Assembly: GCA_900318075.1 (NCBI GenBank)
Contig: ONJI01000013.1
Span: 1 to 47,816, forward strand
Length of the DNA: 47,816 nucleotides
From: an uncultured Bacillota bacterium
GTDB lineage: Bacteria; Bacillota_I; Bacilli_A; RF39; UBA660
Direction: 5' to 3'
Below are positions 1-47,816 of this stretch, piece after piece. Position 1 is the stretch's first letter. Every line of letters starts with the position of its first letter. The notes beneath the pieces are model-generated. The model saw only the letters and a program-made list of their open reading frames with translations, did no database searches and had not been told where the DNA came from. Position numbers and translations under genes: made by a program.

Positions 1-9
1 GCCATTTTT

Positions 10-85
<76 letters not shown>

Positions 86-157
86 TCTTAATAATTCATT
101 GATATATCAATTTAGTATAATAGGGACAGCTATAAGGTAGTTTAGTCTCCCAAATTT

Positions 158-234
158 GCGTCCATAGCTCAATTGGATAGAGCGTTTGACTACGGATCAA
201 AAGGTTGCGGGTTCGACTCCTACTGGACGCGCCA
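158..234 (+). tRNA. tRNA-Arg (anticodon ACG)
   Basis: The acceptor stem GCGTCCA/TGGACGC lies at 158-164 and 224-230, with discriminator G231 and CCA at 232-234. The anticodon loop CTACGGA (190-196) gives ACG at 192-194, which is normally deaminated to ICG to read CGU, CGC and CGA. It is the second member of the Phe-Arg-Pro cluster, 72 nt after tRNA-Phe. Confidence 0.97.
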
Positions 235-241
235 TATGTAT

Positions 242-318
242 CGGGAAATAGTTCAACTTGGTAGAGCACCTGGTTTGGGACCAGGGGGTTGCAGGTTCAA
301 ATCCTGTTTTCCCGACCA
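242..318 (+). tRNA. tRNA-Pro (anticodon TGG)
   Basis: The acceptor stem CGGGAAA/TTTCCCG lies at 242-248 and 308-314, with discriminator A315 and encoded CCA at 316-318. The anticodon stem CCTGG/CCAGG encloses the loop TTTGGGA, so the anticodon is TGG at 276-278. It is the last tRNA of the cluster, only 7 nt after tRNA-Arg, and a hairpin with a T-run follows it. Confidence 0.97.
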
Positions 319-330
319 CTTGTAAATTAA

Positions 331-353
331 CCTTGATTTTTCAAGGTTTTTTA
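331..353 (+). terminator. Terminator of the tRNA cluster
   Basis: The inverted repeat CCTTGA/TCAAGG is followed by a run of T residues. It lies 12 nt after the CCA of tRNA-Pro. Confidence 0.8.
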
Positions 354-371
354 TTTAACATTTACTCAAAC

Positions 372-396
372 AAAAAACTGTTATTTAACAGTTTTA
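372..396 (-). terminator. Terminator of the 394-723 gene (minus strand)
   Basis: The hairpin AAACTGTTA/TAACAGTTT has a run of A residues at its left side, which reads as a T-run on the minus strand. It overlaps the stop codon of the gene it ends. Confidence 0.7.
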
Positions 397-723
397 TTTT
401 GCACTTATATCAACAATATCTGAAAGGGGAATAAGTTCATTTTCCATAGTAATTAGATGAGTACTGTTTCTTCCAACTATTCTTTTGGTAATTGTTCTAT
501 CTTTAAGCTTTATCACAACATCAGCCTTATAAATATAACTAGGAGAATTAAAAATATCATTTAATTTTTGATTGATATTTTTCTTTGGTAATGTTATGTC
601 TCTTTCTATATTTTTGCCATTATCGGTTGTAATACTTTCATGGTCAGAATAAAAAACATTCTCATTATTACCAGCGTTTTTATCCACTTTATTGGCAAAC
701 ACTTTAGGTAGTTTTTTCTCCAA
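394..723 (-). CDS. Conserved-looking hypothetical protein, 109 aa
   Basis: I do not recognise this protein. The first half is polar, Asn- and Lys-rich and probably disordered. The last ~45 residues alternate hydrophobic and charged residues (KADVVIKLKDRTITKRIVG, then ITMENELIPLSDIVDI), as expected for a small SH3-like beta-barrel. There is no signal peptide or membrane segment. The start is placed at TTG 723 because GAGGTG (minus strand, 730-735) lies 6 nt upstream; an in-frame TTG at 741 would put this ribosome site inside the gene. It lies 35 nt downstream of the DUF368 gene and may share its transcript. Function unknown. Confidence 0.6.
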   Translation of the reverse strand: MEKKLPKVFANKVDKNAGNNENVFYSDHESITTDNGKNIERDITLPKKNINQKLNDIFNSPSYIYKADVVIKLKDRTITKRIVGRNSTHLITMENELIPLSDIVDISAK

Positions 724-758
724 TATAATCACCTCTATCAAATATTATGCTTATTAAA

Positions 759-1571
759 TTAAAACTTGCTAAAAAGTTTGTTAATTTTCATTGTAAAAAC
801 TATTCCTAACAAAAATAACAATATTCCTATTATAATTTCAAAAATATTAATATTAATTTTAAATATTGAATTAAACATAGTTAAAAGCGAACCACACATA
901 AACCCCAGTACACAAATATAAGCGCGAATTTTATATCTTTTGAAAACAAAATTTAATAATTTAGAAACTAGTACTGTACTAATTATAAACCCTAAAATAA
1001 AGTTAAAAGAAATATAAAAAGATGCACTAAAAGTTAAAACACCATTAATTACGTCTAATAAATTTTCATACCATCCTAGAGCCATAAATATAGCTGTTCC
1101 GCTAATGCCTGGAATAATAGTTGTAAGTGATTCAATTGTCCCCATTAAAAAATAATGATTGCTAGAACTAGTATCACCACTGTTTAAATTAGTAAGTATA
1201 ATAATTAAAAAAAATGAAATGAGAAAAATTATAATATTTGAAAGCTTAAAGTCCTTCTTTTCAATTTCTGATGTTATCTCAGGCATGCCACCAATGATTA
1301 AGCCTACAAAAAATAACATTGTAGAAAGATAATAATTATTTAGACACCATTTTATTCCCATACTGAATAATAAAATTCCTCCGAAAGCTCCAACTAGTAG
1401 AAAAAATAAAAATATAAGATCATCTAGTTTTATTTTCAACGGATGACCTAAAATATCTAATAATCGCTCGTAGACGCCTAAAGAAATGGACAAAACTGCT
1501 CCACTAACACCAGGAATAATTTTCGCAATTCCTATTATAAATCCTTTAAGAATTAACAATACATAGTTCAT
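759..1571 (-). CDS. DUF368 family membrane protein, probable undecaprenyl-phosphate translocase
   Basis: This 270-aa polytopic membrane protein has the DUF368 hallmarks: an N-terminal KGFIIGIAKIIPGVSGAVLS segment and a second, repeat-like ESLTTIIPGISGTAIFMALG near residue 150. The duplicated PG(V/I)SG re-entrant motifs are typical. Proteins of this family (PopT in Staphylococcus) return the lipid carrier undecaprenyl phosphate to the cytoplasmic face of the membrane for new rounds of wall synthesis. About eight hydrophobic segments are visible. No clear Shine-Dalgarno sequence precedes ATG 1571. The family call is firm; the exact carrier is inferred. Confidence 0.85.
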   Translation of the reverse strand: MNYVLLILKGFIIGIAKIIPGVSGAVLSISLGVYERLLDILGHPLKIKLDDLIFLFFLLVGAFGGILLFSMGIKWCLNNYYLSTMLFFVGLIIGGMPEITSEIEKKDFKLSNIIIFLISFFLIIILTNLNSGDTSSSNHYFLMGTIESLTTIIPGISGTAIFMALGWYENLLDVINGVLTFSASFYISFNFILGFIISTVLVSKLLNFVFKRYKIRAYICVLGFMCGSLLTMFNSIFKININIFEIIIGILLFLLGIVFTMKINKLFSKF

Positions 1572-1607
1572 ATTTAAATATATTAAAAAAAATTTAATTT
1601 ATTAAAA

Positions 1608-1632
1608 AAATAACATATTTAATATGTTATTT
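1608..1632 (-). terminator. Terminator of the lipoprotein gene (minus strand)
   Basis: AAATAACATAT and ATATGTTATTT form an 11-bp stem. The A-run at 1604-1610 reads as a T-run on the minus strand. The stem overlaps the stop codon of the 1627-2055 gene. Confidence 0.7.
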
Positions 1633-2055
1633 ACAAGTAAACCCTTCTTTTTCATAGTAAGATTTAATACTTTTTTTAGAACCATTACTATCAAAACCGG
1701 TGTTTTTTTTATCTTTATCATTCATTTTTTCAAGATTAAATTTAATAATAGTTTTAATTTCATCACCAGAACTACTTATATCAGTTTCTACCCCTTTCTT
1801 ACCTTCATAAGAAGATAAAATATCCTTAAACCTGCCAGTCATTACAAGAAAATAATCTTTATAATCATCACTAACATTCATAATAGTTTCTAAACTAGCC
1901 TTAGTTATAACTTTATTTTCAAATGATATTGAGACATTGTATTTTATTTTACCGGTATCATTACTTTCTTCTTTAGTACACATAAGCGATTGCTTGCCAC
2001 AACCAGAAAGAAGTGCACAAAAAATAAATATAACAAATAACTTAACTATCCTCAT
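1627..2055 (-). CDS. Small lipoprotein, YehR/DUF1307-like
   Basis: The 142-aa protein begins with MRIVKLFVIFIFCALLSGC, a lipoprotein signal peptide whose LLSGC lipobox puts the acylated Cys at residue 19. The mature part carries an FENKVITKASLETIMNVSDDYKDYF segment and a C-terminal YYEKEGFTCK, a pattern seen in DUF1307/YehR-type lipoproteins of unknown function. Its domain probably folds outside the membrane, with Cys residues in NxxSLMC and FTC possibly disulfide-bonded. ATG 2055 is chosen because AGGTGG lies 5 nt upstream; a GTG at 2064 overlaps that ribosome site. It has its own terminator. Confidence 0.7.
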   Translation of the reverse strand: MRIVKLFVIFIFCALLSGCGKQSLMCTKEESNDTGKIKYNVSISFENKVITKASLETIMNVSDDYKDYFLVMTGRFKDILSSYEGKKGVETDISSSGDEIKTIIKFNLEKMNDKDKKNTGFDSNGSKKSIKSYYEKEGFTCK

Positions 2056-2139
2056 TAATACCACCTAAAACTAATATACACTCTAGAAAACAAATTATCA
2101 ATATAGAAAAAGAAAAAACATATAAAAATTATTTTTTTC

Positions 2140-2949
2140 CTATTTTAAATATGAAATTACCTTAAATATCATGAAAACTATGAGATTCATAATTACGATA
2201 GTCGCTCCCGTTGGTGTAGCATATATAAATGAAATTACTAGACCTATAATAAATGAAATGATAGATATAAAAACACTTGATATTACTACACTTTTAAAGT
2301 TTTTAAAAATTTGCATTGAAGAAAGCGTTGGAAAAATAATTAAACTGGAAATTAATAAAGATCCCATAAGTCTCATGCCTAATACGACCGTAATAGAGCA
2401 TAGACTTGCAAAAATCATATTATATAAGTCTGTATTAATACCGATAGATTTAGCAAAATCTTCATCAAAGGTAATTGCAAAAATTTTATGATAAGAAATA
2501 ATATATAAAAGCATTACTAAAATTGACAAAATAATACTTATAATTAAATCGGTTCTATTAATAGATAAAATACTTCCAAATAAGTAACTATTTATATCCG
2601 TATTAACTCCTTTTGTCACTGATATAGCAAAAGTTCCGATTGCTAGAGAACTTGCTGAAATAAGTGCGATAGCTGAATCACCATGTATTTTAGAATTATT
2701 ATTTAATTTTAATATGAAAAATGAAACAATTATTACAATAGGTGTTGCAAACTCTAGAGGTGCAAACCCTAAAATAGTTGCAATTGCAAAAGCACCAAAA
2801 CTAACATGCGATAGACCATCACCAATCATTGAATTTCTTCGGAGTACTAAGGATACACCAATTAATGAAGCACATAATGAAATTAGTATACCAACTATAA
2901 AGGCTCTAACCATAAAAGAGTATGAAAACATTTCTATTATACTATTCAT
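2140..2949 (-). CDS. znuB: Zinc/manganese ABC transporter permease (ABC-3 family)
   Basis: This 269-aa integral membrane protein has about eight hydrophobic helices. It carries the conserved N-terminal block SLCASLIGVSLVLRRNSMIGDGLSHVSFGA (residues ~21-50) and the GMRLMGSLLISSLIIFPTLSS block (~190-210) that define ABC-3 metal permeases such as ZnuB, AdcB and MntC. It would form the transmembrane channel of the uptake system with ZnuC and ZnuA, encoded just upstream. Its start overlaps the end of znuC by 8 nt, so translation is probably coupled. Zinc is preferred over manganese because the operon begins with a Zur/Fur-type gene, but the metal is inferred. Confidence 0.88.
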   Translation of the reverse strand: MNSIIEMFSYSFMVRAFIVGILISLCASLIGVSLVLRRNSMIGDGLSHVSFGAFAIATILGFAPLEFATPIVIIVSFFILKLNNNSKIHGDSAIALISASSLAIGTFAISVTKGVNTDINSYLFGSILSINRTDLIISIILSILVMLLYIISYHKIFAITFDEDFAKSIGINTDLYNMIFASLCSITVVLGMRLMGSLLISSLIIFPTLSSMQIFKNFKSVVISSVFISIISFIIGLVISFIYATPTGATIVIMNLIVFMIFKVISYLK

Positions 2950-3622
2950 TGTGAACGCTCCTTACAAAATCTGAAGTACTACCGAAAAATATATTATCTT
3001 CGCGAAGTGATAGAATTTTATTGCCTATTAAATTGTTGTGATCCAAATCATGAGTGATCATTATTACTGTTATATTATGATTTTTGTTTAAATCAACTAT
3101 TGTTTTATATAAATCCTTTTTTGATTTACTATCTAAGTTGTTAGAAGGCTCGTCTAATATAAGAAGTTTAGAAGTAGAACATAAACTTCTAGCAAGCAGC
3201 ACTTTTTGCCTTTGCCCACCAGATAAATCACAGAAGTTTTTATCTTTTAAATTTTCTATTTCAAGTATCTTTAAAATTTTTAAAGCGAGATCCTTTTCAC
3301 TTTTAGTATAAAAAGATTTAAAACCTAATCTATTAAGTGTTCCCGATAATACAATTTCGTAAACTGAAGCTGGAAAATTAGAATTTACTTTTATTTCTTG
3401 AGGCATATATCCTATAAAATTTTGTTTTAAACCATTATAAATTATTTTTCCCTTCATAGGTTTTATGAGTCCAAGCAACCCTTTAATAAGCGTTGATTTC
3501 CCGGCTCCATTAGGACCTACAATACATATAAAATCGTTTTCTTCTACCTCGAAGTTAAGACTTTTAAATATTGGCACGTTATCGTAACCAAGAGAGAGAT
3601 TTTTTACTTCAATTAAGCTCAT
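2942..3622 (-). CDS. znuC: Metal ABC transporter ATP-binding protein
   Basis: The 226-aa cytoplasmic ATPase shows Walker A GPNGAGKST (~residue 37), the signature LSGGQRQKVLLARSL (~133), Walker B LLILDEPSNNLD (~152) and the H-loop MITHD (~190). It powers metal import through the ZnuB permease. Its ATG overlaps the last base of the znuA stop codon, and its end overlaps znuB, so the three genes form a tight operon. The family alone does not fix the metal; the neighbours do. Confidence 0.9.
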   Translation of the reverse strand: MSLIEVKNLSLGYDNVPIFKSLNFEVEENDFICIVGPNGAGKSTLIKGLLGLIKPMKGKIIYNGLKQNFIGYMPQEIKVNSNFPASVYEIVLSGTLNRLGFKSFYTKSEKDLALKILKILEIENLKDKNFCDLSGGQRQKVLLARSLCSTSKLLILDEPSNNLDSKSKKDLYKTIVDLNKNHNITVIMITHDLDHNNLIGNKILSLREDNIFFGSTSDFVRSVHNE

Positions 3623-4548
3623 TAGTTTAAAGCCTCCTTTAAAACATTTATATTTTTTTTCATGATTTGTAAGTAAGTAATTTCAGCATCAAAGTCCTTT
3701 TGCGAAATATTGTGTGCACTATTAAATTCTAGCACTTTAGCTCCTGTTTCATCAGCAATGGCTTTGGCAATTTTACCACCGGATAGTTCTATATAGAACA
3801 CGGCTGGCACTTTATCTTCTTTAACTTTATCTATTAGAAATGAAATAGTTTTAGCACTTGCCTCAGTTTGCTCTGAGCACCCAGGAAAAGCCGCATAATA
3901 TGATAAACCATATTCATCTGCAAAATAACGAATTGGAAATCTATCGCCAAAAATTATTTCCCGTCTTTGCGCATTACTTACTAGCGACCTGATTTCATTA
4001 TCAATATCGGTAAGATCATTAATATAATTATTAGTATTCTTTTCATACATATTCTTATTTTTAACATCGATTTTAATAATTTCATCTTTTAATTCACTTA
4101 TTATTTTTATCGCATTAATCGGACTCGTCCAGACATGCTCATCATATTCAGTTTCTTCTTCATGTGCTTCCATACCTAAAACAGTTTCTTCTTCTTTTAG
4201 AGTAACTAAATCCATTAGTTTAATTATTTTAGTCCTATCAGTATCAACATCATTTAAAATATCACTAACCCAATTATCAGATTCCCCACCAACATATATA
4301 AAAATATCACTTTTTTTAATATTTATGATATCTTGAGGTGTAGGCTCAAAATCATGAATTTCAGAACCTGGTTTTATTAACATTTTAACATCAATGTCTT
4401 CACTCCCTTTAGTTATAGCTCGCGCAAAATCATAACCTGGGAAACTAGTACTAATTATAGTTAATTTATCATTTTTATTTGTCTCGCAGCCAGTTAACAA
4501 GAAAGAAAAAACTGTCACAGCAGCTAAAACAATAAACACTTTTTTCAT
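3622..4548 (-). CDS. znuA: Metal ABC transporter substrate-binding lipoprotein, ZnuA/AdcA-like
   Basis: The 308-aa lipoprotein has a signal peptide ending in the lipobox LLTGC. Metal ligands are visible in SEIHDFEPTP (~residue 65) and in a short acidic/His loop AHEEETEYDEHVWTSP (~130), a layout typical of zinc-binding members. The segment that carries the third His in many ZnuA proteins here reads GDRFPIRYFADEYGL, a variant also known from clostridial members, so the third ligand may differ. The C-terminal half holds SAHNISQKDFDAEITYLQIM. It captures the metal outside the membrane and delivers it to ZnuBC. Confidence 0.88.
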   Translation of the reverse strand: MKKVFIVLAAVTVFSFLLTGCETNKNDKLTIISTSFPGYDFARAITKGSEDIDVKMLIKPGSEIHDFEPTPQDIINIKKSDIFIYVGGESDNWVSDILNDVDTDRTKIIKLMDLVTLKEEETVLGMEAHEEETEYDEHVWTSPINAIKIISELKDEIIKIDVKNKNMYEKNTNNYINDLTDIDNEIRSLVSNAQRREIIFGDRFPIRYFADEYGLSYYAAFPGCSEQTEASAKTISFLIDKVKEDKVPAVFYIELSGGKIAKAIADETGAKVLEFNSAHNISQKDFDAEITYLQIMKKNINVLKEALN

Positions 4549-4590
4549 ATTATCCTCCTATCAAAAGATCTCAATCACGTATAAGAATAT

Positions 4591-4989
4591 TTAAAGACTT
4601 TTTGTACAGTTATCACATAGGCCATTTATAATGATATTCTCTCTGTTTGCTTTAAAATGATGTTTTTTAAAAATATGACTAGATAAATCACCAATGCACT
4701 CACAGTCGACATGTTCCATCTTTCCACACTGTTCACATCTTAAATAAAAATGATTTTCTTCATCACAGTGTTCCAAATATTGATAGTAAGTCATATTATC
4801 ATTTCTAATAAATTTACTTAGAACGCCATCATCAACAAGCTTATCTATAAATCTATAAATCGTCGTTAAACCAACTTTTTTATTTAACACTATATGTATA
4901 TCTTTAATAGTAAAATCTTTTTTTTGTTTCTTTACGGCATCCAAAATTAAACTTTTTTGTTTTGTATTATATGATTCGCCTCTAGCCAT
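4591..4989 (-). CDS. zur: Fur-family metalloregulator, probable Zur
   Basis: The 132-aa protein has an N-terminal winged helix (KDIHIVLNKKVGLTTIYRFIDKLVDDGVL, ~25-60) and a dimerisation part with two CxxC pairs, RCEQCGK (~88) and LCDNC (~126), which form the structural zinc site of Fur proteins. A short HxDCEC follows the first pair. It is the first gene of the znu operon, 42 nt before znuA, and an inverted repeat of the Fur-box type lies at its promoter, so it probably represses its own operon when zinc is plentiful. PerR or Fur cannot be excluded by sequence alone; the context favours Zur. Confidence 0.82.
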   Translation of the reverse strand: MARGESYNTKQKSLILDAVKKQKKDFTIKDIHIVLNKKVGLTTIYRFIDKLVDDGVLSKFIRNDNMTYYQYLEHCDEENHFYLRCEQCGKMEHVDCECIGDLSSHIFKKHHFKANRENIIINGLCDNCTKSL

Positions 4990-5007
4990 ATAATCACCCC
5001 TTCAATC

Positions 5008-5022
5008 TGAAAATCATTTTCA
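5008..5022 (-). promoter_or_regulatory. zur box: Fur/Zur operator, perfect 7-1-7 inverted repeat
   Basis: TGAAAATCATTTTCA is a perfect 7-1-7 palindrome of the form known for Fur, Zur and PerR in Bacilli. It starts 7 nt downstream of the -10 box of the zur-znuACB promoter and would cover the transcription start. Confidence 0.8.
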
Positions 5023-5028
5023 TATTCG

Positions 5029-5057
5029 ATTATACAGCATAACATAAAAAAAATCAA
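5029..5057 (-). promoter_or_regulatory. Promoter of zur-znuACB
   Basis: On the minus strand, TTGATT (5057-5052) and TATAAT (5034-5029) are separated by exactly 17 nt. The Fur-type box lies just downstream and a second palindrome just upstream. Confidence 0.8.
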
Positions 5058-5066
5058 TAAAAAACA

Positions 5067-5079
5067 ATTGATAATCAAT
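5067..5079. promoter_or_regulatory. Possible second Fur-family site
   Basis: ATTGATAATCAAT is a 6-1-6 palindrome containing TGATAATCA, a core also found in Fur boxes. It lies just upstream of the -35 element of the zur promoter and between divergent genes. It could be an auxiliary operator or chance in AT-rich DNA. Confidence 0.4.
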
Positions 5080-5145
5080 AGTTAAATAAAAACATATAAG
5101 ATGTATATTTGAAAATATAAAATGCTACCAAACATGGAGAAGCAT

Positions 5146-5174
5146 TTGCATAATTAATTTTTTCCATATATAAT
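5146..5174 (+). promoter_or_regulatory. Promoter of the M14 peptidase gene
   Basis: TTGCAT and TATAAT are separated by 17 nt and end 31 nt before the ATG at 5206. The site lies in the intergenic region shared with the divergent zur promoter. Confidence 0.75.
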
Positions 5175-5205
5175 ACACATAGAAAACAAAAAAGGAGATT
5201 ATAAA

Positions 5206-6669
5206 ATGTACGAAGGTAATAATCCAATACTAGACTATGAACAAGTAGAAGAAAAGTTAAAACAAATAGTATCCAGTTCAGATTTAATAACTCAGCATCC
5301 TGACCTTGCAACAACTAAATTTGGCCTTCCAATTCACTACTATACCATAGGACATGGAAATAAAGAAATAGTAATTACAGGAGGAACTCATGGTTCTGAA
5401 ATTGTTACTGTTGATTTTGTTTTAAAATTGATGGAAGAATTAACAAAAAAAGAAGGTAAGTTTAAAGATGTTAACCTAGACGAATACACATTTCATATCA
5501 TCCCATTATTAAATCCTGAAGGATATTTAATATCGACATCGGCAGCAAGAAAACTAATTCCAAGAAATATGCCGGCAAAAGAAGCTGAAGAAATATGTAG
5601 ACAGTACTATTTAGCCTATAGACAAGACGATAGAGATACAATCGAAAGAAGAAAACAAGGTATCGAGCCAGATAGAACATCAATAAAGAGATATCAAGAA
5701 ATGTTTAAAGATATAGATTATACATGTATTCCAGAACAATATAAAGAACTTAGAGAAAGAGTAAAAGAAATATATGAAAGATATCCTGATCTTCCAAAAG
5801 GATCAATTATCAACTGGAGTGCTAATGGAGACGGAATAGATATCCAATCAAACTCAGTACATAATAAAAATATAATAGAAAAAGTGCAAGCAAATGAACA
5901 TGCATTTGGAACATTAAGACATGAAAATATAGATCAAGCACATCCCGGACCAATAGGCTGCCCATATATACCAGAAGAAGGCTTTAAATCAACAATTGAA
6001 ACCCAAGTTATAACTAATCTTTTAGAATCATTACATCAAAAAGGGACACTTGTAGGATACGAAAATTTTCATTCATCTGGTGGATTAGTTTATCAAAGAC
6101 CGTGTCGAAATGGCAATGGAGTAGAAATAAGCGAGGACATGTATTGGGAAAGAATAGTTAATAATATATTCGAAGCAATATCGTATGCAAGTAAAACATA
6201 TAAAAATGCAGCTGATAAAGAACATTCACAATATAGAGTTCTAAAAGGCGGCGGAGTGCCATCTTCAACTAATGACGTATTTAGAATGAAATATCCAGCA
6301 GATCTATTAATCGAACTATCAGGCATGGGAGGTAACCCAATAGGACCATATGGAGATTTAGAAGGAAACTATAATAATATCATTAATTCTAATATTGAAG
6401 CATATGCAAGCTTTTTAAAAAATTATAGTATTATAAATATAGTATCAGAAGCAGCACAGAACTTGTTTATTAGAATCATGAATGAACACAATGAAACAGC
6501 TGATGAAAGTTTGAAAGAAGAATACATACAAAAAGTTTATGAAATAGCTGAAGTACTTATGGAAGAAGTATTTGAATATATTGATGAAGAAAAAAAGCAA
6601 GAATTAATCGAATTAATGAATAGTGGATTCTTTTCTGAAGAAATCTCAGAAAGATATAAAAAACATTAA
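5206..6669 (+). CDS. M14-family zinc metallocarboxypeptidase, cytoplasmic
   Basis: The 487-aa protein has the M14 zinc site: GGTHGSEIVTVDF (~residues 64-76, the HxxE pair) and the third ligand His in ENFHSSGGLVYQRP (~288). The general base Glu is probably in DLLIELSGMGGNP (~367). LNPEGY (~102) is also typical. It lacks a signal peptide or membrane segment, so it probably acts in the cytoplasm on peptides or muropeptides. The C-terminal ~90 residues are helical, Glu-rich and not part of the catalytic fold. AAGGAG precedes ATG 5206, and a good promoter lies upstream. The substrate is unknown. Confidence 0.8.
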   Translation: MYEGNNPILDYEQVEEKLKQIVSSSDLITQHPDLATTKFGLPIHYYTIGHGNKEIVITGGTHGSEIVTVDFVLKLMEELTKKEGKFKDVNLDEYTFHIIPLLNPEGYLISTSAARKLIPRNMPAKEAEEICRQYYLAYRQDDRDTIERRKQGIEPDRTSIKRYQEMFKDIDYTCIPEQYKELRERVKEIYERYPDLPKGSIINWSANGDGIDIQSNSVHNKNIIEKVQANEHAFGTLRHENIDQAHPGPIGCPYIPEEGFKSTIETQVITNLLESLHQKGTLVGYENFHSSGGLVYQRPCRNGNGVEISEDMYWERIVNNIFEAISYASKTYKNAADKEHSQYRVLKGGGVPSSTNDVFRMKYPADLLIELSGMGGNPIGPYGDLEGNYNNIINSNIEAYASFLKNYSIINIVSEAAQNLFIRIMNEHNETADESLKEEYIQKVYEIAEVLMEEVFEYIDEEKKQELIELMNSGFFSEEISERYKKH

Positions 6670-6901
6670 TATAAATGGTTGTGGATTAAGAAAGAAGGTA
6701 TTAATTGTGTAAATCAAATGTACCTCTTTTTATTTATATGAAAATTTCCTTTGCTAAAAACTTTCTAACACAAACAATTATTCTTGTCAAAATAATTATA
6801 ATAAAGAATATATTTTAAAGAATATAAGAAATTATAAATCCATAATTTTTTTGGAAAAATAATATAAAAAAACCATTGGTAATCAATGGTTAAATACAAA
6901 A
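6670..6901. other. Intergenic region left of the integrated element
   Basis: I see no gene here. An imperfect hairpin around 6694-6733 (AAGGTA pairing with TACCT, then a T-run) may end transcription of the peptidase gene. The tRNA-Ala terminator that belongs to the opposite strand lies at 6866-6891. Confidence 0.5.
6866..6891 (-). terminator. Displaced original terminator of tRNA-Ala
   Basis: AACCATTG/CAATGGTT is a perfect 8-bp stem with a 5-nt loop, and the A-run at 6866-6872 gives a T-run on the minus strand. It lies just outside the left attachment repeat, exactly where the terminator of the minus-strand tRNA-Ala gene would stand before the element inserted. It now lies about 5 kb from that tRNA. 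Confidence 0.75.
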
Positions 6902-6919
6902 ATGGTGGAGAATAAGGGA
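6902..6919. repeat. attL: attL: 18-bp direct repeat of the tRNA-Ala 3' end
   Basis: ATGGTGGAGAATAAGGGA is identical to 11949-11966, the last bases of the minus-strand tRNA-Ala gene including its CCA. With the integrase gene next to the other copy, it marks the left end of a site-specific integration. Confidence 0.9.
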
Positions 6920-7050
6920 GAAAACATCTTCTATCTATAAATTGCTAATTCCTTATTTTTAAAGCCTTTTCAGACTATTAAATAATAGTTTAATCGCTAA
7001 AAAAGTACTTAAAATCTTCTTATTTGAGAACAAAATAAGGAGGAAATAAA

Positions 7051-7710
7051 ATGCCAGTATTTAAAATTAATCATCAAACAGGATATACTGTAATGAGTAA
7101 CTATCATTTAAGAGATAAAAACTTATCATATAAAGCAAAAGGATTATTATCTTTCATGTTAAGCCTTCCAAAAGACTGGGATTATTCAGTAAATGGACTC
7201 GTTAAACTTAGTAAAGAAGGATTGAAAGCAGTTAGAAGTATGTTAAAAGAACTAGAAGAAAACAATTATCTTATTAGAGAAAAAGTAAGAGATGAATATG
7301 GAAAATTTGACTATGAATATAACATATATGAAATGCCATATAGCCATTTTGGGCATACGGATAAAGGGAATGCCGAAAAAGACACACAAATAAATACTAA
7401 TAAACAAAATACTAATTACAAAGATAAAAATGATAAACCTGGTCCATTAGTAAGTGAACTTATAAATAATAACTTCATAAGTAGTTCAGACTTAAATATA
7501 CCATATTACAATGACATACTTGATAACGCTTTAGAAGAGTACAAATACTACGATGTAATAAGGGTATTAAATTATATAATAAATAAATGGAAAGAAAGCA
7601 ACGGATATGATGAAAATGGAAATAAAATTATAAACAAATATGGATACTTCAAATCAGCTTTAATAAACAATTTAAGAAAAATTAATACTGAAGTTGAATT
7701 AGATTATTAA
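7051..7710 (+). CDS. Replication-initiator-like helix-turn-helix protein of the element
   Basis: The 219-aa protein opens with MPVFKINHQTGYTVMSNYHLRD followed by SYKAKGLLSFMLSLPKDWDYS and a winged-helix region (SVNGLVKLSKEGLKAVRSMLKELEE split over ~50-72). This arrangement is common in DnaD-like replisome organisers of phages and conjugative elements of Firmicutes. The middle (~115-135) is polar linker, and the C-terminal ~80 residues form a second helical domain. AAGGAGG lies 6 nt before the ATG. It is the first gene inside the left end. It probably supports replication of the excised circle, which is inferred from the family. Confidence 0.7.
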   Translation: MPVFKINHQTGYTVMSNYHLRDKNLSYKAKGLLSFMLSLPKDWDYSVNGLVKLSKEGLKAVRSMLKELEENNYLIREKVRDEYGKFDYEYNIYEMPYSHFGHTDKGNAEKDTQINTNKQNTNYKDKNDKPGPLVSELINNNFISSSDLNIPYYNDILDNALEEYKYYDVIRVLNYIINKWKESNGYDENGNKIINKYGYFKSALINNLRKINTEVELDY

Positions 7711-7743
7711 AAAATGATATATTTTAAAAAAAGCTTGTTAATT

Positions 7744-7773
7744 AAAACACGTTTCAATTATGGAACGTGTTTT
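7744..7773. terminator. Bidirectional terminator between convergent genes
   Basis: AAAACACGTT and AACGTGTTTT form a perfect 10-bp stem with a 10-nt loop. It lies between the convergent initiator gene and the helicase fragment. Confidence 0.8.
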
Positions 7774-8479
7774 AAATGTCTAAGTTCAAAGGTAATTTCT
7801 GCTTATAAGTGATAACTAAATTGTGTAATGCACGAGTCATTGCAACATATAATAATTTCATATCTAAAATATTATCTTCATCGTAATTTATATTACTAGC
7901 ATCGTATATAATTACACCATCAAATTCTAATCCCTTACACAAATAGCACGGCATGATGCATATTCCATCTGAATATTCTTGGACTTTATCTGTAATACAT
8001 TTAATATCAAATACATCTTTTAAAAAAGTATTTAGTTCAATAGCTTGTTTACTGTTTTTAGTTATTATAGCAATATTGTGATTTTCTTTTTTGATTAAGT
8101 TTTGAAGTAATAATATAATATCACTATTTTGTTTAATTTTTTCGTATAAAACTTTATCGCCATGTCTAATTACTGCATCAGCTTGTAACAAATTTAGATG
8201 TTTATTTATTTTATTAGCTTCATTCATTATTTCTATTGTTGTACGGTAGCTTTTATTAAGATTTTTAATTTCAGCGTTTTTAAATATATATTTTTTAATA
8301 CTGTCCCAATTATCTAAACTTCTGTATGAATAAATTGATTGAGCAATATCCCCATAGATGCTAAAGCTAGATTTAGATAGAATTTTTTTTAATACATAAA
8401 ATGTAAAATCATTATAATCTTGTGCTTCATCAATTACGACATGTTTATATGATGAAAAATTTTTAAAAAATGCAGACAA
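7772..8479 (-). pseudogene. Truncated superfamily-1 helicase (UvrD/HelD-like), C-terminal part
   Basis: The 235 residues contain helicase motif II HVVIDEAQDYNDF (~13), motif III YGDIAQSIYSYRS (~39), motif V-like LCKGLEFDGVIIYD (~180) and motif VI LLYVAMTRALHNLVITY (~210). Motif I (Walker A) and the whole N-terminal half are missing. The reading frame continues upstream of the TTG at 8479 for about 25 more codons and then meets a TGA, with no Walker A. Without motif I it cannot hydrolyse ATP, so it is most likely the remnant of a full-length helicase gene cut during element rearrangement. The DYNDFTFYVLKK context resembles HelD as much as UvrD. Confidence 0.75.
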
Positions 8480-8504
8480 AGAACAATTATATTTATTTTT
8501 TAAT

Positions 8505-8696
8505 ATGCTAAATAAAATTACCCCTGAGTTAATAACTGAAATTATTAATCAAATGGAATATGAAAATAATTGCGTGTTACCTGAAGATTTTAAATTAGCA
8601 TTATTTAAGGGATTTGCATTTAATAAATGGCAAATAGAAGAATGTTATAGAAGAATTAATAAGGATAGGACGAAAGCTTTATGCAAAAAAAATTAA
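8505..8696 (+). CDS. Hypothetical 63-aa protein
   Basis: I do not recognise this short protein. It is helical and charged, with LPEDFKLALFKGFAFNKWQIEECYRRINKD as its most structured part. Its end overlaps the kinase gene by 16 nt, as in translationally coupled pairs. There is no clear ribosome site before ATG 8505, and its 5' end lies antisense to the decayed upstream part of the helicase remnant. It may be the tail of an older gene rather than an intact one. Confidence 0.4.
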   Translation: MLNKITPELITEIINQMEYENNCVLPEDFKLALFKGFAFNKWQIEECYRRINKDRTKALCKKN

Positions 8697-9265
8697 TATT
8701 TATAAGTGGAACAATAGGATCTGGTAAAACTACTTTATCAAAGAAAATAATTAATACTATACCTAATTCTATTATGTTAGATGGCGATTGGTGTTTTCAG
8801 CAAGGATGTGATTGGCATTTTGATGAAACTACTAAACAAATGGCTATAAAAAATATAATATATGTTTTAAACAATTTTTTAGAAAACCCTAATTTTGAAA
8901 CAGTTATATTTTGCTGGACATTACATAGACAGGCCATGATGAATCAAATATACAATTCTTTGAATATGAATAATGTTAGTTTTTATCATTTTAGATTATT
9001 ATGTTCTGATGAAGTTTTAAAAGAAAGAATTACTAAACGATTTTTTGATAGAAGAAGTGAACTTGGTATAGAGTATAATGAAAAAGATATTGAAAATATG
9101 TTATTGGGTTCTATAAAAAAGAAATCTCTTTATGTTGAGGATGGTTCTATTGTACTTGATGGAGATGCTAATTTAGAACAACTTAGTGAGGAAATAATTG
9201 AAACAATATCACAGTCAGATAAAATTAAAGTAAAGACTGTTGATAGAAATCAAAAAAAAGTGTAA
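8681..9265 (+). CDS. P-loop nucleotide/small-molecule kinase-like protein
   Basis: The 194-aa protein begins with a Walker A loop FISGTIGSGKTTLSK (~7-20). It has a DGDWCFQQ segment (~36) where substrate-binding Asp is found in related kinases, a hydrophobic VIFCWTLHRQ strand (~78), and a lid with closely spaced Arg residues (KERITKRFFDRRSE, ~115). This is the layout of the AAA_18/AAA_33-type small kinases. The substrate cannot be told. It lies 21 nt before the Nudix gene and is probably co-transcribed with it. As element cargo it may act in nucleotide metabolism or in defence against other elements; neither is shown. Confidence 0.65.
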   Translation: MQKKLIFISGTIGSGKTTLSKKIINTIPNSIMLDGDWCFQQGCDWHFDETTKQMAIKNIIYVLNNFLENPNFETVIFCWTLHRQAMMNQIYNSLNMNNVSFYHFRLLCSDEVLKERITKRFFDRRSELGIEYNEKDIENMLLGSIKKKSLYVEDGSIVLDGDANLEQLSEEIIETISQSDKIKVKTVDRNQKKV

Positions 9266-9286
9266 AATTATACTAGAGGTGATTAT

Positions 9287-9751
9287 GTGACGATAACTAT
9301 GATTGATGAAGATAGTCGTTTTGGGTGTCGTTCTGGAGCAATTATATTTAATGAAGATAAAACTAAAATTCTTCTTGAAAATCAAGATAATGGACGTTAT
9401 ATGTTTCCTGGTGGAAGAATTGATGTTCTTGAAGATAGTAATACAGCAATTACTAGAGAGTTAGAAGAAGAATTAAATTTAAAAATAGATTTAAAATTAA
9501 AGTATATTCTAGAAATGTTTTTAAATTTACCTAAGAAGAAATATCATGAAATCGGATTTTATTATTTAGCTAATATAGATGAAAAAAAAGTTACAAATAA
9601 AACTAAGTCATTAGACGGAGATGGAATTTTTGAATGGATTTCTATAGAAAAATTAAAAGATTATAAAATTTTAGCTAAACCTTTAAAAGATATCATATGT
9701 AAAAAAATTGAAAATGATGGTTTAGAACATATAGTATATAGAGAATATTAA
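9287..9751 (+). CDS. Nudix hydrolase
   Basis: The 154-aa protein contains the Nudix box GGRIDVLEDSNTAITRELEEELNL (~44-67; key residues G, E, R-E-L-E-E-E), which binds divalent metal and cleaves nucleoside diphosphates linked to another group. The N-terminal CRSGAIIFNEDKTKILLENQ strand is typical of the fold, and the C-terminal YEYL-type tail is short. GTG 9287 follows GAGGTG at a good distance. It is the last gene of the kinase pair and ends at a strong terminator. The substrate is unknown; ADP-ribose-like or nucleoside-triphosphate substrates are possible. Confidence 0.85.
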   Translation: MTITMIDEDSRFGCRSGAIIFNEDKTKILLENQDNGRYMFPGGRIDVLEDSNTAITRELEEELNLKIDLKLKYILEMFLNLPKKKYHEIGFYYLANIDEKKVTNKTKSLDGDGIFEWISIEKLKDYKILAKPLKDIICKKIENDGLEHIVYREY

Positions 9752-9765
9752 TGAAACAAATTTTT

Positions 9766-9798
9766 AAAAAGAGGAAAAAATAATTTTCCTCTTTTTAG
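9766..9798 (+). terminator. Terminator after the Nudix gene
   Basis: AAAAAGAGGAAAA and TTTTCCTCTTTTT form a perfect 13-bp stem with a 5-nt loop, with T residues at its end. Confidence 0.85.
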
Positions 9799-9805
9799 TA
9801 TAAAA

Positions 9806-9867
9806 TTCGCGAAATATGTAAAGGGTATGGGATATTTCCCATATATAGAATTTGTATATACAAATTC
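9806..9867. repeat. Cluster of palindromes between convergent genes
   Basis: Three palindromes lie within about 60 bp: TTCGCGAA (near 9807), ATGGGA-TATT-TCCCAT (9827-9842) and the perfect 20-bp GAATTTGTATATACAAATTC (9848-9867). The Nudix gene already has its terminator, so these are extra. They may be sites for a dimeric protein, a replication or transfer origin, or the terminator of the minus-strand repressor. Confidence 0.5.
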
Positions 9868-9880
9868 AGTGCTGGCTATC

Positions 9881-10381
9881 CTATTTCCTTTTCAATATAG
9901 ATTCGTATTTTTTCTCTATGTTAGTTAATAATCTAACAATAACATCAGCCTTTTTTAATAGTTTTTCATCTATGTCAGGCTGTTTTTTTAAATAATTATG
10001 TATATCATTAAAATATTCCTTAGTATCAGCTGCTATGTGTCTCTTTTGATCTATAAAAAACATCATCATTTTTTCTTCTTCTCTTTTTTCCTGAACAAAC
10101 TTATCGTACATTTCATATGAAACAATTATATTTTCCATTCCATATTTTATTGTCTCGTCCGCATAGCCGACCATTTTAGCCGTTTTTTTAAAAGGTAAAT
10201 CCAAATATTTTTCAAAACCTTTTAAAGTTAAAAGAGAAGGCTTAATCCTAAGTCCTTTTTCAATATTATTTATTTCAGTGTGGCTAACATCACATAAATC
10301 AGCAAGCTTTCTCGCTGATAATCCCTTTTTCTTTCGTGCTTGTTTAATTAAGCTACCTAAATCTTCTTTTCTATTCATCAT
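9881..10381 (-). CDS. XRE-family transcriptional repressor of the element
   Basis: The 166-aa protein has an N-terminal lambda-repressor-type helix-turn-helix (LGSLIKQARKKKGLSARKLADLCDVSHTEINNIEKGL split over ~8-45), then a helical C-terminal part rich in Lys and Glu, probably for dimerisation. There is no peptidase domain, so it is not a self-cleaving CI/ImmR partner by itself. It is divergent from the excisionase and integrase genes, and two related inverted repeats lie in the shared promoter region. It probably keeps excision and integration genes off. The start ATG at 10381 is the first of MMN; the second ATG is equally possible. Confidence 0.82.
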   Translation of the reverse strand: MMNRKEDLGSLIKQARKKKGLSARKLADLCDVSHTEINNIEKGLRIKPSLLTLKGFEKYLDLPFKKTAKMVGYADETIKYGMENIIVSYEMYDKFVQEKREEEKMMMFFIDQKRHIAADTKEYFNDIHNYLKKQPDIDEKLLKKADVIVRLLTNIEKKYESILKRK

Positions 10382-10442
10382 TTAAGGCCACTTCCTATCA
10401 CACTTAAATTATACCACATTTTCTCTTTTTTTAATATTTTTT

Positions 10443-10458
10443 TGGAAACTAGTTGACA
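10443..10458. promoter_or_regulatory. Repressor operator 1, overlapping the -35 box
   Basis: TGGAAACTAGTTGACA is a near-copy of the 16-bp site at 10488-10503 (pattern TGGAAA-4-TTTCCA). Its right half contains the TTGACA -35 element of the excisionase promoter, so bound repressor would block polymerase. Confidence 0.7.
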
Positions 10459-10481
10459 AAAATAAATTAAAATGATAAATT
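10453..10481 (+). promoter_or_regulatory. Promoter of the excisionase-integrase operon
   Basis: TTGACA at 10453-10458 and TAAATT at 10476-10481 are spaced by 17 nt. The promoter lies between the two operators. Confidence 0.65.
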
Positions 10482-10487
10482 GAATTA

Positions 10488-10503
10488 TGGAAAGTAGTTT
10501 CCA
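10488..10503. promoter_or_regulatory. Repressor operator 2
   Basis: TGGAAAGTAGTTTCCA has perfect 6-bp arms around a 4-nt centre. Its centre lies 45 bp from that of operator 1, about four helical turns, and it is just downstream of the -10 box. Confidence 0.7.
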
Positions 10504-10524
10504 AAAAACAGAAAGGAGGGTATT

Positions 10525-10809
10525 ATGTCATATACCGAACTATTTAAAATTATATCAACTCCATGGGCTAGTATTAATGATATTATGAAAATTGCTGGCT
10601 GTGGAAAAGATAGTGCAAGAAAGATAAGAGATTCAATAATTCATATAATAAAAGAAGAAAAAAAGGATATACCTTATAGTAAGAAAAAAGTAATACCAAC
10701 CAAAAGAGTTATTGAATACTTAGATCTAGACATCGAATACGTTAAAGACATGGCTATGAAAGAATATGAACTTAAACGTATGAAGGAAAAAACTAATGTC
10801 AGTTACTAA
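10525..10809 (+). CDS. DUF3173-like excisionase
   Basis: This 94-aa basic protein has a small helix-turn-helix-like part (SINDIMKIAGCGKDSARKIRD, ~17-37) and a C-terminal VIPTKRVIEYLDLD segment, matching DUF3173 proteins that precede tyrosine integrases in Firmicute elements and act as directionality factors. Its stop overlaps the integrase start by 14 nt. AAAGGAGGG precedes ATG 10525. It probably bends attachment sites to favour excision; that role is inferred from position and family. Confidence 0.75.
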   Translation: MSYTELFKIISTPWASINDIMKIAGCGKDSARKIRDSIIHIIKEEKKDIPYSKKKVIPTKRVIEYLDLDIEYVKDMAMKEYELKRMKEKTNVSY

Positions 10810-11878
10810 AGATAAAAGAACAAATTTATGGAAATTTAGAACTTATATAACAGATAGTCTAGGAAATAGAAAACAACATCAAAGAAGTGGCTTTAAAACA
10901 AAAAAAGAAGCCCTAAAAGCAGAGCAGAACTTTATAAAAGAGCATGCAAACTCCTGTGATATGACCTTTGGTGAGCTTTGGAACATCTACGAAAAACATA
11001 TAAAACTTAAACTAAAGTATAATTCATATAGAACAATAAAAAATAGAATAGAAACCCATGCCTTACCATATTTTAAGGACTACAAATTAAGTAAAATAGA
11101 CTCCTGTACATATACAAACTGGCAAGCAGAATTAGAAGATGCAGGATATAGCTATAAATATAAAAGCTCTTTGCATGGAGCAATTAGAACTATGCTTAAT
11201 TATGGGATTAAATTTTATGGACTTAAAAATAATATAGCAAGCTCAGTAGGAAACTTTTCAAAGAGAAATGAAATACCAAAAGAACATACAATTTGGACAC
11301 ATGAAGAATTTAAAAAATTTATAAATGTTGTGGATAATGATATGTATAAATTATTCTTTGAAACACTTTTTTACACAGGATTAAGATTAGGAGAATGTCT
11401 AGCCCTAAATTGGAATGATTTAAAAGGCAATTACATTATAGTAAATAAAACATTAACTAGAAATATAAAAAACGGTAAAAAGACCGTTAATAGCCCAAAA
11501 ACAGCAACCTCATACCGTAAGGTAAAAATTAGTAACTATCTATTAAATAGATTAAAAGAATATAAGGAAAAATGCCATAAATACGTTGAATTTGAAAATG
11601 GTTGGTATATATTTGGAAATATAAATCCACTTTCTACAACAACAGTAGAAAGAAAAAAGAATAAGTATTGTAAACTAGCACAAGTAAAGCAAATAAAAAT
11701 ACATGACTTTAGGCACAGTCATGCATCTCAGCTTCTATCATCAGGTGTTCCTATAACAGCAATTTCACAAAGATTAGGACACTCTGATATAGAAATGACA
11801 CTCAATACTTATTCACATATGTTACAAACAGATGAGGACAAAGTAATAGACGTCCTCGACAATTTAAATTATGAATAA
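10796..11878 (+). CDS. int: Tyrosine recombinase / integrase
   Basis: The 360-aa protein has an N-terminal arm-binding part (KFRTYITDSLGNRKQHQRSG), a core-binding helical domain (~55-160) and a catalytic domain with Arg in TGLRLGECLAL (~196), HDFRHSHAS (~303, the H-x-x-R pair), GHSDIEMTLNTYSH (~330-343) and its nucleophilic Tyr (~340). All catalytic residues appear intact. It lies at the right end, 71 nt from the tRNA-Ala copy of the attachment repeat, the usual position for a tRNA-targeting integrase. It would recombine attL and attR to release the element. Confidence 0.95.
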   Translation: MSVTKDKRTNLWKFRTYITDSLGNRKQHQRSGFKTKKEALKAEQNFIKEHANSCDMTFGELWNIYEKHIKLKLKYNSYRTIKNRIETHALPYFKDYKLSKIDSCTYTNWQAELEDAGYSYKYKSSLHGAIRTMLNYGIKFYGLKNNIASSVGNFSKRNEIPKEHTIWTHEEFKKFINVVDNDMYKLFFETLFYTGLRLGECLALNWNDLKGNYIIVNKTLTRNIKNGKKTVNSPKTATSYRKVKISNYLLNRLKEYKEKCHKYVEFENGWYIFGNINPLSTTTVERKKNKYCKLAQVKQIKIHDFRHSHASQLLSSGVPITAISQRLGHSDIEMTLNTYSHMLQTDEDKVIDVLDNLNYE

Positions 11879-11910
11879 GAATATTTTAAGAACTAAAACG
11901 AGTGTTTATA

Positions 11911-11936
11911 TAATTAAAACCTTGATAAACAAGGCT
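11911..11936 (-). terminator. Element-borne replacement terminator for tRNA-Ala
   Basis: CCTTG/CAAGG (11920-11924 and 11930-11934) flank a 5-nt loop. On the minus strand the stem is followed by TTTTAATTATA. It lies inside the element directly downstream of the minus-strand tRNA-Ala and seems to replace the terminator left behind at 6866-6891. The stem is short, so the call is moderate. Confidence 0.55.
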
Positions 11937-11948
11937 TAATTAACAATT

Positions 11949-11966
11949 ATGGTGGAGAATAAGGGA
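11949..11966. repeat. attR: attR: 18-bp direct repeat inside tRNA-Ala
   Basis: It is identical to 6902-6919. It covers the 3' CCA, discriminator and acceptor strand of tRNA-Ala on the minus strand, so the tRNA remains complete after integration. Confidence 0.9.
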
Positions 11967-12026
11967 CTCGAACCCTTGACCCCCTGCGTGCAAAGCAGGT
12001 GCTCTAGCCAACTGAGCTAATTCCCC
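11950..12026 (-). tRNA. tRNA-Ala (anticodon TGC)
   Basis: Read on the minus strand, the acceptor stem is GGGGAAT/ATTCTCC (one G-T pair), with discriminator A and an encoded CCA. The anticodon loop TTTGCAC gives TGC (complement of 11990-11992). Its 3' end is the integration site of the element at 6902-11966. A good promoter lies at 12046-12075. Confidence 0.96.
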
Positions 12027-12335
12027 AGCAACAATTTACTCAATAAGTATAACATCATAAACATATAAAAGTCAATATTTTTTTAAAATTTTATTTATTT
12101 CGTTAATTTTAATTTGGATTTCAGTTTGCCTTTTGAAACCTGAAATAAGTCTGATTTTACATAATTTACTTCTTTAAACTGAATTTACTTTAAAAATTTA
12201 CGAATTTTATTTATTTTATACCAAATGTATTTTAAGTTTTTTCACAGCCGTATTAGAGTTTTTAAGAATAATAATTAAAAAATTGTAGCATATATAAATA
12301 AATATGATAAAATATATAAATATTGGGGTGATATT
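12027..12335. other. Intergenic region between tRNA-Ala and the Tam41-like gene
   Basis: This stretch holds the minus-strand tRNA-Ala promoter. A weak plus-strand promoter (TTGTAG at 12283 and GATAAA at 12306, 17 nt apart) lies before the Tam41-like gene. I see no gene or RNA otherwise. Confidence 0.6.
12046..12075 (-). promoter_or_regulatory. Promoter of tRNA-Ala
   Basis: On the minus strand, TTGACT (12075-12070) and TATACT (12051-12046) are spaced by 18 nt, about 20 nt before the tRNA 5' end. Confidence 0.75.
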
Positions 12336-13256
12336 ATGGATAATTTAAAGCTTATAAATGAAGTAAAAGAAAGTATGCCAGAAAGCATCGCTGCTATAGG
12401 ATATGGCTCAGGTATATTTAGACAAAATGGATATAGTGCTGATGAAATTCCTGATAAAGATATAATCTTAGTTGTCGATAATTTTAGACAATTTTTAATT
12501 GATGATTACAACATGAATCCAGGACATTTCTCACCAGATTTTGATAAAAGAGTACTTCAAGATAAAAAAGATAAGTATAATTATTATAAAAACCTAGGGT
12601 GCTTGAAATTTTATCATGATAATATTCACTATAAAGTAATGATTATATCAAATTCTGCTTTGGAATATGACTTAAAAACCTGGTCATATTTTGGCATGGC
12701 TGGTAGACTTACGAAACCGATCTTATATAATGATATACCTGAAAATTTAGAAAATTTAATTATTAAAAATAGACAAAATGCTTTAATAACTGCTCTACTT
12801 TATAATACCAATGACGAAATTCCTAAAGAACAATTATATAAGACAATATCCAAACTTACTTATATGTACGATTTTAGGACTATACTTCCAGGCGAGAAAA
12901 AAACAAAAGCAGATGACATTGTGAATGGAGCGCTAGCTAAATTTGATGAAAATTTTGCCGAAAGTCAAATAATAGTTATTAATAATGAAATTATTACAAA
13001 TCCCCATCCATTAGAACTTATCGATACCCTCCCAGCAAATCTTGCAAATTACTTACATGATGAATTAAAAATTGATAGTTCAAAAGAGCTTACTAAGGAG
13101 GACATAGAAAGGGTAAAGATAGCTATAGAAAAATATTTTAGAAAAACAAACTTCATAAATTCTATTAGACTTGCCATAAGCAGTAGTTCAACTCTTGGAA
13201 GAAAAGAAACTGTAAGACACGCAATTCAAAAGTTTAAAAAACACCTAAAAAAATAA
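12336..13256 (+). CDS. Tam41/Mmp37-type CDP-diacylglycerol synthase homologue
   Basis: The 306-aa protein matches the Tam41 family: GYGSGIFRQNGY (~22-33) as the nucleotidyltransferase GSG motif, a metal-binding DKDIILVVDNFRQF segment (~40-53), then NMNPGHFSPDF (~60) and YDLKTWSYFGMAGRLTKPI (~108-127). Mitochondrial Tam41 makes CDP-diacylglycerol from phosphatidate and CTP for cardiolipin. Unlike CdsA it is not a polytopic membrane enzyme, and no long hydrophobic segment is seen here. GGGGTGAT precedes the ATG. The homology is by motif reading. Whether it replaces or supplements CdsA in this genome cannot be seen in the window. Confidence 0.8.
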   Translation: MDNLKLINEVKESMPESIAAIGYGSGIFRQNGYSADEIPDKDIILVVDNFRQFLIDDYNMNPGHFSPDFDKRVLQDKKDKYNYYKNLGCLKFYHDNIHYKVMIISNSALEYDLKTWSYFGMAGRLTKPILYNDIPENLENLIIKNRQNALITALLYNTNDEIPKEQLYKTISKLTYMYDFRTILPGEKKTKADDIVNGALAKFDENFAESQIIVINNEIITNPHPLELIDTLPANLANYLHDELKIDSSKELTKEDIERVKIAIEKYFRKTNFINSIRLAISSSSTLGRKETVRHAIQKFKKHLKK

Positions 13257-13265
13257 AACCAATTT

Positions 13266-13294
13266 TTGACTTTATAAGTTAAATTTGTTATAAT
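13266..13294 (+). promoter_or_regulatory. Promoter of engB
   Basis: TTGACT and TATAAT are separated by exactly 17 nt, ending 27 nt before the engB start codon. Confidence 0.85.
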
Positions 13295-13321
13295 TGTGGC
13301 GCATAGTTAGGTGGTTTTAAA

Positions 13322-13903
13322 ATGAAAATAAAATCAGTAGATTTAACTATTTCTGCCATTAGAAGAAGCCAATATCCGACCGATAACAAAGCAGAATATT
13401 TATTAATCGGAAGATCTAATGTTGGAAAAAGTAGTTTCATAAATACAATCATAAACAGAAAGAATTTTGCGAGAACTTCTAGTCGTCCAGGGAAAACCCA
13501 AACGATAAACTTTTATAACGTAAATGATGAGTTTTATTTAGTGGATGCACCAGGATATGGATATGCACAGGTTAGCAAAACTAAGAGAAAAAAATTTGGC
13601 TTGATGATAGAAGACTACATTATCAATAGGAAAAACTTAAAATCTGTCTTTTTACTAATAGATTTTAGACATAGACCAACTAATGACGATATCATCATGT
13701 ACAACTTTTTAAAATACTACAAAATTCCGACTGTTGTTGTGGCAACCAAATCAGATAAAGTAGGGATAACAGTAAGCCAGAAACAGCGTAACATGATATT
13801 AAACGACTTAGATCTAGTTGTTGGAGATGAGTTTATAACCTTTTCAAGCATGAACAAAGATGGTAAAGAAGAAATTTATAAAAAAATCGAAAGGACTATG
13901 TAA
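13322..13903 (+). CDS. engB: Ribosome-biogenesis GTPase EngB (YsxC/YihA)
   Basis: The 193-aa GTPase shows G1 GRSNVGKSSFIN (~30), the SRPGKTQTINF switch (~56), G3 VDAPGYGYA (~75) and G4 ATKSD (~142). Length and motif order are those of EngB, which acts in assembly of the large ribosomal subunit. AGGTGG precedes the ATG and a near-consensus promoter lies upstream. It is followed by an unknown gene and then der, a second ribosome-assembly GTPase. Confidence 0.95.
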   Translation: MKIKSVDLTISAIRRSQYPTDNKAEYLLIGRSNVGKSSFINTIINRKNFARTSSRPGKTQTINFYNVNDEFYLVDAPGYGYAQVSKTKRKKFGLMIEDYIINRKNLKSVFLLIDFRHRPTNDDIIMYNFLKYYKIPTVVVATKSDKVGITVSQKQRNMILNDLDLVVGDEFITFSSMNKDGKEEIYKKIERTM

Positions 13904-13952
13904 TTATATCCCATAAACCTAACAATTTCATAAACTATTTTTAGGTGATAAT

Positions 13953-14429
13953 ATGAAATTTATTAAAGGTGATGGGGTAATTATTTATTTAAGTAGACAA
14001 TACATAAAAAACAATGATTTAAAAGATAGAGAAGCGGCTGAAAAACTAATCCATAGTATAAATAAAAAATATAATATAGAATTATATGGATACTATGACA
14101 CTAAAATATATATCGATAAAAATTATGGAATAATAATAGAAATCAAAAAAGAAGAGTTAGAATATATGGATTATTTTAATGCCGGTTTGGAAATGAATAT
14201 TGAAATAATTGAAGACTCTTTTTTATATAAAGTAGAAGACATATTCAGTATAAAAGGATTAGATAAATTTGTTGTAAGAAAATATGATGATAGTATCTAT
14301 TTAGAAATTCAAAATATATCAGATATTAACTTAGGTATAATATTGGAAAATGCCGAAATCATATATGGAAAACAGGCAAATTTCATAATGAATAAAAGTA
14401 GAATAATAAATTCGGAGGTGATAACATGA
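13953..14429 (+). CDS. Unknown 158-aa protein between engB and der
   Basis: I do not recognise this protein. It has no signal peptide or transmembrane helix and is rich in Ile, Tyr, Lys and Asp with many short beta-prone stretches (ELYGYYDTKIYIDKNYGIIIEI; FVVRKYDDSIYLEI). Its TGA stop overlaps the ATG of der by 4 nt, so translation is coupled, and AGGTG precedes its own start. A role near ribosome assembly or division would fit the neighbours but is only a guess. The coupling and clean start argue that it is a real gene. Confidence 0.65.
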   Translation: MKFIKGDGVIIYLSRQYIKNNDLKDREAAEKLIHSINKKYNIELYGYYDTKIYIDKNYGIIIEIKKEELEYMDYFNAGLEMNIEIIEDSFLYKVEDIFSIKGLDKFVVRKYDDSIYLEIQNISDINLGIILENAEIIYGKQANFIMNKSRIINSEVIT

Positions 14430-15739
14430 AAAAACCAGTAATGGCATTAGTTGGAAAGCCAAACGTCGGAAAATCGACATTATTTAATCGTTTAACTCAA
14501 AGTAGAAAAGCTATTATTGAAGATACACCAGGAGTAACTAGAGATAGAATATATGGAACAGTTAAATTTCAGGACTATTCTTTTTTACTAATAGACACAG
14601 GCGGTATTGAAATAACCGAAGAAGGATTCAATACACAAATTAAAGGACAAGCCGAACTTGCTATCGACGAAGCTGACATAGTCTTGTTTATAGTCGATGG
14701 TAAAGAGGGATTAACCGCTAGCGATTATACGATTAGAGATATTCTGATGAGAAGCGGTAAAAAAGTAATTGTCGTCATCAATAAAGCCGATTCAAAAATG
14801 TTCAAAGATCACGAATATGATTTCTATGCCTTGGGATTTGAAAACTATGTCAATATAAGTGCTGAACAAAATACCGGAATTTATGATTTGCTCGAGATAG
14901 TAACCAAAGACATTAAAAAAATAGAAGACGATTATGATGAAAATACTATAAAATTTTCAATAATTGGAAGGCCTAATGTTGGAAAAAGCAGTTTAGTAAA
15001 TGCATTATTAAATGAAGAAAGAGCAATTGTAAGTGAAATTGCTGGAACAACGCGAGATGCTGTCGATACTCCATTTACTTATCATAATCAAAGTTTTGTA
15101 GTTATTGATACTGCCGGTATGCGCAAACGCGGGAAGATATATGAAAATATTGAAAAATATAGTTTACTTAGATCATTAAAAGCTATTGATCGTTCAGATG
15201 TTTGTGTAATTGTAATAAATGCCGAAGAAGGAATAATTGAACATGATAAACATATTGCCGGATACGCTATAGAAGCTGGAAAAGCCGTCATAATAGCTGT
15301 TAATAAATGGGATTTGATTGAAGATAAGGATAAGACTATGAAAGAATTTACGAAAGACATAAGAAATCAATTTCAATTTATGCCTTATGCTCCAATAGTT
15401 TTTCTTTCAGCACTTACAAAAAAGAGAATTCATACTCTCATGCCACAAATAATTAAGGTAAATGAAAATGCTCATAGAGAAGTAAAAACAAGTGCACTTA
15501 ATAATGTCATCACTGATGCATATTCACTTAATTTGCCACCAACATATAAAAACAAAAGATTAAAGATATATTTTTCAAATCAAGTAAATACATGTCCACC
15601 AACCTTTAACATTTCAGTTAACAGTAAGGGGCTTATTCACTTTTCATATAAAAGATATTTAGAAAATAAGATAAGGGAAAACTTTGACTTTGAAGGAACT
15701 CCAATAGTTCTAAATTTCAAAAATAAAGGCGAAGAATAA
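14426..15739 (+). CDS. der: Ribosome-biogenesis GTPase Der (EngA)
   Basis: The 437-aa protein has two GTPase domains in tandem, the hallmark of Der: first GKPNVGKSTLFN (~10), LIDTGGIE (~57), NKAD (~119); second GRPNVGKSSLVN (~182), VIDTAGMRKRG (~228), NKWDL (~294). A C-terminal KH-like domain (~355-437) follows. It acts in 50S subunit assembly. GGAGGTGAT before the ATG is one of the strongest ribosome sites in the window. Together with spoIVA and HU downstream it keeps the order seen in Bacillus (der ... spoIVA-hbs). Confidence 0.97.
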   Translation: MKKPVMALVGKPNVGKSTLFNRLTQSRKAIIEDTPGVTRDRIYGTVKFQDYSFLLIDTGGIEITEEGFNTQIKGQAELAIDEADIVLFIVDGKEGLTASDYTIRDILMRSGKKVIVVINKADSKMFKDHEYDFYALGFENYVNISAEQNTGIYDLLEIVTKDIKKIEDDYDENTIKFSIIGRPNVGKSSLVNALLNEERAIVSEIAGTTRDAVDTPFTYHNQSFVVIDTAGMRKRGKIYENIEKYSLLRSLKAIDRSDVCVIVINAEEGIIEHDKHIAGYAIEAGKAVIIAVNKWDLIEDKDKTMKEFTKDIRNQFQFMPYAPIVFLSALTKKRIHTLMPQIIKVNENAHREVKTSALNNVITDAYSLNLPPTYKNKRLKIYFSNQVNTCPPTFNISVNSKGLIHFSYKRYLENKIRENFDFEGTPIVLNFKNKGEE

Positions 15740-15750
15740 GTACAAAAATA

Positions 15751-15782
15751 GACCTCCTACATATATTAATTTAGGAGGTTTT
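15751..15782 (+). promoter_or_regulatory. Hairpin masking the spoVIF ribosome site
   Basis: ACCTCCTA (15752-15759) pairs perfectly with TAGGAGGT (15772-15779), which is the Shine-Dalgarno sequence of the next gene. It is followed by four T residues, so it may also act as a weak terminator of der. Confidence 0.65.
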
Positions 15783-15786
15783 AAAA

Positions 15787-16029
15787 TTGAAATTTTCAGA
15801 CAGTTTTTTTAATAGAGTCGAAAAAAAGACAAATGTAAACAAACAGACAATTCTTAATCTAGCACAAAAATTACAAGAAAATGACATGAAAAATGAAGGT
15901 ACGTTAAGAGAAGTTATTGAGGAATTAAGTAGAATGACTGGTAGAGAAGTGTCAAAAGAAAAACAAGACAAGATTATTGAAGCCGTTATCAACGATAAAG
16001 TTCCTAAAGATATTGATAAAATGATATAA
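15787..16029 (+). CDS. spoVIF: Small sporulation protein, SpoVIF-like
   Basis: The 80-aa protein is helical and hydrophilic. It has the layout of stage VI sporulation protein F: an N-terminal FFNRVEKKTNVNKQTILNLA and a C-terminal MTGREVSKEKQDKIIEAVINDKVP. In Bacillus SpoVIF acts in the mother cell in late spore-coat formation. It starts with TTG 15787, which follows AGGAGG at the proper distance. That ribosome site is paired in a hairpin with the sequence just before it. The match is from remembered family sequence, so moderate. Confidence 0.65.
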   Translation: MKFSDSFFNRVEKKTNVNKQTILNLAQKLQENDMKNEGTLREVIEELSRMTGREVSKEKQDKIIEAVINDKVPKDIDKMI

Positions 16030-16141
16030 AATGTAAGTACAAACTTCATTTTTATACCAATTTTAATTTATAACATATCATTAGAGGTTGAACGAATAAG
16101 TCCATAAAAAATTTTATAGTTTAAAATAGACACAATTCATT

Positions 16142-16169
16142 AAAAATCACAAATACTGTGATTTTTTTC
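16142..16169 (+). terminator. Terminator after the spoVIF-like gene
   Basis: AAAAATCACA and TGTGATTTTT form a perfect 10-bp stem with a 5-nt loop, followed by more T residues. Confidence 0.85.
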
Positions 16170-16242
16170 ATATAATAGGAAAGTAATACAAATTTTTTGC
16201 AAACGGCACCAACAAACAGATGCTCGCATGATATAAATGATA

Positions 16243-16446
16243 ATAGATAAAGCTTATATGTTTAGAATGTACCCAAATAAATATGATAAATAAAAATATT
16301 GGTTAGTCTAGATATGTTTATAATTATAATTTAGATAAGAAAAATATAGAATATAAAGAAAATAATATATAAAGATTTAAAACATGATTTAGTATTACTA
16401 AAAGATGCACGTTCTTGGTTAAAAAAAGTGACTATAAAACAAGTGA
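16243..16446 (+). pseudogene. Decayed IS200/IS605-type tnpB relic (N-terminal part)
   Basis: Translated fragments in shifting frames read like the start of TnpB: KAYMFRMYPNK (from ~16249), then SRYVYNYNLDKKNIEYKENN in a second frame (~16305-16370), then KDLKHDLVLLKDARSWLKKV in another (~16375-16434). Stops and frameshifts separate them. The order matches the TnpB N-terminus (KAYKFRIYPNK, RFVYNYFL, WLKEVDS). It lies between spoVIF and spoIVA and explains much of the 526-base gap. No catalytic region remains. Confidence 0.7.
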
Positions 16447-16474
16447 TAGGGAAAAAAGAAACTGTAAGTCTTCT

Positions 16475-16502
16475 ACTGAAAATTTACTTTTCAGTTTTGT
16501 TC
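16475..16502 (+). terminator. Hairpin with T-run upstream of spoIVA
   Basis: ACTGAAAA and TTTTCAGT form a perfect 8-bp stem with loop TTTAC, followed by TTTTG. It isolates spoIVA from upstream transcription or is left from the mobile relic. Confidence 0.6.
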
Positions 16503-16555
16503 TATATTAAAAATAAAAACATATATTTTACTAGATTATAGAAAGTAGGGAAAAT

Positions 16556-18031
16556 ATGGAAAAAATAGATATCATAAAAAATATTACTGAAAGAACAGGC
16601 GGCGATATATATTTAGGTGTAGTCGGAGCAGTTCGAACAGGAAAATCAACTTTTATAAAAAAGTTTTTAGAAAATTTAGTTGTTCCTAACATCGAAGACG
16701 AATACGAAAGAAAACGAACTTTAGATGAAATACCGCAGTCTGCCCAAGGAAAGACCATCATGACCACTGAGCCTAAATTTGTTCCAAGTAATGCCACTAA
16801 AATAAAAATAGACGACTTCAGTGCAGACGTAAGACTAGTCGATTGTGTGGGATACATAATTGAAGGAGCTAAAGGATACGAAGATGAAAATGGACCTCGA
16901 ATGGTTCATACGCCATGGTATGAAGAAGCTATACCCTTTGTCGAAGCGGCTGAAATAGGTACCGAAAAAGTTATTAAAGACCACTCGAGTATTGGGATTT
17001 TAGTAACAACAGATGGATCAATAGGGGAATTTGAAAGACACGCTTATATCGAAGCTGAAAGTAGAATTGCGACAGAGCTTAAAGAAATTGGCAAACCATA
17101 TATTGTTATATTAAATTCTACACATCCAATGTTGCCAGAAACAGAAAACTTAGCTGAAAATCTAAGAGATGAATATGGCGTGCCTGTACTACCTATGAAT
17201 ATAGAAAACATGAGTGAAAGAGATGCATATAGTATTTTAAGAGAAGCCTTGTTTGAATTTCCGGTAAATTGTATAAATATTGAAATGGCTGATTGGGTAG
17301 CCTGCTTATCACCAAATAATTTTTTAAAGAAAGCTTACATAGACATTATCAAAGAAAGTGTTGAACCAATTGACAAGTTACGAGATATAGATACCATAAC
17401 ATCAAAATTAGAACAGTGTGAATTTGTTGAAAAAGCTTATCTATCAGAAGTAGATACCGCAACAGGAGATGTCCGAGTAACACTAAAAACACCAAATAAC
17501 CTATATAATCAAGTTTTAAAAGATATTATTGGTATAGATATTACCAGCCGCTCACAGCTTTTAAGTTTATTTCAAGATTACGATGAAGCAAAAAAAGAAT
17601 ACGATCAAATAAAAGATGCATTAAAAATGGTTAAATCTACTGGATATGGGGTAGCATCACCATCCCTTGCTGACATGACCTTAGATACTCCGGAGATAAT
17701 TAAACAAGGAAGCAGATATGGCATCAAATTAAAGGCTGTTGCCCCATCAATTCACATGTTTAGAGTGGATGTGGAATCCACATTTGAACCCATCATTGGA
17801 TCTGAACTTCAAAGTAAAGAACTCATCAATTACTTAATGAAAGATAAAGAAACAGATAGCGAAAATATATGGAAAAGTGAAATATTTGGTAGAAGTCTAG
17901 ATGTTATTGTAAAAGAAGGTATTCAAGCAAAACTTTCATTAATGCCAGAAAGTGTTAGATACAAATTAAAACAGACATTATCTAAATTAGTTAATAAAGG
18001 TTCAAGCAATTTATTTGCAATTGTCATATAA
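16556..18031 (+). CDS. spoIVA: Stage IV sporulation protein A (spore-coat ATPase)
   Basis: The 491-aa protein is full length (Bacillus SpoIVA is about 492). It has Walker A GAVRTGKSTFIKK (~21-33), the PQSAQGKTIMTTEPKFVP region (~60), DVRLVDCVGYIIEGAKGYE (~93) and STHPMLPETE (~187). SpoIVA hydrolyses ATP to polymerise into the coat base layer on the forespore surface in the mother cell. It lies before the HU gene as in Bacillus. Its presence shows that the organism belongs to an endospore-forming lineage. Confidence 0.97.
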   Translation: MEKIDIIKNITERTGGDIYLGVVGAVRTGKSTFIKKFLENLVVPNIEDEYERKRTLDEIPQSAQGKTIMTTEPKFVPSNATKIKIDDFSADVRLVDCVGYIIEGAKGYEDENGPRMVHTPWYEEAIPFVEAAEIGTEKVIKDHSSIGILVTTDGSIGEFERHAYIEAESRIATELKEIGKPYIVILNSTHPMLPETENLAENLRDEYGVPVLPMNIENMSERDAYSILREALFEFPVNCINIEMADWVACLSPNNFLKKAYIDIIKESVEPIDKLRDIDTITSKLEQCEFVEKAYLSEVDTATGDVRVTLKTPNNLYNQVLKDIIGIDITSRSQLLSLFQDYDEAKKEYDQIKDALKMVKSTGYGVASPSLADMTLDTPEIIKQGSRYGIKLKAVAPSIHMFRVDVESTFEPIIGSELQSKELINYLMKDKETDSENIWKSEIFGRSLDVIVKEGIQAKLSLMPESVRYKLKQTLSKLVNKGSSNLFAIVI

Positions 18032-18213
18032 AAAATAGTTTATCTATCTTTTTTACTCAATTATAAACATTCTGTTATAAAAATATAAAAACATGAAAAA
18101 AACATATAAAAAAACGTCAAAAAAGGATAAAAAAGATTGATTTTTCTTGTCAAACATGATACCATTTAAGTGTAAGCAAGATAGCTTAACAAAATACAAG
18201 GGAGGTATTTAAA

Positions 18214-18486
18214 ATGACAAAACAAAATTTAGTAAACTATATTGCTGAAGAAACTGGACTTACAAAGGCTGATGCTACTAGAGCATTAGATGCAGTTTTA
18301 AGCGGAATTGTTGAAGGATTAAAAAAGGAAGGAAAAGTTACATTAACTGGATTTGCTACTTTTACAAAACAACATAAAGATGCAAGAAAAGGACGTAATC
18401 CAAGAACTGGTGAAACTGTAACTATTCCTGCAAGAAACGCTGTTTCTATCAAAGCTGGATCTAAATTAAAAGATGCATTAAACTAA
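18214..18486 (+). CDS. hup: DNA-binding protein HU
   Basis: The 90-aa protein has the full HU fold: an N-terminal helical pair (TKQNLVNYIAEETGLTKADA) and the DNA-binding arm RKGRNPRTGETVTIPARN (~53-70). It bends and compacts DNA as a dimer. GGGAGGT precedes the ATG, and it ends in a short GC-rich terminator. A promoter probably lies near 18137-18165 (TTGATT, 17 nt, TACCAT). Confidence 0.98.
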   Translation: MTKQNLVNYIAEETGLTKADATRALDAVLSGIVEGLKKEGKVTLTGFATFTKQHKDARKGRNPRTGETVTIPARNAVSIKAGSKLKDALN

Positions 18487-18506
18487 GGCTTTGCGCCTTT
18501 TTTTTA
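18485..18506 (+). terminator. Terminator of the HU gene
   Basis: AAGGC and GCCTT form a short GC-rich stem followed by a run of T residues, immediately after the HU stop codon. Confidence 0.85.
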
Positions 18507-18528
18507 TCTAAAAAATGGAGATGAATTA

Positions 18529-19623
18529 ATGTACGAAACATCACTTAGATTATTACAAAAAATTAGCAGCTTCGGCTACAAAGCATACATAATAGGTGGA
18601 TATCCAAGAGATCTTTATTTAAAAAGAAGCAGTAGCGATGTCGACATATGCACAGATGCTACCCCAATGGAACTCCACAAAATATTTTCAGAAATTGTCT
18701 GGAGTAGTTCCGAGTATGGTTCAGTAACAGTTATCTTTGAAAATATTAAATTTGAAATAACAACATTCAGAAGAGAGTTTAATTATAAAGATAATAGACA
18801 TCCTGAAAAGATAGAATATGTAGATACTCTAGAAAAAGACATTGTAAGAAGAGATTTTACTATTAATACACTAGCTATAGATAAAGATGGAAACAGAATA
18901 GATTTATTAAATGCTCAAAAAGACCTAGATAGAAAAGTAATTAAAATGGTAGGGGATCCTAAAATAAAATTGAAAGAAGATGCCTTAAGAATTTTAAGAG
19001 CAATTAGATTTGCCACAGTTTTAAATTTTGAAATAGAACCAGTATTAAAACGATATATAAAAAAATACGGTCATTATTTAAGAAAAATATCCAACGACGT
19101 TAAAAAAAACGAATTAGACATAATTTTTTCAAACTCTAATAAAGCCTATGGGATAAAATTAATATTAGATTTAAAATTAGCCGCTCACTTAGATATACCA
19201 GAATTAAAAAATATTAAAATAACCCCTTCTATGATTGTTACATGGGCCCAGTTAAATGCCATACATAAATACAATTTTAACTCAATAGAAAAAGAAAGTA
19301 TTTTAAAAATTAATGAAGTCAAAGATAAAGATATATTAGATAGAAATGTCTTATATCGCTATGGCTTATACACATGCACAATGGCGGCCGAATTAAAAGG
19401 AATTGATAAGAAAAAATTAAATGAACAGTTCGCAAAAATGCCTATTAGAAGTAAGCTCGATATAGCACTAACGCCAATTGAAATATGCGAAATCTTAGAA
19501 AAAGAAGCAGGCCCTTATTTAAAACCTATAATTGCGGATTTAGAAAGCAAAATATTAGATGAAAAAATATCTAATACTAAAAATGATATAGAAAATTACA
19601 TAAAAGAGAATTATTTAAAATAA
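18529..19623 (+). CDS. cca: CCA tRNA nucleotidyltransferase
   Basis: The 364-aa protein has the class II nucleotidyltransferase head: GGYPRDLYLKRSSSDVDICTD (split over ~22-42) with the metal-binding DVDICTD, then RREFNYKDNRHPEKIEYVD (~83), RRDFTINTLAID (~107) and EDALRILRAIRFA (~145, nucleotide-recognition region). It adds or repairs the 3' CCA of tRNAs. All tRNAs seen in the window already encode CCA, so its main task may be repair. A perfect terminator follows. Confidence 0.93.
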   Translation: MYETSLRLLQKISSFGYKAYIIGGYPRDLYLKRSSSDVDICTDATPMELHKIFSEIVWSSSEYGSVTVIFENIKFEITTFRREFNYKDNRHPEKIEYVDTLEKDIVRRDFTINTLAIDKDGNRIDLLNAQKDLDRKVIKMVGDPKIKLKEDALRILRAIRFATVLNFEIEPVLKRYIKKYGHYLRKISNDVKKNELDIIFSNSNKAYGIKLILDLKLAAHLDIPELKNIKITPSMIVTWAQLNAIHKYNFNSIEKESILKINEVKDKDILDRNVLYRYGLYTCTMAAELKGIDKKKLNEQFAKMPIRSKLDIALTPIEICEILEKEAGPYLKPIIADLESKILDEKISNTKNDIENYIKENYLK

Positions 19624-19657
19624 ACAATACTATTTAAAAACAGTAGTATTGTTTTTA
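19623..19657 (+). terminator. Terminator of cca
   Basis: AACAATACTA and TAGTATTGTT form a 10-bp stem, followed by a T-run. The left arm overlaps the stop codon. Confidence 0.85.
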
Positions 19658-19884
19658 AAAAAAAAAAGGAAATAAAAAGTATATCTAGAATATATAATAT
19701 AGAGGATAATACTAAGTAGGTGTAATCATATCCTTAAAAGATTTGTTAAACATAAAAAAGGTTTGAAAAAAGATAAAGATTATTATATAATGTACCAGTA
19801 AGTATGAACATTTAAAGAAGTTTCCTAAAAATGGACATAAAACTTGTGGATATAATTGATATAATAGGTTTTACTAAAGATGAA
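19658..19884 (+). other. Gap with a possible gene relic
   Basis: I see no intact gene between cca and dnaD. A short open stretch from about 19831 (MDIKLVDIIDIIGFTKDEFEKL, 22 residues given as MDIKLVDIIDIIGF then TKDEFEKL) resembles the tail of Rpn-family proteins such as the one at 32090-33040, whose end reads ISDVTGLEVDKIDKM. It may be the last trace of such an element gene. Confidence 0.4.
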
Positions 19885-19916
19885 TTTGAAAAGCTTAATT
19901 ATATAAGCTTTTCAAA
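19885..19916. terminator. Long perfect hairpin upstream of dnaD
   Basis: TTTGAAAAGCTTA and TAAGCTTTTCAAA form a 13-bp perfect stem with a 6-nt loop. It is not followed by a clear T-run on the plus strand. It may be a terminator of the relic or a regulatory structure. Confidence 0.5.
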
Positions 19917-19956
19917 ATAAAATAATTAAGATATAATAAATTACAAGGTGATAATT

Positions 19957-20580
19957 ATGACAGGAAAAATAATAGAAATTATTAAAAGTGGAAGTATTTC
20001 TATTCCAACAATACTTTTAACAAACTATAAAAAATTAAAAATCACAGATAAAGAACTAATTTTAATTATCTATTTAATTAATAATACGGAGTTTGATCCT
20101 GAAAGAATATCCAACGACTTAGAATTAAAAGTCCCAGAAGTTTTAAAAATGATTGATGATTTATCCAAAAAAGATATTTTAAAAATAAAAATGACTACCG
20201 GAAACGTATGTGAAGAGAAGATTATTTTGGATGAACTCTATAATAAAATAGCGCTTCTTATTATAAATGAAAAAGAGGAAAAACAGACCACAATTTATGA
20301 CAAATTCGAAGAAGAGTTTGCTAGAACTCTAAGCCCAATGGAATATGAAATAATTGGCGCATGGTTAGACAATAATTTTACTGAGGAAATAATTGAGGAA
20401 GCCTTAAAAGAGGCTATATATAATGGTGTAACAAATTTGAGATACATTGATAAGATATTATCCGAATGGAAAAAAAAGGGTATAAAAACTAAAGATGACA
20501 TTAAAAAAAGTCATGAAAAACATCAGAAGAATATAAAGAAAGAAGTATTTGAATATGACTGGCTCAATGAAAACGATTGA
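19957..20580 (+). CDS. dnaD: Replication-initiation protein DnaD
   Basis: The 207-aa protein has an N-terminal winged helix (TDKELILIIYLINNTEF through ISNDLELKVPEVLKMIDDLSKKDILK, ~23-75) and a C-terminal DnaB_2 domain (LSPMEYEIIGAWLDNN, then EEALKEAIYNGVTNLRYIDKILSEW, ~125-175). DnaD loads helicase at the chromosomal origin and at PriA sites. ATG 19957 is chosen because AAGGTG lies 6 nt upstream; the GTG at 19948 is part of that ribosome site. It overlaps nth by 26 nt and keeps the Bacillus order dnaD-nth ... ponA-recU. Confidence 0.9.
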   Translation: MTGKIIEIIKSGSISIPTILLTNYKKLKITDKELILIIYLINNTEFDPERISNDLELKVPEVLKMIDDLSKKDILKIKMTTGNVCEEKIILDELYNKIALLIINEKEEKQTTIYDKFEEEFARTLSPMEYEIIGAWLDNNFTEEIIEEALKEAIYNGVTNLRYIDKILSEWKKKGIKTKDDIKKSHEKHQKNIKKEVFEYDWLNEND

Positions 20581-21178
20581 AAACTATTTAGATGAATTAT
20601 TTCCTGATGCCAGATGTGAACTTAATTATAGTAAAGACTACGAACTTTTATTAGCTACTATGCTAAGTGCTCAAACTACTGATAAGAGAGTAAATATGGT
20701 AACAGCTAGCTTATTTGAAAAATACCCTAGCTTAAGCGCTTTAAGCAAAGCTAATATAGAAGACGTAATTGAAATAATAAAACCTATAGGGACATTTAGA
20801 AGAAAAGCAATTAACTTAATTGAAATATCAAGAAGACTAGATGAGGAATGTAATGGCCAGCTTCCAAACGATAGAGAATATTTAGAAAGCTTACCTGGAG
20901 TAGGTAGAAAAACGGCTAATGTTGTACTAAGCAATATATATAATGTGCCATGTATAGCTGTTGATACCCATGTCTCAAGAGTTAGTAAAAGATTAAAATT
21001 AGCCAGTGAAATGGATGATCCATTAACCATAGAAAGAAAACTATCTAGGAAATTTAAAAAAGAGGACTTATGTAAAAGGCACCATCAAATGGTACTGTTT
21101 GGAAGATATCATTGTACAGCCAGAAACCCAAAATGTGACAATTGTAAATTAAAAAATATATGCAGCTACTACAAGTAG
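20555..21178 (+). CDS. nth: Endonuclease III, base-excision repair glycosylase
   Basis: The 207-aa enzyme has the helix-hairpin-helix LPGVGRKTANVVLSN (~108-122), the catalytic Lys in this segment (GRKTA), the catalytic Asp in AVDTHVSRVSKRL (~134), and the C-x6-C-x2-C-x5-C cluster CTARNPKCDNCKLKNIC at the end, which holds a [4Fe-4S] centre. It removes oxidised pyrimidines and cuts the abasic site. The start overlaps dnaD; ATG 20555 and ATG 20567 are both possible. Confidence 0.94.
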   Translation: MTGSMKTIENYLDELFPDARCELNYSKDYELLLATMLSAQTTDKRVNMVTASLFEKYPSLSALSKANIEDVIEIIKPIGTFRRKAINLIEISRRLDEECNGQLPNDREYLESLPGVGRKTANVVLSNIYNVPCIAVDTHVSRVSKRLKLASEMDDPLTIERKLSRKFKKEDLCKRHHQMVLFGRYHCTARNPKCDNCKLKNICSYYK

Positions 21179-21187
21179 TTGCTTTTT
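21162..21187 (+). terminator. Terminator of nth
   Basis: GCAGCTACT and AGTAGTTGC form a 9-bp stem (one G-T pair) followed by TTTTT, overlapping the end of the gene. Confidence 0.75.
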
Positions 21188-21192
21188 AATAC

Positions 21193-21220
21193 AAAAAAGG
21201 AATAGATAATTCTATTCCTT
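21193..21220 (-). terminator. Terminator of ponA (minus strand)
   Basis: AAGGAATAGA and TCTATTCCTT form a perfect 10-bp stem with a 4-nt loop. The A-run at 21193-21198 is the T-run on the minus strand. Confidence 0.85.
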
Positions 21221-24200
21221 AGCCTCAGTAGTATTAACTGTAACCTCTACTTTTCCGACACTAATATCTGCATATTTAACATCATAAGTAACAATATAAG
21301 TACCTGGTTTATTTGAAACATCATTTATTTCTGCTTTCTCGTTAGTTGCTTTATTTATAATACTACTCCTAGTGATAGTAGCTTCAGAAGTTATATCATC
21401 ACCATTTGCAGTAACTTTTACTTTAGATTTAGGATCATGGTTAAAATTCTTGCCAGTTTCCTGAGTGATCGAGTAACTATTTGGGCTAATTTTGACATCG
21501 CTAGCAGATATTCCTTTATAATCGACTGTAACTTCAGTTCCAGAACTTGCTGCGCCTTTAAATATTGAATAAGTTGCTTTAACTACAATCTTTGGCGAAC
21601 TTATATTTGGAAGTTTAACAGTCGCACTAGTAGCTTCAGTAGAAGTGAGTAAAGTTAAACTATCACCAGATTTAACATATATATCATACATTACAGTTCC
21701 AAGTACACCTCTATTATAGTTCATAATATAATTTAAGAATGAACTTTGATCTCTGCCCAAAGAATAAGCTTTATTAATATGCCCTTTCCAATATTCTTCA
21801 TTAAGTCCTTCAGGAGTTCCTATAGCATTCCAAGAAAGTGTAGCAGAATTACCACTAACAGAAGCCTTTAAGCCAGTGACATTAGATAAAGTATTAAATC
21901 TAGCTGAAACCTCAGTTGGTTTATTGCTAGCTTTAAATAGCTCTACAGTTTTCGCATCACCTGGAGTGTTAGCACTTGGAAGTAAAGCTTCTCCACAATT
22001 TCTCTCCACAGTAACTTCGACAACATCATTAGGCTTACTAAAATTAGAGCCAGCTTTAAAGAAATTTTTAGCTACTGCTTGGAACAATCTAGAGTTTTGA
22101 CTAGATCCAAATTTGTTATAACCATCATTATTAGATTCATATCCATACCATACAGCAATAGTATAATCAGGACTTATACCAGCCACCCATAAATCATTAA
22201 CCGCATTATCAGGCAAACGTCTAGCAGCTTTTGTTTTCTTATCAAAGTTAGTTGTACCAGTTTTAGCTCCAAATTCTGCTCCATTAATGTTGTTGTATTT
22301 TCCTAAAGCATTTTTACCGGTATCAATTAGCATGCTAGTAACCATATATGCCGTTTCAGGACTCATAACTTTTGTTTTCTCAATATTATTTTCGTAAGTT
22401 TTACCATCTTTGTCGAATACAATTTTAGTAAAACTGTATGGTTCTACATAAAAACCTCCATTTGCGAAAGTCTCATAAGCTCCAGCGACAGTCATAGGAG
22501 ATTCACCTGTATATCCACCAATGGCATGAGCCTCATGTAGTTTTCCACTATTTTCATCAACTTCAGGTGAGAGACCAATACTTTCTACAAAGTTTTTAAC
22601 ATCTTCATTTTTAACATTTTGGAATGCTTTTAAGGCCGGAATATTTCTAGATTCTACTAAAGCTTGTCTAATAGTCATCATACCTTTATATCTACCATCC
22701 CAGTTGTTGATTTCTGTACCATTACTATAAGTATATTTTTCATCTAAGATAAGCTGAGAAGGATTCCAATTATTAAATTCAATAGCTGGTGCATAATCGA
22801 ACATTGGCTTAGCCGTAGAACCGATTTGCCTTTTTATTTGTGTCGCATTATTTCTGCTCATCGCACCTTCCTTGTTTCTGCCACCACCAATGGCTACAAT
22901 TGCACCAGTTTTTGTATCAAGCGCTATAATACCCGCTTCAACTTTATCGTTTTCCCAGCTGTAACTGTCCCCGGTCATAATATTGGTAATTTTATCTTGC
23001 TTTTCTCTATCCATAGTTGTATAAATTTTCATCGAATAAGAATAAGGGTTATAACCAGTTTTTTCCTCAACCTCTCTAGCAACCGTATCAATAAAACCTT
23101 GATATTTAGAATTACTTGTTGTTGATTTTTGACCTTTAATAACAATTTTATCAACCGTCATTTTTTTAGCAATCTCATATTCAGAATTAGTAATATAACC
23201 ATGACGCTTCATTAAAGAAAGAACAAGCTTTCTTCTAACTTCAGTTTTTTCAGAATTTAGATTTGGATCTAGAGAAACAGGAGACTGAAATAAACCAGCA
23301 ATCATAGCCGCTTCAGAAACATTCAAATCCTTAGCATTTTTATTAAAATAAGTTTGTGATGCTTGCTCAACGCCATATGCACCACTACCCAAATAATATG
23401 AATTAGCATAAAACTCTAAAATTTCTTCTTTAGAATAGTTTTTTTCTATTTGAAACATTGCAATATAAATATCAGTAAACTTACGCTTGATACCCTCAAA
23501 ACCATGGGCTACATTAGAAGTATATTGGTTTTTAGAAACCTGCATTGTAAGAGTTGATGCTCCACCAGCATTTTGTCCTAGAGCCTGACCAAAAGAAGCT
23601 TTTAAAAATCTAGGTAAATCAAAACCATTGTGTTCAAAAAATCTAGAGTCTTCAGTTGCAATAATCGCATTTATAAGTTCTTCAGACATATCATCATAAG
23701 ATATTTTTTGTCTCATTTCAGTTCCAAGTTTTGCAAACATTTCCCCGTTACTATCAAGAAGAGTACTTGCTTCTTTAGAATATAATTTATCAGGATCAAA
23801 CTTGTCAGCTGTAAGGCCTATATATAGACAGAATAAAGCCATCAAAATAATACATAATAGGAAAAATATCAAAATTCCTAACAAGATTTTTTTACCAAGG
23901 CTTTTCTTTTTAGATTTCCTCTTTTTAGGCATATCATCACTACTTTCATTAATTTCTTCATTCTCGGAAATAACATCATCTAAATCATTAATTTTTTTAG
24001 ATTTTCTAGAAGTTCTCGCATGTCTTATCTTGTTTCTACTCTCTAGTTTTTGTCTCCATTTGATATAAGGAACAAGCCAAATTAAATTAATTAAAATAAA
24101 TATTACAAGCCCAGCAAATATATTAAATATGATTGTTACAATTACAAAAATTATAATGGATAGACCTAGAATGATTAAACGAAATCTATCCTTAGTAAGA

Positions 24201-24265
24201 AAAGATTTGATATCTAAAAATTCCCTTTTTAAAATTTCTTTAATATTTAATATTTTTTTCTTCAT
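21212..24265 (-). CDS. ponA: Class A penicillin-binding protein 1A with N-terminal membrane extension
   Basis: The 1017-aa bifunctional enzyme polymerises glycan strands and cross-links peptides outside the membrane. The GT51 domain has EDSRFFEHNGFDLPRFLKAS (~202), GGASTLTMQ (~228) and the KRKFTDIYIAMFQIE block (~255). The transpeptidase has STAK (~482), SRN (~537) and KTGT (~669). The C-terminus (~770-1015) holds a fibronectin-III-like domain and an Ig-like domain. An unusual N-terminal ~100 residues contain two hydrophobic segments before a basic, Ser-rich linker and the usual anchor (~128-152). It overlaps recU by 4 nt, as the pair does in Bacillus. Confidence 0.95.
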   Translation of the reverse strand: MKKKILNIKEILKREFLDIKSFLTKDRFRLIILGLSIIIFVIVTIIFNIFAGLVIFILINLIWLVPYIKWRQKLESRNKIRHARTSRKSKKINDLDDVISENEEINESSDDMPKKRKSKKKSLGKKILLGILIFFLLCIILMALFCLYIGLTADKFDPDKLYSKEASTLLDSNGEMFAKLGTEMRQKISYDDMSEELINAIIATEDSRFFEHNGFDLPRFLKASFGQALGQNAGGASTLTMQVSKNQYTSNVAHGFEGIKRKFTDIYIAMFQIEKNYSKEEILEFYANSYYLGSGAYGVEQASQTYFNKNAKDLNVSEAAMIAGLFQSPVSLDPNLNSEKTEVRRKLVLSLMKRHGYITNSEYEIAKKMTVDKIVIKGQKSTTSNSKYQGFIDTVAREVEEKTGYNPYSYSMKIYTTMDREKQDKITNIMTGDSYSWENDKVEAGIIALDTKTGAIVAIGGGRNKEGAMSRNNATQIKRQIGSTAKPMFDYAPAIEFNNWNPSQLILDEKYTYSNGTEINNWDGRYKGMMTIRQALVESRNIPALKAFQNVKNEDVKNFVESIGLSPEVDENSGKLHEAHAIGGYTGESPMTVAGAYETFANGGFYVEPYSFTKIVFDKDGKTYENNIEKTKVMSPETAYMVTSMLIDTGKNALGKYNNINGAEFGAKTGTTNFDKKTKAARRLPDNAVNDLWVAGISPDYTIAVWYGYESNNDGYNKFGSSQNSRLFQAVAKNFFKAGSNFSKPNDVVEVTVERNCGEALLPSANTPGDAKTVELFKASNKPTEVSARFNTLSNVTGLKASVSGNSATLSWNAIGTPEGLNEEYWKGHINKAYSLGRDQSSFLNYIMNYNRGVLGTVMYDIYVKSGDSLTLLTSTEATSATVKLPNISSPKIVVKATYSIFKGAASSGTEVTVDYKGISASDVKISPNSYSITQETGKNFNHDPKSKVKVTANGDDITSEATITRSSIINKATNEKAEINDVSNKPGTYIVTYDVKYADISVGKVEVTVNTTEAKE

Positions 24266-24822
24266 AAACTACCTCCAAAATATAACTTATCGAGTATGGA
24301 AATATAGTCAACCCTTGGATTATACCTGTCTTTAATTATATAACCCTTGTCCATAAAATATGAAAGGGGTATCGACTTACGATCACTGCTATTCATGAAA
24401 TCTTCCAAAACTTCATAAGAAAGAAAAAAAGTTTTATTGATTGTAGTAAACCTAACAATTAAAAAACCAATTCCACCATGATTACATATACGCTTTAAAT
24501 GTTCAATTTGATGAGCGTGAATATTGTTTAAAGGAAAAGACGTAGATGATTTTGTTTCTTTTGCTTCAAAATCAATATATTTTCCTTTATATATTCCATT
24601 ATAATCAGTGGTTGAAGGCGTTCTAAAATAGCCTTCTTTAATAACGGCCTCAACCCTAGATGGATAGTTAACCTTAGATATTGTAATTGGAGTTGGTTTT
24701 TTATATATAACCGCTATATCATTAACTAGATAAAACTCATTAGTCGCACTTAAATCTGCTTCTAATGTCATTCCACGGTTTGCATAACTATTAAATTTTT
24801 TTGCCCCTAATGTTTTTATCAT
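24262..24822 (-). CDS. recU: Holliday-junction resolvase RecU
   Basis: The 186-aa nuclease has NRGMTLEADLSATNEFYL (~15-32) and the catalytic core GIYKGKYIDFEAKETKSSTSF (split; D, E-x-K of the PD-(D/E)XK fold, ~78-98), then NNIHAHQIEHLKRICNHGGIGF (~100). RecU resolves Holliday junctions in recombination and segregation. It is upstream of and overlaps ponA, the conserved recU-ponA pair of Firmicutes. GGTGG lies a few bases before the ATG at 24822. Confidence 0.95.
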   Translation of the reverse strand: MIKTLGAKKFNSYANRGMTLEADLSATNEFYLVNDIAVIYKKPTPITISKVNYPSRVEAVIKEGYFRTPSTTDYNGIYKGKYIDFEAKETKSSTSFPLNNIHAHQIEHLKRICNHGGIGFLIVRFTTINKTFFLSYEVLEDFMNSSDRKSIPLSYFMDKGYIIKDRYNPRVDYISILDKLYFGGSL

Positions 24823-24964
24823 ATTTAATCGCCACCATAATTATACTATAAATAAAACAAATTTTAAAGTTTATTTTAAAAAACCACTAAATATATCTAA
24901 AATTGTCGAAACCGGTGAAATTAAAGAGAAAAGATGCTATTATAAAAATGAAAAGAGGGGTAAA

Positions 24965-25057
24965 ATGGACAGAAATAAAATATATAATATTTTTGAAAAC
25001 ATGATATGTGAGGTTGAATACATAAAAAGGTTAAGCCACCTTGCTAAAAAACAATAA
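24965..25057 (+). CDS. Possible small peptide, 30 aa
   Basis: ATG 24965 begins a 30-codon frame (MDRNKIYNIFENMICEVEYI then KRLSHLAKKQ) preceded by AGAGGGG at 5 nt. It is amphipathic with a basic end. It stands alone between recU (divergent) and the 420-aa gene, whose promoter starts right after its stop. I do not recognise it. The good ribosome site is the only support. Confidence 0.4.
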   Translation: MDRNKIYNIFENMICEVEYIKRLSHLAKKQ

Positions 25058-25060
25058 TTT

Positions 25061-25089
25061 TTGCATATTAAAAATAAAGGTGTTATAAT
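25061..25089 (+). promoter_or_regulatory. Promoter of the 420-aa gene
   Basis: TTGCAT and TATAAT are separated by 17 nt. AAGGAGGGG and the ATG at 25114 follow closely, so the leader is very short. Confidence 0.8.
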
Positions 25090-25113
25090 AAAAAAGAATA
25101 AGGAGGGGATAAT

Positions 25114-26376
25114 ATGAATACATATAGAAAACCTTTAGATTATAATTCGCTTCCAGCCATTATTCAAGAAATGATTGAGGAAAATTCTAAGACGGCTGCA
25201 ATTATTGATGAACTCATTCAAAGCAAAGGAGAAAATGACGCCCTTGCCATATTAATTATTTTAGATGATATGAACATTAGAGGAGTTCAAATCAGCACCC
25301 TATATAAAATGTGTAACCAAAGCATTGACAAAATGTATGAAAAAATAACAAATATTACTAAAGAAGACATCGATGACCTAAATTTTAGTACATTCGCAAT
25401 TTGTAAACACAAAGCTTTATTTGAAGGAACAAAAAAAGACCGTGAACAAATGCCTGATAAATATATCTTTACCGATGAGGAACGCAACACTATGAGAAAT
25501 AAAAAAAGCAAAGATAGAGTTCAAGGTATGCTAGAAGAAAGATCAAATAAATCTAGAGAATATGAAGATTTATATCCAAGTATTACATCCAGTGAAGCTT
25601 TATCCATTATCGATAGACAAGGTTTCATATGTGGTTACAAAAAGAAATATAAAAATAAAGATGGGAAAAACATTATATACCGAGTATTTACTAACGAAAT
25701 CGGCGATATCTTGTATACCCACTCACTTGAAGACCCTGATATTTTCTTATGGGGTGACTCTAAGCTAAATGCCATTAGACAAGTTAACCATCATAAACAG
25801 CAACAAGATTTAAAATGCAATACATATCATAATGTTAAAGGCATTACTGGCTATAATATCGAACTTAGAGAAAAACCTTTTACTACATATAAAAAAGTAC
25901 CAAATATAAATGACAAACCAATAAATGGTATAAAGCCAGAATACTATGGCAGTAATCTCCTTCCAATAATTGAATCAGAAAAAGCCGCCATCTATAAAGA
26001 AGATAACAAAGATTATAAAGACTGCGTTATTGCCAGCATATATAGTCTACTGACATTTAAGGAAACATATTATGATTTAGATGATAATTTAAAAAAAATA
26101 TATAAAACACTATTATCATGTGCTGAAGACAAAGCTTATGACGAAATTATTTATCAATTAAGTACTGATGAGGGAATTGATATAGCTAAAAAACTACAAG
26201 ATGTTCTAGGAATAAAATTAAATAAAGAAAAATTATTAGAAGCAAAAGAACGTTTAAATAAAGATAAACATTTTGAAATTCTAAAGCCAGGATTTTTAAA
26301 GCGCAAAATAGTAGATGAGAAAATGGCCGAGAGAATTACTAAAATAGTACATAATAATAGAATAGAAATAAAATAA
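25114..26376 (+). CDS. Unknown 420-aa cytoplasmic protein
   Basis: I do not recognise this protein. It has no signal peptide or membrane helix. The first ~100 residues are helical (LPAIIQEMIEENSKTAAIID; ENDALAILIILDDMNIRGVQ). A central part (~150-225) is mixed, with FICGYKKKYKNKDGKNIIYRVFTNEIGD split over ~173-200, and the last ~130 are helical with several Cys. It has a consensus promoter, a strong ribosome site (AAGGAGGGG) and a perfect 13-bp terminator, so it is well-expressed and single. The N-terminal MNTYRKPLDYNSLPAIIQEM suggests a short linear start. Function cannot be named. Confidence 0.75.
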   Translation: MNTYRKPLDYNSLPAIIQEMIEENSKTAAIIDELIQSKGENDALAILIILDDMNIRGVQISTLYKMCNQSIDKMYEKITNITKEDIDDLNFSTFAICKHKALFEGTKKDREQMPDKYIFTDEERNTMRNKKSKDRVQGMLEERSNKSREYEDLYPSITSSEALSIIDRQGFICGYKKKYKNKDGKNIIYRVFTNEIGDILYTHSLEDPDIFLWGDSKLNAIRQVNHHKQQQDLKCNTYHNVKGITGYNIELREKPFTTYKKVPNINDKPINGIKPEYYGSNLLPIIESEKAAIYKEDNKDYKDCVIASIYSLLTFKETYYDLDDNLKKIYKTLLSCAEDKAYDEIIYQLSTDEGIDIAKKLQDVLGIKLNKEKLLEAKERLNKDKHFEILKPGFLKRKIVDEKMAERITKIVHNNRIEIK

Positions 26377-26398
26377 GACTTCATTTGAAGTCTTATTT
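26371..26398. terminator. Bidirectional terminator
   Basis: AAATAAGACTTCA and TGAAGTCTTATTT form a perfect 13-bp stem with a 2-nt spacer, with A and T runs at both sides. It separates the convergent 420-aa gene and the downstream carboxypeptidase gene. Confidence 0.9.
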
Positions 26399-27475
26399 TT
26401 CTATGTAATACGCATAATACTCTTCTAAAGTTAAATCCTCATCATATATAATCTTTGCTGTCTCTTCGCCAACATAGCGATAGTGCCAAGGCTCATATTT
26501 ATAACCAGTAATATCTTCTTTACCTTTTGGAAACCTCAAAATAAAGCCATATTTATATGAGTTATCAGCAAGCCACTTGGCTTCCTTAGTATTCGCAAAA
26601 CTAGAATCAACCGTATTTATATCAGTACATAGACCAGTTTGATGTTCAGAATAACCTGGCCTAGCCGAATAAATATCAGCTTTTTTCTTGCCATCTCTTT
26701 TAACATACCTATCATACAAGTTTACTTGATATTCGTAACTCCTATAGGCCGAAGAATTCTTTAAAATAATATTGTCGAGCATAGCCCCATCAACCATTTT
26801 CATAAAAGCGTCAGCCGCATCCTTGCGCATCTTATTATTAGCGCCCTGATTATATTTAGAACTTAAAGTAACTAAGTCATCAGGTTCATAACTATCAGAC
26901 AAATGGTAAAATTTATTAACTAATACTAGGTTATCATCTTTTATATTAGTTTTCTCGGTTTCTGTATAAAACGCATAATCAGCTTTCGCATTTACTATGG
27001 CAATTACTTTTTTAGCCAAATAATCGTGACTATTACCATAATCTAAATAACGAGTTACATTTTTATGAATATAATATTTTTCTTTAACTAAACTCGCAAG
27101 TAACGAAGAAGCTGGATATTTTGTAAGGTCATACCCTGAATTTATAATCGCAATAATATCATCAACATTAGCTTTAGAATTATTATCATAGTATTCTAAA
27201 TACTTTTTGAAGTTTTCTTCCTTATAATCATTTGCTGTTATTAAGTCAACTAAAGATTTATTATATTTTTTTGAAATTAAATTATAATTATTCTTAGAAA
27301 CATTTTTCACTATAGCTTTCACCTCGTTAGAACTATAACCAAGATCAGAAAGTTTATCTTCTATATTAACGTTAGTTTTATTATTAATGAAAAATAAAAC
27401 CACTAAAACAAAACACACAAATATAAACATCAAAATAAAAGGTTTCTTTTTAAGCTTTCTCTTTTTCTTTCTCAT
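26393..27475 (-). CDS. VanY/DdlC-type D-alanyl-D-alanine carboxypeptidase (M15B), copy 1
   Basis: The 360-aa protein has a basic cytoplasmic start, a membrane anchor (FILMFIFVCFVLVVLFFI, ~13-30), a spacer of ~160 residues and an M15B domain. That domain has NSSAYRSYEYQVNLYDRYV (~240), SEHQTGLCTDI (~277, His and Asp zinc ligands) and EPWHYRYVG (~332, base Glu and His ligand). It trims terminal D-Ala from wall peptides outside the membrane. It is the second gene of a two-gene operon, 8 nt after a paralogue. Confidence 0.9.
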   Translation of the reverse strand: MRKKKRKLKKKPFILMFIFVCFVLVVLFFINNKTNVNIEDKLSDLGYSSNEVKAIVKNVSKNNYNLISKKYNKSLVDLITANDYKEENFKKYLEYYDNNSKANVDDIIAIINSGYDLTKYPASSLLASLVKEKYYIHKNVTRYLDYGNSHDYLAKKVIAIVNAKADYAFYTETEKTNIKDDNLVLVNKFYHLSDSYEPDDLVTLSSKYNQGANNKMRKDAADAFMKMVDGAMLDNIILKNSSAYRSYEYQVNLYDRYVKRDGKKKADIYSARPGYSEHQTGLCTDINTVDSSFANTKEAKWLADNSYKYGFILRFPKGKEDITGYKYEPWHYRYVGEETAKIIYDEDLTLEEYYAYYIEK

Positions 27476-27483
27476 ATAAATAC

Positions 27484-28428
27484 CTACTTATCTAAATAAT
27501 ATGCGTAATACTCATCAAAAGTGAGTTTACTATCAAAAACTTTTTTTGCAAGATCCTTGCCAACATAGCGATAGTGCCAAGATTCGTATTTATATCCTGT
27601 TAAATCTTCCTTATCTTTAGGATATCTTAGAATAAATCCATATTTATAACAATTATTTGAAAGCCATTTAAAAGCTTCTGTGCTTTCAAAATTGTTCATT
27701 CCAGCTCCTGGAGTAAAAATATCTAGGGCAAGACCCGTCTGATGTTCAGAAAAATTTGGCCTCGCTGCCACACTATCCGCATAAGCTTTTCCCTTTTTAT
27801 CTTCGTATTCATCATAGATTCTCTTTTGCGTTTCATAAGTTCTATAAGATGAATTTACAATTAAAGTTATATTTTCATCTTTGGCTGCTTTAGACATTTC
27901 TTTAAAAGCATCGTACACATCTTTCCTAATACTATTGTTGGCATAAGCATATAGATTGCTCATTTTGACAATGTCATCAGGTGCGTACTTGTCAGGAAGC
28001 GAATAATGTTTATTAACCAGTATAGAATATCCCTTATCCATATCAGTTACCACAGTATTCGAATAAGCTTCATGATTAGCCTTAGTATTTACAGTAGCTA
28101 CAACGTTTTCAAAATCCACTTGCGTATCTTTATATTTGCTTTTTATATACGAAATATAAATGTCATAATTGCTCCATATAAAATACTTTTGTCTAGTAAG
28201 AGAAATTAGATACTTATCATATTTGTCATTAAGAGCGTAATTAATAATTTTTTTATCGAGTTTTATAAGCTCACCAATTTCTTTTTCATTATAGCCTACC
28301 TTACCGAGCTTATATTCGGTACTTGTATAGTATCTATACAAATTAATAAAAACGATAGCTAAAATTATTGCTAAAATAGTAGATACTAAAATAATAATAG
28401 GACCTTTTTTTAATTTTCTTTTTTTCAT
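27484..28428 (-). CDS. VanY-type D-alanyl-D-alanine carboxypeptidase (M15B), copy 2
   Basis: The 314-aa paralogue of the next gene has a membrane anchor (GPIIILVSTILAIILAIVFI, ~9-28) and the M15B motifs NSSYRTYETQKRIYDEY (~190), SEHQTGLALDIF (~228) and ESWHYRYVG (~285). Catalytic residues are intact. ATG 28428 is chosen because GGTGG lies 7 nt before it; an ATG at 28476 would add a stretch with no membrane logic. The gene leads the operon. The spacer before the catalytic domain is shorter than in copy 1, which may set a different reach into the wall. Confidence 0.9.
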   Translation of the reverse strand: MKKRKLKKGPIIILVSTILAIILAIVFINLYRYYTSTEYKLGKVGYNEKEIGELIKLDKKIINYALNDKYDKYLISLTRQKYFIWSNYDIYISYIKSKYKDTQVDFENVVATVNTKANHEAYSNTVVTDMDKGYSILVNKHYSLPDKYAPDDIVKMSNLYAYANNSIRKDVYDAFKEMSKAAKDENITLIVNSSYRTYETQKRIYDEYEDKKGKAYADSVAARPNFSEHQTGLALDIFTPGAGMNNFESTEAFKWLSNNCYKYGFILRYPKDKEDLTGYKYESWHYRYVGKDLAKKVFDSKLTFDEYYAYYLDK

Positions 28429-28526
28429 ATGTTCCACCACCATCATTATATCACAAAAGACTTTACACATTGTCAAATAATGAAAGTCTTTGAAGAAAGA
28501 TACTTTTAAGTATTAAAGATAAATAG

Positions 28527-28548
28527 TTAAACAAACTGTAGTTTAACA
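28527..28548. repeat. Inverted repeat between vanY and ruvX
   Basis: GTTAAAC and GTTTAAC flank an 8-nt centre in the region shared by divergent genes. It may be a regulator site; it lacks a T-run. The ruvX -10 box TATAAT lies at 28673-28678 with only a weak -35. Confidence 0.4.
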
Positions 28549-28706
28549 AAAAAACATTTAAAAAAATAAATTTTACAAAAAGTCTAAAAAAGTAAGTTTT
28601 TGTAAAAAATTACTTTTCAAAAACAAATAATTAAAATTTTAAATAAAACTATACAAAATTCAAAATAAATGATATAATTTAGTTGTAAGTAATAGAGGGT
28701 GGTTAA

Positions 28707-29144
28707 GTGAAGTACTTGGGGTTAGATTTAGGCACACGTTCACTTGGTATATCTATTTCTGATTTGACCAAGACCGTTGCGACTACCTACGGCACGGTTC
28801 ATTTCGATGAAAAAGCTTACGATAAGGCCATTGAAGAACTTGCTACTATTATGGAAAAAGAGCCTATCGAAAAATTTGTTTTAGGCTATCCTAAAAACAT
28901 GAACGGTTCGGTAGGACCCAGAGCTTTGGAAACTTTGAAGTTCAAAGAAATGCTTGAAGAACGCTTTCACATTGAAGTTGAACTTCAGGATGAAAGGTTA
29001 TCGACTAAAGAAGCCTCAGGGTACATGATAAAGGCAGACATGTCTAGAAAAAAAAGAAAACAAAAAATAGACAGTTTAGCTGCCAACATTATTTTACAAA
29101 CATATTTGGATAAAAGAAAGGGTGGAGAATATGGAACAAGATAA
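28707..29144 (+). CDS. ruvX: RuvX/YqgF-type putative pre-16S rRNA nuclease
   Basis: The 145-aa protein has the RNase-H-like fold: GLDLGTRSLGISISD (~4-18, catalytic Asp), IEKFVLGYPKNMNGSVGPRA (~53-72) and VELQDERLSTKEA (~97-109). In E. coli YqgF takes part in 16S rRNA 5' maturation. It starts with GTG 28707 after AGGGTGG. It opens the Bacillus-like order ruvX-yrzB-mltG-trmR and overlaps yrzB by 14 nt. Confidence 0.92.
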   Translation: MKYLGLDLGTRSLGISISDLTKTVATTYGTVHFDEKAYDKAIEELATIMEKEPIEKFVLGYPKNMNGSVGPRALETLKFKEMLEERFHIEVELQDERLSTKEASGYMIKADMSRKKRKQKIDSLAANIILQTYLDKRKGGEYGTR

Positions 29145-29457
29145 CATTGTAAAATTTAAAGCTATTGATGATGAAGGAAGACAATTGGATTGTGAAGCAC
29201 TATTTTTATTTGAATCACCAGAGACAAAAAAACACTATATTGTCTATACAGATCATTCTATTGATGATGAAGGAAATACAAAAGTATATGCATCAATTTA
29301 TGATCCAAAAGATTTAAAACAAGATGAAAATAATGAGTTTGCCGCATTACCATTAAAACCAATTGAAACAGATAAAGAATGGAAAATAATTGAAACAATT
29401 TTAAATGAAATGCAAGCCCAAATGGAATCAGCTAGTAGTCCTGCTGAGAATGCTTAA
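29131..29457 (+). CDS. yrzB: DUF1292 protein, YrzB family
   Basis: The 108-aa acidic protein matches DUF1292: DDEGRQLDCEALFLFESPETKKHYIVYTDHS (split over ~10-40), KVYASIYDPKD (~50) and a WKIIETILNEM end. Function is unknown in all organisms. ATG 29131 is chosen because GGTGG precedes it; an earlier GTG at 29122 is part of that site. It lies between ruvX and mltG as in Bacillus. Confidence 0.88.
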   Translation: MEQDNIVKFKAIDDEGRQLDCEALFLFESPETKKHYIVYTDHSIDDEGNTKVYASIYDPKDLKQDENNEFAALPLKPIETDKEWKIIETILNEMQAQMESASSPAENA

Positions 29458-29476
29458 TTTAGAGTAGGTCTTTACT

Positions 29477-30562
29477 TTGAAAAAAACAGTTCGTAAGTTT
29501 TCTTGGAGTAAATTCTTACTCTTTTTGCTATTTTTAGTTTTATTTATGATGCTAATTATAGTAGGTGTATTCATATTTGAAACAAGCGGAGTCAGTTCAG
29601 ATAAATCGCCAAAGATTTTAACTATTGAAAAAGGCGAAAACTATTATAAGATTGCCGACAAATTAAAATCAAAAAAACTGATAAAATCGGTGACATTTTA
29701 TAAAATATACCTAAAATTAACCTCACCAAAATCCTTAGCTGCCGGTGACTATGAATTAAATGAAACGATGAGTGTTCAAGAAATAGTAAAAACTTTAAGC
29801 AATAAGAATAATCAAAAAATTACCACAATAAAAATAACATTTAGAGAAGGACTAAACATTAGACAAATGGCAAAAATTGTCGAAGAAAAAACAGATATAT
29901 CATCTGATGAATTTATAAGTAAAATTCAAAACAAAGAATATATTAAATCTATTCAAAACGATTATTGGTTTTTAACTGACAGTATCTATAATGATCAAAT
30001 ATACTACCCCTTAGAGGGTTATCTATTTCCGGATACATATAATTTTGATAAAAAAACTTTAGATACTGAAAACATCATCAAGAAAATGCTTCAAAATACT
30101 GATTCTAAATTAAAATCATACAAGGAACAAATAGAGCAAAATAGCTATAATATTCACCAAATTTTAACTTTGGCCTCATTAATCGAACAGGAAGCCGTAA
30201 CTGCGGAAGATAGAGCCTTAGTGTCAGGAGTCTTCTATAATAGATTAAAGATTGGAATGGCATTAGGCAGCGACGTTACAACATATTATGCTTCAAAAAA
30301 AGAACTTTCAGAGTCTTTGACTAAACAAGAACTTAACGCCTGCAACGGTTACAATACTAGATGCGTAACCATGAAAGGCCTTCCGGTAGGACCTATATCA
30401 AATCCCGGTTTAACCTCTATAAAGGCTGCTTTAAATCCTACTAAAAGCGATTACTATTACTTTGTAGCTGACGCCAATAGAAAAGTGTACTTTACTAAAA
30501 ACATAAACGAACATAATCAGACAATAGCTAAGCTAAAAAAGGAAGGCAAATGGGCAGCTTAG
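29477..30562 (+). CDS. mltG: Endolytic peptidoglycan transglycosylase MltG
   Basis: The 361-aa protein has a basic N-terminus, one membrane helix (FLLFLLFLVLFMMLIIVGVFIF, ~13-34), a LysM-like part and a YceG catalytic domain with IEQEAVTAEDRALVSGVFYNRL (Glu ~237) and NTRCVTMKGLPVGPISNPG (~293). MltG cuts nascent glycan chains near the membrane and so sets their length, working with PonA-type synthases. It starts at TTG 29477 behind a weak ribosome site. It overlaps trmR by 13 nt. Confidence 0.93.
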   Translation: MKKTVRKFSWSKFLLFLLFLVLFMMLIIVGVFIFETSGVSSDKSPKILTIEKGENYYKIADKLKSKKLIKSVTFYKIYLKLTSPKSLAAGDYELNETMSVQEIVKTLSNKNNQKITTIKITFREGLNIRQMAKIVEEKTDISSDEFISKIQNKEYIKSIQNDYWFLTDSIYNDQIYYPLEGYLFPDTYNFDKKTLDTENIIKKMLQNTDSKLKSYKEQIEQNSYNIHQILTLASLIEQEAVTAEDRALVSGVFYNRLKIGMALGSDVTTYYASKKELSESLTKQELNACNGYNTRCVTMKGLPVGPISNPGLTSIKAALNPTKSDYYYFVADANRKVYFTKNINEHNQTIAKLKKEGKWAA

Positions 30563-31146
30563 AAAAAATAGAAGAGTATGCTAGACAAAATAAGGTTCCT
30601 ATCATGCAAAAAGATGGCATCAAATTTTTAGAAAATTATATAAAACAAAACAATGTAAAAAACATATTGGAGATAGGATCAGCTATTGGCTATTCAGCTA
30701 TAAAGATGGCCTTAGTAGATGATAAAATAAAGGTTACAACTATTGAAAGAGATGAAAATAGATATAATGAAGCTGTTAAAAATATCGATGATTTTAATTT
30801 AAATGATAGAATTAGTATTATTTTAGCTGATGCTTTAGACATAACCGTAGCCGGAAGATATGATTTAATATTTATTGACGCTGCCAAAGCTCAAAGTATA
30901 AAATTTTTTGAAAAATATAAATCAAATTTAACTGATGATGGGGCAATAATAACTGACAACTTAAATTTTCACGGACTTACTGAAAATGTAGACACTATAA
31001 AAAGTAAAAATTTAAAAGCTCTTGTTAGAAAAATAAATAATTATAAAGATTTTCTAAAAGAAAATGAAGAATTTACAAGTTTATTTTATAATAATGGTGA
31101 TGGAATATCAGTAAGCAAAAAAAATATAAAAAACAGAAAAATATGA
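30550..31146 (+). CDS. trmR: tRNA 5-hydroxyuridine methyltransferase TrmR
   Basis: The 198-aa class I O-methyltransferase has the SAM motif ILEIGSAIGYSAIKMA (~38-53), VTTIERDENRYNEAVKNI (~62-79), DLIFIDAAKAQ (~105) and AIITDNLNFHG (~135; metal-binding Asp-Asn). In Bacillus YrrM (TrmR) methylates 5-hydroxyuridine at wobble position 34 to 5-methoxyuridine. The enzymes that make the hydroxyuridine (TrhP1/TrhP2) are encoded downstream in this window, which supports the specific name. Confidence 0.85.
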   Translation: MGSLEKIEEYARQNKVPIMQKDGIKFLENYIKQNNVKNILEIGSAIGYSAIKMALVDDKIKVTTIERDENRYNEAVKNIDDFNLNDRISIILADALDITVAGRYDLIFIDAAKAQSIKFFEKYKSNLTDDGAIITDNLNFHGLTENVDTIKSKNLKALVRKINNYKDFLKENEEFTSLFYNNGDGISVSKKNIKNRKI

Positions 31147-31177
31147 TATAATGTATAATAGAAGAGGGGAATAAAAA

Positions 31178-31891
31178 ATGAATATAAATAAAATAAAAGA
31201 AAAAGCCCGCAAAAAGCTAAAAGGTAGTTATAAAGTGGCTATTGCTGCAATATTGATATATGGATTAATAGAATTTGCTTTTTATGGAGTTTCAAAACTT
31301 ATCTATAACGATAATATGTATATCATATTCAGTGTTTTAATAACAGGACTATTCTATGAAGGACTATTGCAAATTTTTATAGAAATATCCAAGGGTAAAA
31401 AAGCTAAAATAAAAGAACTTTTTGATAGAACCGATTTGTTTTGGAAAGCATCAGCGGTTACAATAATAATTACTATGTTTTCATTAATATGTATTGTTTT
31501 AGAAAATATCGCTTCTAAATCATTGCTTACATTCATTGTTAATGAAGCTAATATAAATATAGTATTATCAACTGTGATGATAATATTTGGCCTACTTTTA
31601 TGTACAGCAATTGCTACATTTTATATAATACTAATGGTTTCATTTTCACAAGTATATTACATATTATATGAAAATGAAACTATGCCAGTTCTTGATATCT
31701 TTTCAAAAAGTATGGACTTGATGGAAGAGTATAAAATAGATTACATCATGCTAAATTTGAGCTTTATAGGATGGATGCTTCTTGGAATACCTACATTTGG
31801 TTTAATATATATATGGTTAATTCCATATATGAAAATTTCTATAACTAATTTCTACTATGAAGTTAAAAAACGCGAAAAGAAAAATAGTTAA
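31178..31891 (+). CDS. DUF975 family membrane protein
   Basis: The 237-aa polytopic protein starts with INKIKEKARKKLKGSYKVAI (~2-21) typical of DUF975, followed by about six hydrophobic segments, a basic loop SKGKKAKIKELFDRTD (~70) and a basic C-terminus EVKKREKKNS. Function of the family is unknown. AGAGGGG precedes the ATG and a terminator follows. Nearby Rpn insertion aside, it separates trmR from its partner genes. Confidence 0.75.
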   Translation: MNINKIKEKARKKLKGSYKVAIAAILIYGLIEFAFYGVSKLIYNDNMYIIFSVLITGLFYEGLLQIFIEISKGKKAKIKELFDRTDLFWKASAVTIIITMFSLICIVLENIASKSLLTFIVNEANINIVLSTVMIIFGLLLCTAIATFYIILMVSFSQVYYILYENETMPVLDIFSKSMDLMEEYKIDYIMLNLSFIGWMLLGIPTFGLIYIWLIPYMKISITNFYYEVKKREKKNS

Positions 31892-31893
31892 TT

Positions 31894-31920
31894 ACCTCTA
31901 ACAAATAGAGGTTTTTATTT
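31894..31920 (+). terminator. Terminator of the DUF975 gene
   Basis: ACCTCTA and TAGAGGT form a perfect 7-bp stem with loop ACAAA, followed by TTTTATTTT. Confidence 0.85.
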
Positions 31921-32089
31921 TGGTAAATATATAACATTTGCCAAAAATTAATATAAGATAATCTAATTTTATCAAAAATCATTATATAAAAAAGACAAAT
32001 TACTACCCTTTAAGAAGGTAAAATACCTAAAATGGGCATTTGAAATGGGAAATAAAGTGTGCTATGCTTTGCCTAAAGGAGGAAAATCT

Positions 32090-33040
32090 ATGGAAAAAAG
32101 CAACAAAAGAACCAAAATTTTAAAAAAAGGTGAAATAATTCCCATGACGTTTGATTATGTATTTACAGGTATATTCAATAATGAAAACAATATTGATATA
32201 GTAGAAAATTTTTTATCAGTATATTTTGATAAACCACTAAAGGAAATAAAAGGGCACGTAAAAATAAAATCAAGATATCTTGGTATAGATAATAAAAGAG
32301 AAAAAAATAAACAAGTAGATTTAATATTAGAGATAAACGGTAATAAAATAAATATAGAACTAAACAATAACTCATCAGAAGGTTTAAAGAATCGTAACGT
32401 CGTATATTAGAACAATATACATGGCAGGCAACTCAGATATAAAGATAACAACTATTCTAAAATAAAGAATACCATTCAAATAAATCTAAACAATTTTAGA
32501 TGTAATAAAAATAGAATAAAAGATGTGTATTATTATAGAAACAAAAGTGGAAAAATATTGACAAAAAAATCACGAATAGATTACATAGACCTTGTAAATG
32601 CAGAAGAAAAAAGATATAATGAGAGTGAAGAAAAGCTTGCCAGATGGTGTCGAGCATTAACATCAATAACAATTGATGAATTAAAAAAAGAATTGGGTGA
32701 TGATCTGATGGAAAAAGATACAAAAGAAAAGTTAGAGGAAGAGATGAACAAATATAGCTCTGATGATGAAGTTATTGCCTTATATTCCGCCTATTCAAGA
32801 GAAGAGTTAGAAAGAAATACTCTAATAGACGAAGCTAAAGAAGAAGCTACAAAGCAAGGCCTAGAACAAGGTATAAAGCAAGGTATAAAACAAGGTATAA
32901 AACAAGGTATAAAACAAGGCATAAAACAAGCAAAAGAAGAGGTAGTAAGAAACCTGTTAGATAAAAACATAGATATTACTTTGATTTCAGATGTCACCGG
33001 CTTAGAAGTAGATAAAATTGATAAAATGATAATTAATTAA
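32090..33040 (+). pseudogene. Rpn-family nuclease/transposase gene with one amber stop
   Basis: This is one open frame of 316 codons interrupted by a single in-frame TAG at 32408-32410 (codon 107). The frame continues through NNIHGRQLRYKDNNYSKIKN and NTIQINLNNFRCNKNRIKD to DVYYYRNK and a typical Rpn tail. The first part holds the PD-(D/E)XK core (KNKQVDLILEINGNKINIEL: D, E-x-N/K; ~77-95). The tail has five GIKQ-type repeats (~258-280) and ISDVTGLEVDKIDKM. AAAGGAGG precedes the ATG, and a perfect terminator follows. It is most likely a recently inactivated mobile gene; readthrough cannot be excluded. Confidence 0.85.
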
Positions 33041-33068
33041 AATAAAGTGGAAAAATCTACTTTATTTT
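33039..33068 (+). terminator. Terminator of the Rpn gene
   Basis: AAAATAAAGT and ACTTTATTTT form a perfect 10-bp stem with a 10-nt loop, ending in T residues. The gene therefore has its own end within the surrounding operon. Confidence 0.8.
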
Positions 33069-33094
33069 GTTATAATTTATAACCGGAGGAAAAT

Positions 33095-33880
33095 ATGGGG
33101 AAAATAAGTGTAATTATTTCAAGTATAAAGCAAGGCATAGACTTAAAAGATATGGTTGACGCCTATCTATTACCGCTCAAAGATTTAAGCATAAACTATC
33201 CAAACACATTTAGTATATCTGAAATAAAAAAAATACAAAAATTAGGAAAAGAAGTATATGTTTTCATAAATAAAAACATTCACAATAACGAATTAGATAT
33301 TTTAAAAGATAATCTAAGAAAAATAGAAAAATTAAACGTAGACGGTATTATTTTTTATGATATTGCTATAGTCCAGTTAAAAAAAGAACTCAATTTGAAA
33401 ACAGATTTGGTATGGCATCAGGAACATCTAACAACCAATTATGGAACCGCAAACTATTGGTATGACAAAGGGGTAAAATATACCTATCTTTCATCGGAAC
33501 TTACAAAAAGAGAAATTGAAGAGATAAAACAAAAAGCAAAATGTAAAACATTTATAAATGTATTTGGCTATCTTCCAATGTTTACATCTAGAAGACATCT
33601 AGTTAAAAATTACATGGATACATTTAAAATAAAAGAAAATGGAACCAAAATATATAAAGAAGGCAAGTACTACAATATTGATGATACAAAAAATGGAACT
33701 ACTGTGTACTCAGATTATATATTAAACATTAAAGAAGACATGAGCGCAGATTATCTAGTATTTAATGGCAATATGATAGAAGAAAAAATATTTAAAGAAG
33801 TTTTAAAAGATTATAAGAACAATAAGTTTAAAGAAGAGACAGGATTCTTATATAAAGAGACAATATATAAGGTGAAGTAA
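33095..33880 (+). CDS. trhP1: TrhP1-like U32 protein (YrrN), tRNA hydroxylation
   Basis: The 261-aa protein is the shorter member of the U32 pair. It has IKKIQKLGKEVYVFINKNIHN (~45-65), LNVDGIIFYDIAIVQLKKELNLKTDLVWHQEHLTTNYGTANYW in shorter pieces (~82-124), and VNVFGYLPMFTSRRHL-type residues (~152-167: FINVFGYLPMFTSRRHLVKN). In Bacillus YrrN and YrrO act together to form 5-hydroxyuridine in tRNA. It lies 1 nt before trhP2. CGGAGG precedes the ATG. Confidence 0.82.
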   Translation: MGKISVIISSIKQGIDLKDMVDAYLLPLKDLSINYPNTFSISEIKKIQKLGKEVYVFINKNIHNNELDILKDNLRKIEKLNVDGIIFYDIAIVQLKKELNLKTDLVWHQEHLTTNYGTANYWYDKGVKYTYLSSELTKREIEEIKQKAKCKTFINVFGYLPMFTSRRHLVKNYMDTFKIKENGTKIYKEGKYYNIDDTKNGTTVYSDYILNIKEDMSADYLVFNGNMIEEKIFKEVLKDYKNNKFKEETGFLYKETIYKVK

Positions 33881-33881
33881 C

Positions 33882-35075
33882 ATGAAAAAACCAGAATTAC
33901 TTTCGCCAGCAGGCGATTTAGAAAGATTGAAAATAGCACTTTTGTATGGTGCTGATGCTGTTTATATAGGGGGATATTTCAACCTAAGAGCCAACACTCC
34001 AAATTTTACCATAGAAGACATAAAAGAAGGAGTAGATTATGCCCATAAATTAAACAAAAAAGTTTATGTGACCGTAAATATTGCCATGCACAATAAAGAA
34101 TATGAAAAAGTAAGACCTTATTTAGAAGAGCTAAAAAAGATAAACGTAGATGCCATAATCGTAAGTGATCCCGCCATTATTCAAATGGCTAAAGAAATTG
34201 GCTTAACAATTCATCTTTCTACCCAAGGATCAACACTAAATAAAAAGGCAGTTGAATACTGGCAAAACGAAGGAGTTTCTAGAGTAGTTCTTGCAAGAGA
34301 GTGCACAAAAGAAGATATAAAAGACATAAAAGAAGAAAACAATATAGAACTTGAAGTTTTTATTCATGGAGCCATGTGTGCGTCTTATAGTGGAAGATGT
34401 GTTCTTTCAAATTTTTTAACAAATAGAGATTCTAATAGAGGTGGCTGTAGTCAAATATGCAGATGGGATTTTGATTTATATAATGAAGATAAAAAACTGG
34501 AAGGTGAAAAACCGTTTACCTTTTGCAGTAAAGATTTGTCACTTGCTAAACATATCCCAGATTTAGTACAGTTAAATGTCGATAGTTTAAAAATTGAAGG
34601 AAGAATGAGATCAATATACTATATAGCAACGGTTGTTAAGACATATAGAAAGATAATAGATGAATACTGTGACAATCCCAAAAATTATAAATATCATGAA
34701 GAATATGAAAAAATATTAGATGAAGTTGCTAATAGAGATTCAATTCCACAATTTTTTGATGGAAATTTTGGTAAAGAAGTTCAGTATTATAACGGTAGAA
34801 CAGAAACGACTAATCAAGACTTTATTGGTCTAGTTCTTGAATATAATAATAATTTAGCAAAAGTCCAGCAGAGAAATCATTTTAAAATAGGAGACAATGT
34901 AGAAATTTTTGGGCCAAAAACAAATATAAAATTTAAAATAGATGAAATATATGATGAGGATATGAATAGAATAGATGTAGTAAGACATCCAAAGCAAATA
35001 GTCTATTTAAAAGTTCCAGAAAAAGTAGACAAAAATTACATGATAAAATGTATTGACAAAAAAAAGAATGTGTAG
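33882..35075 (+). CDS. trhP2: TrhP2-like U32 peptidase-family protein (YrrO), tRNA hydroxylation
   Basis: The 397-aa protein has the U32 signature: LLSPAGDLERLKIALLYGAD (~5-24), HLSTQGSTLNKKAVEYW (~112), EVFIHGAMCASYSGRCVLS (~165) and NRGGCSQICRWDF (~190). The four Cys in the last two segments would bind an iron-sulfur cluster. SLKIEGRMRSIYYIATVVK (~236) is the U32 active core. With TrhP1 it makes the hydroxyuridine that TrmR methylates. It is not expected to be a peptidase. greA follows 43 nt later. Confidence 0.9.
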   Translation: MKKPELLSPAGDLERLKIALLYGADAVYIGGYFNLRANTPNFTIEDIKEGVDYAHKLNKKVYVTVNIAMHNKEYEKVRPYLEELKKINVDAIIVSDPAIIQMAKEIGLTIHLSTQGSTLNKKAVEYWQNEGVSRVVLARECTKEDIKDIKEENNIELEVFIHGAMCASYSGRCVLSNFLTNRDSNRGGCSQICRWDFDLYNEDKKLEGEKPFTFCSKDLSLAKHIPDLVQLNVDSLKIEGRMRSIYYIATVVKTYRKIIDEYCDNPKNYKYHEEYEKILDEVANRDSIPQFFDGNFGKEVQYYNGRTETTNQDFIGLVLEYNNNLAKVQQRNHFKIGDNVEIFGPKTNIKFKIDEIYDEDMNRIDVVRHPKQIVYLKVPEKVDKNYMIKCIDKKKNV

Positions 35076-35118
35076 TAATATTTTGTGAGTAAAATATTTA
35101 GAAAGCTGAGGTGAAAAA

Positions 35119-35586
35119 ATGACAGAAAATGAAGTTTATGTAACAGAGCAAGGTCTAGAAGACATGAAAAAAGAGTTAGAATACCTTAAAATGGAAAAAA
35201 GACCTGCAGTTATACAGGCATTAAAAGAAGCAAGAGCCTTAGGCGATCTAAGTGAAAACGCCGAATATGATGCTGCTAGAAATGAACAGTCAGACGTAGA
35301 GAATCGTATTGTTACACTCGAAAAACAAATTGAAAATGCTATTGTTATCAAAAACATAGGAAAAGATGAAGTAGGTGTAGGAAATACAGTAGAAATCGAG
35401 TATGTCGAAGATGGTGAAAAAGAAAAATACACAATTGTTGGTATCAAAGAAGCAGATCCATTTGAAAATAAAATATCTAATGAGTCTCCAATAGCTAAAG
35501 CAATACTTGGAGCTAAACTAGGAGATGTAAGAGCAGTCTCTAGTCCAAATGGAGAATATCAAGTAAAAATAATTGGTATTGAATAG
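35119..35586 (+). CDS. greA: Transcription elongation factor GreA
   Basis: The 155-aa protein has the N-terminal coiled coil (LEDMKKELEYLKMEKRPAVI ... ARALGDLSENAEYDAARNEQ, ~11-65), with the acidic Asp/Glu tip in GDLSENAEYDAA that helps RNA polymerase cut back-tracked RNA, and the C-terminal domain ending in SPNGEYQVKIIGIE. It completes the Bacillus-like order trmR-trhP1-trhP2-greA. GAGGTG precedes the ATG, and a 10-bp terminator follows. Confidence 0.97.
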   Translation: MTENEVYVTEQGLEDMKKELEYLKMEKRPAVIQALKEARALGDLSENAEYDAARNEQSDVENRIVTLEKQIENAIVIKNIGKDEVGVGNTVEIEYVEDGEKEKYTIVGIKEADPFENKISNESPIAKAILGAKLGDVRAVSSPNGEYQVKIIGIE

Positions 35587-35616
35587 TTTAAACACACCCA
35601 ATTGAAGTGATATGAT

Positions 35617-35657
35617 AAAAGTAGACAAATAGAAAAACACTCTAGTCTACTTTTTTC
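35617..35657 (+). terminator. Terminator of greA
   Basis: AAAAGTAGAC and GTCTACTTTT form a perfect 10-bp stem with an 18-nt loop, followed by TTCTAT. The 150 bases up to rny hold the palindrome TCATGATCATGA and a small hairpin AGAGAAT/ATTCTCT at 35782-35799 close to the rny ribosome site. Confidence 0.75.
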
Positions 35658-35815
35658 TATGTCATGATCATGATAGGAGCGTTTTTAATTATACATGGAT
35701 AATATAAAACCAAATTGCTTGTAAGATTCCTTTTAAAATATCCACTTGACTTATGACCATATTACCTATAAAATAATAAATAGAGAATCAAAATTCTCTA
35801 GATGGAGGTAATAAA

Positions 35816-37369
35816 ATGAATAATCTTATTTTCTCCATTTTGCTAGTTTTAATAGGCCTTTTTGTTGGCATATTTGCCATGATAATTTTAAATTCTATTA
35901 AAACTTTTGCGGCTAATAAAAAAGCTCAAGTATTAATTGCTGATGCAAAAAAAGAAGCAGATAAATTAAAAAGAGATAGTATTTTAGAAGCCAAAGAAGA
36001 AAATCATAGACTAAAAACCCAATTAGATAAAGAAACCAAAGAAAAAAAACAAGAGATAAAAGAACTTGAAGACCGTCTTCAAGCAAGAGAGGATAGTATA
36101 GATAGAAGAGATCAAACACTACAAAACCGCGAAAAAATGCTAGAAGACAAAGAAAATAATCTAATTGAAAAACAAAAAGATATTCAAAATAAGCAAGTGG
36201 AGCTAGAAGAAACAAAAAATGAACAAATGAAACTACTTGAAAAAATTGCCGGCTATTCAAAAAAAGAAGCTAAAGATCTCATTATGAAAAAAGTTGAAGA
36301 AATGATGAATTTGGAAATCACTTCATATATCAAAGATAGAGAAGCCGAAGCCAAACTTGAAGTAGACAAAAAATCAAAAGATTTATTAGTTTCAGCAATG
36401 CAAAAATATGCAGCAGATGTTGCAGGAGAACAAACAGTTACTGTTGTTAATTTACCAAATGATGAAATGAAAGGTCGCATCATCGGTAGAGAAGGGCGAA
36501 ATATAAGAACAATAGAAGCCATAACTGGAGTTGACTTAATTATCGATGATACTCCTGAAGCTATTGTTTTATCAAGCTTTGATCCTTATAGAAGAGAAAT
36601 AGCTAGAATCACATTAGAAAATTTAATTAAAGATGGAAGAATTCACCCCGGAAGAATAGAAGAAGTATATGATAAAACAGCTAAGGAAATGCAAACAAAA
36701 TTGATTGAATTTGGTAACAATGCCCTATTCGAATTAGGCATTACCAAAGTTGAACCAGAATTAGTTGAATTAATTGGTAAACTTCACTTTAGAACAAGTT
36801 ATGGACAAAATGCTTTAACACATTCTATTGAAGTTGCCAATCTAGCTGGACTATTAGCTGGAGAGCTAAACGAAAATGTAACTATAGCTAAAAGAGCCGG
36901 GTTATTACACGACATTGGAAAATCTATTGACCATGAAGTTGAAGGTAGCCATGTTGAAATAGGAGTAGAACTAGCTAAAAAGTATAACGAAAATGAAATA
37001 GTTATTAACGCCATTGCCTCACATCATGGGGATACTGAAGCTACAAGCGTTATAAGCGTTTTAGTAGCTATTGCTGATAGCTTATCCGCATCTCGCCCTG
37101 GCGCAAGAAATGATTCACTTGAAAACTACATTAAGAGACTTACAGACCTTGAACAAATTGGCAATGACATGGATGGCGTTGAAAAGACATATGCTGTTCA
37201 AGCCGGTAGAGAACTTAGAGTTATTGTAAAGCCTGATAAAATTGATGACCTGGAAAGTGTTAAAGTTGCCCGTGATATTAAAAACAAAATTGAAGATACA
37301 TTACAGTATCCAGGAACAATCAAGGTTGTAGTTATTAGAGAAACAAGAGTTACAGAAGAAGCTAAATAA
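35816..37369 (+). CDS. rny: Ribonuclease Y
   Basis: The 517-aa endoribonuclease has an N-terminal membrane helix ([22 protein letters not shown], ~3-24), a long charged coiled coil (~30-165), a KH domain with [17 protein letters not shown] (~220-236) and an HD domain with [18 protein letters not shown] (~362-379) and IASHHGD (~400). It starts turnover of many mRNAs at the membrane. GGAGGT precedes the ATG, and a hairpin that overlaps the stop codon ends it. Confidence 0.97.
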
Positions 37370-37383
37370 AGCTTCTTTTTTAA
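37356..37383 (+). terminator. Terminator of rny
   Basis: AAGAAGCT and AGCTTCTT form an 8-bp stem with the stop codon in its loop, followed by TTTT. Confidence 0.8.
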
Positions 37384-37763
37384 CTTTCTGGATTTTCATT
37401 GGCTATAATTTCACTAGAACTGCTAAAGGCTACATATAAGACAATTAACGAGCTAATTAAAGTAATTATACTAGCCAAAATCTGCAAATCCGCATTTTTG
37501 TCATTTAAATTATATGCTGTTTTGATAGATTTATCATATGAATTTATTATTACAAAACCGACTGCTACAATAAAGGCTATAATTCTATTTATTCTGAGTA
37601 TATTTAAAGCATCTTCATCACTGTAGATTTTTTCGCGTTTTTCACAGTCCATCATAGAGTTATAAGAAAGCGTAATAGAAATTATAATTGTAAAAATAAA
37701 AATAAGCGATAGACAAATTTGAATTTTTAAAAGTTTATCCTCTTCTAAATCATAGTTTGTCAT
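37380..37763 (-). CDS. Unknown three-helix membrane protein, 127 aa
   Basis: I do not recognise this protein. It has three hydrophobic segments: IQICLSLIFIFTIIISITL (~14-32), IIAFIVAVGFVIINS (~62-76) and LQILASIITLISSLIVLYVAF (~93-113). Between the first two is a charged loop with MMDCEKREKIYSDEDAL. The likely topology is N-in with an outer C-terminus. It is on the minus strand between rny and the 440-aa gene. No ribosome site is strong; an overlapping 44-aa frame precedes it. Confidence 0.6.
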   Translation of the reverse strand: MTNYDLEEDKLLKIQICLSLIFIFTIIISITLSYNSMMDCEKREKIYSDEDALNILRINRIIAFIVAVGFVIINSYDKSIKTAYNLNDKNADLQILASIITLISSLIVLYVAFSSSSEIIANENPES

Positions 37764-37884
37764 TTATAATCTTTATCCTTAGAATTTTAACAAAACAAAA
37801 GTTCCACTCTTGATTATCGCTTATTAAAACTACGTTGCTGCCTTTAAAAAAATCGTATTTGTTTTCCACAGTAAAGCCACCCAT
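37750..37884 (-). CDS. Possible short protein or gene fragment, 44 aa
   Basis: The minus-strand frame from ATG 37884 reads MGGFTVENKYDFFKGSNVVL followed by ISDNQEWNFCFVKILRIKII and NDKL, then TGA. Its composition is balanced, unlike random AT-rich frames. It overlaps the start of the three-helix membrane gene by 14 nt. It has no ribosome site. It could be a small coupled gene or the tail of a decayed one. Confidence 0.35.
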   Translation of the reverse strand: MGGFTVENKYDFFKGSNVVLISDNQEWNFCFVKILRIKIINDKL

Positions 37885-37995
37885 AAATTATATGTTTATG
37901 ACAGATTATTTATGTTCTCACATAAATTCCCAAAACAATCTATGAAAAAATGATGAACTGTGTTAAAATATTAAATAGAATAAGGAGGAAGCATT

Positions 37996-39318
37996 ATGCG
38001 AAGAATGACCTACGTCGATAAAGACGGAAATCAGATAGACCAATCTTTTGAAAATAAAAAACTACTCTTAAAATTTTTCTTTGTTTTTGGAACAGTTTTG
38101 CCACTAATTTTTATAGTTTTAATTATTGTGACTGTCGTTCAAAATAAAAATTGTACAAACATTTATAACTCCATAAAAGAAGCTTCATTAAAATATGCTG
38201 AAGATCAAGATAAATTACCTGAAATTGAAGGAGATAACACAGAGATAAATATAGGTAACCTATATTCAGAACAATATTTAAGAAGCATTAATACCAATAA
38301 TACATTATGCTCTGGGACAGTAAAAATAACAAAATATAAAAACGAATATATATACACTTTAGACGTAAAAAACTGTGATATTTGTTCAACAAATAAGAGA
38401 TATAAAGGATGGAGTGCACTTCAAAATACTTATCCAAAAAACAAGGCTATAGTTGATGTTATTCCATATTATAACTATTACGATAGACAAATAAGTACTA
38501 CTGAATGGTCAAAATATTACGAACAGTCAGAACTTTCAGATGAAATATCTGAATACAATATAAACCTTCCTATAGAAGAAAATACTCTTCCAGAAATACC
38601 AGCCGAAGCCACAACAATAGATATTGAAGCCGATACAACAAATTATTATAGATATGTTGATAAGAAGTGGAAATGGTATGACATAGAAGGAAATTACTCC
38701 GAATTTTCATCAGAACAGCCTAACGGGTATGAAAAAATTGATACCAATACAGAAAGATATACACAATGGTCAGAATATTCTCTAAATTATCCTGAAGAAA
38801 AATCATATCGTTCTATCGAAAAAACAACTGGATATAAATATTATTACCTAGATGAGTCAAATAAAAAAGTATACTATAAAAGTGGTAAATATATAGCTAA
38901 AGAAGAAGTCGATACTCAAAAATATAATCAGCGAGATAGCGAAAGTGCCACTTTATATAGATATAGAGACAAACAGTGGCGTTGGTATAATGGACAAAAG
39001 CGTAATTATAGTACGTTTTCATCTGTCATGCCAAATGGCAAACCTTTTAAGGATCTAGGAATAGAAGTATCTACCAATCCAAGCTCTTGGAGTGCCGAGA
39101 AAAAATCAAATTCTGCAACAGAAGAATATAGGGTCGAAGAGGTAAAACTAATGACTAGGTTTAGAATTAATTATGAAATACTCTCATTAAAAGTTCTAGA
39201 TAAACCATTAGAAAAAACAGAGTTTGAATCAAACGTAGGAGAAAACATTTCAGAATTTAATAGTAGAGAAGATAAAAAAATTGAAGTTACATACAAATTT
39301 AAATATAGAAAATCATAA
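37996..39318 (+). CDS. Membrane-anchored surface protein with Trp/Tyr-rich repeats
   Basis: I cannot assign a family. The 440-aa protein has a short basic cytoplasmic part, one membrane helix (LLLKFFFVFGTVLPLIFIVLIIVTVV in two pieces, ~23-48) and an outside part. Residues ~52-135 (CTNIYNSIKEASLKYAEDQD; NLYSEQYL; CSGTVKITKYKNEYIYTLDV; NCDIC) look like the head of a pseudopilin, without the FTLAE motif. Two repeats follow: YYRYVDKKWKWYDIEGNYSE then FSSEQPNG (~216-244) and LYRYRDKQWRWYNGQKRNYS then TFSSVMPNG (~320-348). It has a good ribosome site and its own terminator. Confidence 0.7.
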   Translation: MRRMTYVDKDGNQIDQSFENKKLLLKFFFVFGTVLPLIFIVLIIVTVVQNKNCTNIYNSIKEASLKYAEDQDKLPEIEGDNTEINIGNLYSEQYLRSINTNNTLCSGTVKITKYKNEYIYTLDVKNCDICSTNKRYKGWSALQNTYPKNKAIVDVIPYYNYYDRQISTTEWSKYYEQSELSDEISEYNINLPIEENTLPEIPAEATTIDIEADTTNYYRYVDKKWKWYDIEGNYSEFSSEQPNGYEKIDTNTERYTQWSEYSLNYPEEKSYRSIEKTTGYKYYYLDESNKKVYYKSGKYIAKEEVDTQKYNQRDSESATLYRYRDKQWRWYNGQKRNYSTFSSVMPNGKPFKDLGIEVSTNPSSWSAEKKSNSATEEYRVEEVKLMTRFRINYEILSLKVLDKPLEKTEFESNVGENISEFNSREDKKIEVTYKFKYRKS

Positions 39319-39346
39319 AACTAGCGCATAAGCTAGTTTTTATTAT
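39317..39346 (+). terminator. Terminator of the surface protein gene
   Basis: CTAGC and GCTAG with flanking A and T runs form a 9-bp stem around the loop GCATAA, followed by TTATTATT. Confidence 0.8.
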
Positions 39347-39368
39347 TATTAAAAACATATAATTAAAT

Positions 39369-40112
39369 ATGAAAAAAATCAAACTAAAAAAGAAAATGAA
39401 ATTTACTACTACCTTTTTAATTATAACGATATCCGTATTAATATGTAGTTTCCTATTGTTACAGTATATCAGTAAAAAAGTATCACCATCATTCTTTAAA
39501 TATGCCGAAATCGAAACAAAAAAATTTTCGAACATCATAATTAATGATGCTATAGCTAGTACTATAACCGACAAAACAACATCAGGAGAAATATTTGAAA
39601 TAGTTAATGACGAAAATGGCGAAATCAAAACAATAGATTTCAACACAGCAAATATCAATAAATATTTGACAGAAGCCACAAAAAGTATCCAAGAAGACTT
39701 AAAAAATATCGAGAAAGGAAATATTCAAAAAGTTAAATCTAAAGGCAGCATAAAAAACTATAGTGAAGCAGACTTAAAAAAGGGAATTATTTCTTACATA
39801 AATAGTGGCATAGTATTTAAAAACCCTATCTTAGCTAATCTAGGTCCCAAAGTACCAGTTAAAATAAGTTTAGCTGGAGATGTCATAAGTTTTATATCAG
39901 CAGAAGTTGATGATTATGGAATTAACAATTCACTAATAAAAGTTTTTGTAAATTTAAAAATTACTGAGACAATCATATTGCCATTTAAATGGAAAGATAT
40001 TGAATTAGAAGCCAAAGTACCAGTAGCCATTAAACTTGTAAATGGAAAAATTCCTAATTACTATTTTGGAAGTTCAAAAGAGACAAGGACTATAACCGTT
40101 CCAAACTCTTAA
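39369..40112 (+). CDS. yunB: Sporulation protein YunB
   Basis: The 247-aa protein has a basic start, a membrane helix (TTTFLIITISVLICSFLLLQYI, ~14-35) and an outside domain with SPSFFKYAEIETKKFSNIIINDAI (~44-66), GIVFKNPILANLGPKVPVKISLAGDVI in pieces (~137-162), and DYGINNSLIKVFVNLKI (~175). This is the layout of YunB, needed for normal spores in Bacillus. No Shine-Dalgarno sequence precedes ATG 39369, which may fit a weakly or specially started gene; ATG 39396 is an alternative. yutD follows as in Bacillus (yunB-yunC-yutD). Confidence 0.85.
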   Translation: MKKIKLKKKMKFTTTFLIITISVLICSFLLLQYISKKVSPSFFKYAEIETKKFSNIIINDAIASTITDKTTSGEIFEIVNDENGEIKTIDFNTANINKYLTEATKSIQEDLKNIEKGNIQKVKSKGSIKNYSEADLKKGIISYINSGIVFKNPILANLGPKVPVKISLAGDVISFISAEVDDYGINNSLIKVFVNLKITETIILPFKWKDIELEAKVPVAIKLVNGKIPNYYFGSSKETRTITVPNS

Positions 40113-40171
40113 AAAAGTCATTTCTTGCCATCATCTTATTTCTGTGATATATTATAAAAAGAGGTAATAAA

Positions 40172-40450
40172 ATGAAAACATACGAATTTACTTATAAATA
40201 TGAAATATATAAAAATTACAAAGATGGGTTTGATTATGAAGTTGTCAAAGAAAAATGGACTGAATACTTTGATGACTATGACTATGTATTAGGAGATTGG
40301 TCATATGGTAAGCTTAGATTAAAAGGCTTTTGTGATAAGACAAACAAGAAATATAAGCCAATCAATGACATAAAAAATGTGGACGACTATATAAAAGCCC
40401 ACTGTGCCTACGAATGCAAATACTTTATATTAAAAAAGATTAAAGATTAA
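40172..40450 (+). CDS. yutD: YutD family protein (DUF1027)
   Basis: The 92-aa cytoplasmic protein has the YutD core DYDYVLGDWSYGKLRLKGF (~35-53) and a C-terminal DYIKAHCAYECKYFILKK (~73-90) with two Cys. Function is unknown; the gene is conserved in Bacilli near yunB. AGAGGT precedes the ATG. A 7-bp hairpin with a T-run (40439-40463) ends it. Confidence 0.8.
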   Translation: MKTYEFTYKYEIYKNYKDGFDYEVVKEKWTEYFDDYDYVLGDWSYGKLRLKGFCDKTNKKYKPINDIKNVDDYIKAHCAYECKYFILKKIKD

Positions 40451-40463
40451 CTTTAATTTTTTT
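40439..40463 (+). terminator. Terminator of yutD
   Basis: ATTAAAG and CTTTAAT form a 7-bp stem with a 5-nt loop, followed by TTTTTTT. A -10-like TATAAT for prfB lies at 40499-40504. Confidence 0.65.
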
Positions 40464-40525
40464 AATATGATTTACTAGTAAAAGAACAGATAAAATGATA
40501 TAATGTTAAAGATAAGGAGGCCGCT

Positions 40526-41624
40526 ATGGACATAAGAGAATTAATTACTGGTTATGAGAAATATTTAAATCAAATAAATGATATATGGAGGTCACTTTGA
40601 CCCAGAAGAAAAACAAGAAAAATTAGACAAGCTAGATAAAGAAATGAAAGAACCTAACTTCTGGGATAATAGGCGAAAAGCCGAAGCCATAATTGATGAA
40701 TTTAATACACTAAAAAACACACTTGATAAAGCAAGAACCATTAAAGATGATATTGAGTTTCATTATGGCAATCTAAAAAATGTAGGTGAAATATCCGAAG
40801 ATATAATCAATTTTTCAAAAGAAGAGTTTGATAGAATTGGGCAAGATTTAGAAAAAATCGAAATAGAAGTTTTATTAAACGGTGAATACGATCAAAACGA
40901 TGCTGTTTTAGAAATCCATTCCGGAGCTGGCGGTACTGAGGCCTGTGACTGGGCTAATATGCTTTATAGAATGTATTCTAAATGGATATTAAAAAAAGGA
41001 TATAAAGAAGAAATTGTTGATAGGCAGCCAGGACTAGAAGCTGGAATTAAAAGCATGACTATTATCGTAAGTGGAACAAATGCCTATGGATATTTAAAAA
41101 ATGAAAAAGGAATACACAGATTAGTCAGAATATCACCATTTGATTCTGGAGCAAGAAGACATACATCATTTGCTTCCATAAGCGTAACTCCAGTAGTAGA
41201 TGACAAAGTAAATATTGAAATAAACCCTAGTGATTTAAAAATAGACGTCTTTCATTCATCAGGCGCAGGTGGACAATCAGTAAATACCACAGATAGTGCT
41301 GTTAGAATAACCCATTTGCCCACAGGAATAGTAGTAACCTGTCAAAATGAAAGAAGTCAAGTTCAAAATAAAGATAAAGCAATGCAAATCTTAAAAAGTA
41401 AATTGTTTGAATTAGAGGTGGAAGCAAAAAAACGCGAAATAAAAGAATTAAAAGGAGAACAGAAAGATATTAATTTTGGTTCTCAAATAAGAAGTTATAT
41501 TATGCATCCTTATTCATTAGTTAAAGATCATCGGACAGAAACTGAAGAAACTAATGTAAATAGAGTATTAGATGGTGAAATAGATAAATTTATAAATTCT
41601 AATTTAAGGAGGAATGCCATATGA
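40526..41624 (+). CDS. prfB: Peptide chain release factor 2 with programmed +1 frameshift
   Basis: The product is 365 aa, made from codons 40526-40597 and, after skipping T40598, 40599-41624. The 0-frame starts MDIRELITGYEKYLNQINDI and reaches CTT TGA at 40595-40600. GGAGG at 40587-40591 with three bases before CTT is the internal Shine-Dalgarno signal. The +1 frame continues LDPEEKQEKL. RF2 hallmarks follow: the SPF tripeptide (ISPFDSGARRHTSF) for UAA/UGA reading and SSGAGGQSVNTTDSAVR with GGQ for peptide release. Low RF2 lets ribosomes pause at the TGA and shift, so the gene autoregulates. AAGGAGG precedes ATG 40526. Confidence 0.97.
40587..40601 (+). promoter_or_regulatory. prfB frameshift signal
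   Basis: GGAGG-TCA-CTT-TGA-C: an internal Shine-Dalgarno sequence three bases before the slippery CTT-T and the 0-frame TGA at 40598-40600, as in other bacterial prfB genes. Confidence 0.96.
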
Positions 41625-42514
41625 TCTTCGGCCATAAACCAAATTTTGATAATGCTACTTTAATAAAAGAAATATATAGTAATAAAAAAACAAAACGCAC
41701 TATGATATTTGTTATTGGTGTTTTGCTTTCTGCTATATCTTTCAATTTGTTTATAAAACCAAGCCACTTGATTTTTGGCGTTAGTGGTATATCAATTATG
41801 ACAGAAAAAATATTTGGTATAGATCCATCAGTAGTTATTTTTATTGGTAATATTATTTTACTAATTGCCAGTTTTGTCTTTTTAGGAACAGAAAAAACTA
41901 AAACGACAATTATCGGTTCAATATTATATCCAGTATTAGTAAAAGCAACTGATTTTTTACCTAACTACATCAGTTTAGGAAACACCGAACCAATTGTCAT
42001 CGCTCTTTGCGGCGCTCTATTATCTGGTATAGGTACAGGACTAATATTTAAAAATAATTTTACTAGTGGTGGAACAGACGTTTTAAAACAAATCTTTTCC
42101 AAATATGGTAAAATGGCATATAGTAAAGCTAACATATATTCAGAAGGCTTGATTATGTTTTTAGGAGGCCTAGTATTTGGCTGGGACGCTTTTATTTATT
42201 CCATTATTACCTTAGTAATATCAGGCATGGTAAGTGATAGAGTAATAATGGGAATATCCGAATATAAGACTCTTCAGATAGTTACAGGAAAAGAAAAAGA
42301 AGTAAAAGAATTTATCATAAAAAATTTAAATCATGGAATTACTGAAATAGATGCTAAAGGTGGATATACTGGCAAGCATAAAAAAATGCTTTTATGTGCA
42401 GTTCCTACTAGAGAATACTTTTTGGCTACAGAAGGAATAAAAAAATTAGACCCTGATGCCTTTGTAATTGCCATTGATACATATGAAATACAGGGAAAAA
42501 TTAACGAAGAATAG
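41621..42514 (+). CDS. YitT family membrane protein with DUF2179 domain
   Basis: The 297-aa protein has five or six membrane segments in its first ~205 residues (for example TMIFVIGVLLSAISFNLFI and PIVIALCGALLSGIGTGLIF), including the family motif GLIFKNNFTSGGTDVL (~145-160), and a cytoplasmic DUF2179 domain (~220-297: GITEIDAKGGYTGKHKKMLLC). Transport or sensing is suggested for the family, but no substrate is established. It overlaps the prfB stop by 4 nt. Confidence 0.88.
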   Translation: MIFGHKPNFDNATLIKEIYSNKKTKRTMIFVIGVLLSAISFNLFIKPSHLIFGVSGISIMTEKIFGIDPSVVIFIGNIILLIASFVFLGTEKTKTTIIGSILYPVLVKATDFLPNYISLGNTEPIVIALCGALLSGIGTGLIFKNNFTSGGTDVLKQIFSKYGKMAYSKANIYSEGLIMFLGGLVFGWDAFIYSIITLVISGMVSDRVIMGISEYKTLQIVTGKEKEVKEFIIKNLNHGITEIDAKGGYTGKHKKMLLCAVPTREYFLATEGIKKLDPDAFVIAIDTYEIQGKINEE

Positions 42515-42530
42515 AAAGAAGTGAAAATAA

Positions 42531-43226
42531 GTGGATTTAATAAAACTTACGAATGTAAAAAAAACATACCGTACCGGCGTAACTGCCATCCAAGATTTAA
42601 ACCTTAGAATAGCCAAAGGAGACTTTGTTTTTATCATTGGATCTACAGGCTGCGGGAAAAGTACACTAATAAAGATGCTATATAGAGAAGAAAAACCAAC
42701 ATCAGGACAGATTGTAGTTGGTGGGATAGATGTTGGTAAACTAAGAAATGGTAAAGTTTATAAAATAAGAAGAAAAATAGGAGTTGTCTTTCAAGATTAT
42801 AAACTTCTTCCAAAATCAACAGTTTTTGAAAATGTCGCTTTTGCCCTAGAAATATTTGGCCTTCCAAAAGATGAAATATACGCCAAAGTCATTAAAGTTT
42901 TAGAATTAGTTGGGTTAAAGAACAAAATTAAAAATTATCCATCACAATTATCAGGTGGTGAGCAACAGAGAGTTGCAATAGCTAGAGCTATAGTAAATGG
43001 ACCAAAACTATTAATATGTGATGAGCCTACTGGAAACTTAGATCCTGAAACCAGTATGGAGATAATGCAAGTCTTAGAAGAAATAAACAAATTAGGAACA
43101 ACTATTATAATGGTTACTCATGACATAAATATAGTTAAGCAGATGAATAAAAGAGTTATAGTATTAGATTCAGGAAGAGTCTTAAAAGATTATGAGAAAG
43201 GAACATACAGTCATGAAAACAATTAG
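42531..43226 (+). CDS. ftsE: Cell-division ATP-binding protein FtsE
   Basis: The 231-aa ATPase has Walker A GSTGCGKSTLIKML (~37), the Q-loop VVFQDYKLLPKSTVFENVAF (~85-105), the signature LSGGEQQRVAIARAI (~142) and Walker B LLICDEPTGNLD (~164). FtsEX activates wall hydrolases during division or elongation. It starts with GTG 42531 behind AGAAGTG. Its end overlaps ftsX by 14 nt. Confidence 0.96.
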   Translation: MDLIKLTNVKKTYRTGVTAIQDLNLRIAKGDFVFIIGSTGCGKSTLIKMLYREEKPTSGQIVVGGIDVGKLRNGKVYKIRRKIGVVFQDYKLLPKSTVFENVAFALEIFGLPKDEIYAKVIKVLELVGLKNKIKNYPSQLSGGEQQRVAIARAIVNGPKLLICDEPTGNLDPETSMEIMQVLEEINKLGTTIIMVTHDINIVKQMNKRVIVLDSGRVLKDYEKGTYSHENN

Positions 43227-44112
43227 AATTATCGTAAGAAATATAAGAGATGCTTTCAAAGGCGTATTTAGAAATTTTTCTTTATCATTTGCTTCAATAT
43301 CATGTATTACTATAACTCTAATAGTTGTCGCTATTTCTATGGTCCTTTCTGAAAACGTCGATAATTTTACAGTTATAGTTGAAAAAGACGTTACCATAGT
43401 TGCCTTTCTAGATAACGAATTAACATCTGAGCAAATTGAAGAGATTAAAGATAAGATAAGTATTATTGATAACGTTGAGAAATATGAATTTAAATCAAAA
43501 CAGACAATAACTGAAGAAATGCGTGATTCTTCAGAAGTATTTGACAATATAATGAAAAACTGGGATGACGATGAAAATCCTATTCAGAACACATATCAAA
43601 TTAAAGTTACAGATATAAATGGAATCAAAAAAGTCGCTGATGAAATTAAGAATATTGATGGCGTAACTCTAGTTAAATATGGTGAAGGAATGGTTGAACA
43701 ATTGATTTCTGCTTTTGAATTTATCCACAAAATTTGTATTGGCGCAGTTATCGCCTTAATATTAGTTACAGCCTTTCTAATTTCAAATACAATAAAGATT
43801 ACCATTGGCTCAAGACAAAGAGAAATAGGAATTATGCGATTAATAGGAGCTTCAAACTTAAATATCAGAATTCCTTTCATTATTGAAGGACTATTATTAG
43901 GAATATTAGGATCAATTATTCCAATCGCTACTACTATATATGGTTATACGGAATTATATAAACACTTTGATGGACATTTATTTTCGAACTTCATTAAACT
44001 AATTACTCCAGTACCATTTGTTTATAAAACATCAGTAGTATTATTAGTAGTTGGTGTATTAGTCGGAATGTTTGGATCTTGGAGAGCCGTAAAAAAACAT
44101 TTAAAAATCTAA
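43213..44112 (+). CDS. ftsX: Cell-division permease-like protein FtsX
   Basis: The 299-aa protein has four membrane segments: one after the N-terminal basic part (SFASISCITITLIVVAISMVL, ~22-42), then an outside loop (~45-165), and three more (KICIGAVIALILVTAFLI ~170; ILGSIIPIATTIYGY ~235; SVVLLVVGVLVGMFGSW ~270). KITIGSRQREIGIMRLIGAS (~193-212) is the FtsX coupling segment. ATG 43213 is chosen because AAAGGA lies about 10 nt upstream; ATG 43192 would add seven residues. It works with FtsE to control wall hydrolysis. Confidence 0.95.
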   Translation: MKTIRIIVRNIRDAFKGVFRNFSLSFASISCITITLIVVAISMVLSENVDNFTVIVEKDVTIVAFLDNELTSEQIEEIKDKISIIDNVEKYEFKSKQTITEEMRDSSEVFDNIMKNWDDDENPIQNTYQIKVTDINGIKKVADEIKNIDGVTLVKYGEGMVEQLISAFEFIHKICIGAVIALILVTAFLISNTIKITIGSRQREIGIMRLIGASNLNIRIPFIIEGLLLGILGSIIPIATTIYGYTELYKHFDGHLFSNFIKLITPVPFVYKTSVVLLVVGVLVGMFGSWRAVKKHLKI

Positions 44113-44135
44113 AAAAACGCTATTTGCGTTTTTTT
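44111..44135. terminator. Bidirectional terminator between ftsX and divIC
   Basis: AAAAAAACGC and GCGTTTTTTT form a perfect 10-bp stem with loop TATTT, serving the convergent ftsX and divIC genes. Confidence 0.92.
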
Positions 44136-44545
44136 CTATTCTTAAAATGTTTCCTAATAATAAATAAGAAAATTAAAACAATAATTGCCGTACATCCATA
44201 AATCAAATAGTCACCATCGTAGTTAGCCTTAACTTCTTTTATCGTTTTACCATCATCATCTAGCTTAATGACATATTCTCCGTTTTTAGTATATAGATAA
44301 TTTTCTCTCGCATATCTTGCTATATATTCTTTATCTTGCAACTTGTTGATTTCCGTTTTTAGCGATTTAGCATCGGATTTTAAATTAGTAAGTTTTTCAT
44401 TAAGCTCTTTCTCTTCACGTTTTAAATTGTATAAATTAATAGTAGTTGTAATCAAAGTAAAGGCACAATATCCAATTATGAAAAGGGCAATTGGACCTAA
44501 TATAATGAGTCTTCTTTTAGCTTTTTTCGAAACTTTTTTAGCCAC
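44120..44545 (-). CDS. divIC: Septum-formation protein DivIC (FtsB/DivIC family)
   Basis: The 141-aa protein has a basic start, a membrane helix (LIILGPIALFIIGYCAFTLI, ~13-32) and a coiled coil (LYNLKREEKELNEKLTNLKS, then KSLKTEINKLQDKEYIARYA, ~38-80) ending in the ENYLYTKNGEYVIKL segment typical of DivIC. A second hydrophobic helix (~116-133) near the C-terminus is unusual for the family, whose members have one. It starts with GTG 44545 behind GAGGTG. The gene follows yabP-yabQ as in Bacillus. Confidence 0.88.
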   Translation of the reverse strand: MAKKVSKKAKRRLIILGPIALFIIGYCAFTLITTTINLYNLKREEKELNEKLTNLKSDAKSLKTEINKLQDKEYIARYARENYLYTKNGEYVIKLDDDGKTIKEVKANYDGDYLIYGCTAIIVLIFLFIIRKHFKNRKKRK

Positions 44546-44621
44546 TTAATCACCTCTACCATCAATAAGAGTATATCATTTTTTATACATTTTTACAATA
44601 AAGATAAAAAAGGGATATACA

Positions 44622-44897
44622 CTATTCGTGATTAATTTTATTATGAATTAGATTATAAAACGAGAAACCTAATATAATTAGGATAAACTGATAAGGATGA
44701 AAATTAGAATTATTTATCTTTTGCATAACTATAAAATAAACTAATACATTAAATAGTACGATACCGAATGACCCAATATATTTAATAATTTTAATATTAT
44801 TATATATTATTTTATAATTTATATTTAGCATTAAAGAAAAAGAAAAGCCAAAGATAAAAGAAAAAGCTAAAGATAATATTTGTAATTTTAAAGACAT
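44622..44897 (-). CDS. yabQ: YabQ-like sporulation membrane protein
   Basis: The 91-aa protein has three hydrophobic segments (LQILSLAFSFIFGFSFSLML, ~4-23; YIGSFGIVLFNVLVYFIVM, ~40-58; YQFILIILGFSFYNLI, ~69-84). It is shorter and more divergent than Bacillus YabQ, which has more helices, but position directly after yabP and before divIC supports the name. YabQ helps build the spore cortex at the outer forespore membrane. Its ATG overlaps the yabP stop by one base. Confidence 0.7.
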   Translation of the reverse strand: MSLKLQILSLAFSFIFGFSFSLMLNINYKIIYNNIKIIKYIGSFGIVLFNVLVYFIVMQKINNSNFHPYQFILIILGFSFYNLIHNKINHE

Positions 44898-45187
44898 TAT
44901 TTAAATAATTTATTAAATAAGCCGCCATCTTTTTCTTTGACCTGACCTTCAGAATAAGAAATGCTATCTAATTTTCCTTTTATTGAGACATTGCCTTGAT
45001 ATGTATCGAGTTTTATTATCTCTAGTCCCTGTCCTTTCAAAGTAAGATTACCCATACTAGTTTCCATAAAAAATTCTTCTTCGTCAAAACTCTCTATTTT
45101 TTTAACACCAGTAATTATTATATTTTTCCTTTCATTAATAGTTATACTATGATTTAATGAAGTTATTACACTATCTATCTTGTCCAT
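44897..45187 (-). CDS. yabP: Sporulation protein YabP
   Basis: The 96-aa protein has the YabP core NHSITINERKNIIITGVKKIESFDEEEF in pieces (~12-39), then ETSMGNLTLKGQGLEIIKLD (~42-61) and GNVSIKGKLDSISYSE (~65-80), as in the YabP/YqfC family. It acts with YabQ in cortex formation. AGGAGG lies a few bases before the ATG at 45187. There is no membrane segment. Confidence 0.88.
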   Translation of the reverse strand: MDKIDSVITSLNHSITINERKNIIITGVKKIESFDEEEFFMETSMGNLTLKGQGLEIIKLDTYQGNVSIKGKLDSISYSEGQVKEKDGGLFNKLFK

Positions 45188-45221
45188 AAGAACCTCCTAG
45201 AAAATTATATGAGATAGGCGT

Positions 45222-45246
45222 AAAAAAAAGACGAATTATTCGTCTT
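45222..45246 (-). terminator. Terminator of spoVG (minus strand)
   Basis: AAGACGAA and TTCGTCTT form a perfect 8-bp stem with the stop codon complement in its 3-nt loop. The A-run at 45222-45229 is the T-run on the minus strand. Confidence 0.85.
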
Positions 45247-45502
45247 CGTCTTTAATTTTGTTATACTCTTCAATAATCGCATCTTCGAATTGCTTACGGC
45301 ATTCTTGAGTGATTGGATGAGCAATATCGTGATATGTACCGTCGTTAGTTTTACGACTAGGCATAGCAGTAAATAGACCACCGTCACCTTCGATTATTCT
45401 GATTCCATGAATAGCGAAGCAATCATCTAGCACTACTGAAGCGATACCACGCATACGGTTTTCACTGTCCATTTTGCGAACACTGACTGATGTAATTTCC
45501 AA
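45236..45502 (-). CDS. spoVG: SpoVG, site-specific RNA/DNA-binding regulator
   Basis: The 88-aa protein matches SpoVG along its length: MEITSVSVRKMDSENRMRGI (~1-20), ASVVLDDCFAIHGIRIIEG (~21-39), GLFTAMPSRKTNDGTYHDIAHP (~42-63) and a short acidic end. It regulates asymmetric division and other traits, probably by binding RNA. It starts with TTG 45502 behind GAGAGG. The promoter just upstream has a TTGATT/TACAAT pair. Confidence 0.97.
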   Translation of the reverse strand: MEITSVSVRKMDSENRMRGIASVVLDDCFAIHGIRIIEGDGGLFTAMPSRKTNDGTYHDIAHPITQECRKQFEDAIIEEYNKIKDEDE

Positions 45503-45536
45503 ACTAACCTCTCCCTTCTAGCATGATTTCATCTTA

Positions 45537-45565
45537 ATTGTACAATATTTAAAATCAAAAATCAA
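45537..45565 (-). promoter_or_regulatory. Promoter of spoVG
   Basis: On the minus strand, TTGATT (45565-45560) and TACAAT (45542-45537) are 17 nt apart, a vegetative-type promoter. A sigma-H promoter, as used in Bacillus, is not evident to me. Confidence 0.7.
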
Positions 45566-45579
45566 CAATTTAAGATATT

Positions 45580-45816
45580 TTATTCATATATTTTGATAAT
45601 TTTTGTGATTATATCTGCAAATGAAAAAGATTTAACAATATTATTTGGAAGTTTAACTAAAAATAAATAGTTATATATTTTTATTATTTCAGCTTCGTAA
45701 GTTTCATATTTATTTCGTCCTAGATTGCATTTTATTTTAACATTTTTCCCAATCAAAGGCATTAATGCCTTTCTTATTTCTAAGTTATTATATGGTTTAC
45801 CTTGGATATCCAACAT
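45580..45816 (-). CDS. veg: Veg family protein
   Basis: The 78-aa protein shows the Veg pattern: IRKALMPLIGKNVKIKCNLG (~14-33), GRNKYETYEAEIIKIYNYLF (~33-52) and SFADIITKIIKIYE at the end. Veg is a small SH3-like protein linked to biofilm and matrix genes in Bacillus. It overlaps the end of yabG by 20 nt, so it is probably coupled. AAAGG stands 8 nt before the chosen ATG. Confidence 0.85.
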   Translation of the reverse strand: MLDIQGKPYNNLEIRKALMPLIGKNVKIKCNLGRNKYETYEAEIIKIYNYLFLVKLPNNIVKSFSFADIITKIIKIYE

Positions 45817-46579
45817 ACATAGTACCTTTCGTTATTATTCCACCCATACCATCTTTGCCATATTTAGTCTGCTCCAAAATATCCTTTAAATCAATATTTT
45901 TATTTATATCTGATAAACTCATTTTTGTTGCAATAACTGCCGGATCTAAAGCATGAATATTTATGCGCTTTGGACTAGAAGCAAAATTAGCACCAGCTTT
46001 TATGAGCTCTTCATAACAAGAACCGCAGCCACCAGCTATAATTATCAGTTTTTCATGACTGCCTTCATACTCACGTGCTTCTTTAATTGCCGAGGCAAAA
46101 TACTTGCTATTTTTATAAGCATTAATATCATTAATTGCGCCTTTTCTATTATAGTAAGCATCATGACCCGTTATGACTAGAATATTTGGCTTATATTTTT
46201 CAAGCCAACCTTTAATATTATTTGCAACATCTTCTTCTTTTTCATTAATACCCATTGACCATACATTAGACTTATCGTAATAATCTAAACACCTTGCTAG
46301 ATAATCAGAATCACTATCAACGTGTAAAATTTTCCCGGGCAAGTAGAAATAATCATTGCGATTCAAATCTAAAGGTTGCTCAATTCTTTTCATAAAAGTT
46401 TCTTCATGTTCGATATCTTCATTGTTATATCTATTCAAATCACTAATATCACTATCGACAATTAATCTTACATTAACCCCTTTAAGATCAGCAGTATCAC
46501 CATCTATCCTAATAATTTTAAAAATGATATCATTTCCATGAGAGTTTCGCGTGACTAAATCTCCAATTTTATAATCCAT
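45797..46579 (-). CDS. yabG: Sporulation-specific protease YabG
   Basis: The 260-aa protein has an N-terminal KIGDLVTRNSHGNDIIFKI (~3-21, SH3-like), a central NILVITGHDAYYNRKGAIND (~130-149) and the core KLIIIAGGCGSCYEELIKAGANFASSPKRINIHALDPA in pieces (~180-217), with the Cys of GGCGSC and His of INIHALDP as likely catalytic residues. YabG cleaves coat proteins in the mother cell. ATG 46579 follows GGGTG; an ATG at 46606 would add a weak extension. It is upstream of veg, as in Bacillus. Confidence 0.93.
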   Translation of the reverse strand: MDYKIGDLVTRNSHGNDIIFKIIRIDGDTADLKGVNVRLIVDSDISDLNRYNNEDIEHEETFMKRIEQPLDLNRNDYFYLPGKILHVDSDSDYLARCLDYYDKSNVWSMGINEKEEDVANNIKGWLEKYKPNILVITGHDAYYNRKGAINDINAYKNSKYFASAIKEAREYEGSHEKLIIIAGGCGSCYEELIKAGANFASSPKRINIHALDPAVIATKMSLSDINKNIDLKDILEQTKYGKDGMGGIITKGTMYVGYPR

Positions 46580-46625
46580 ATTATCACCCAAAAAAATATA
46601 TGCCATAATCTATATTTTTATGTAC

Positions 46626-46650
46626 AAAAAAAGATCAAATAAATTGATCT
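46626..46650 (-). terminator. Terminator of the LemA-like gene (minus strand)
   Basis: AGATCAA and TTGATCT form a perfect 7-bp stem with a 5-nt loop. The A-run at 46626-46632 is the T-run on the minus strand. Confidence 0.75.
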
Positions 46651-47194
46651 ATAATTTAAAGTCGTGAATATCATCATCGCTCATATCTTTGCCATCAAAG
46701 TAAAGTTTACTTTTAAATTTAAACATCAAAGCCACTAAATTTGACGGGAAAGACTTAACCATTTTATTGTAGTCTGTTATTATGTCATTATAGTATTTTC
46801 TGAAAGCAACTATTTCTGCTTCCGACTCATTTAATTCGACATCAATTTTCACAAAAGCATCATTATTCTTTATCTTAGGAAATCTTTCCTTATATCTGTT
46901 AAATTCTTTTAAAGCATCATATAATTTTCTGTCTAATTCAAAATTAGAAAGCTTCTTAGACTTTAATTTTTCCACTTGATTTAAAACATTTTCATCAGCA
47001 TCTGTGTTTTCTTTAATAATTTCACTAGATTTATTAAGTAAATCAAATCTTTTCCTTAAGACAGAATCAATATTTGTTTCAGCTTCATTAATTCTAATTA
47101 TAAAAACTTGAAATCTATTATAAATAGAAGCTATCCAAATTAATATTAAACAAATAAGAATAATTAAAGATGTGCAGGTTATAAATATGCTCAT
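46649..47194 (-). CDS. LemA family protein
   Basis: The 181-aa protein has an N-terminal membrane helix (ITCTSLIILICLILIWIASIY, ~5-25) and a long helical bundle typical of LemA: NEAETNIDSVLRKRFDLLNK (~36-55), ELNESEAEIVAFRKYYNDII (~123-142) and the conserved FPSNLVALMFKFKSKLYF (~150-167). Most of it faces the outside. Family function is unsettled. ATG 47194 is chosen because AGGGTGAG precedes it. It lies between gerQ and yabG, and its own terminator separates it from yabG. Confidence 0.88.
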   Translation of the reverse strand: MSIFITCTSLIILICLILIWIASIYNRFQVFIIRINEAETNIDSVLRKRFDLLNKSSEIIKENTDADENVLNQVEKLKSKKLSNFELDRKLYDALKEFNRYKERFPKIKNNDAFVKIDVELNESEAEIVAFRKYYNDIITDYNKMVKSFPSNLVALMFKFKSKLYFDGKDMSDDDIHDFKL

Positions 47195-47237
47195 GTTACT
47201 CACCCTAATATCATTATAACAAAGTTAAAAAATTTTT

Positions 47238-47600
47238 TCAATTATTTGGATAGAATTCTGAACTATATATAATACGTTCATCAAATTTTATGTAATTAAC
47301 ATATATTAGCAATATTAAATACCAATTGCCGGTTTTGGGATCACTAAGTATAATATGATCCCTACCAGACTGTTCTACGATTCCTTTAAAAACTCTATCT
47401 CGCCACTCATTGGAATCTGGATATGATGCATATACTTCTACTTGCTTACCTCTATTTAATCTAAGAATGTTTTCAATATATGATTGTTCGAAGACAGTAT
47501 TCCCAAAATTAACCTGATTTTGTTGGTTGGGAACCGCCTCACCATTAGTGAATAGTGGGGTTCCAGGAAATCCATTTTGATTCGCAAAACTATTATTCAT
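47238..47600 (-). CDS. gerQ: Spore coat protein GerQ
   Basis: The 120-aa protein has a Gln/Asn-rich, flexible first ~35 residues and a GerQ domain: QSYIENILRLNRGKQVEVYA (~39-58), VFKGIVEQSGRDHIILSDPK (~70-89) and KTGNWYLILLIYVNYIKFDE (~89-108). GerQ is cross-linked into the coat by transglutaminase and is needed for normal germination through its partner CwlJ. AAAGGATG precedes ATG 47600. It is divergent from the pilin-like gene. Confidence 0.95.
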   Translation of the reverse strand: MNNSFANQNGFPGTPLFTNGEAVPNQQNQVNFGNTVFEQSYIENILRLNRGKQVEVYASYPDSNEWRDRVFKGIVEQSGRDHIILSDPKTGNWYLILLIYVNYIKFDERIIYSSEFYPNN

Positions 47601-47672
47601 TTTATCATCCTTTCACAATTAATATATTTAATTATTAGTAAAAATATGTTAAAATTATACTAAGGTGAGAAT

Positions 47673-47816
47673 ATGAAAGAAAAAGGATTTACATTAGCTG
47701 AGATATTAGGCGTAATAGTGATAATAGGACTAATATTATTATTAGTAGGTCCAGCAATAGTAAATAGAATAAGAGCAAGTAGAGAAAAAGTAGGAAAAAC
47801 GACAGAAGAACTAGTA
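47673..47816 (+). CDS. Type IV pilin-like protein, N-terminal part (cut by the window edge)
   Basis: The 48 visible codons begin MKEKGFTLAEILGVIVIIGL and continue ILLLVGPAIVNRIRASREKV. KG|FTLAE is the prepilin peptidase site, with conserved Glu at mature position 5, followed by the hydrophobic stem of a type IV pilin or pseudopilin. AAGGTG precedes the ATG. Such proteins serve in competence, secretion or surface filaments. The head domain lies beyond the window. Confidence 0.85.
   Translation, partial: MKEKGFTLAEILGVIVIIGLILLLVGPAIVNRIRASREKVGKTTEELV

Follow-up and report, generated by a model that had tools for sequence, protein, structure and literature searches.

The DNA analysed here, referred to as the window, is a stretch of 47,816 nucleotides, which is contig C26 of a 1.14-Mb, 71-contig metagenome-assembled genome of an uncultured Bacillota bacterium (completeness 84.8%, contamination 4%). 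An exact 18-bp direct repeat, ATGGTGGAGAATAAGGGA, is present at 6902-6919 and at 11949-11966 with a spacing of 5,047 bp, and can be extended to 24 nt at 92% with the same spacing. The initial annotation had described these end repeats and had placed the right-hand copy inside an intact tRNA-Ala gene; both copies were exact at these coordinates and the tRNA was identified by ARAGORN. The repeat is not a product of chance: a whole-assembly search with the element as query revealed no second copy of the element in its own genome, and among 200 simulated sequences none contained a 17-mer of the tRNA a second time inside 10 kb. The features of the element and its borders are as follows.

6860..6901, minus strand: left outer flank, corresponding to the ordinary terminator of tRNA-Ala at the unoccupied site (G017, G034, G004, G025 and G031 have this type of sequence immediately after tRNA-Ala)
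6902..6919: attL core (18 bp), identical to the attR core
7051..7710, plus strand: replication protein, HTH_36/DnaD-like, 219 aa (PF13730, E 1e-6; PHROG 4707 replication initiation, E 2e-21)
7772..8479, minus strand: HelD C-terminal fragment, 235 aa (NF041464, E 1e-44, profile 544-765 of 779)
8505..8696, plus strand: 63-aa ORF, cargo without a convincing family match
8681..9265, plus strand: P-loop kinase-like protein, 194 aa, cargo (PF13238, E 3e-11)
9287..9751, plus strand: NUDIX hydrolase, 154 aa, cargo (PF00293, E 1e-9); close homologues are frequent in the genus
9826..9879, plus strand: putative oriT, with a hairpin at 9826-9843, an inverted repeat at 9848-9867 and the core CAGTGCTGGCTA at 9867-9878
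9881..10381, minus strand: HTH_3 repressor, 166 aa (PF01381, E 3e-12)
10525..10809, plus strand: RDF/excisionase candidate, 94 aa, adjoining the integrase also in G014, G053, G036, G017, G048 and G265
10796..11878, plus strand: tyrosine integrase, 360 aa, Arm-SAM-catalytic domains intact (PF14657, PF14659 and PF00589, E 8e-27)
11908..11948, minus strand: element-borne replacement terminator for tRNA-Ala, a hairpin adjoining attR that is common to the element at the same tRNA in G003
11949..11966: attR core (18 bp), within the tRNA 3' end and identical to the attL core
11950..12026, minus strand: tRNA-Ala(TGC), the intact target gene (ARAGORN)

The layout proposed initially, with the integrase adjoining the tRNA, a small excisionase-like gene, a divergent repressor and an initiator-like gene at the opposite end, was reproduced. 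The integrase motifs TGLR, HDFRH, LGHSD and NTYSH are all present. Structure modelling gave a low-confidence model for the replication protein (pLDDT 70, weak DnaD/DnaB-like matches) and a small, helical one for the RDF candidate (pLDDT 88, no significant match in a PDB search); the predicted models decide the function of neither. The HelD ORF covers only profile positions 544-765 of 779 and is therefore a fragment, probably a pseudogene; full-length HelD homologues of relatives measure 699-711 aa (the one in G041 is clustered with a kinase and a NUDIX gene). The fragment indicates that part of the cargo of the element is decayed. No relaxase, coupling protein, mating-pair formation gene or phage gene was found among the ORFs of the element using Pfam, PHROGs, NCBIfam and PADLOC profiles, in agreement with the earlier view that relaxase and structural genes are absent. 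The element therefore has neither the complete transfer system of its own that marks an ICE nor the own relaxase of a canonical IME (iMOB). We also considered a defence system, but the HelD fragment, the kinase and the NUDIX hydrolase gave only generic PADLOC matches and are regarded as cargo. The initial annotation mentioned neither this cargo, nor the 63-aa ORF, nor the oriT-like block.

That annotation had further proposed to look for an empty tRNA-Ala locus in related genomes. The tRNA-Ala gene lies beside Tam41/ysxC/der genes throughout the genus. In five relatives (G017, G034, G004, G025 and G031) its end, CTCCACCA, directly continues as TTTTTGTATTTAACC (TTTTTGTATCTAACC in G031), followed by a terminator hairpin. 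In the window, the minus strand outside attL reads CTCCACCA|TTTTTGTATTTAACCATTG..CAATGGTTTTT, which is the tRNA-Ala terminator sequence type of these five relatives, located 5 kb away from the tRNA. Since a natural tRNA terminator is found outside attL and an element-borne one beside the tRNA, position 6901 was once joined to the tRNA end. The joined site is thus supported via the terminator region in five genomes, and G035, the closest relative by flank (Tam41 85% aa), has the tRNA-Ala without an element. The M14 peptidase gene was tried as a conserved left neighbour and rejected, because it does not adjoin tRNA-Ala in relatives; hence the empty site is shown by way of the tRNA terminator. 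The element has a module for site-specific integration and is bounded by att repeats, and relatives show the site empty. The same tRNA in G003 carries a longer, decayed element, with an initiator of 66% aa identity, a right end of 84% DNA identity and a fragment only of the integrase.

The putative oriT sits between two convergent genes. It consists of a GGG..CCC hairpin, then the inverted repeat GAATTTGTA-TA-TACAAATTC, and then the core CAGTGCTGGCTA. When the element was compared with its own assembly, the sole other strong match was one of 33 bp on contig C24, where the last 32 bp of the block (9848-9879) are identical at 32 of 32 positions to 3185-3216. This C24 site precedes, by about 200 bp, a nikA/mobC gene (PF21983, E 1e-16, and PF05713), which is followed by genes for a relaxase (PF03432, E 3e-42), a VirD4-like protein (PF02534, E 1e-62) and VirB6- and VirB4-like proteins. 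As predicted from these domains, C24 carries a Tn1549/CD1115-type ICE with a MOBP-type relaxase, the only PF03432 match in the assembly. The composition of C24 fits the genome (GC 0.273 versus 0.286; tetranucleotide correlation 0.986), but given 71 contigs and 4% contamination the contig could be misbinned. Taken together, we consider it likely that the element is a compact, relaxase-less integrative mobilizable element (MGI/"iOriT") which, by oriT mimicry, would be mobilised by the resident C24 ICE. The relation of its oriT to that of the conjugative helper is one of sequence only.

Some elements with a homologous initiator (56-59% aa) encode a MobV relaxase of their own after the initiator and lack the CAGTGCTGGCTA core; one of them is complete (G017:C8) and four are partial (G025:C6, G053:C47, G168:C1 and G235:C72). 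In the G017 element the RDF candidate, integrase and repressor are arranged as in the window, but its location is tRNA-Pro rather than tRNA-Ala. Since homologous elements combine the initiator with a MobV relaxase, and HelD is truncated, the element could be read as a decayed, immobile remnant of a MobV-encoding IME, with the oriT block as a leftover. We regard this as unlikely: the integrase, RDF candidate, repressor and initiator are all open and the att cores perfect, while the block, which the tested MobV relatives lack, matches the resident ICE rather than a MobV oriT. The oriT of a MobV-type IME described earlier belongs to a family different from that of the block (PMC5090054). The core was absent from 23 other related-element loci tested, some of them with a MobV relaxase, which suggests that the window element probably acquired it. 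The simplest history, we infer, would be that a compact element without the MobV module gained an oriT matching the ICE. Plasmid sequences, compared in search of relatives, gave weak HelD matches only, and no match to the oriT block.

A block of the same type was found upstream of nikA or mobC in other ICEs, some of them from cultured species. Within the genus, it precedes the genes for NikA (69% aa) and a relaxase (68% aa) in G004. Among the family ICE loci, which were found by a relaxase protein search, the core CAGTGCT[GT]GC occurs upstream of nikA on the opposite strand in G169, G265, G152 (two copies) and G125, mostly accompanied by a hairpin that stays paired despite different arm sequences (AAAAC/GTTTT, AATTC/GAATT, CATTTG/CAAATG). 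Three of four Tn1549/CD1115-type relatives in PLSDB, the Cohnella, Enterococcus faecium and Streptococcus agalactiae systems, have their mobC preceded, at a distance of 120-165 bp, by a perfectly paired hairpin and a TGCTTGCTAC core; in the fourth, from Monoglobus, no hairpin or core was found upstream of mobC. At 15 family relaxase loci of at least 40% identity the core was in view in some only, and it was absent within view of other, chiefly more distant, relaxases. At 128 of 167 core sites a hairpin stands before the core, the background rate being 2.4%; many of these sites had been found with fixed outer arms. A reversed-pattern control gave no match in 44 and 193 genomes. A GGGA loop is frequent in the inverted repeat of relatives (GTAC-GGGA-GTAC), and the arms of this repeat vary in pairs. 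The TA-loop form GAATTTGTATATACAAATTC, searched for in the genus with at most one mismatch, is restricted to the window element, the ICE of its own genome, the G004 ICE and contig-end copies in G006 and G003. The invariant core, the pairing arms and the position before nikA/mobC-relaxase genes in distant ICEs suggest that the block is probably an oriT.

This assignment, made from position, symmetry and conservation, is putative, and the shared block might instead serve as another kind of signal, for example to terminate transcription or to bind a regulator of the ICE. A place between convergent genes is common for terminators, and the oriT function is deduced from position. However, a distinct, ordinary terminator hairpin already exists at about 9770-9792, and neither role would readily account for a core that stays constant while its arms vary yet pair, upstream of nikA/mobC-relaxase genes in distant ICEs; we therefore hold another signal to be quite improbable. 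No published description of this oriT type was found in the literature searched. A likeness to the ColE1-like nick motif was set aside as it found no confirmation in papers.

If the element is mobilised by the C24 ICE as we propose, lifting of the repressor would allow the integrase and the RDF to excise a circle of 5,047 bp, which the replication protein may help to copy. NikA/MobC and the MOBP-type relaxase of the ICE would then bind the hairpin and the inverted repeat and nick within CAGTGCTGGCTA, and the nicked strand would exit via the VirD4 protein and type IV secretion system of the ICE. In the recipient, the integrase would re-insert the element at the tRNA-Ala 3' end, to which the element would bring a new terminator. 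The initial annotation had suggested a satellite or integrative element which can excise, perhaps replicates and depends on a helper. All our findings agree with this, but it left open whether the element is a phage satellite or moves by conjugation, and the evidence favours the latter. In the former case it would be a PICI-like satellite, excised upon phage infection and packaged in helper capsids. An integrase, a small RDF, a divergent repressor and a replication protein within 5 kb do resemble minimal satellites, and the replication protein matches phage replication families. Against this, genes for packaging, capsid remodelling or a terminase are absent (a weak P-loop hit to a terminase family falls on the kinase), the integrase and initiator have no relatives in viral contigs and the element no DNA match in phages; nor would a satellite explain a block identical to that of an ICE. 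These observations make a phage satellite very unlikely. It is most improbable that one of the element's own proteins is an unrecognised relaxase and that only the ICE channel is borrowed, since every ORF above 150 aa is assigned to a non-relaxase and the two proteins without a convincing family match (63 and 94 aa) are too small for a known relaxase fold.

As a relaxase-less element mobilised by an ICE, it would belong to a kind already known (MGI/iOriT), and what is different here is the host, the helper type, the size and the replication protein. Relaxase-less IMEs have been described either as 1.7-2 kb elements with a DDE transposase or as 18-42 kb elements with an integrase (PMC5704250); given these ranges, the earlier remark that about 5 kb is near the lower size is fair for the tyrosine-integrase type. 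Like the window element, MGIVflInd1 of Vibrio, which is paired with SXT/R391 ICEs (PMC5704250), has a tyrosine integrase and an RDF, no conjugation protein and a helper-related oriT. MGIs of this type, however, are 18-33 kb long, occur in Gammaproteobacteria and use a helper with a MobH relaxase, whereas the present element measures 5 kb, lies in a Bacillota assembly, has a Tn1549/CD1115-type candidate helper and carries its own replication protein. It also resembles the iOriT class of IMEs, which are integrative and have an oriT but no relaxase or mating-pair formation genes (PMC11389934); this class is a definition rather than a described family, and the element fits it by sequence alone. 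Staphylococcal plasmids with pWBG749-type oriT mimics similarly lack a relaxase and carry the oriT subtype of their helper, but they are not integrated at a tRNA and depend on a different helper family (PMC8136818). Tn1549/CD1115-type ICEs share with the C24 helper the mobC-relaxase-virD4 order and a related oriT-like site; they represent the conjugative helper type, unlike the compact element.

For many small islands that carry an integrase, no way of moving is known, and it has been suspected that many of them carry only an oriT (PMC5704250). The present case pairs a concrete oriT signature with a matching helper from the same genome, in a clade in which our analysis identified no cultured member. 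We searched with the pattern GAATTTN{4,16}AAATTCAGTGCTGGCTA, which was present in 17 of 193 family genomes (19 sites) and in 101 stretches of a public genome collection, and had no match in viral contigs. The hosts among the matches listed were all assemblies named Bacilli, Erysipelotrichaceae, Clostridia, Mollicutes or similar, and many pattern-bearing stretches came from ruminant or other gut samples. A MOBP relaxase was in view at 6 of the 82 sites examined and not at the other 76, the view being at most 8 kb and often shortened by contig ends. At least some of these 76 are pieces of ICEs, given that four of the neighbouring proteins hit DUF3991/TOPRIM, which is a gene of ICEs. As most of the examined copies have no relaxase nearby, the window element is probably one of a guild of hitch-hiking elements. 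With a signature that can be searched for, and about 100 public-genome stretches mostly without a visible relaxase, the old guess about 'immobile' islands becomes testable.

The neighbours of the pattern sites include a small p120-type gene at about half of them, a NikA-like gene at 22 and a serine recombinase in view at 25. Larger genes nearby encode cytosine and adenine methylases, type I restriction subunits, and Abi-like and OLD-like proteins, which suggests that such hitch-hikers may spread anti-phage systems among gut bacteria. We lean slightly towards the existence of a large guild of compact elements, dependent on few relaxase-encoding ICEs, in which unrelated integration modules (tyrosine integrases, and serine recombinases in two kinds of neighbourhood) would have arrived by convergence at a single oriT family, of the Tn1549/CD1115 type, among uncultured gut Bacillota, often together with restriction-modification or other defence genes. 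One of the pattern-bearing loci, L253, encodes a homologue of the window element's initiator, and the pattern overlaps the end of that gene.

Comparison with related genomes identified a full-length HelD gene near kinase and NUDIX genes in G041 (contig C6, locus L089, 3254-8972). There HelD, kinase and NUDIX genes follow one another as they do in the window's element, apart from two other genes in between, which suggests that the element's cargo was acquired as one cluster. The same tRNA-Ala site is occupied in genome G003 (contig C19, locus L055) by a longer, decayed element, which carries the following features:

initiator and right end, both homologous to those of the window element
integrase fragment
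Fic-like gene

The same type of oriT was observed in many other elements, apparently lacking a relaxase (loci L182-L261 and L136-L155). One recurring arrangement among them is serine recombinase, gene of ~120 aa, oriT and NikA-like gene; tRNA-Gly adjoins it in some cases. A second recurring arrangement surrounds the motif in L139, L141, L144, L146, L149, L150 and L103 (9378-9444):

adjoining the motif: two small genes, of about 116-136 and 99-103 aa
opposite side: restriction-modification or large P-loop genes
adjoining the small genes in most loci: amidase-like ORF of ~100 aa, which may be the insertion target

Three contig breaks fall on the oriT motif or next to it: G003:C25 (end), G003:C27 (start) and G006:C28 (end). 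Both G003 ends have the sequence around the motif in common and, on this sequence, probably overlap. The breaks, together with the matching G003 ends, suggest that the motif region behaves as a repeat during assembly.

Outside the element, the window contains:

12336-13256: Tam41/Mmp37-type phosphatidate cytidylyltransferase (PF09139, E 5e-32), adjoining tRNA-Ala
26393-28476: two tandem paralogous D-Ala-D-Ala carboxypeptidase-like (VanY-type) genes
32045-33040: two neighbouring ORFs resembling a disrupted transposase gene of the Rpn/PD-(D/E)XK type

The first, whose family is named after the mitochondrial enzyme, is kept beside tRNA-Ala across much of the genus; the VanY-type and Rpn/PD-(D/E)XK-type assignments were made by inspecting the translations by eye.
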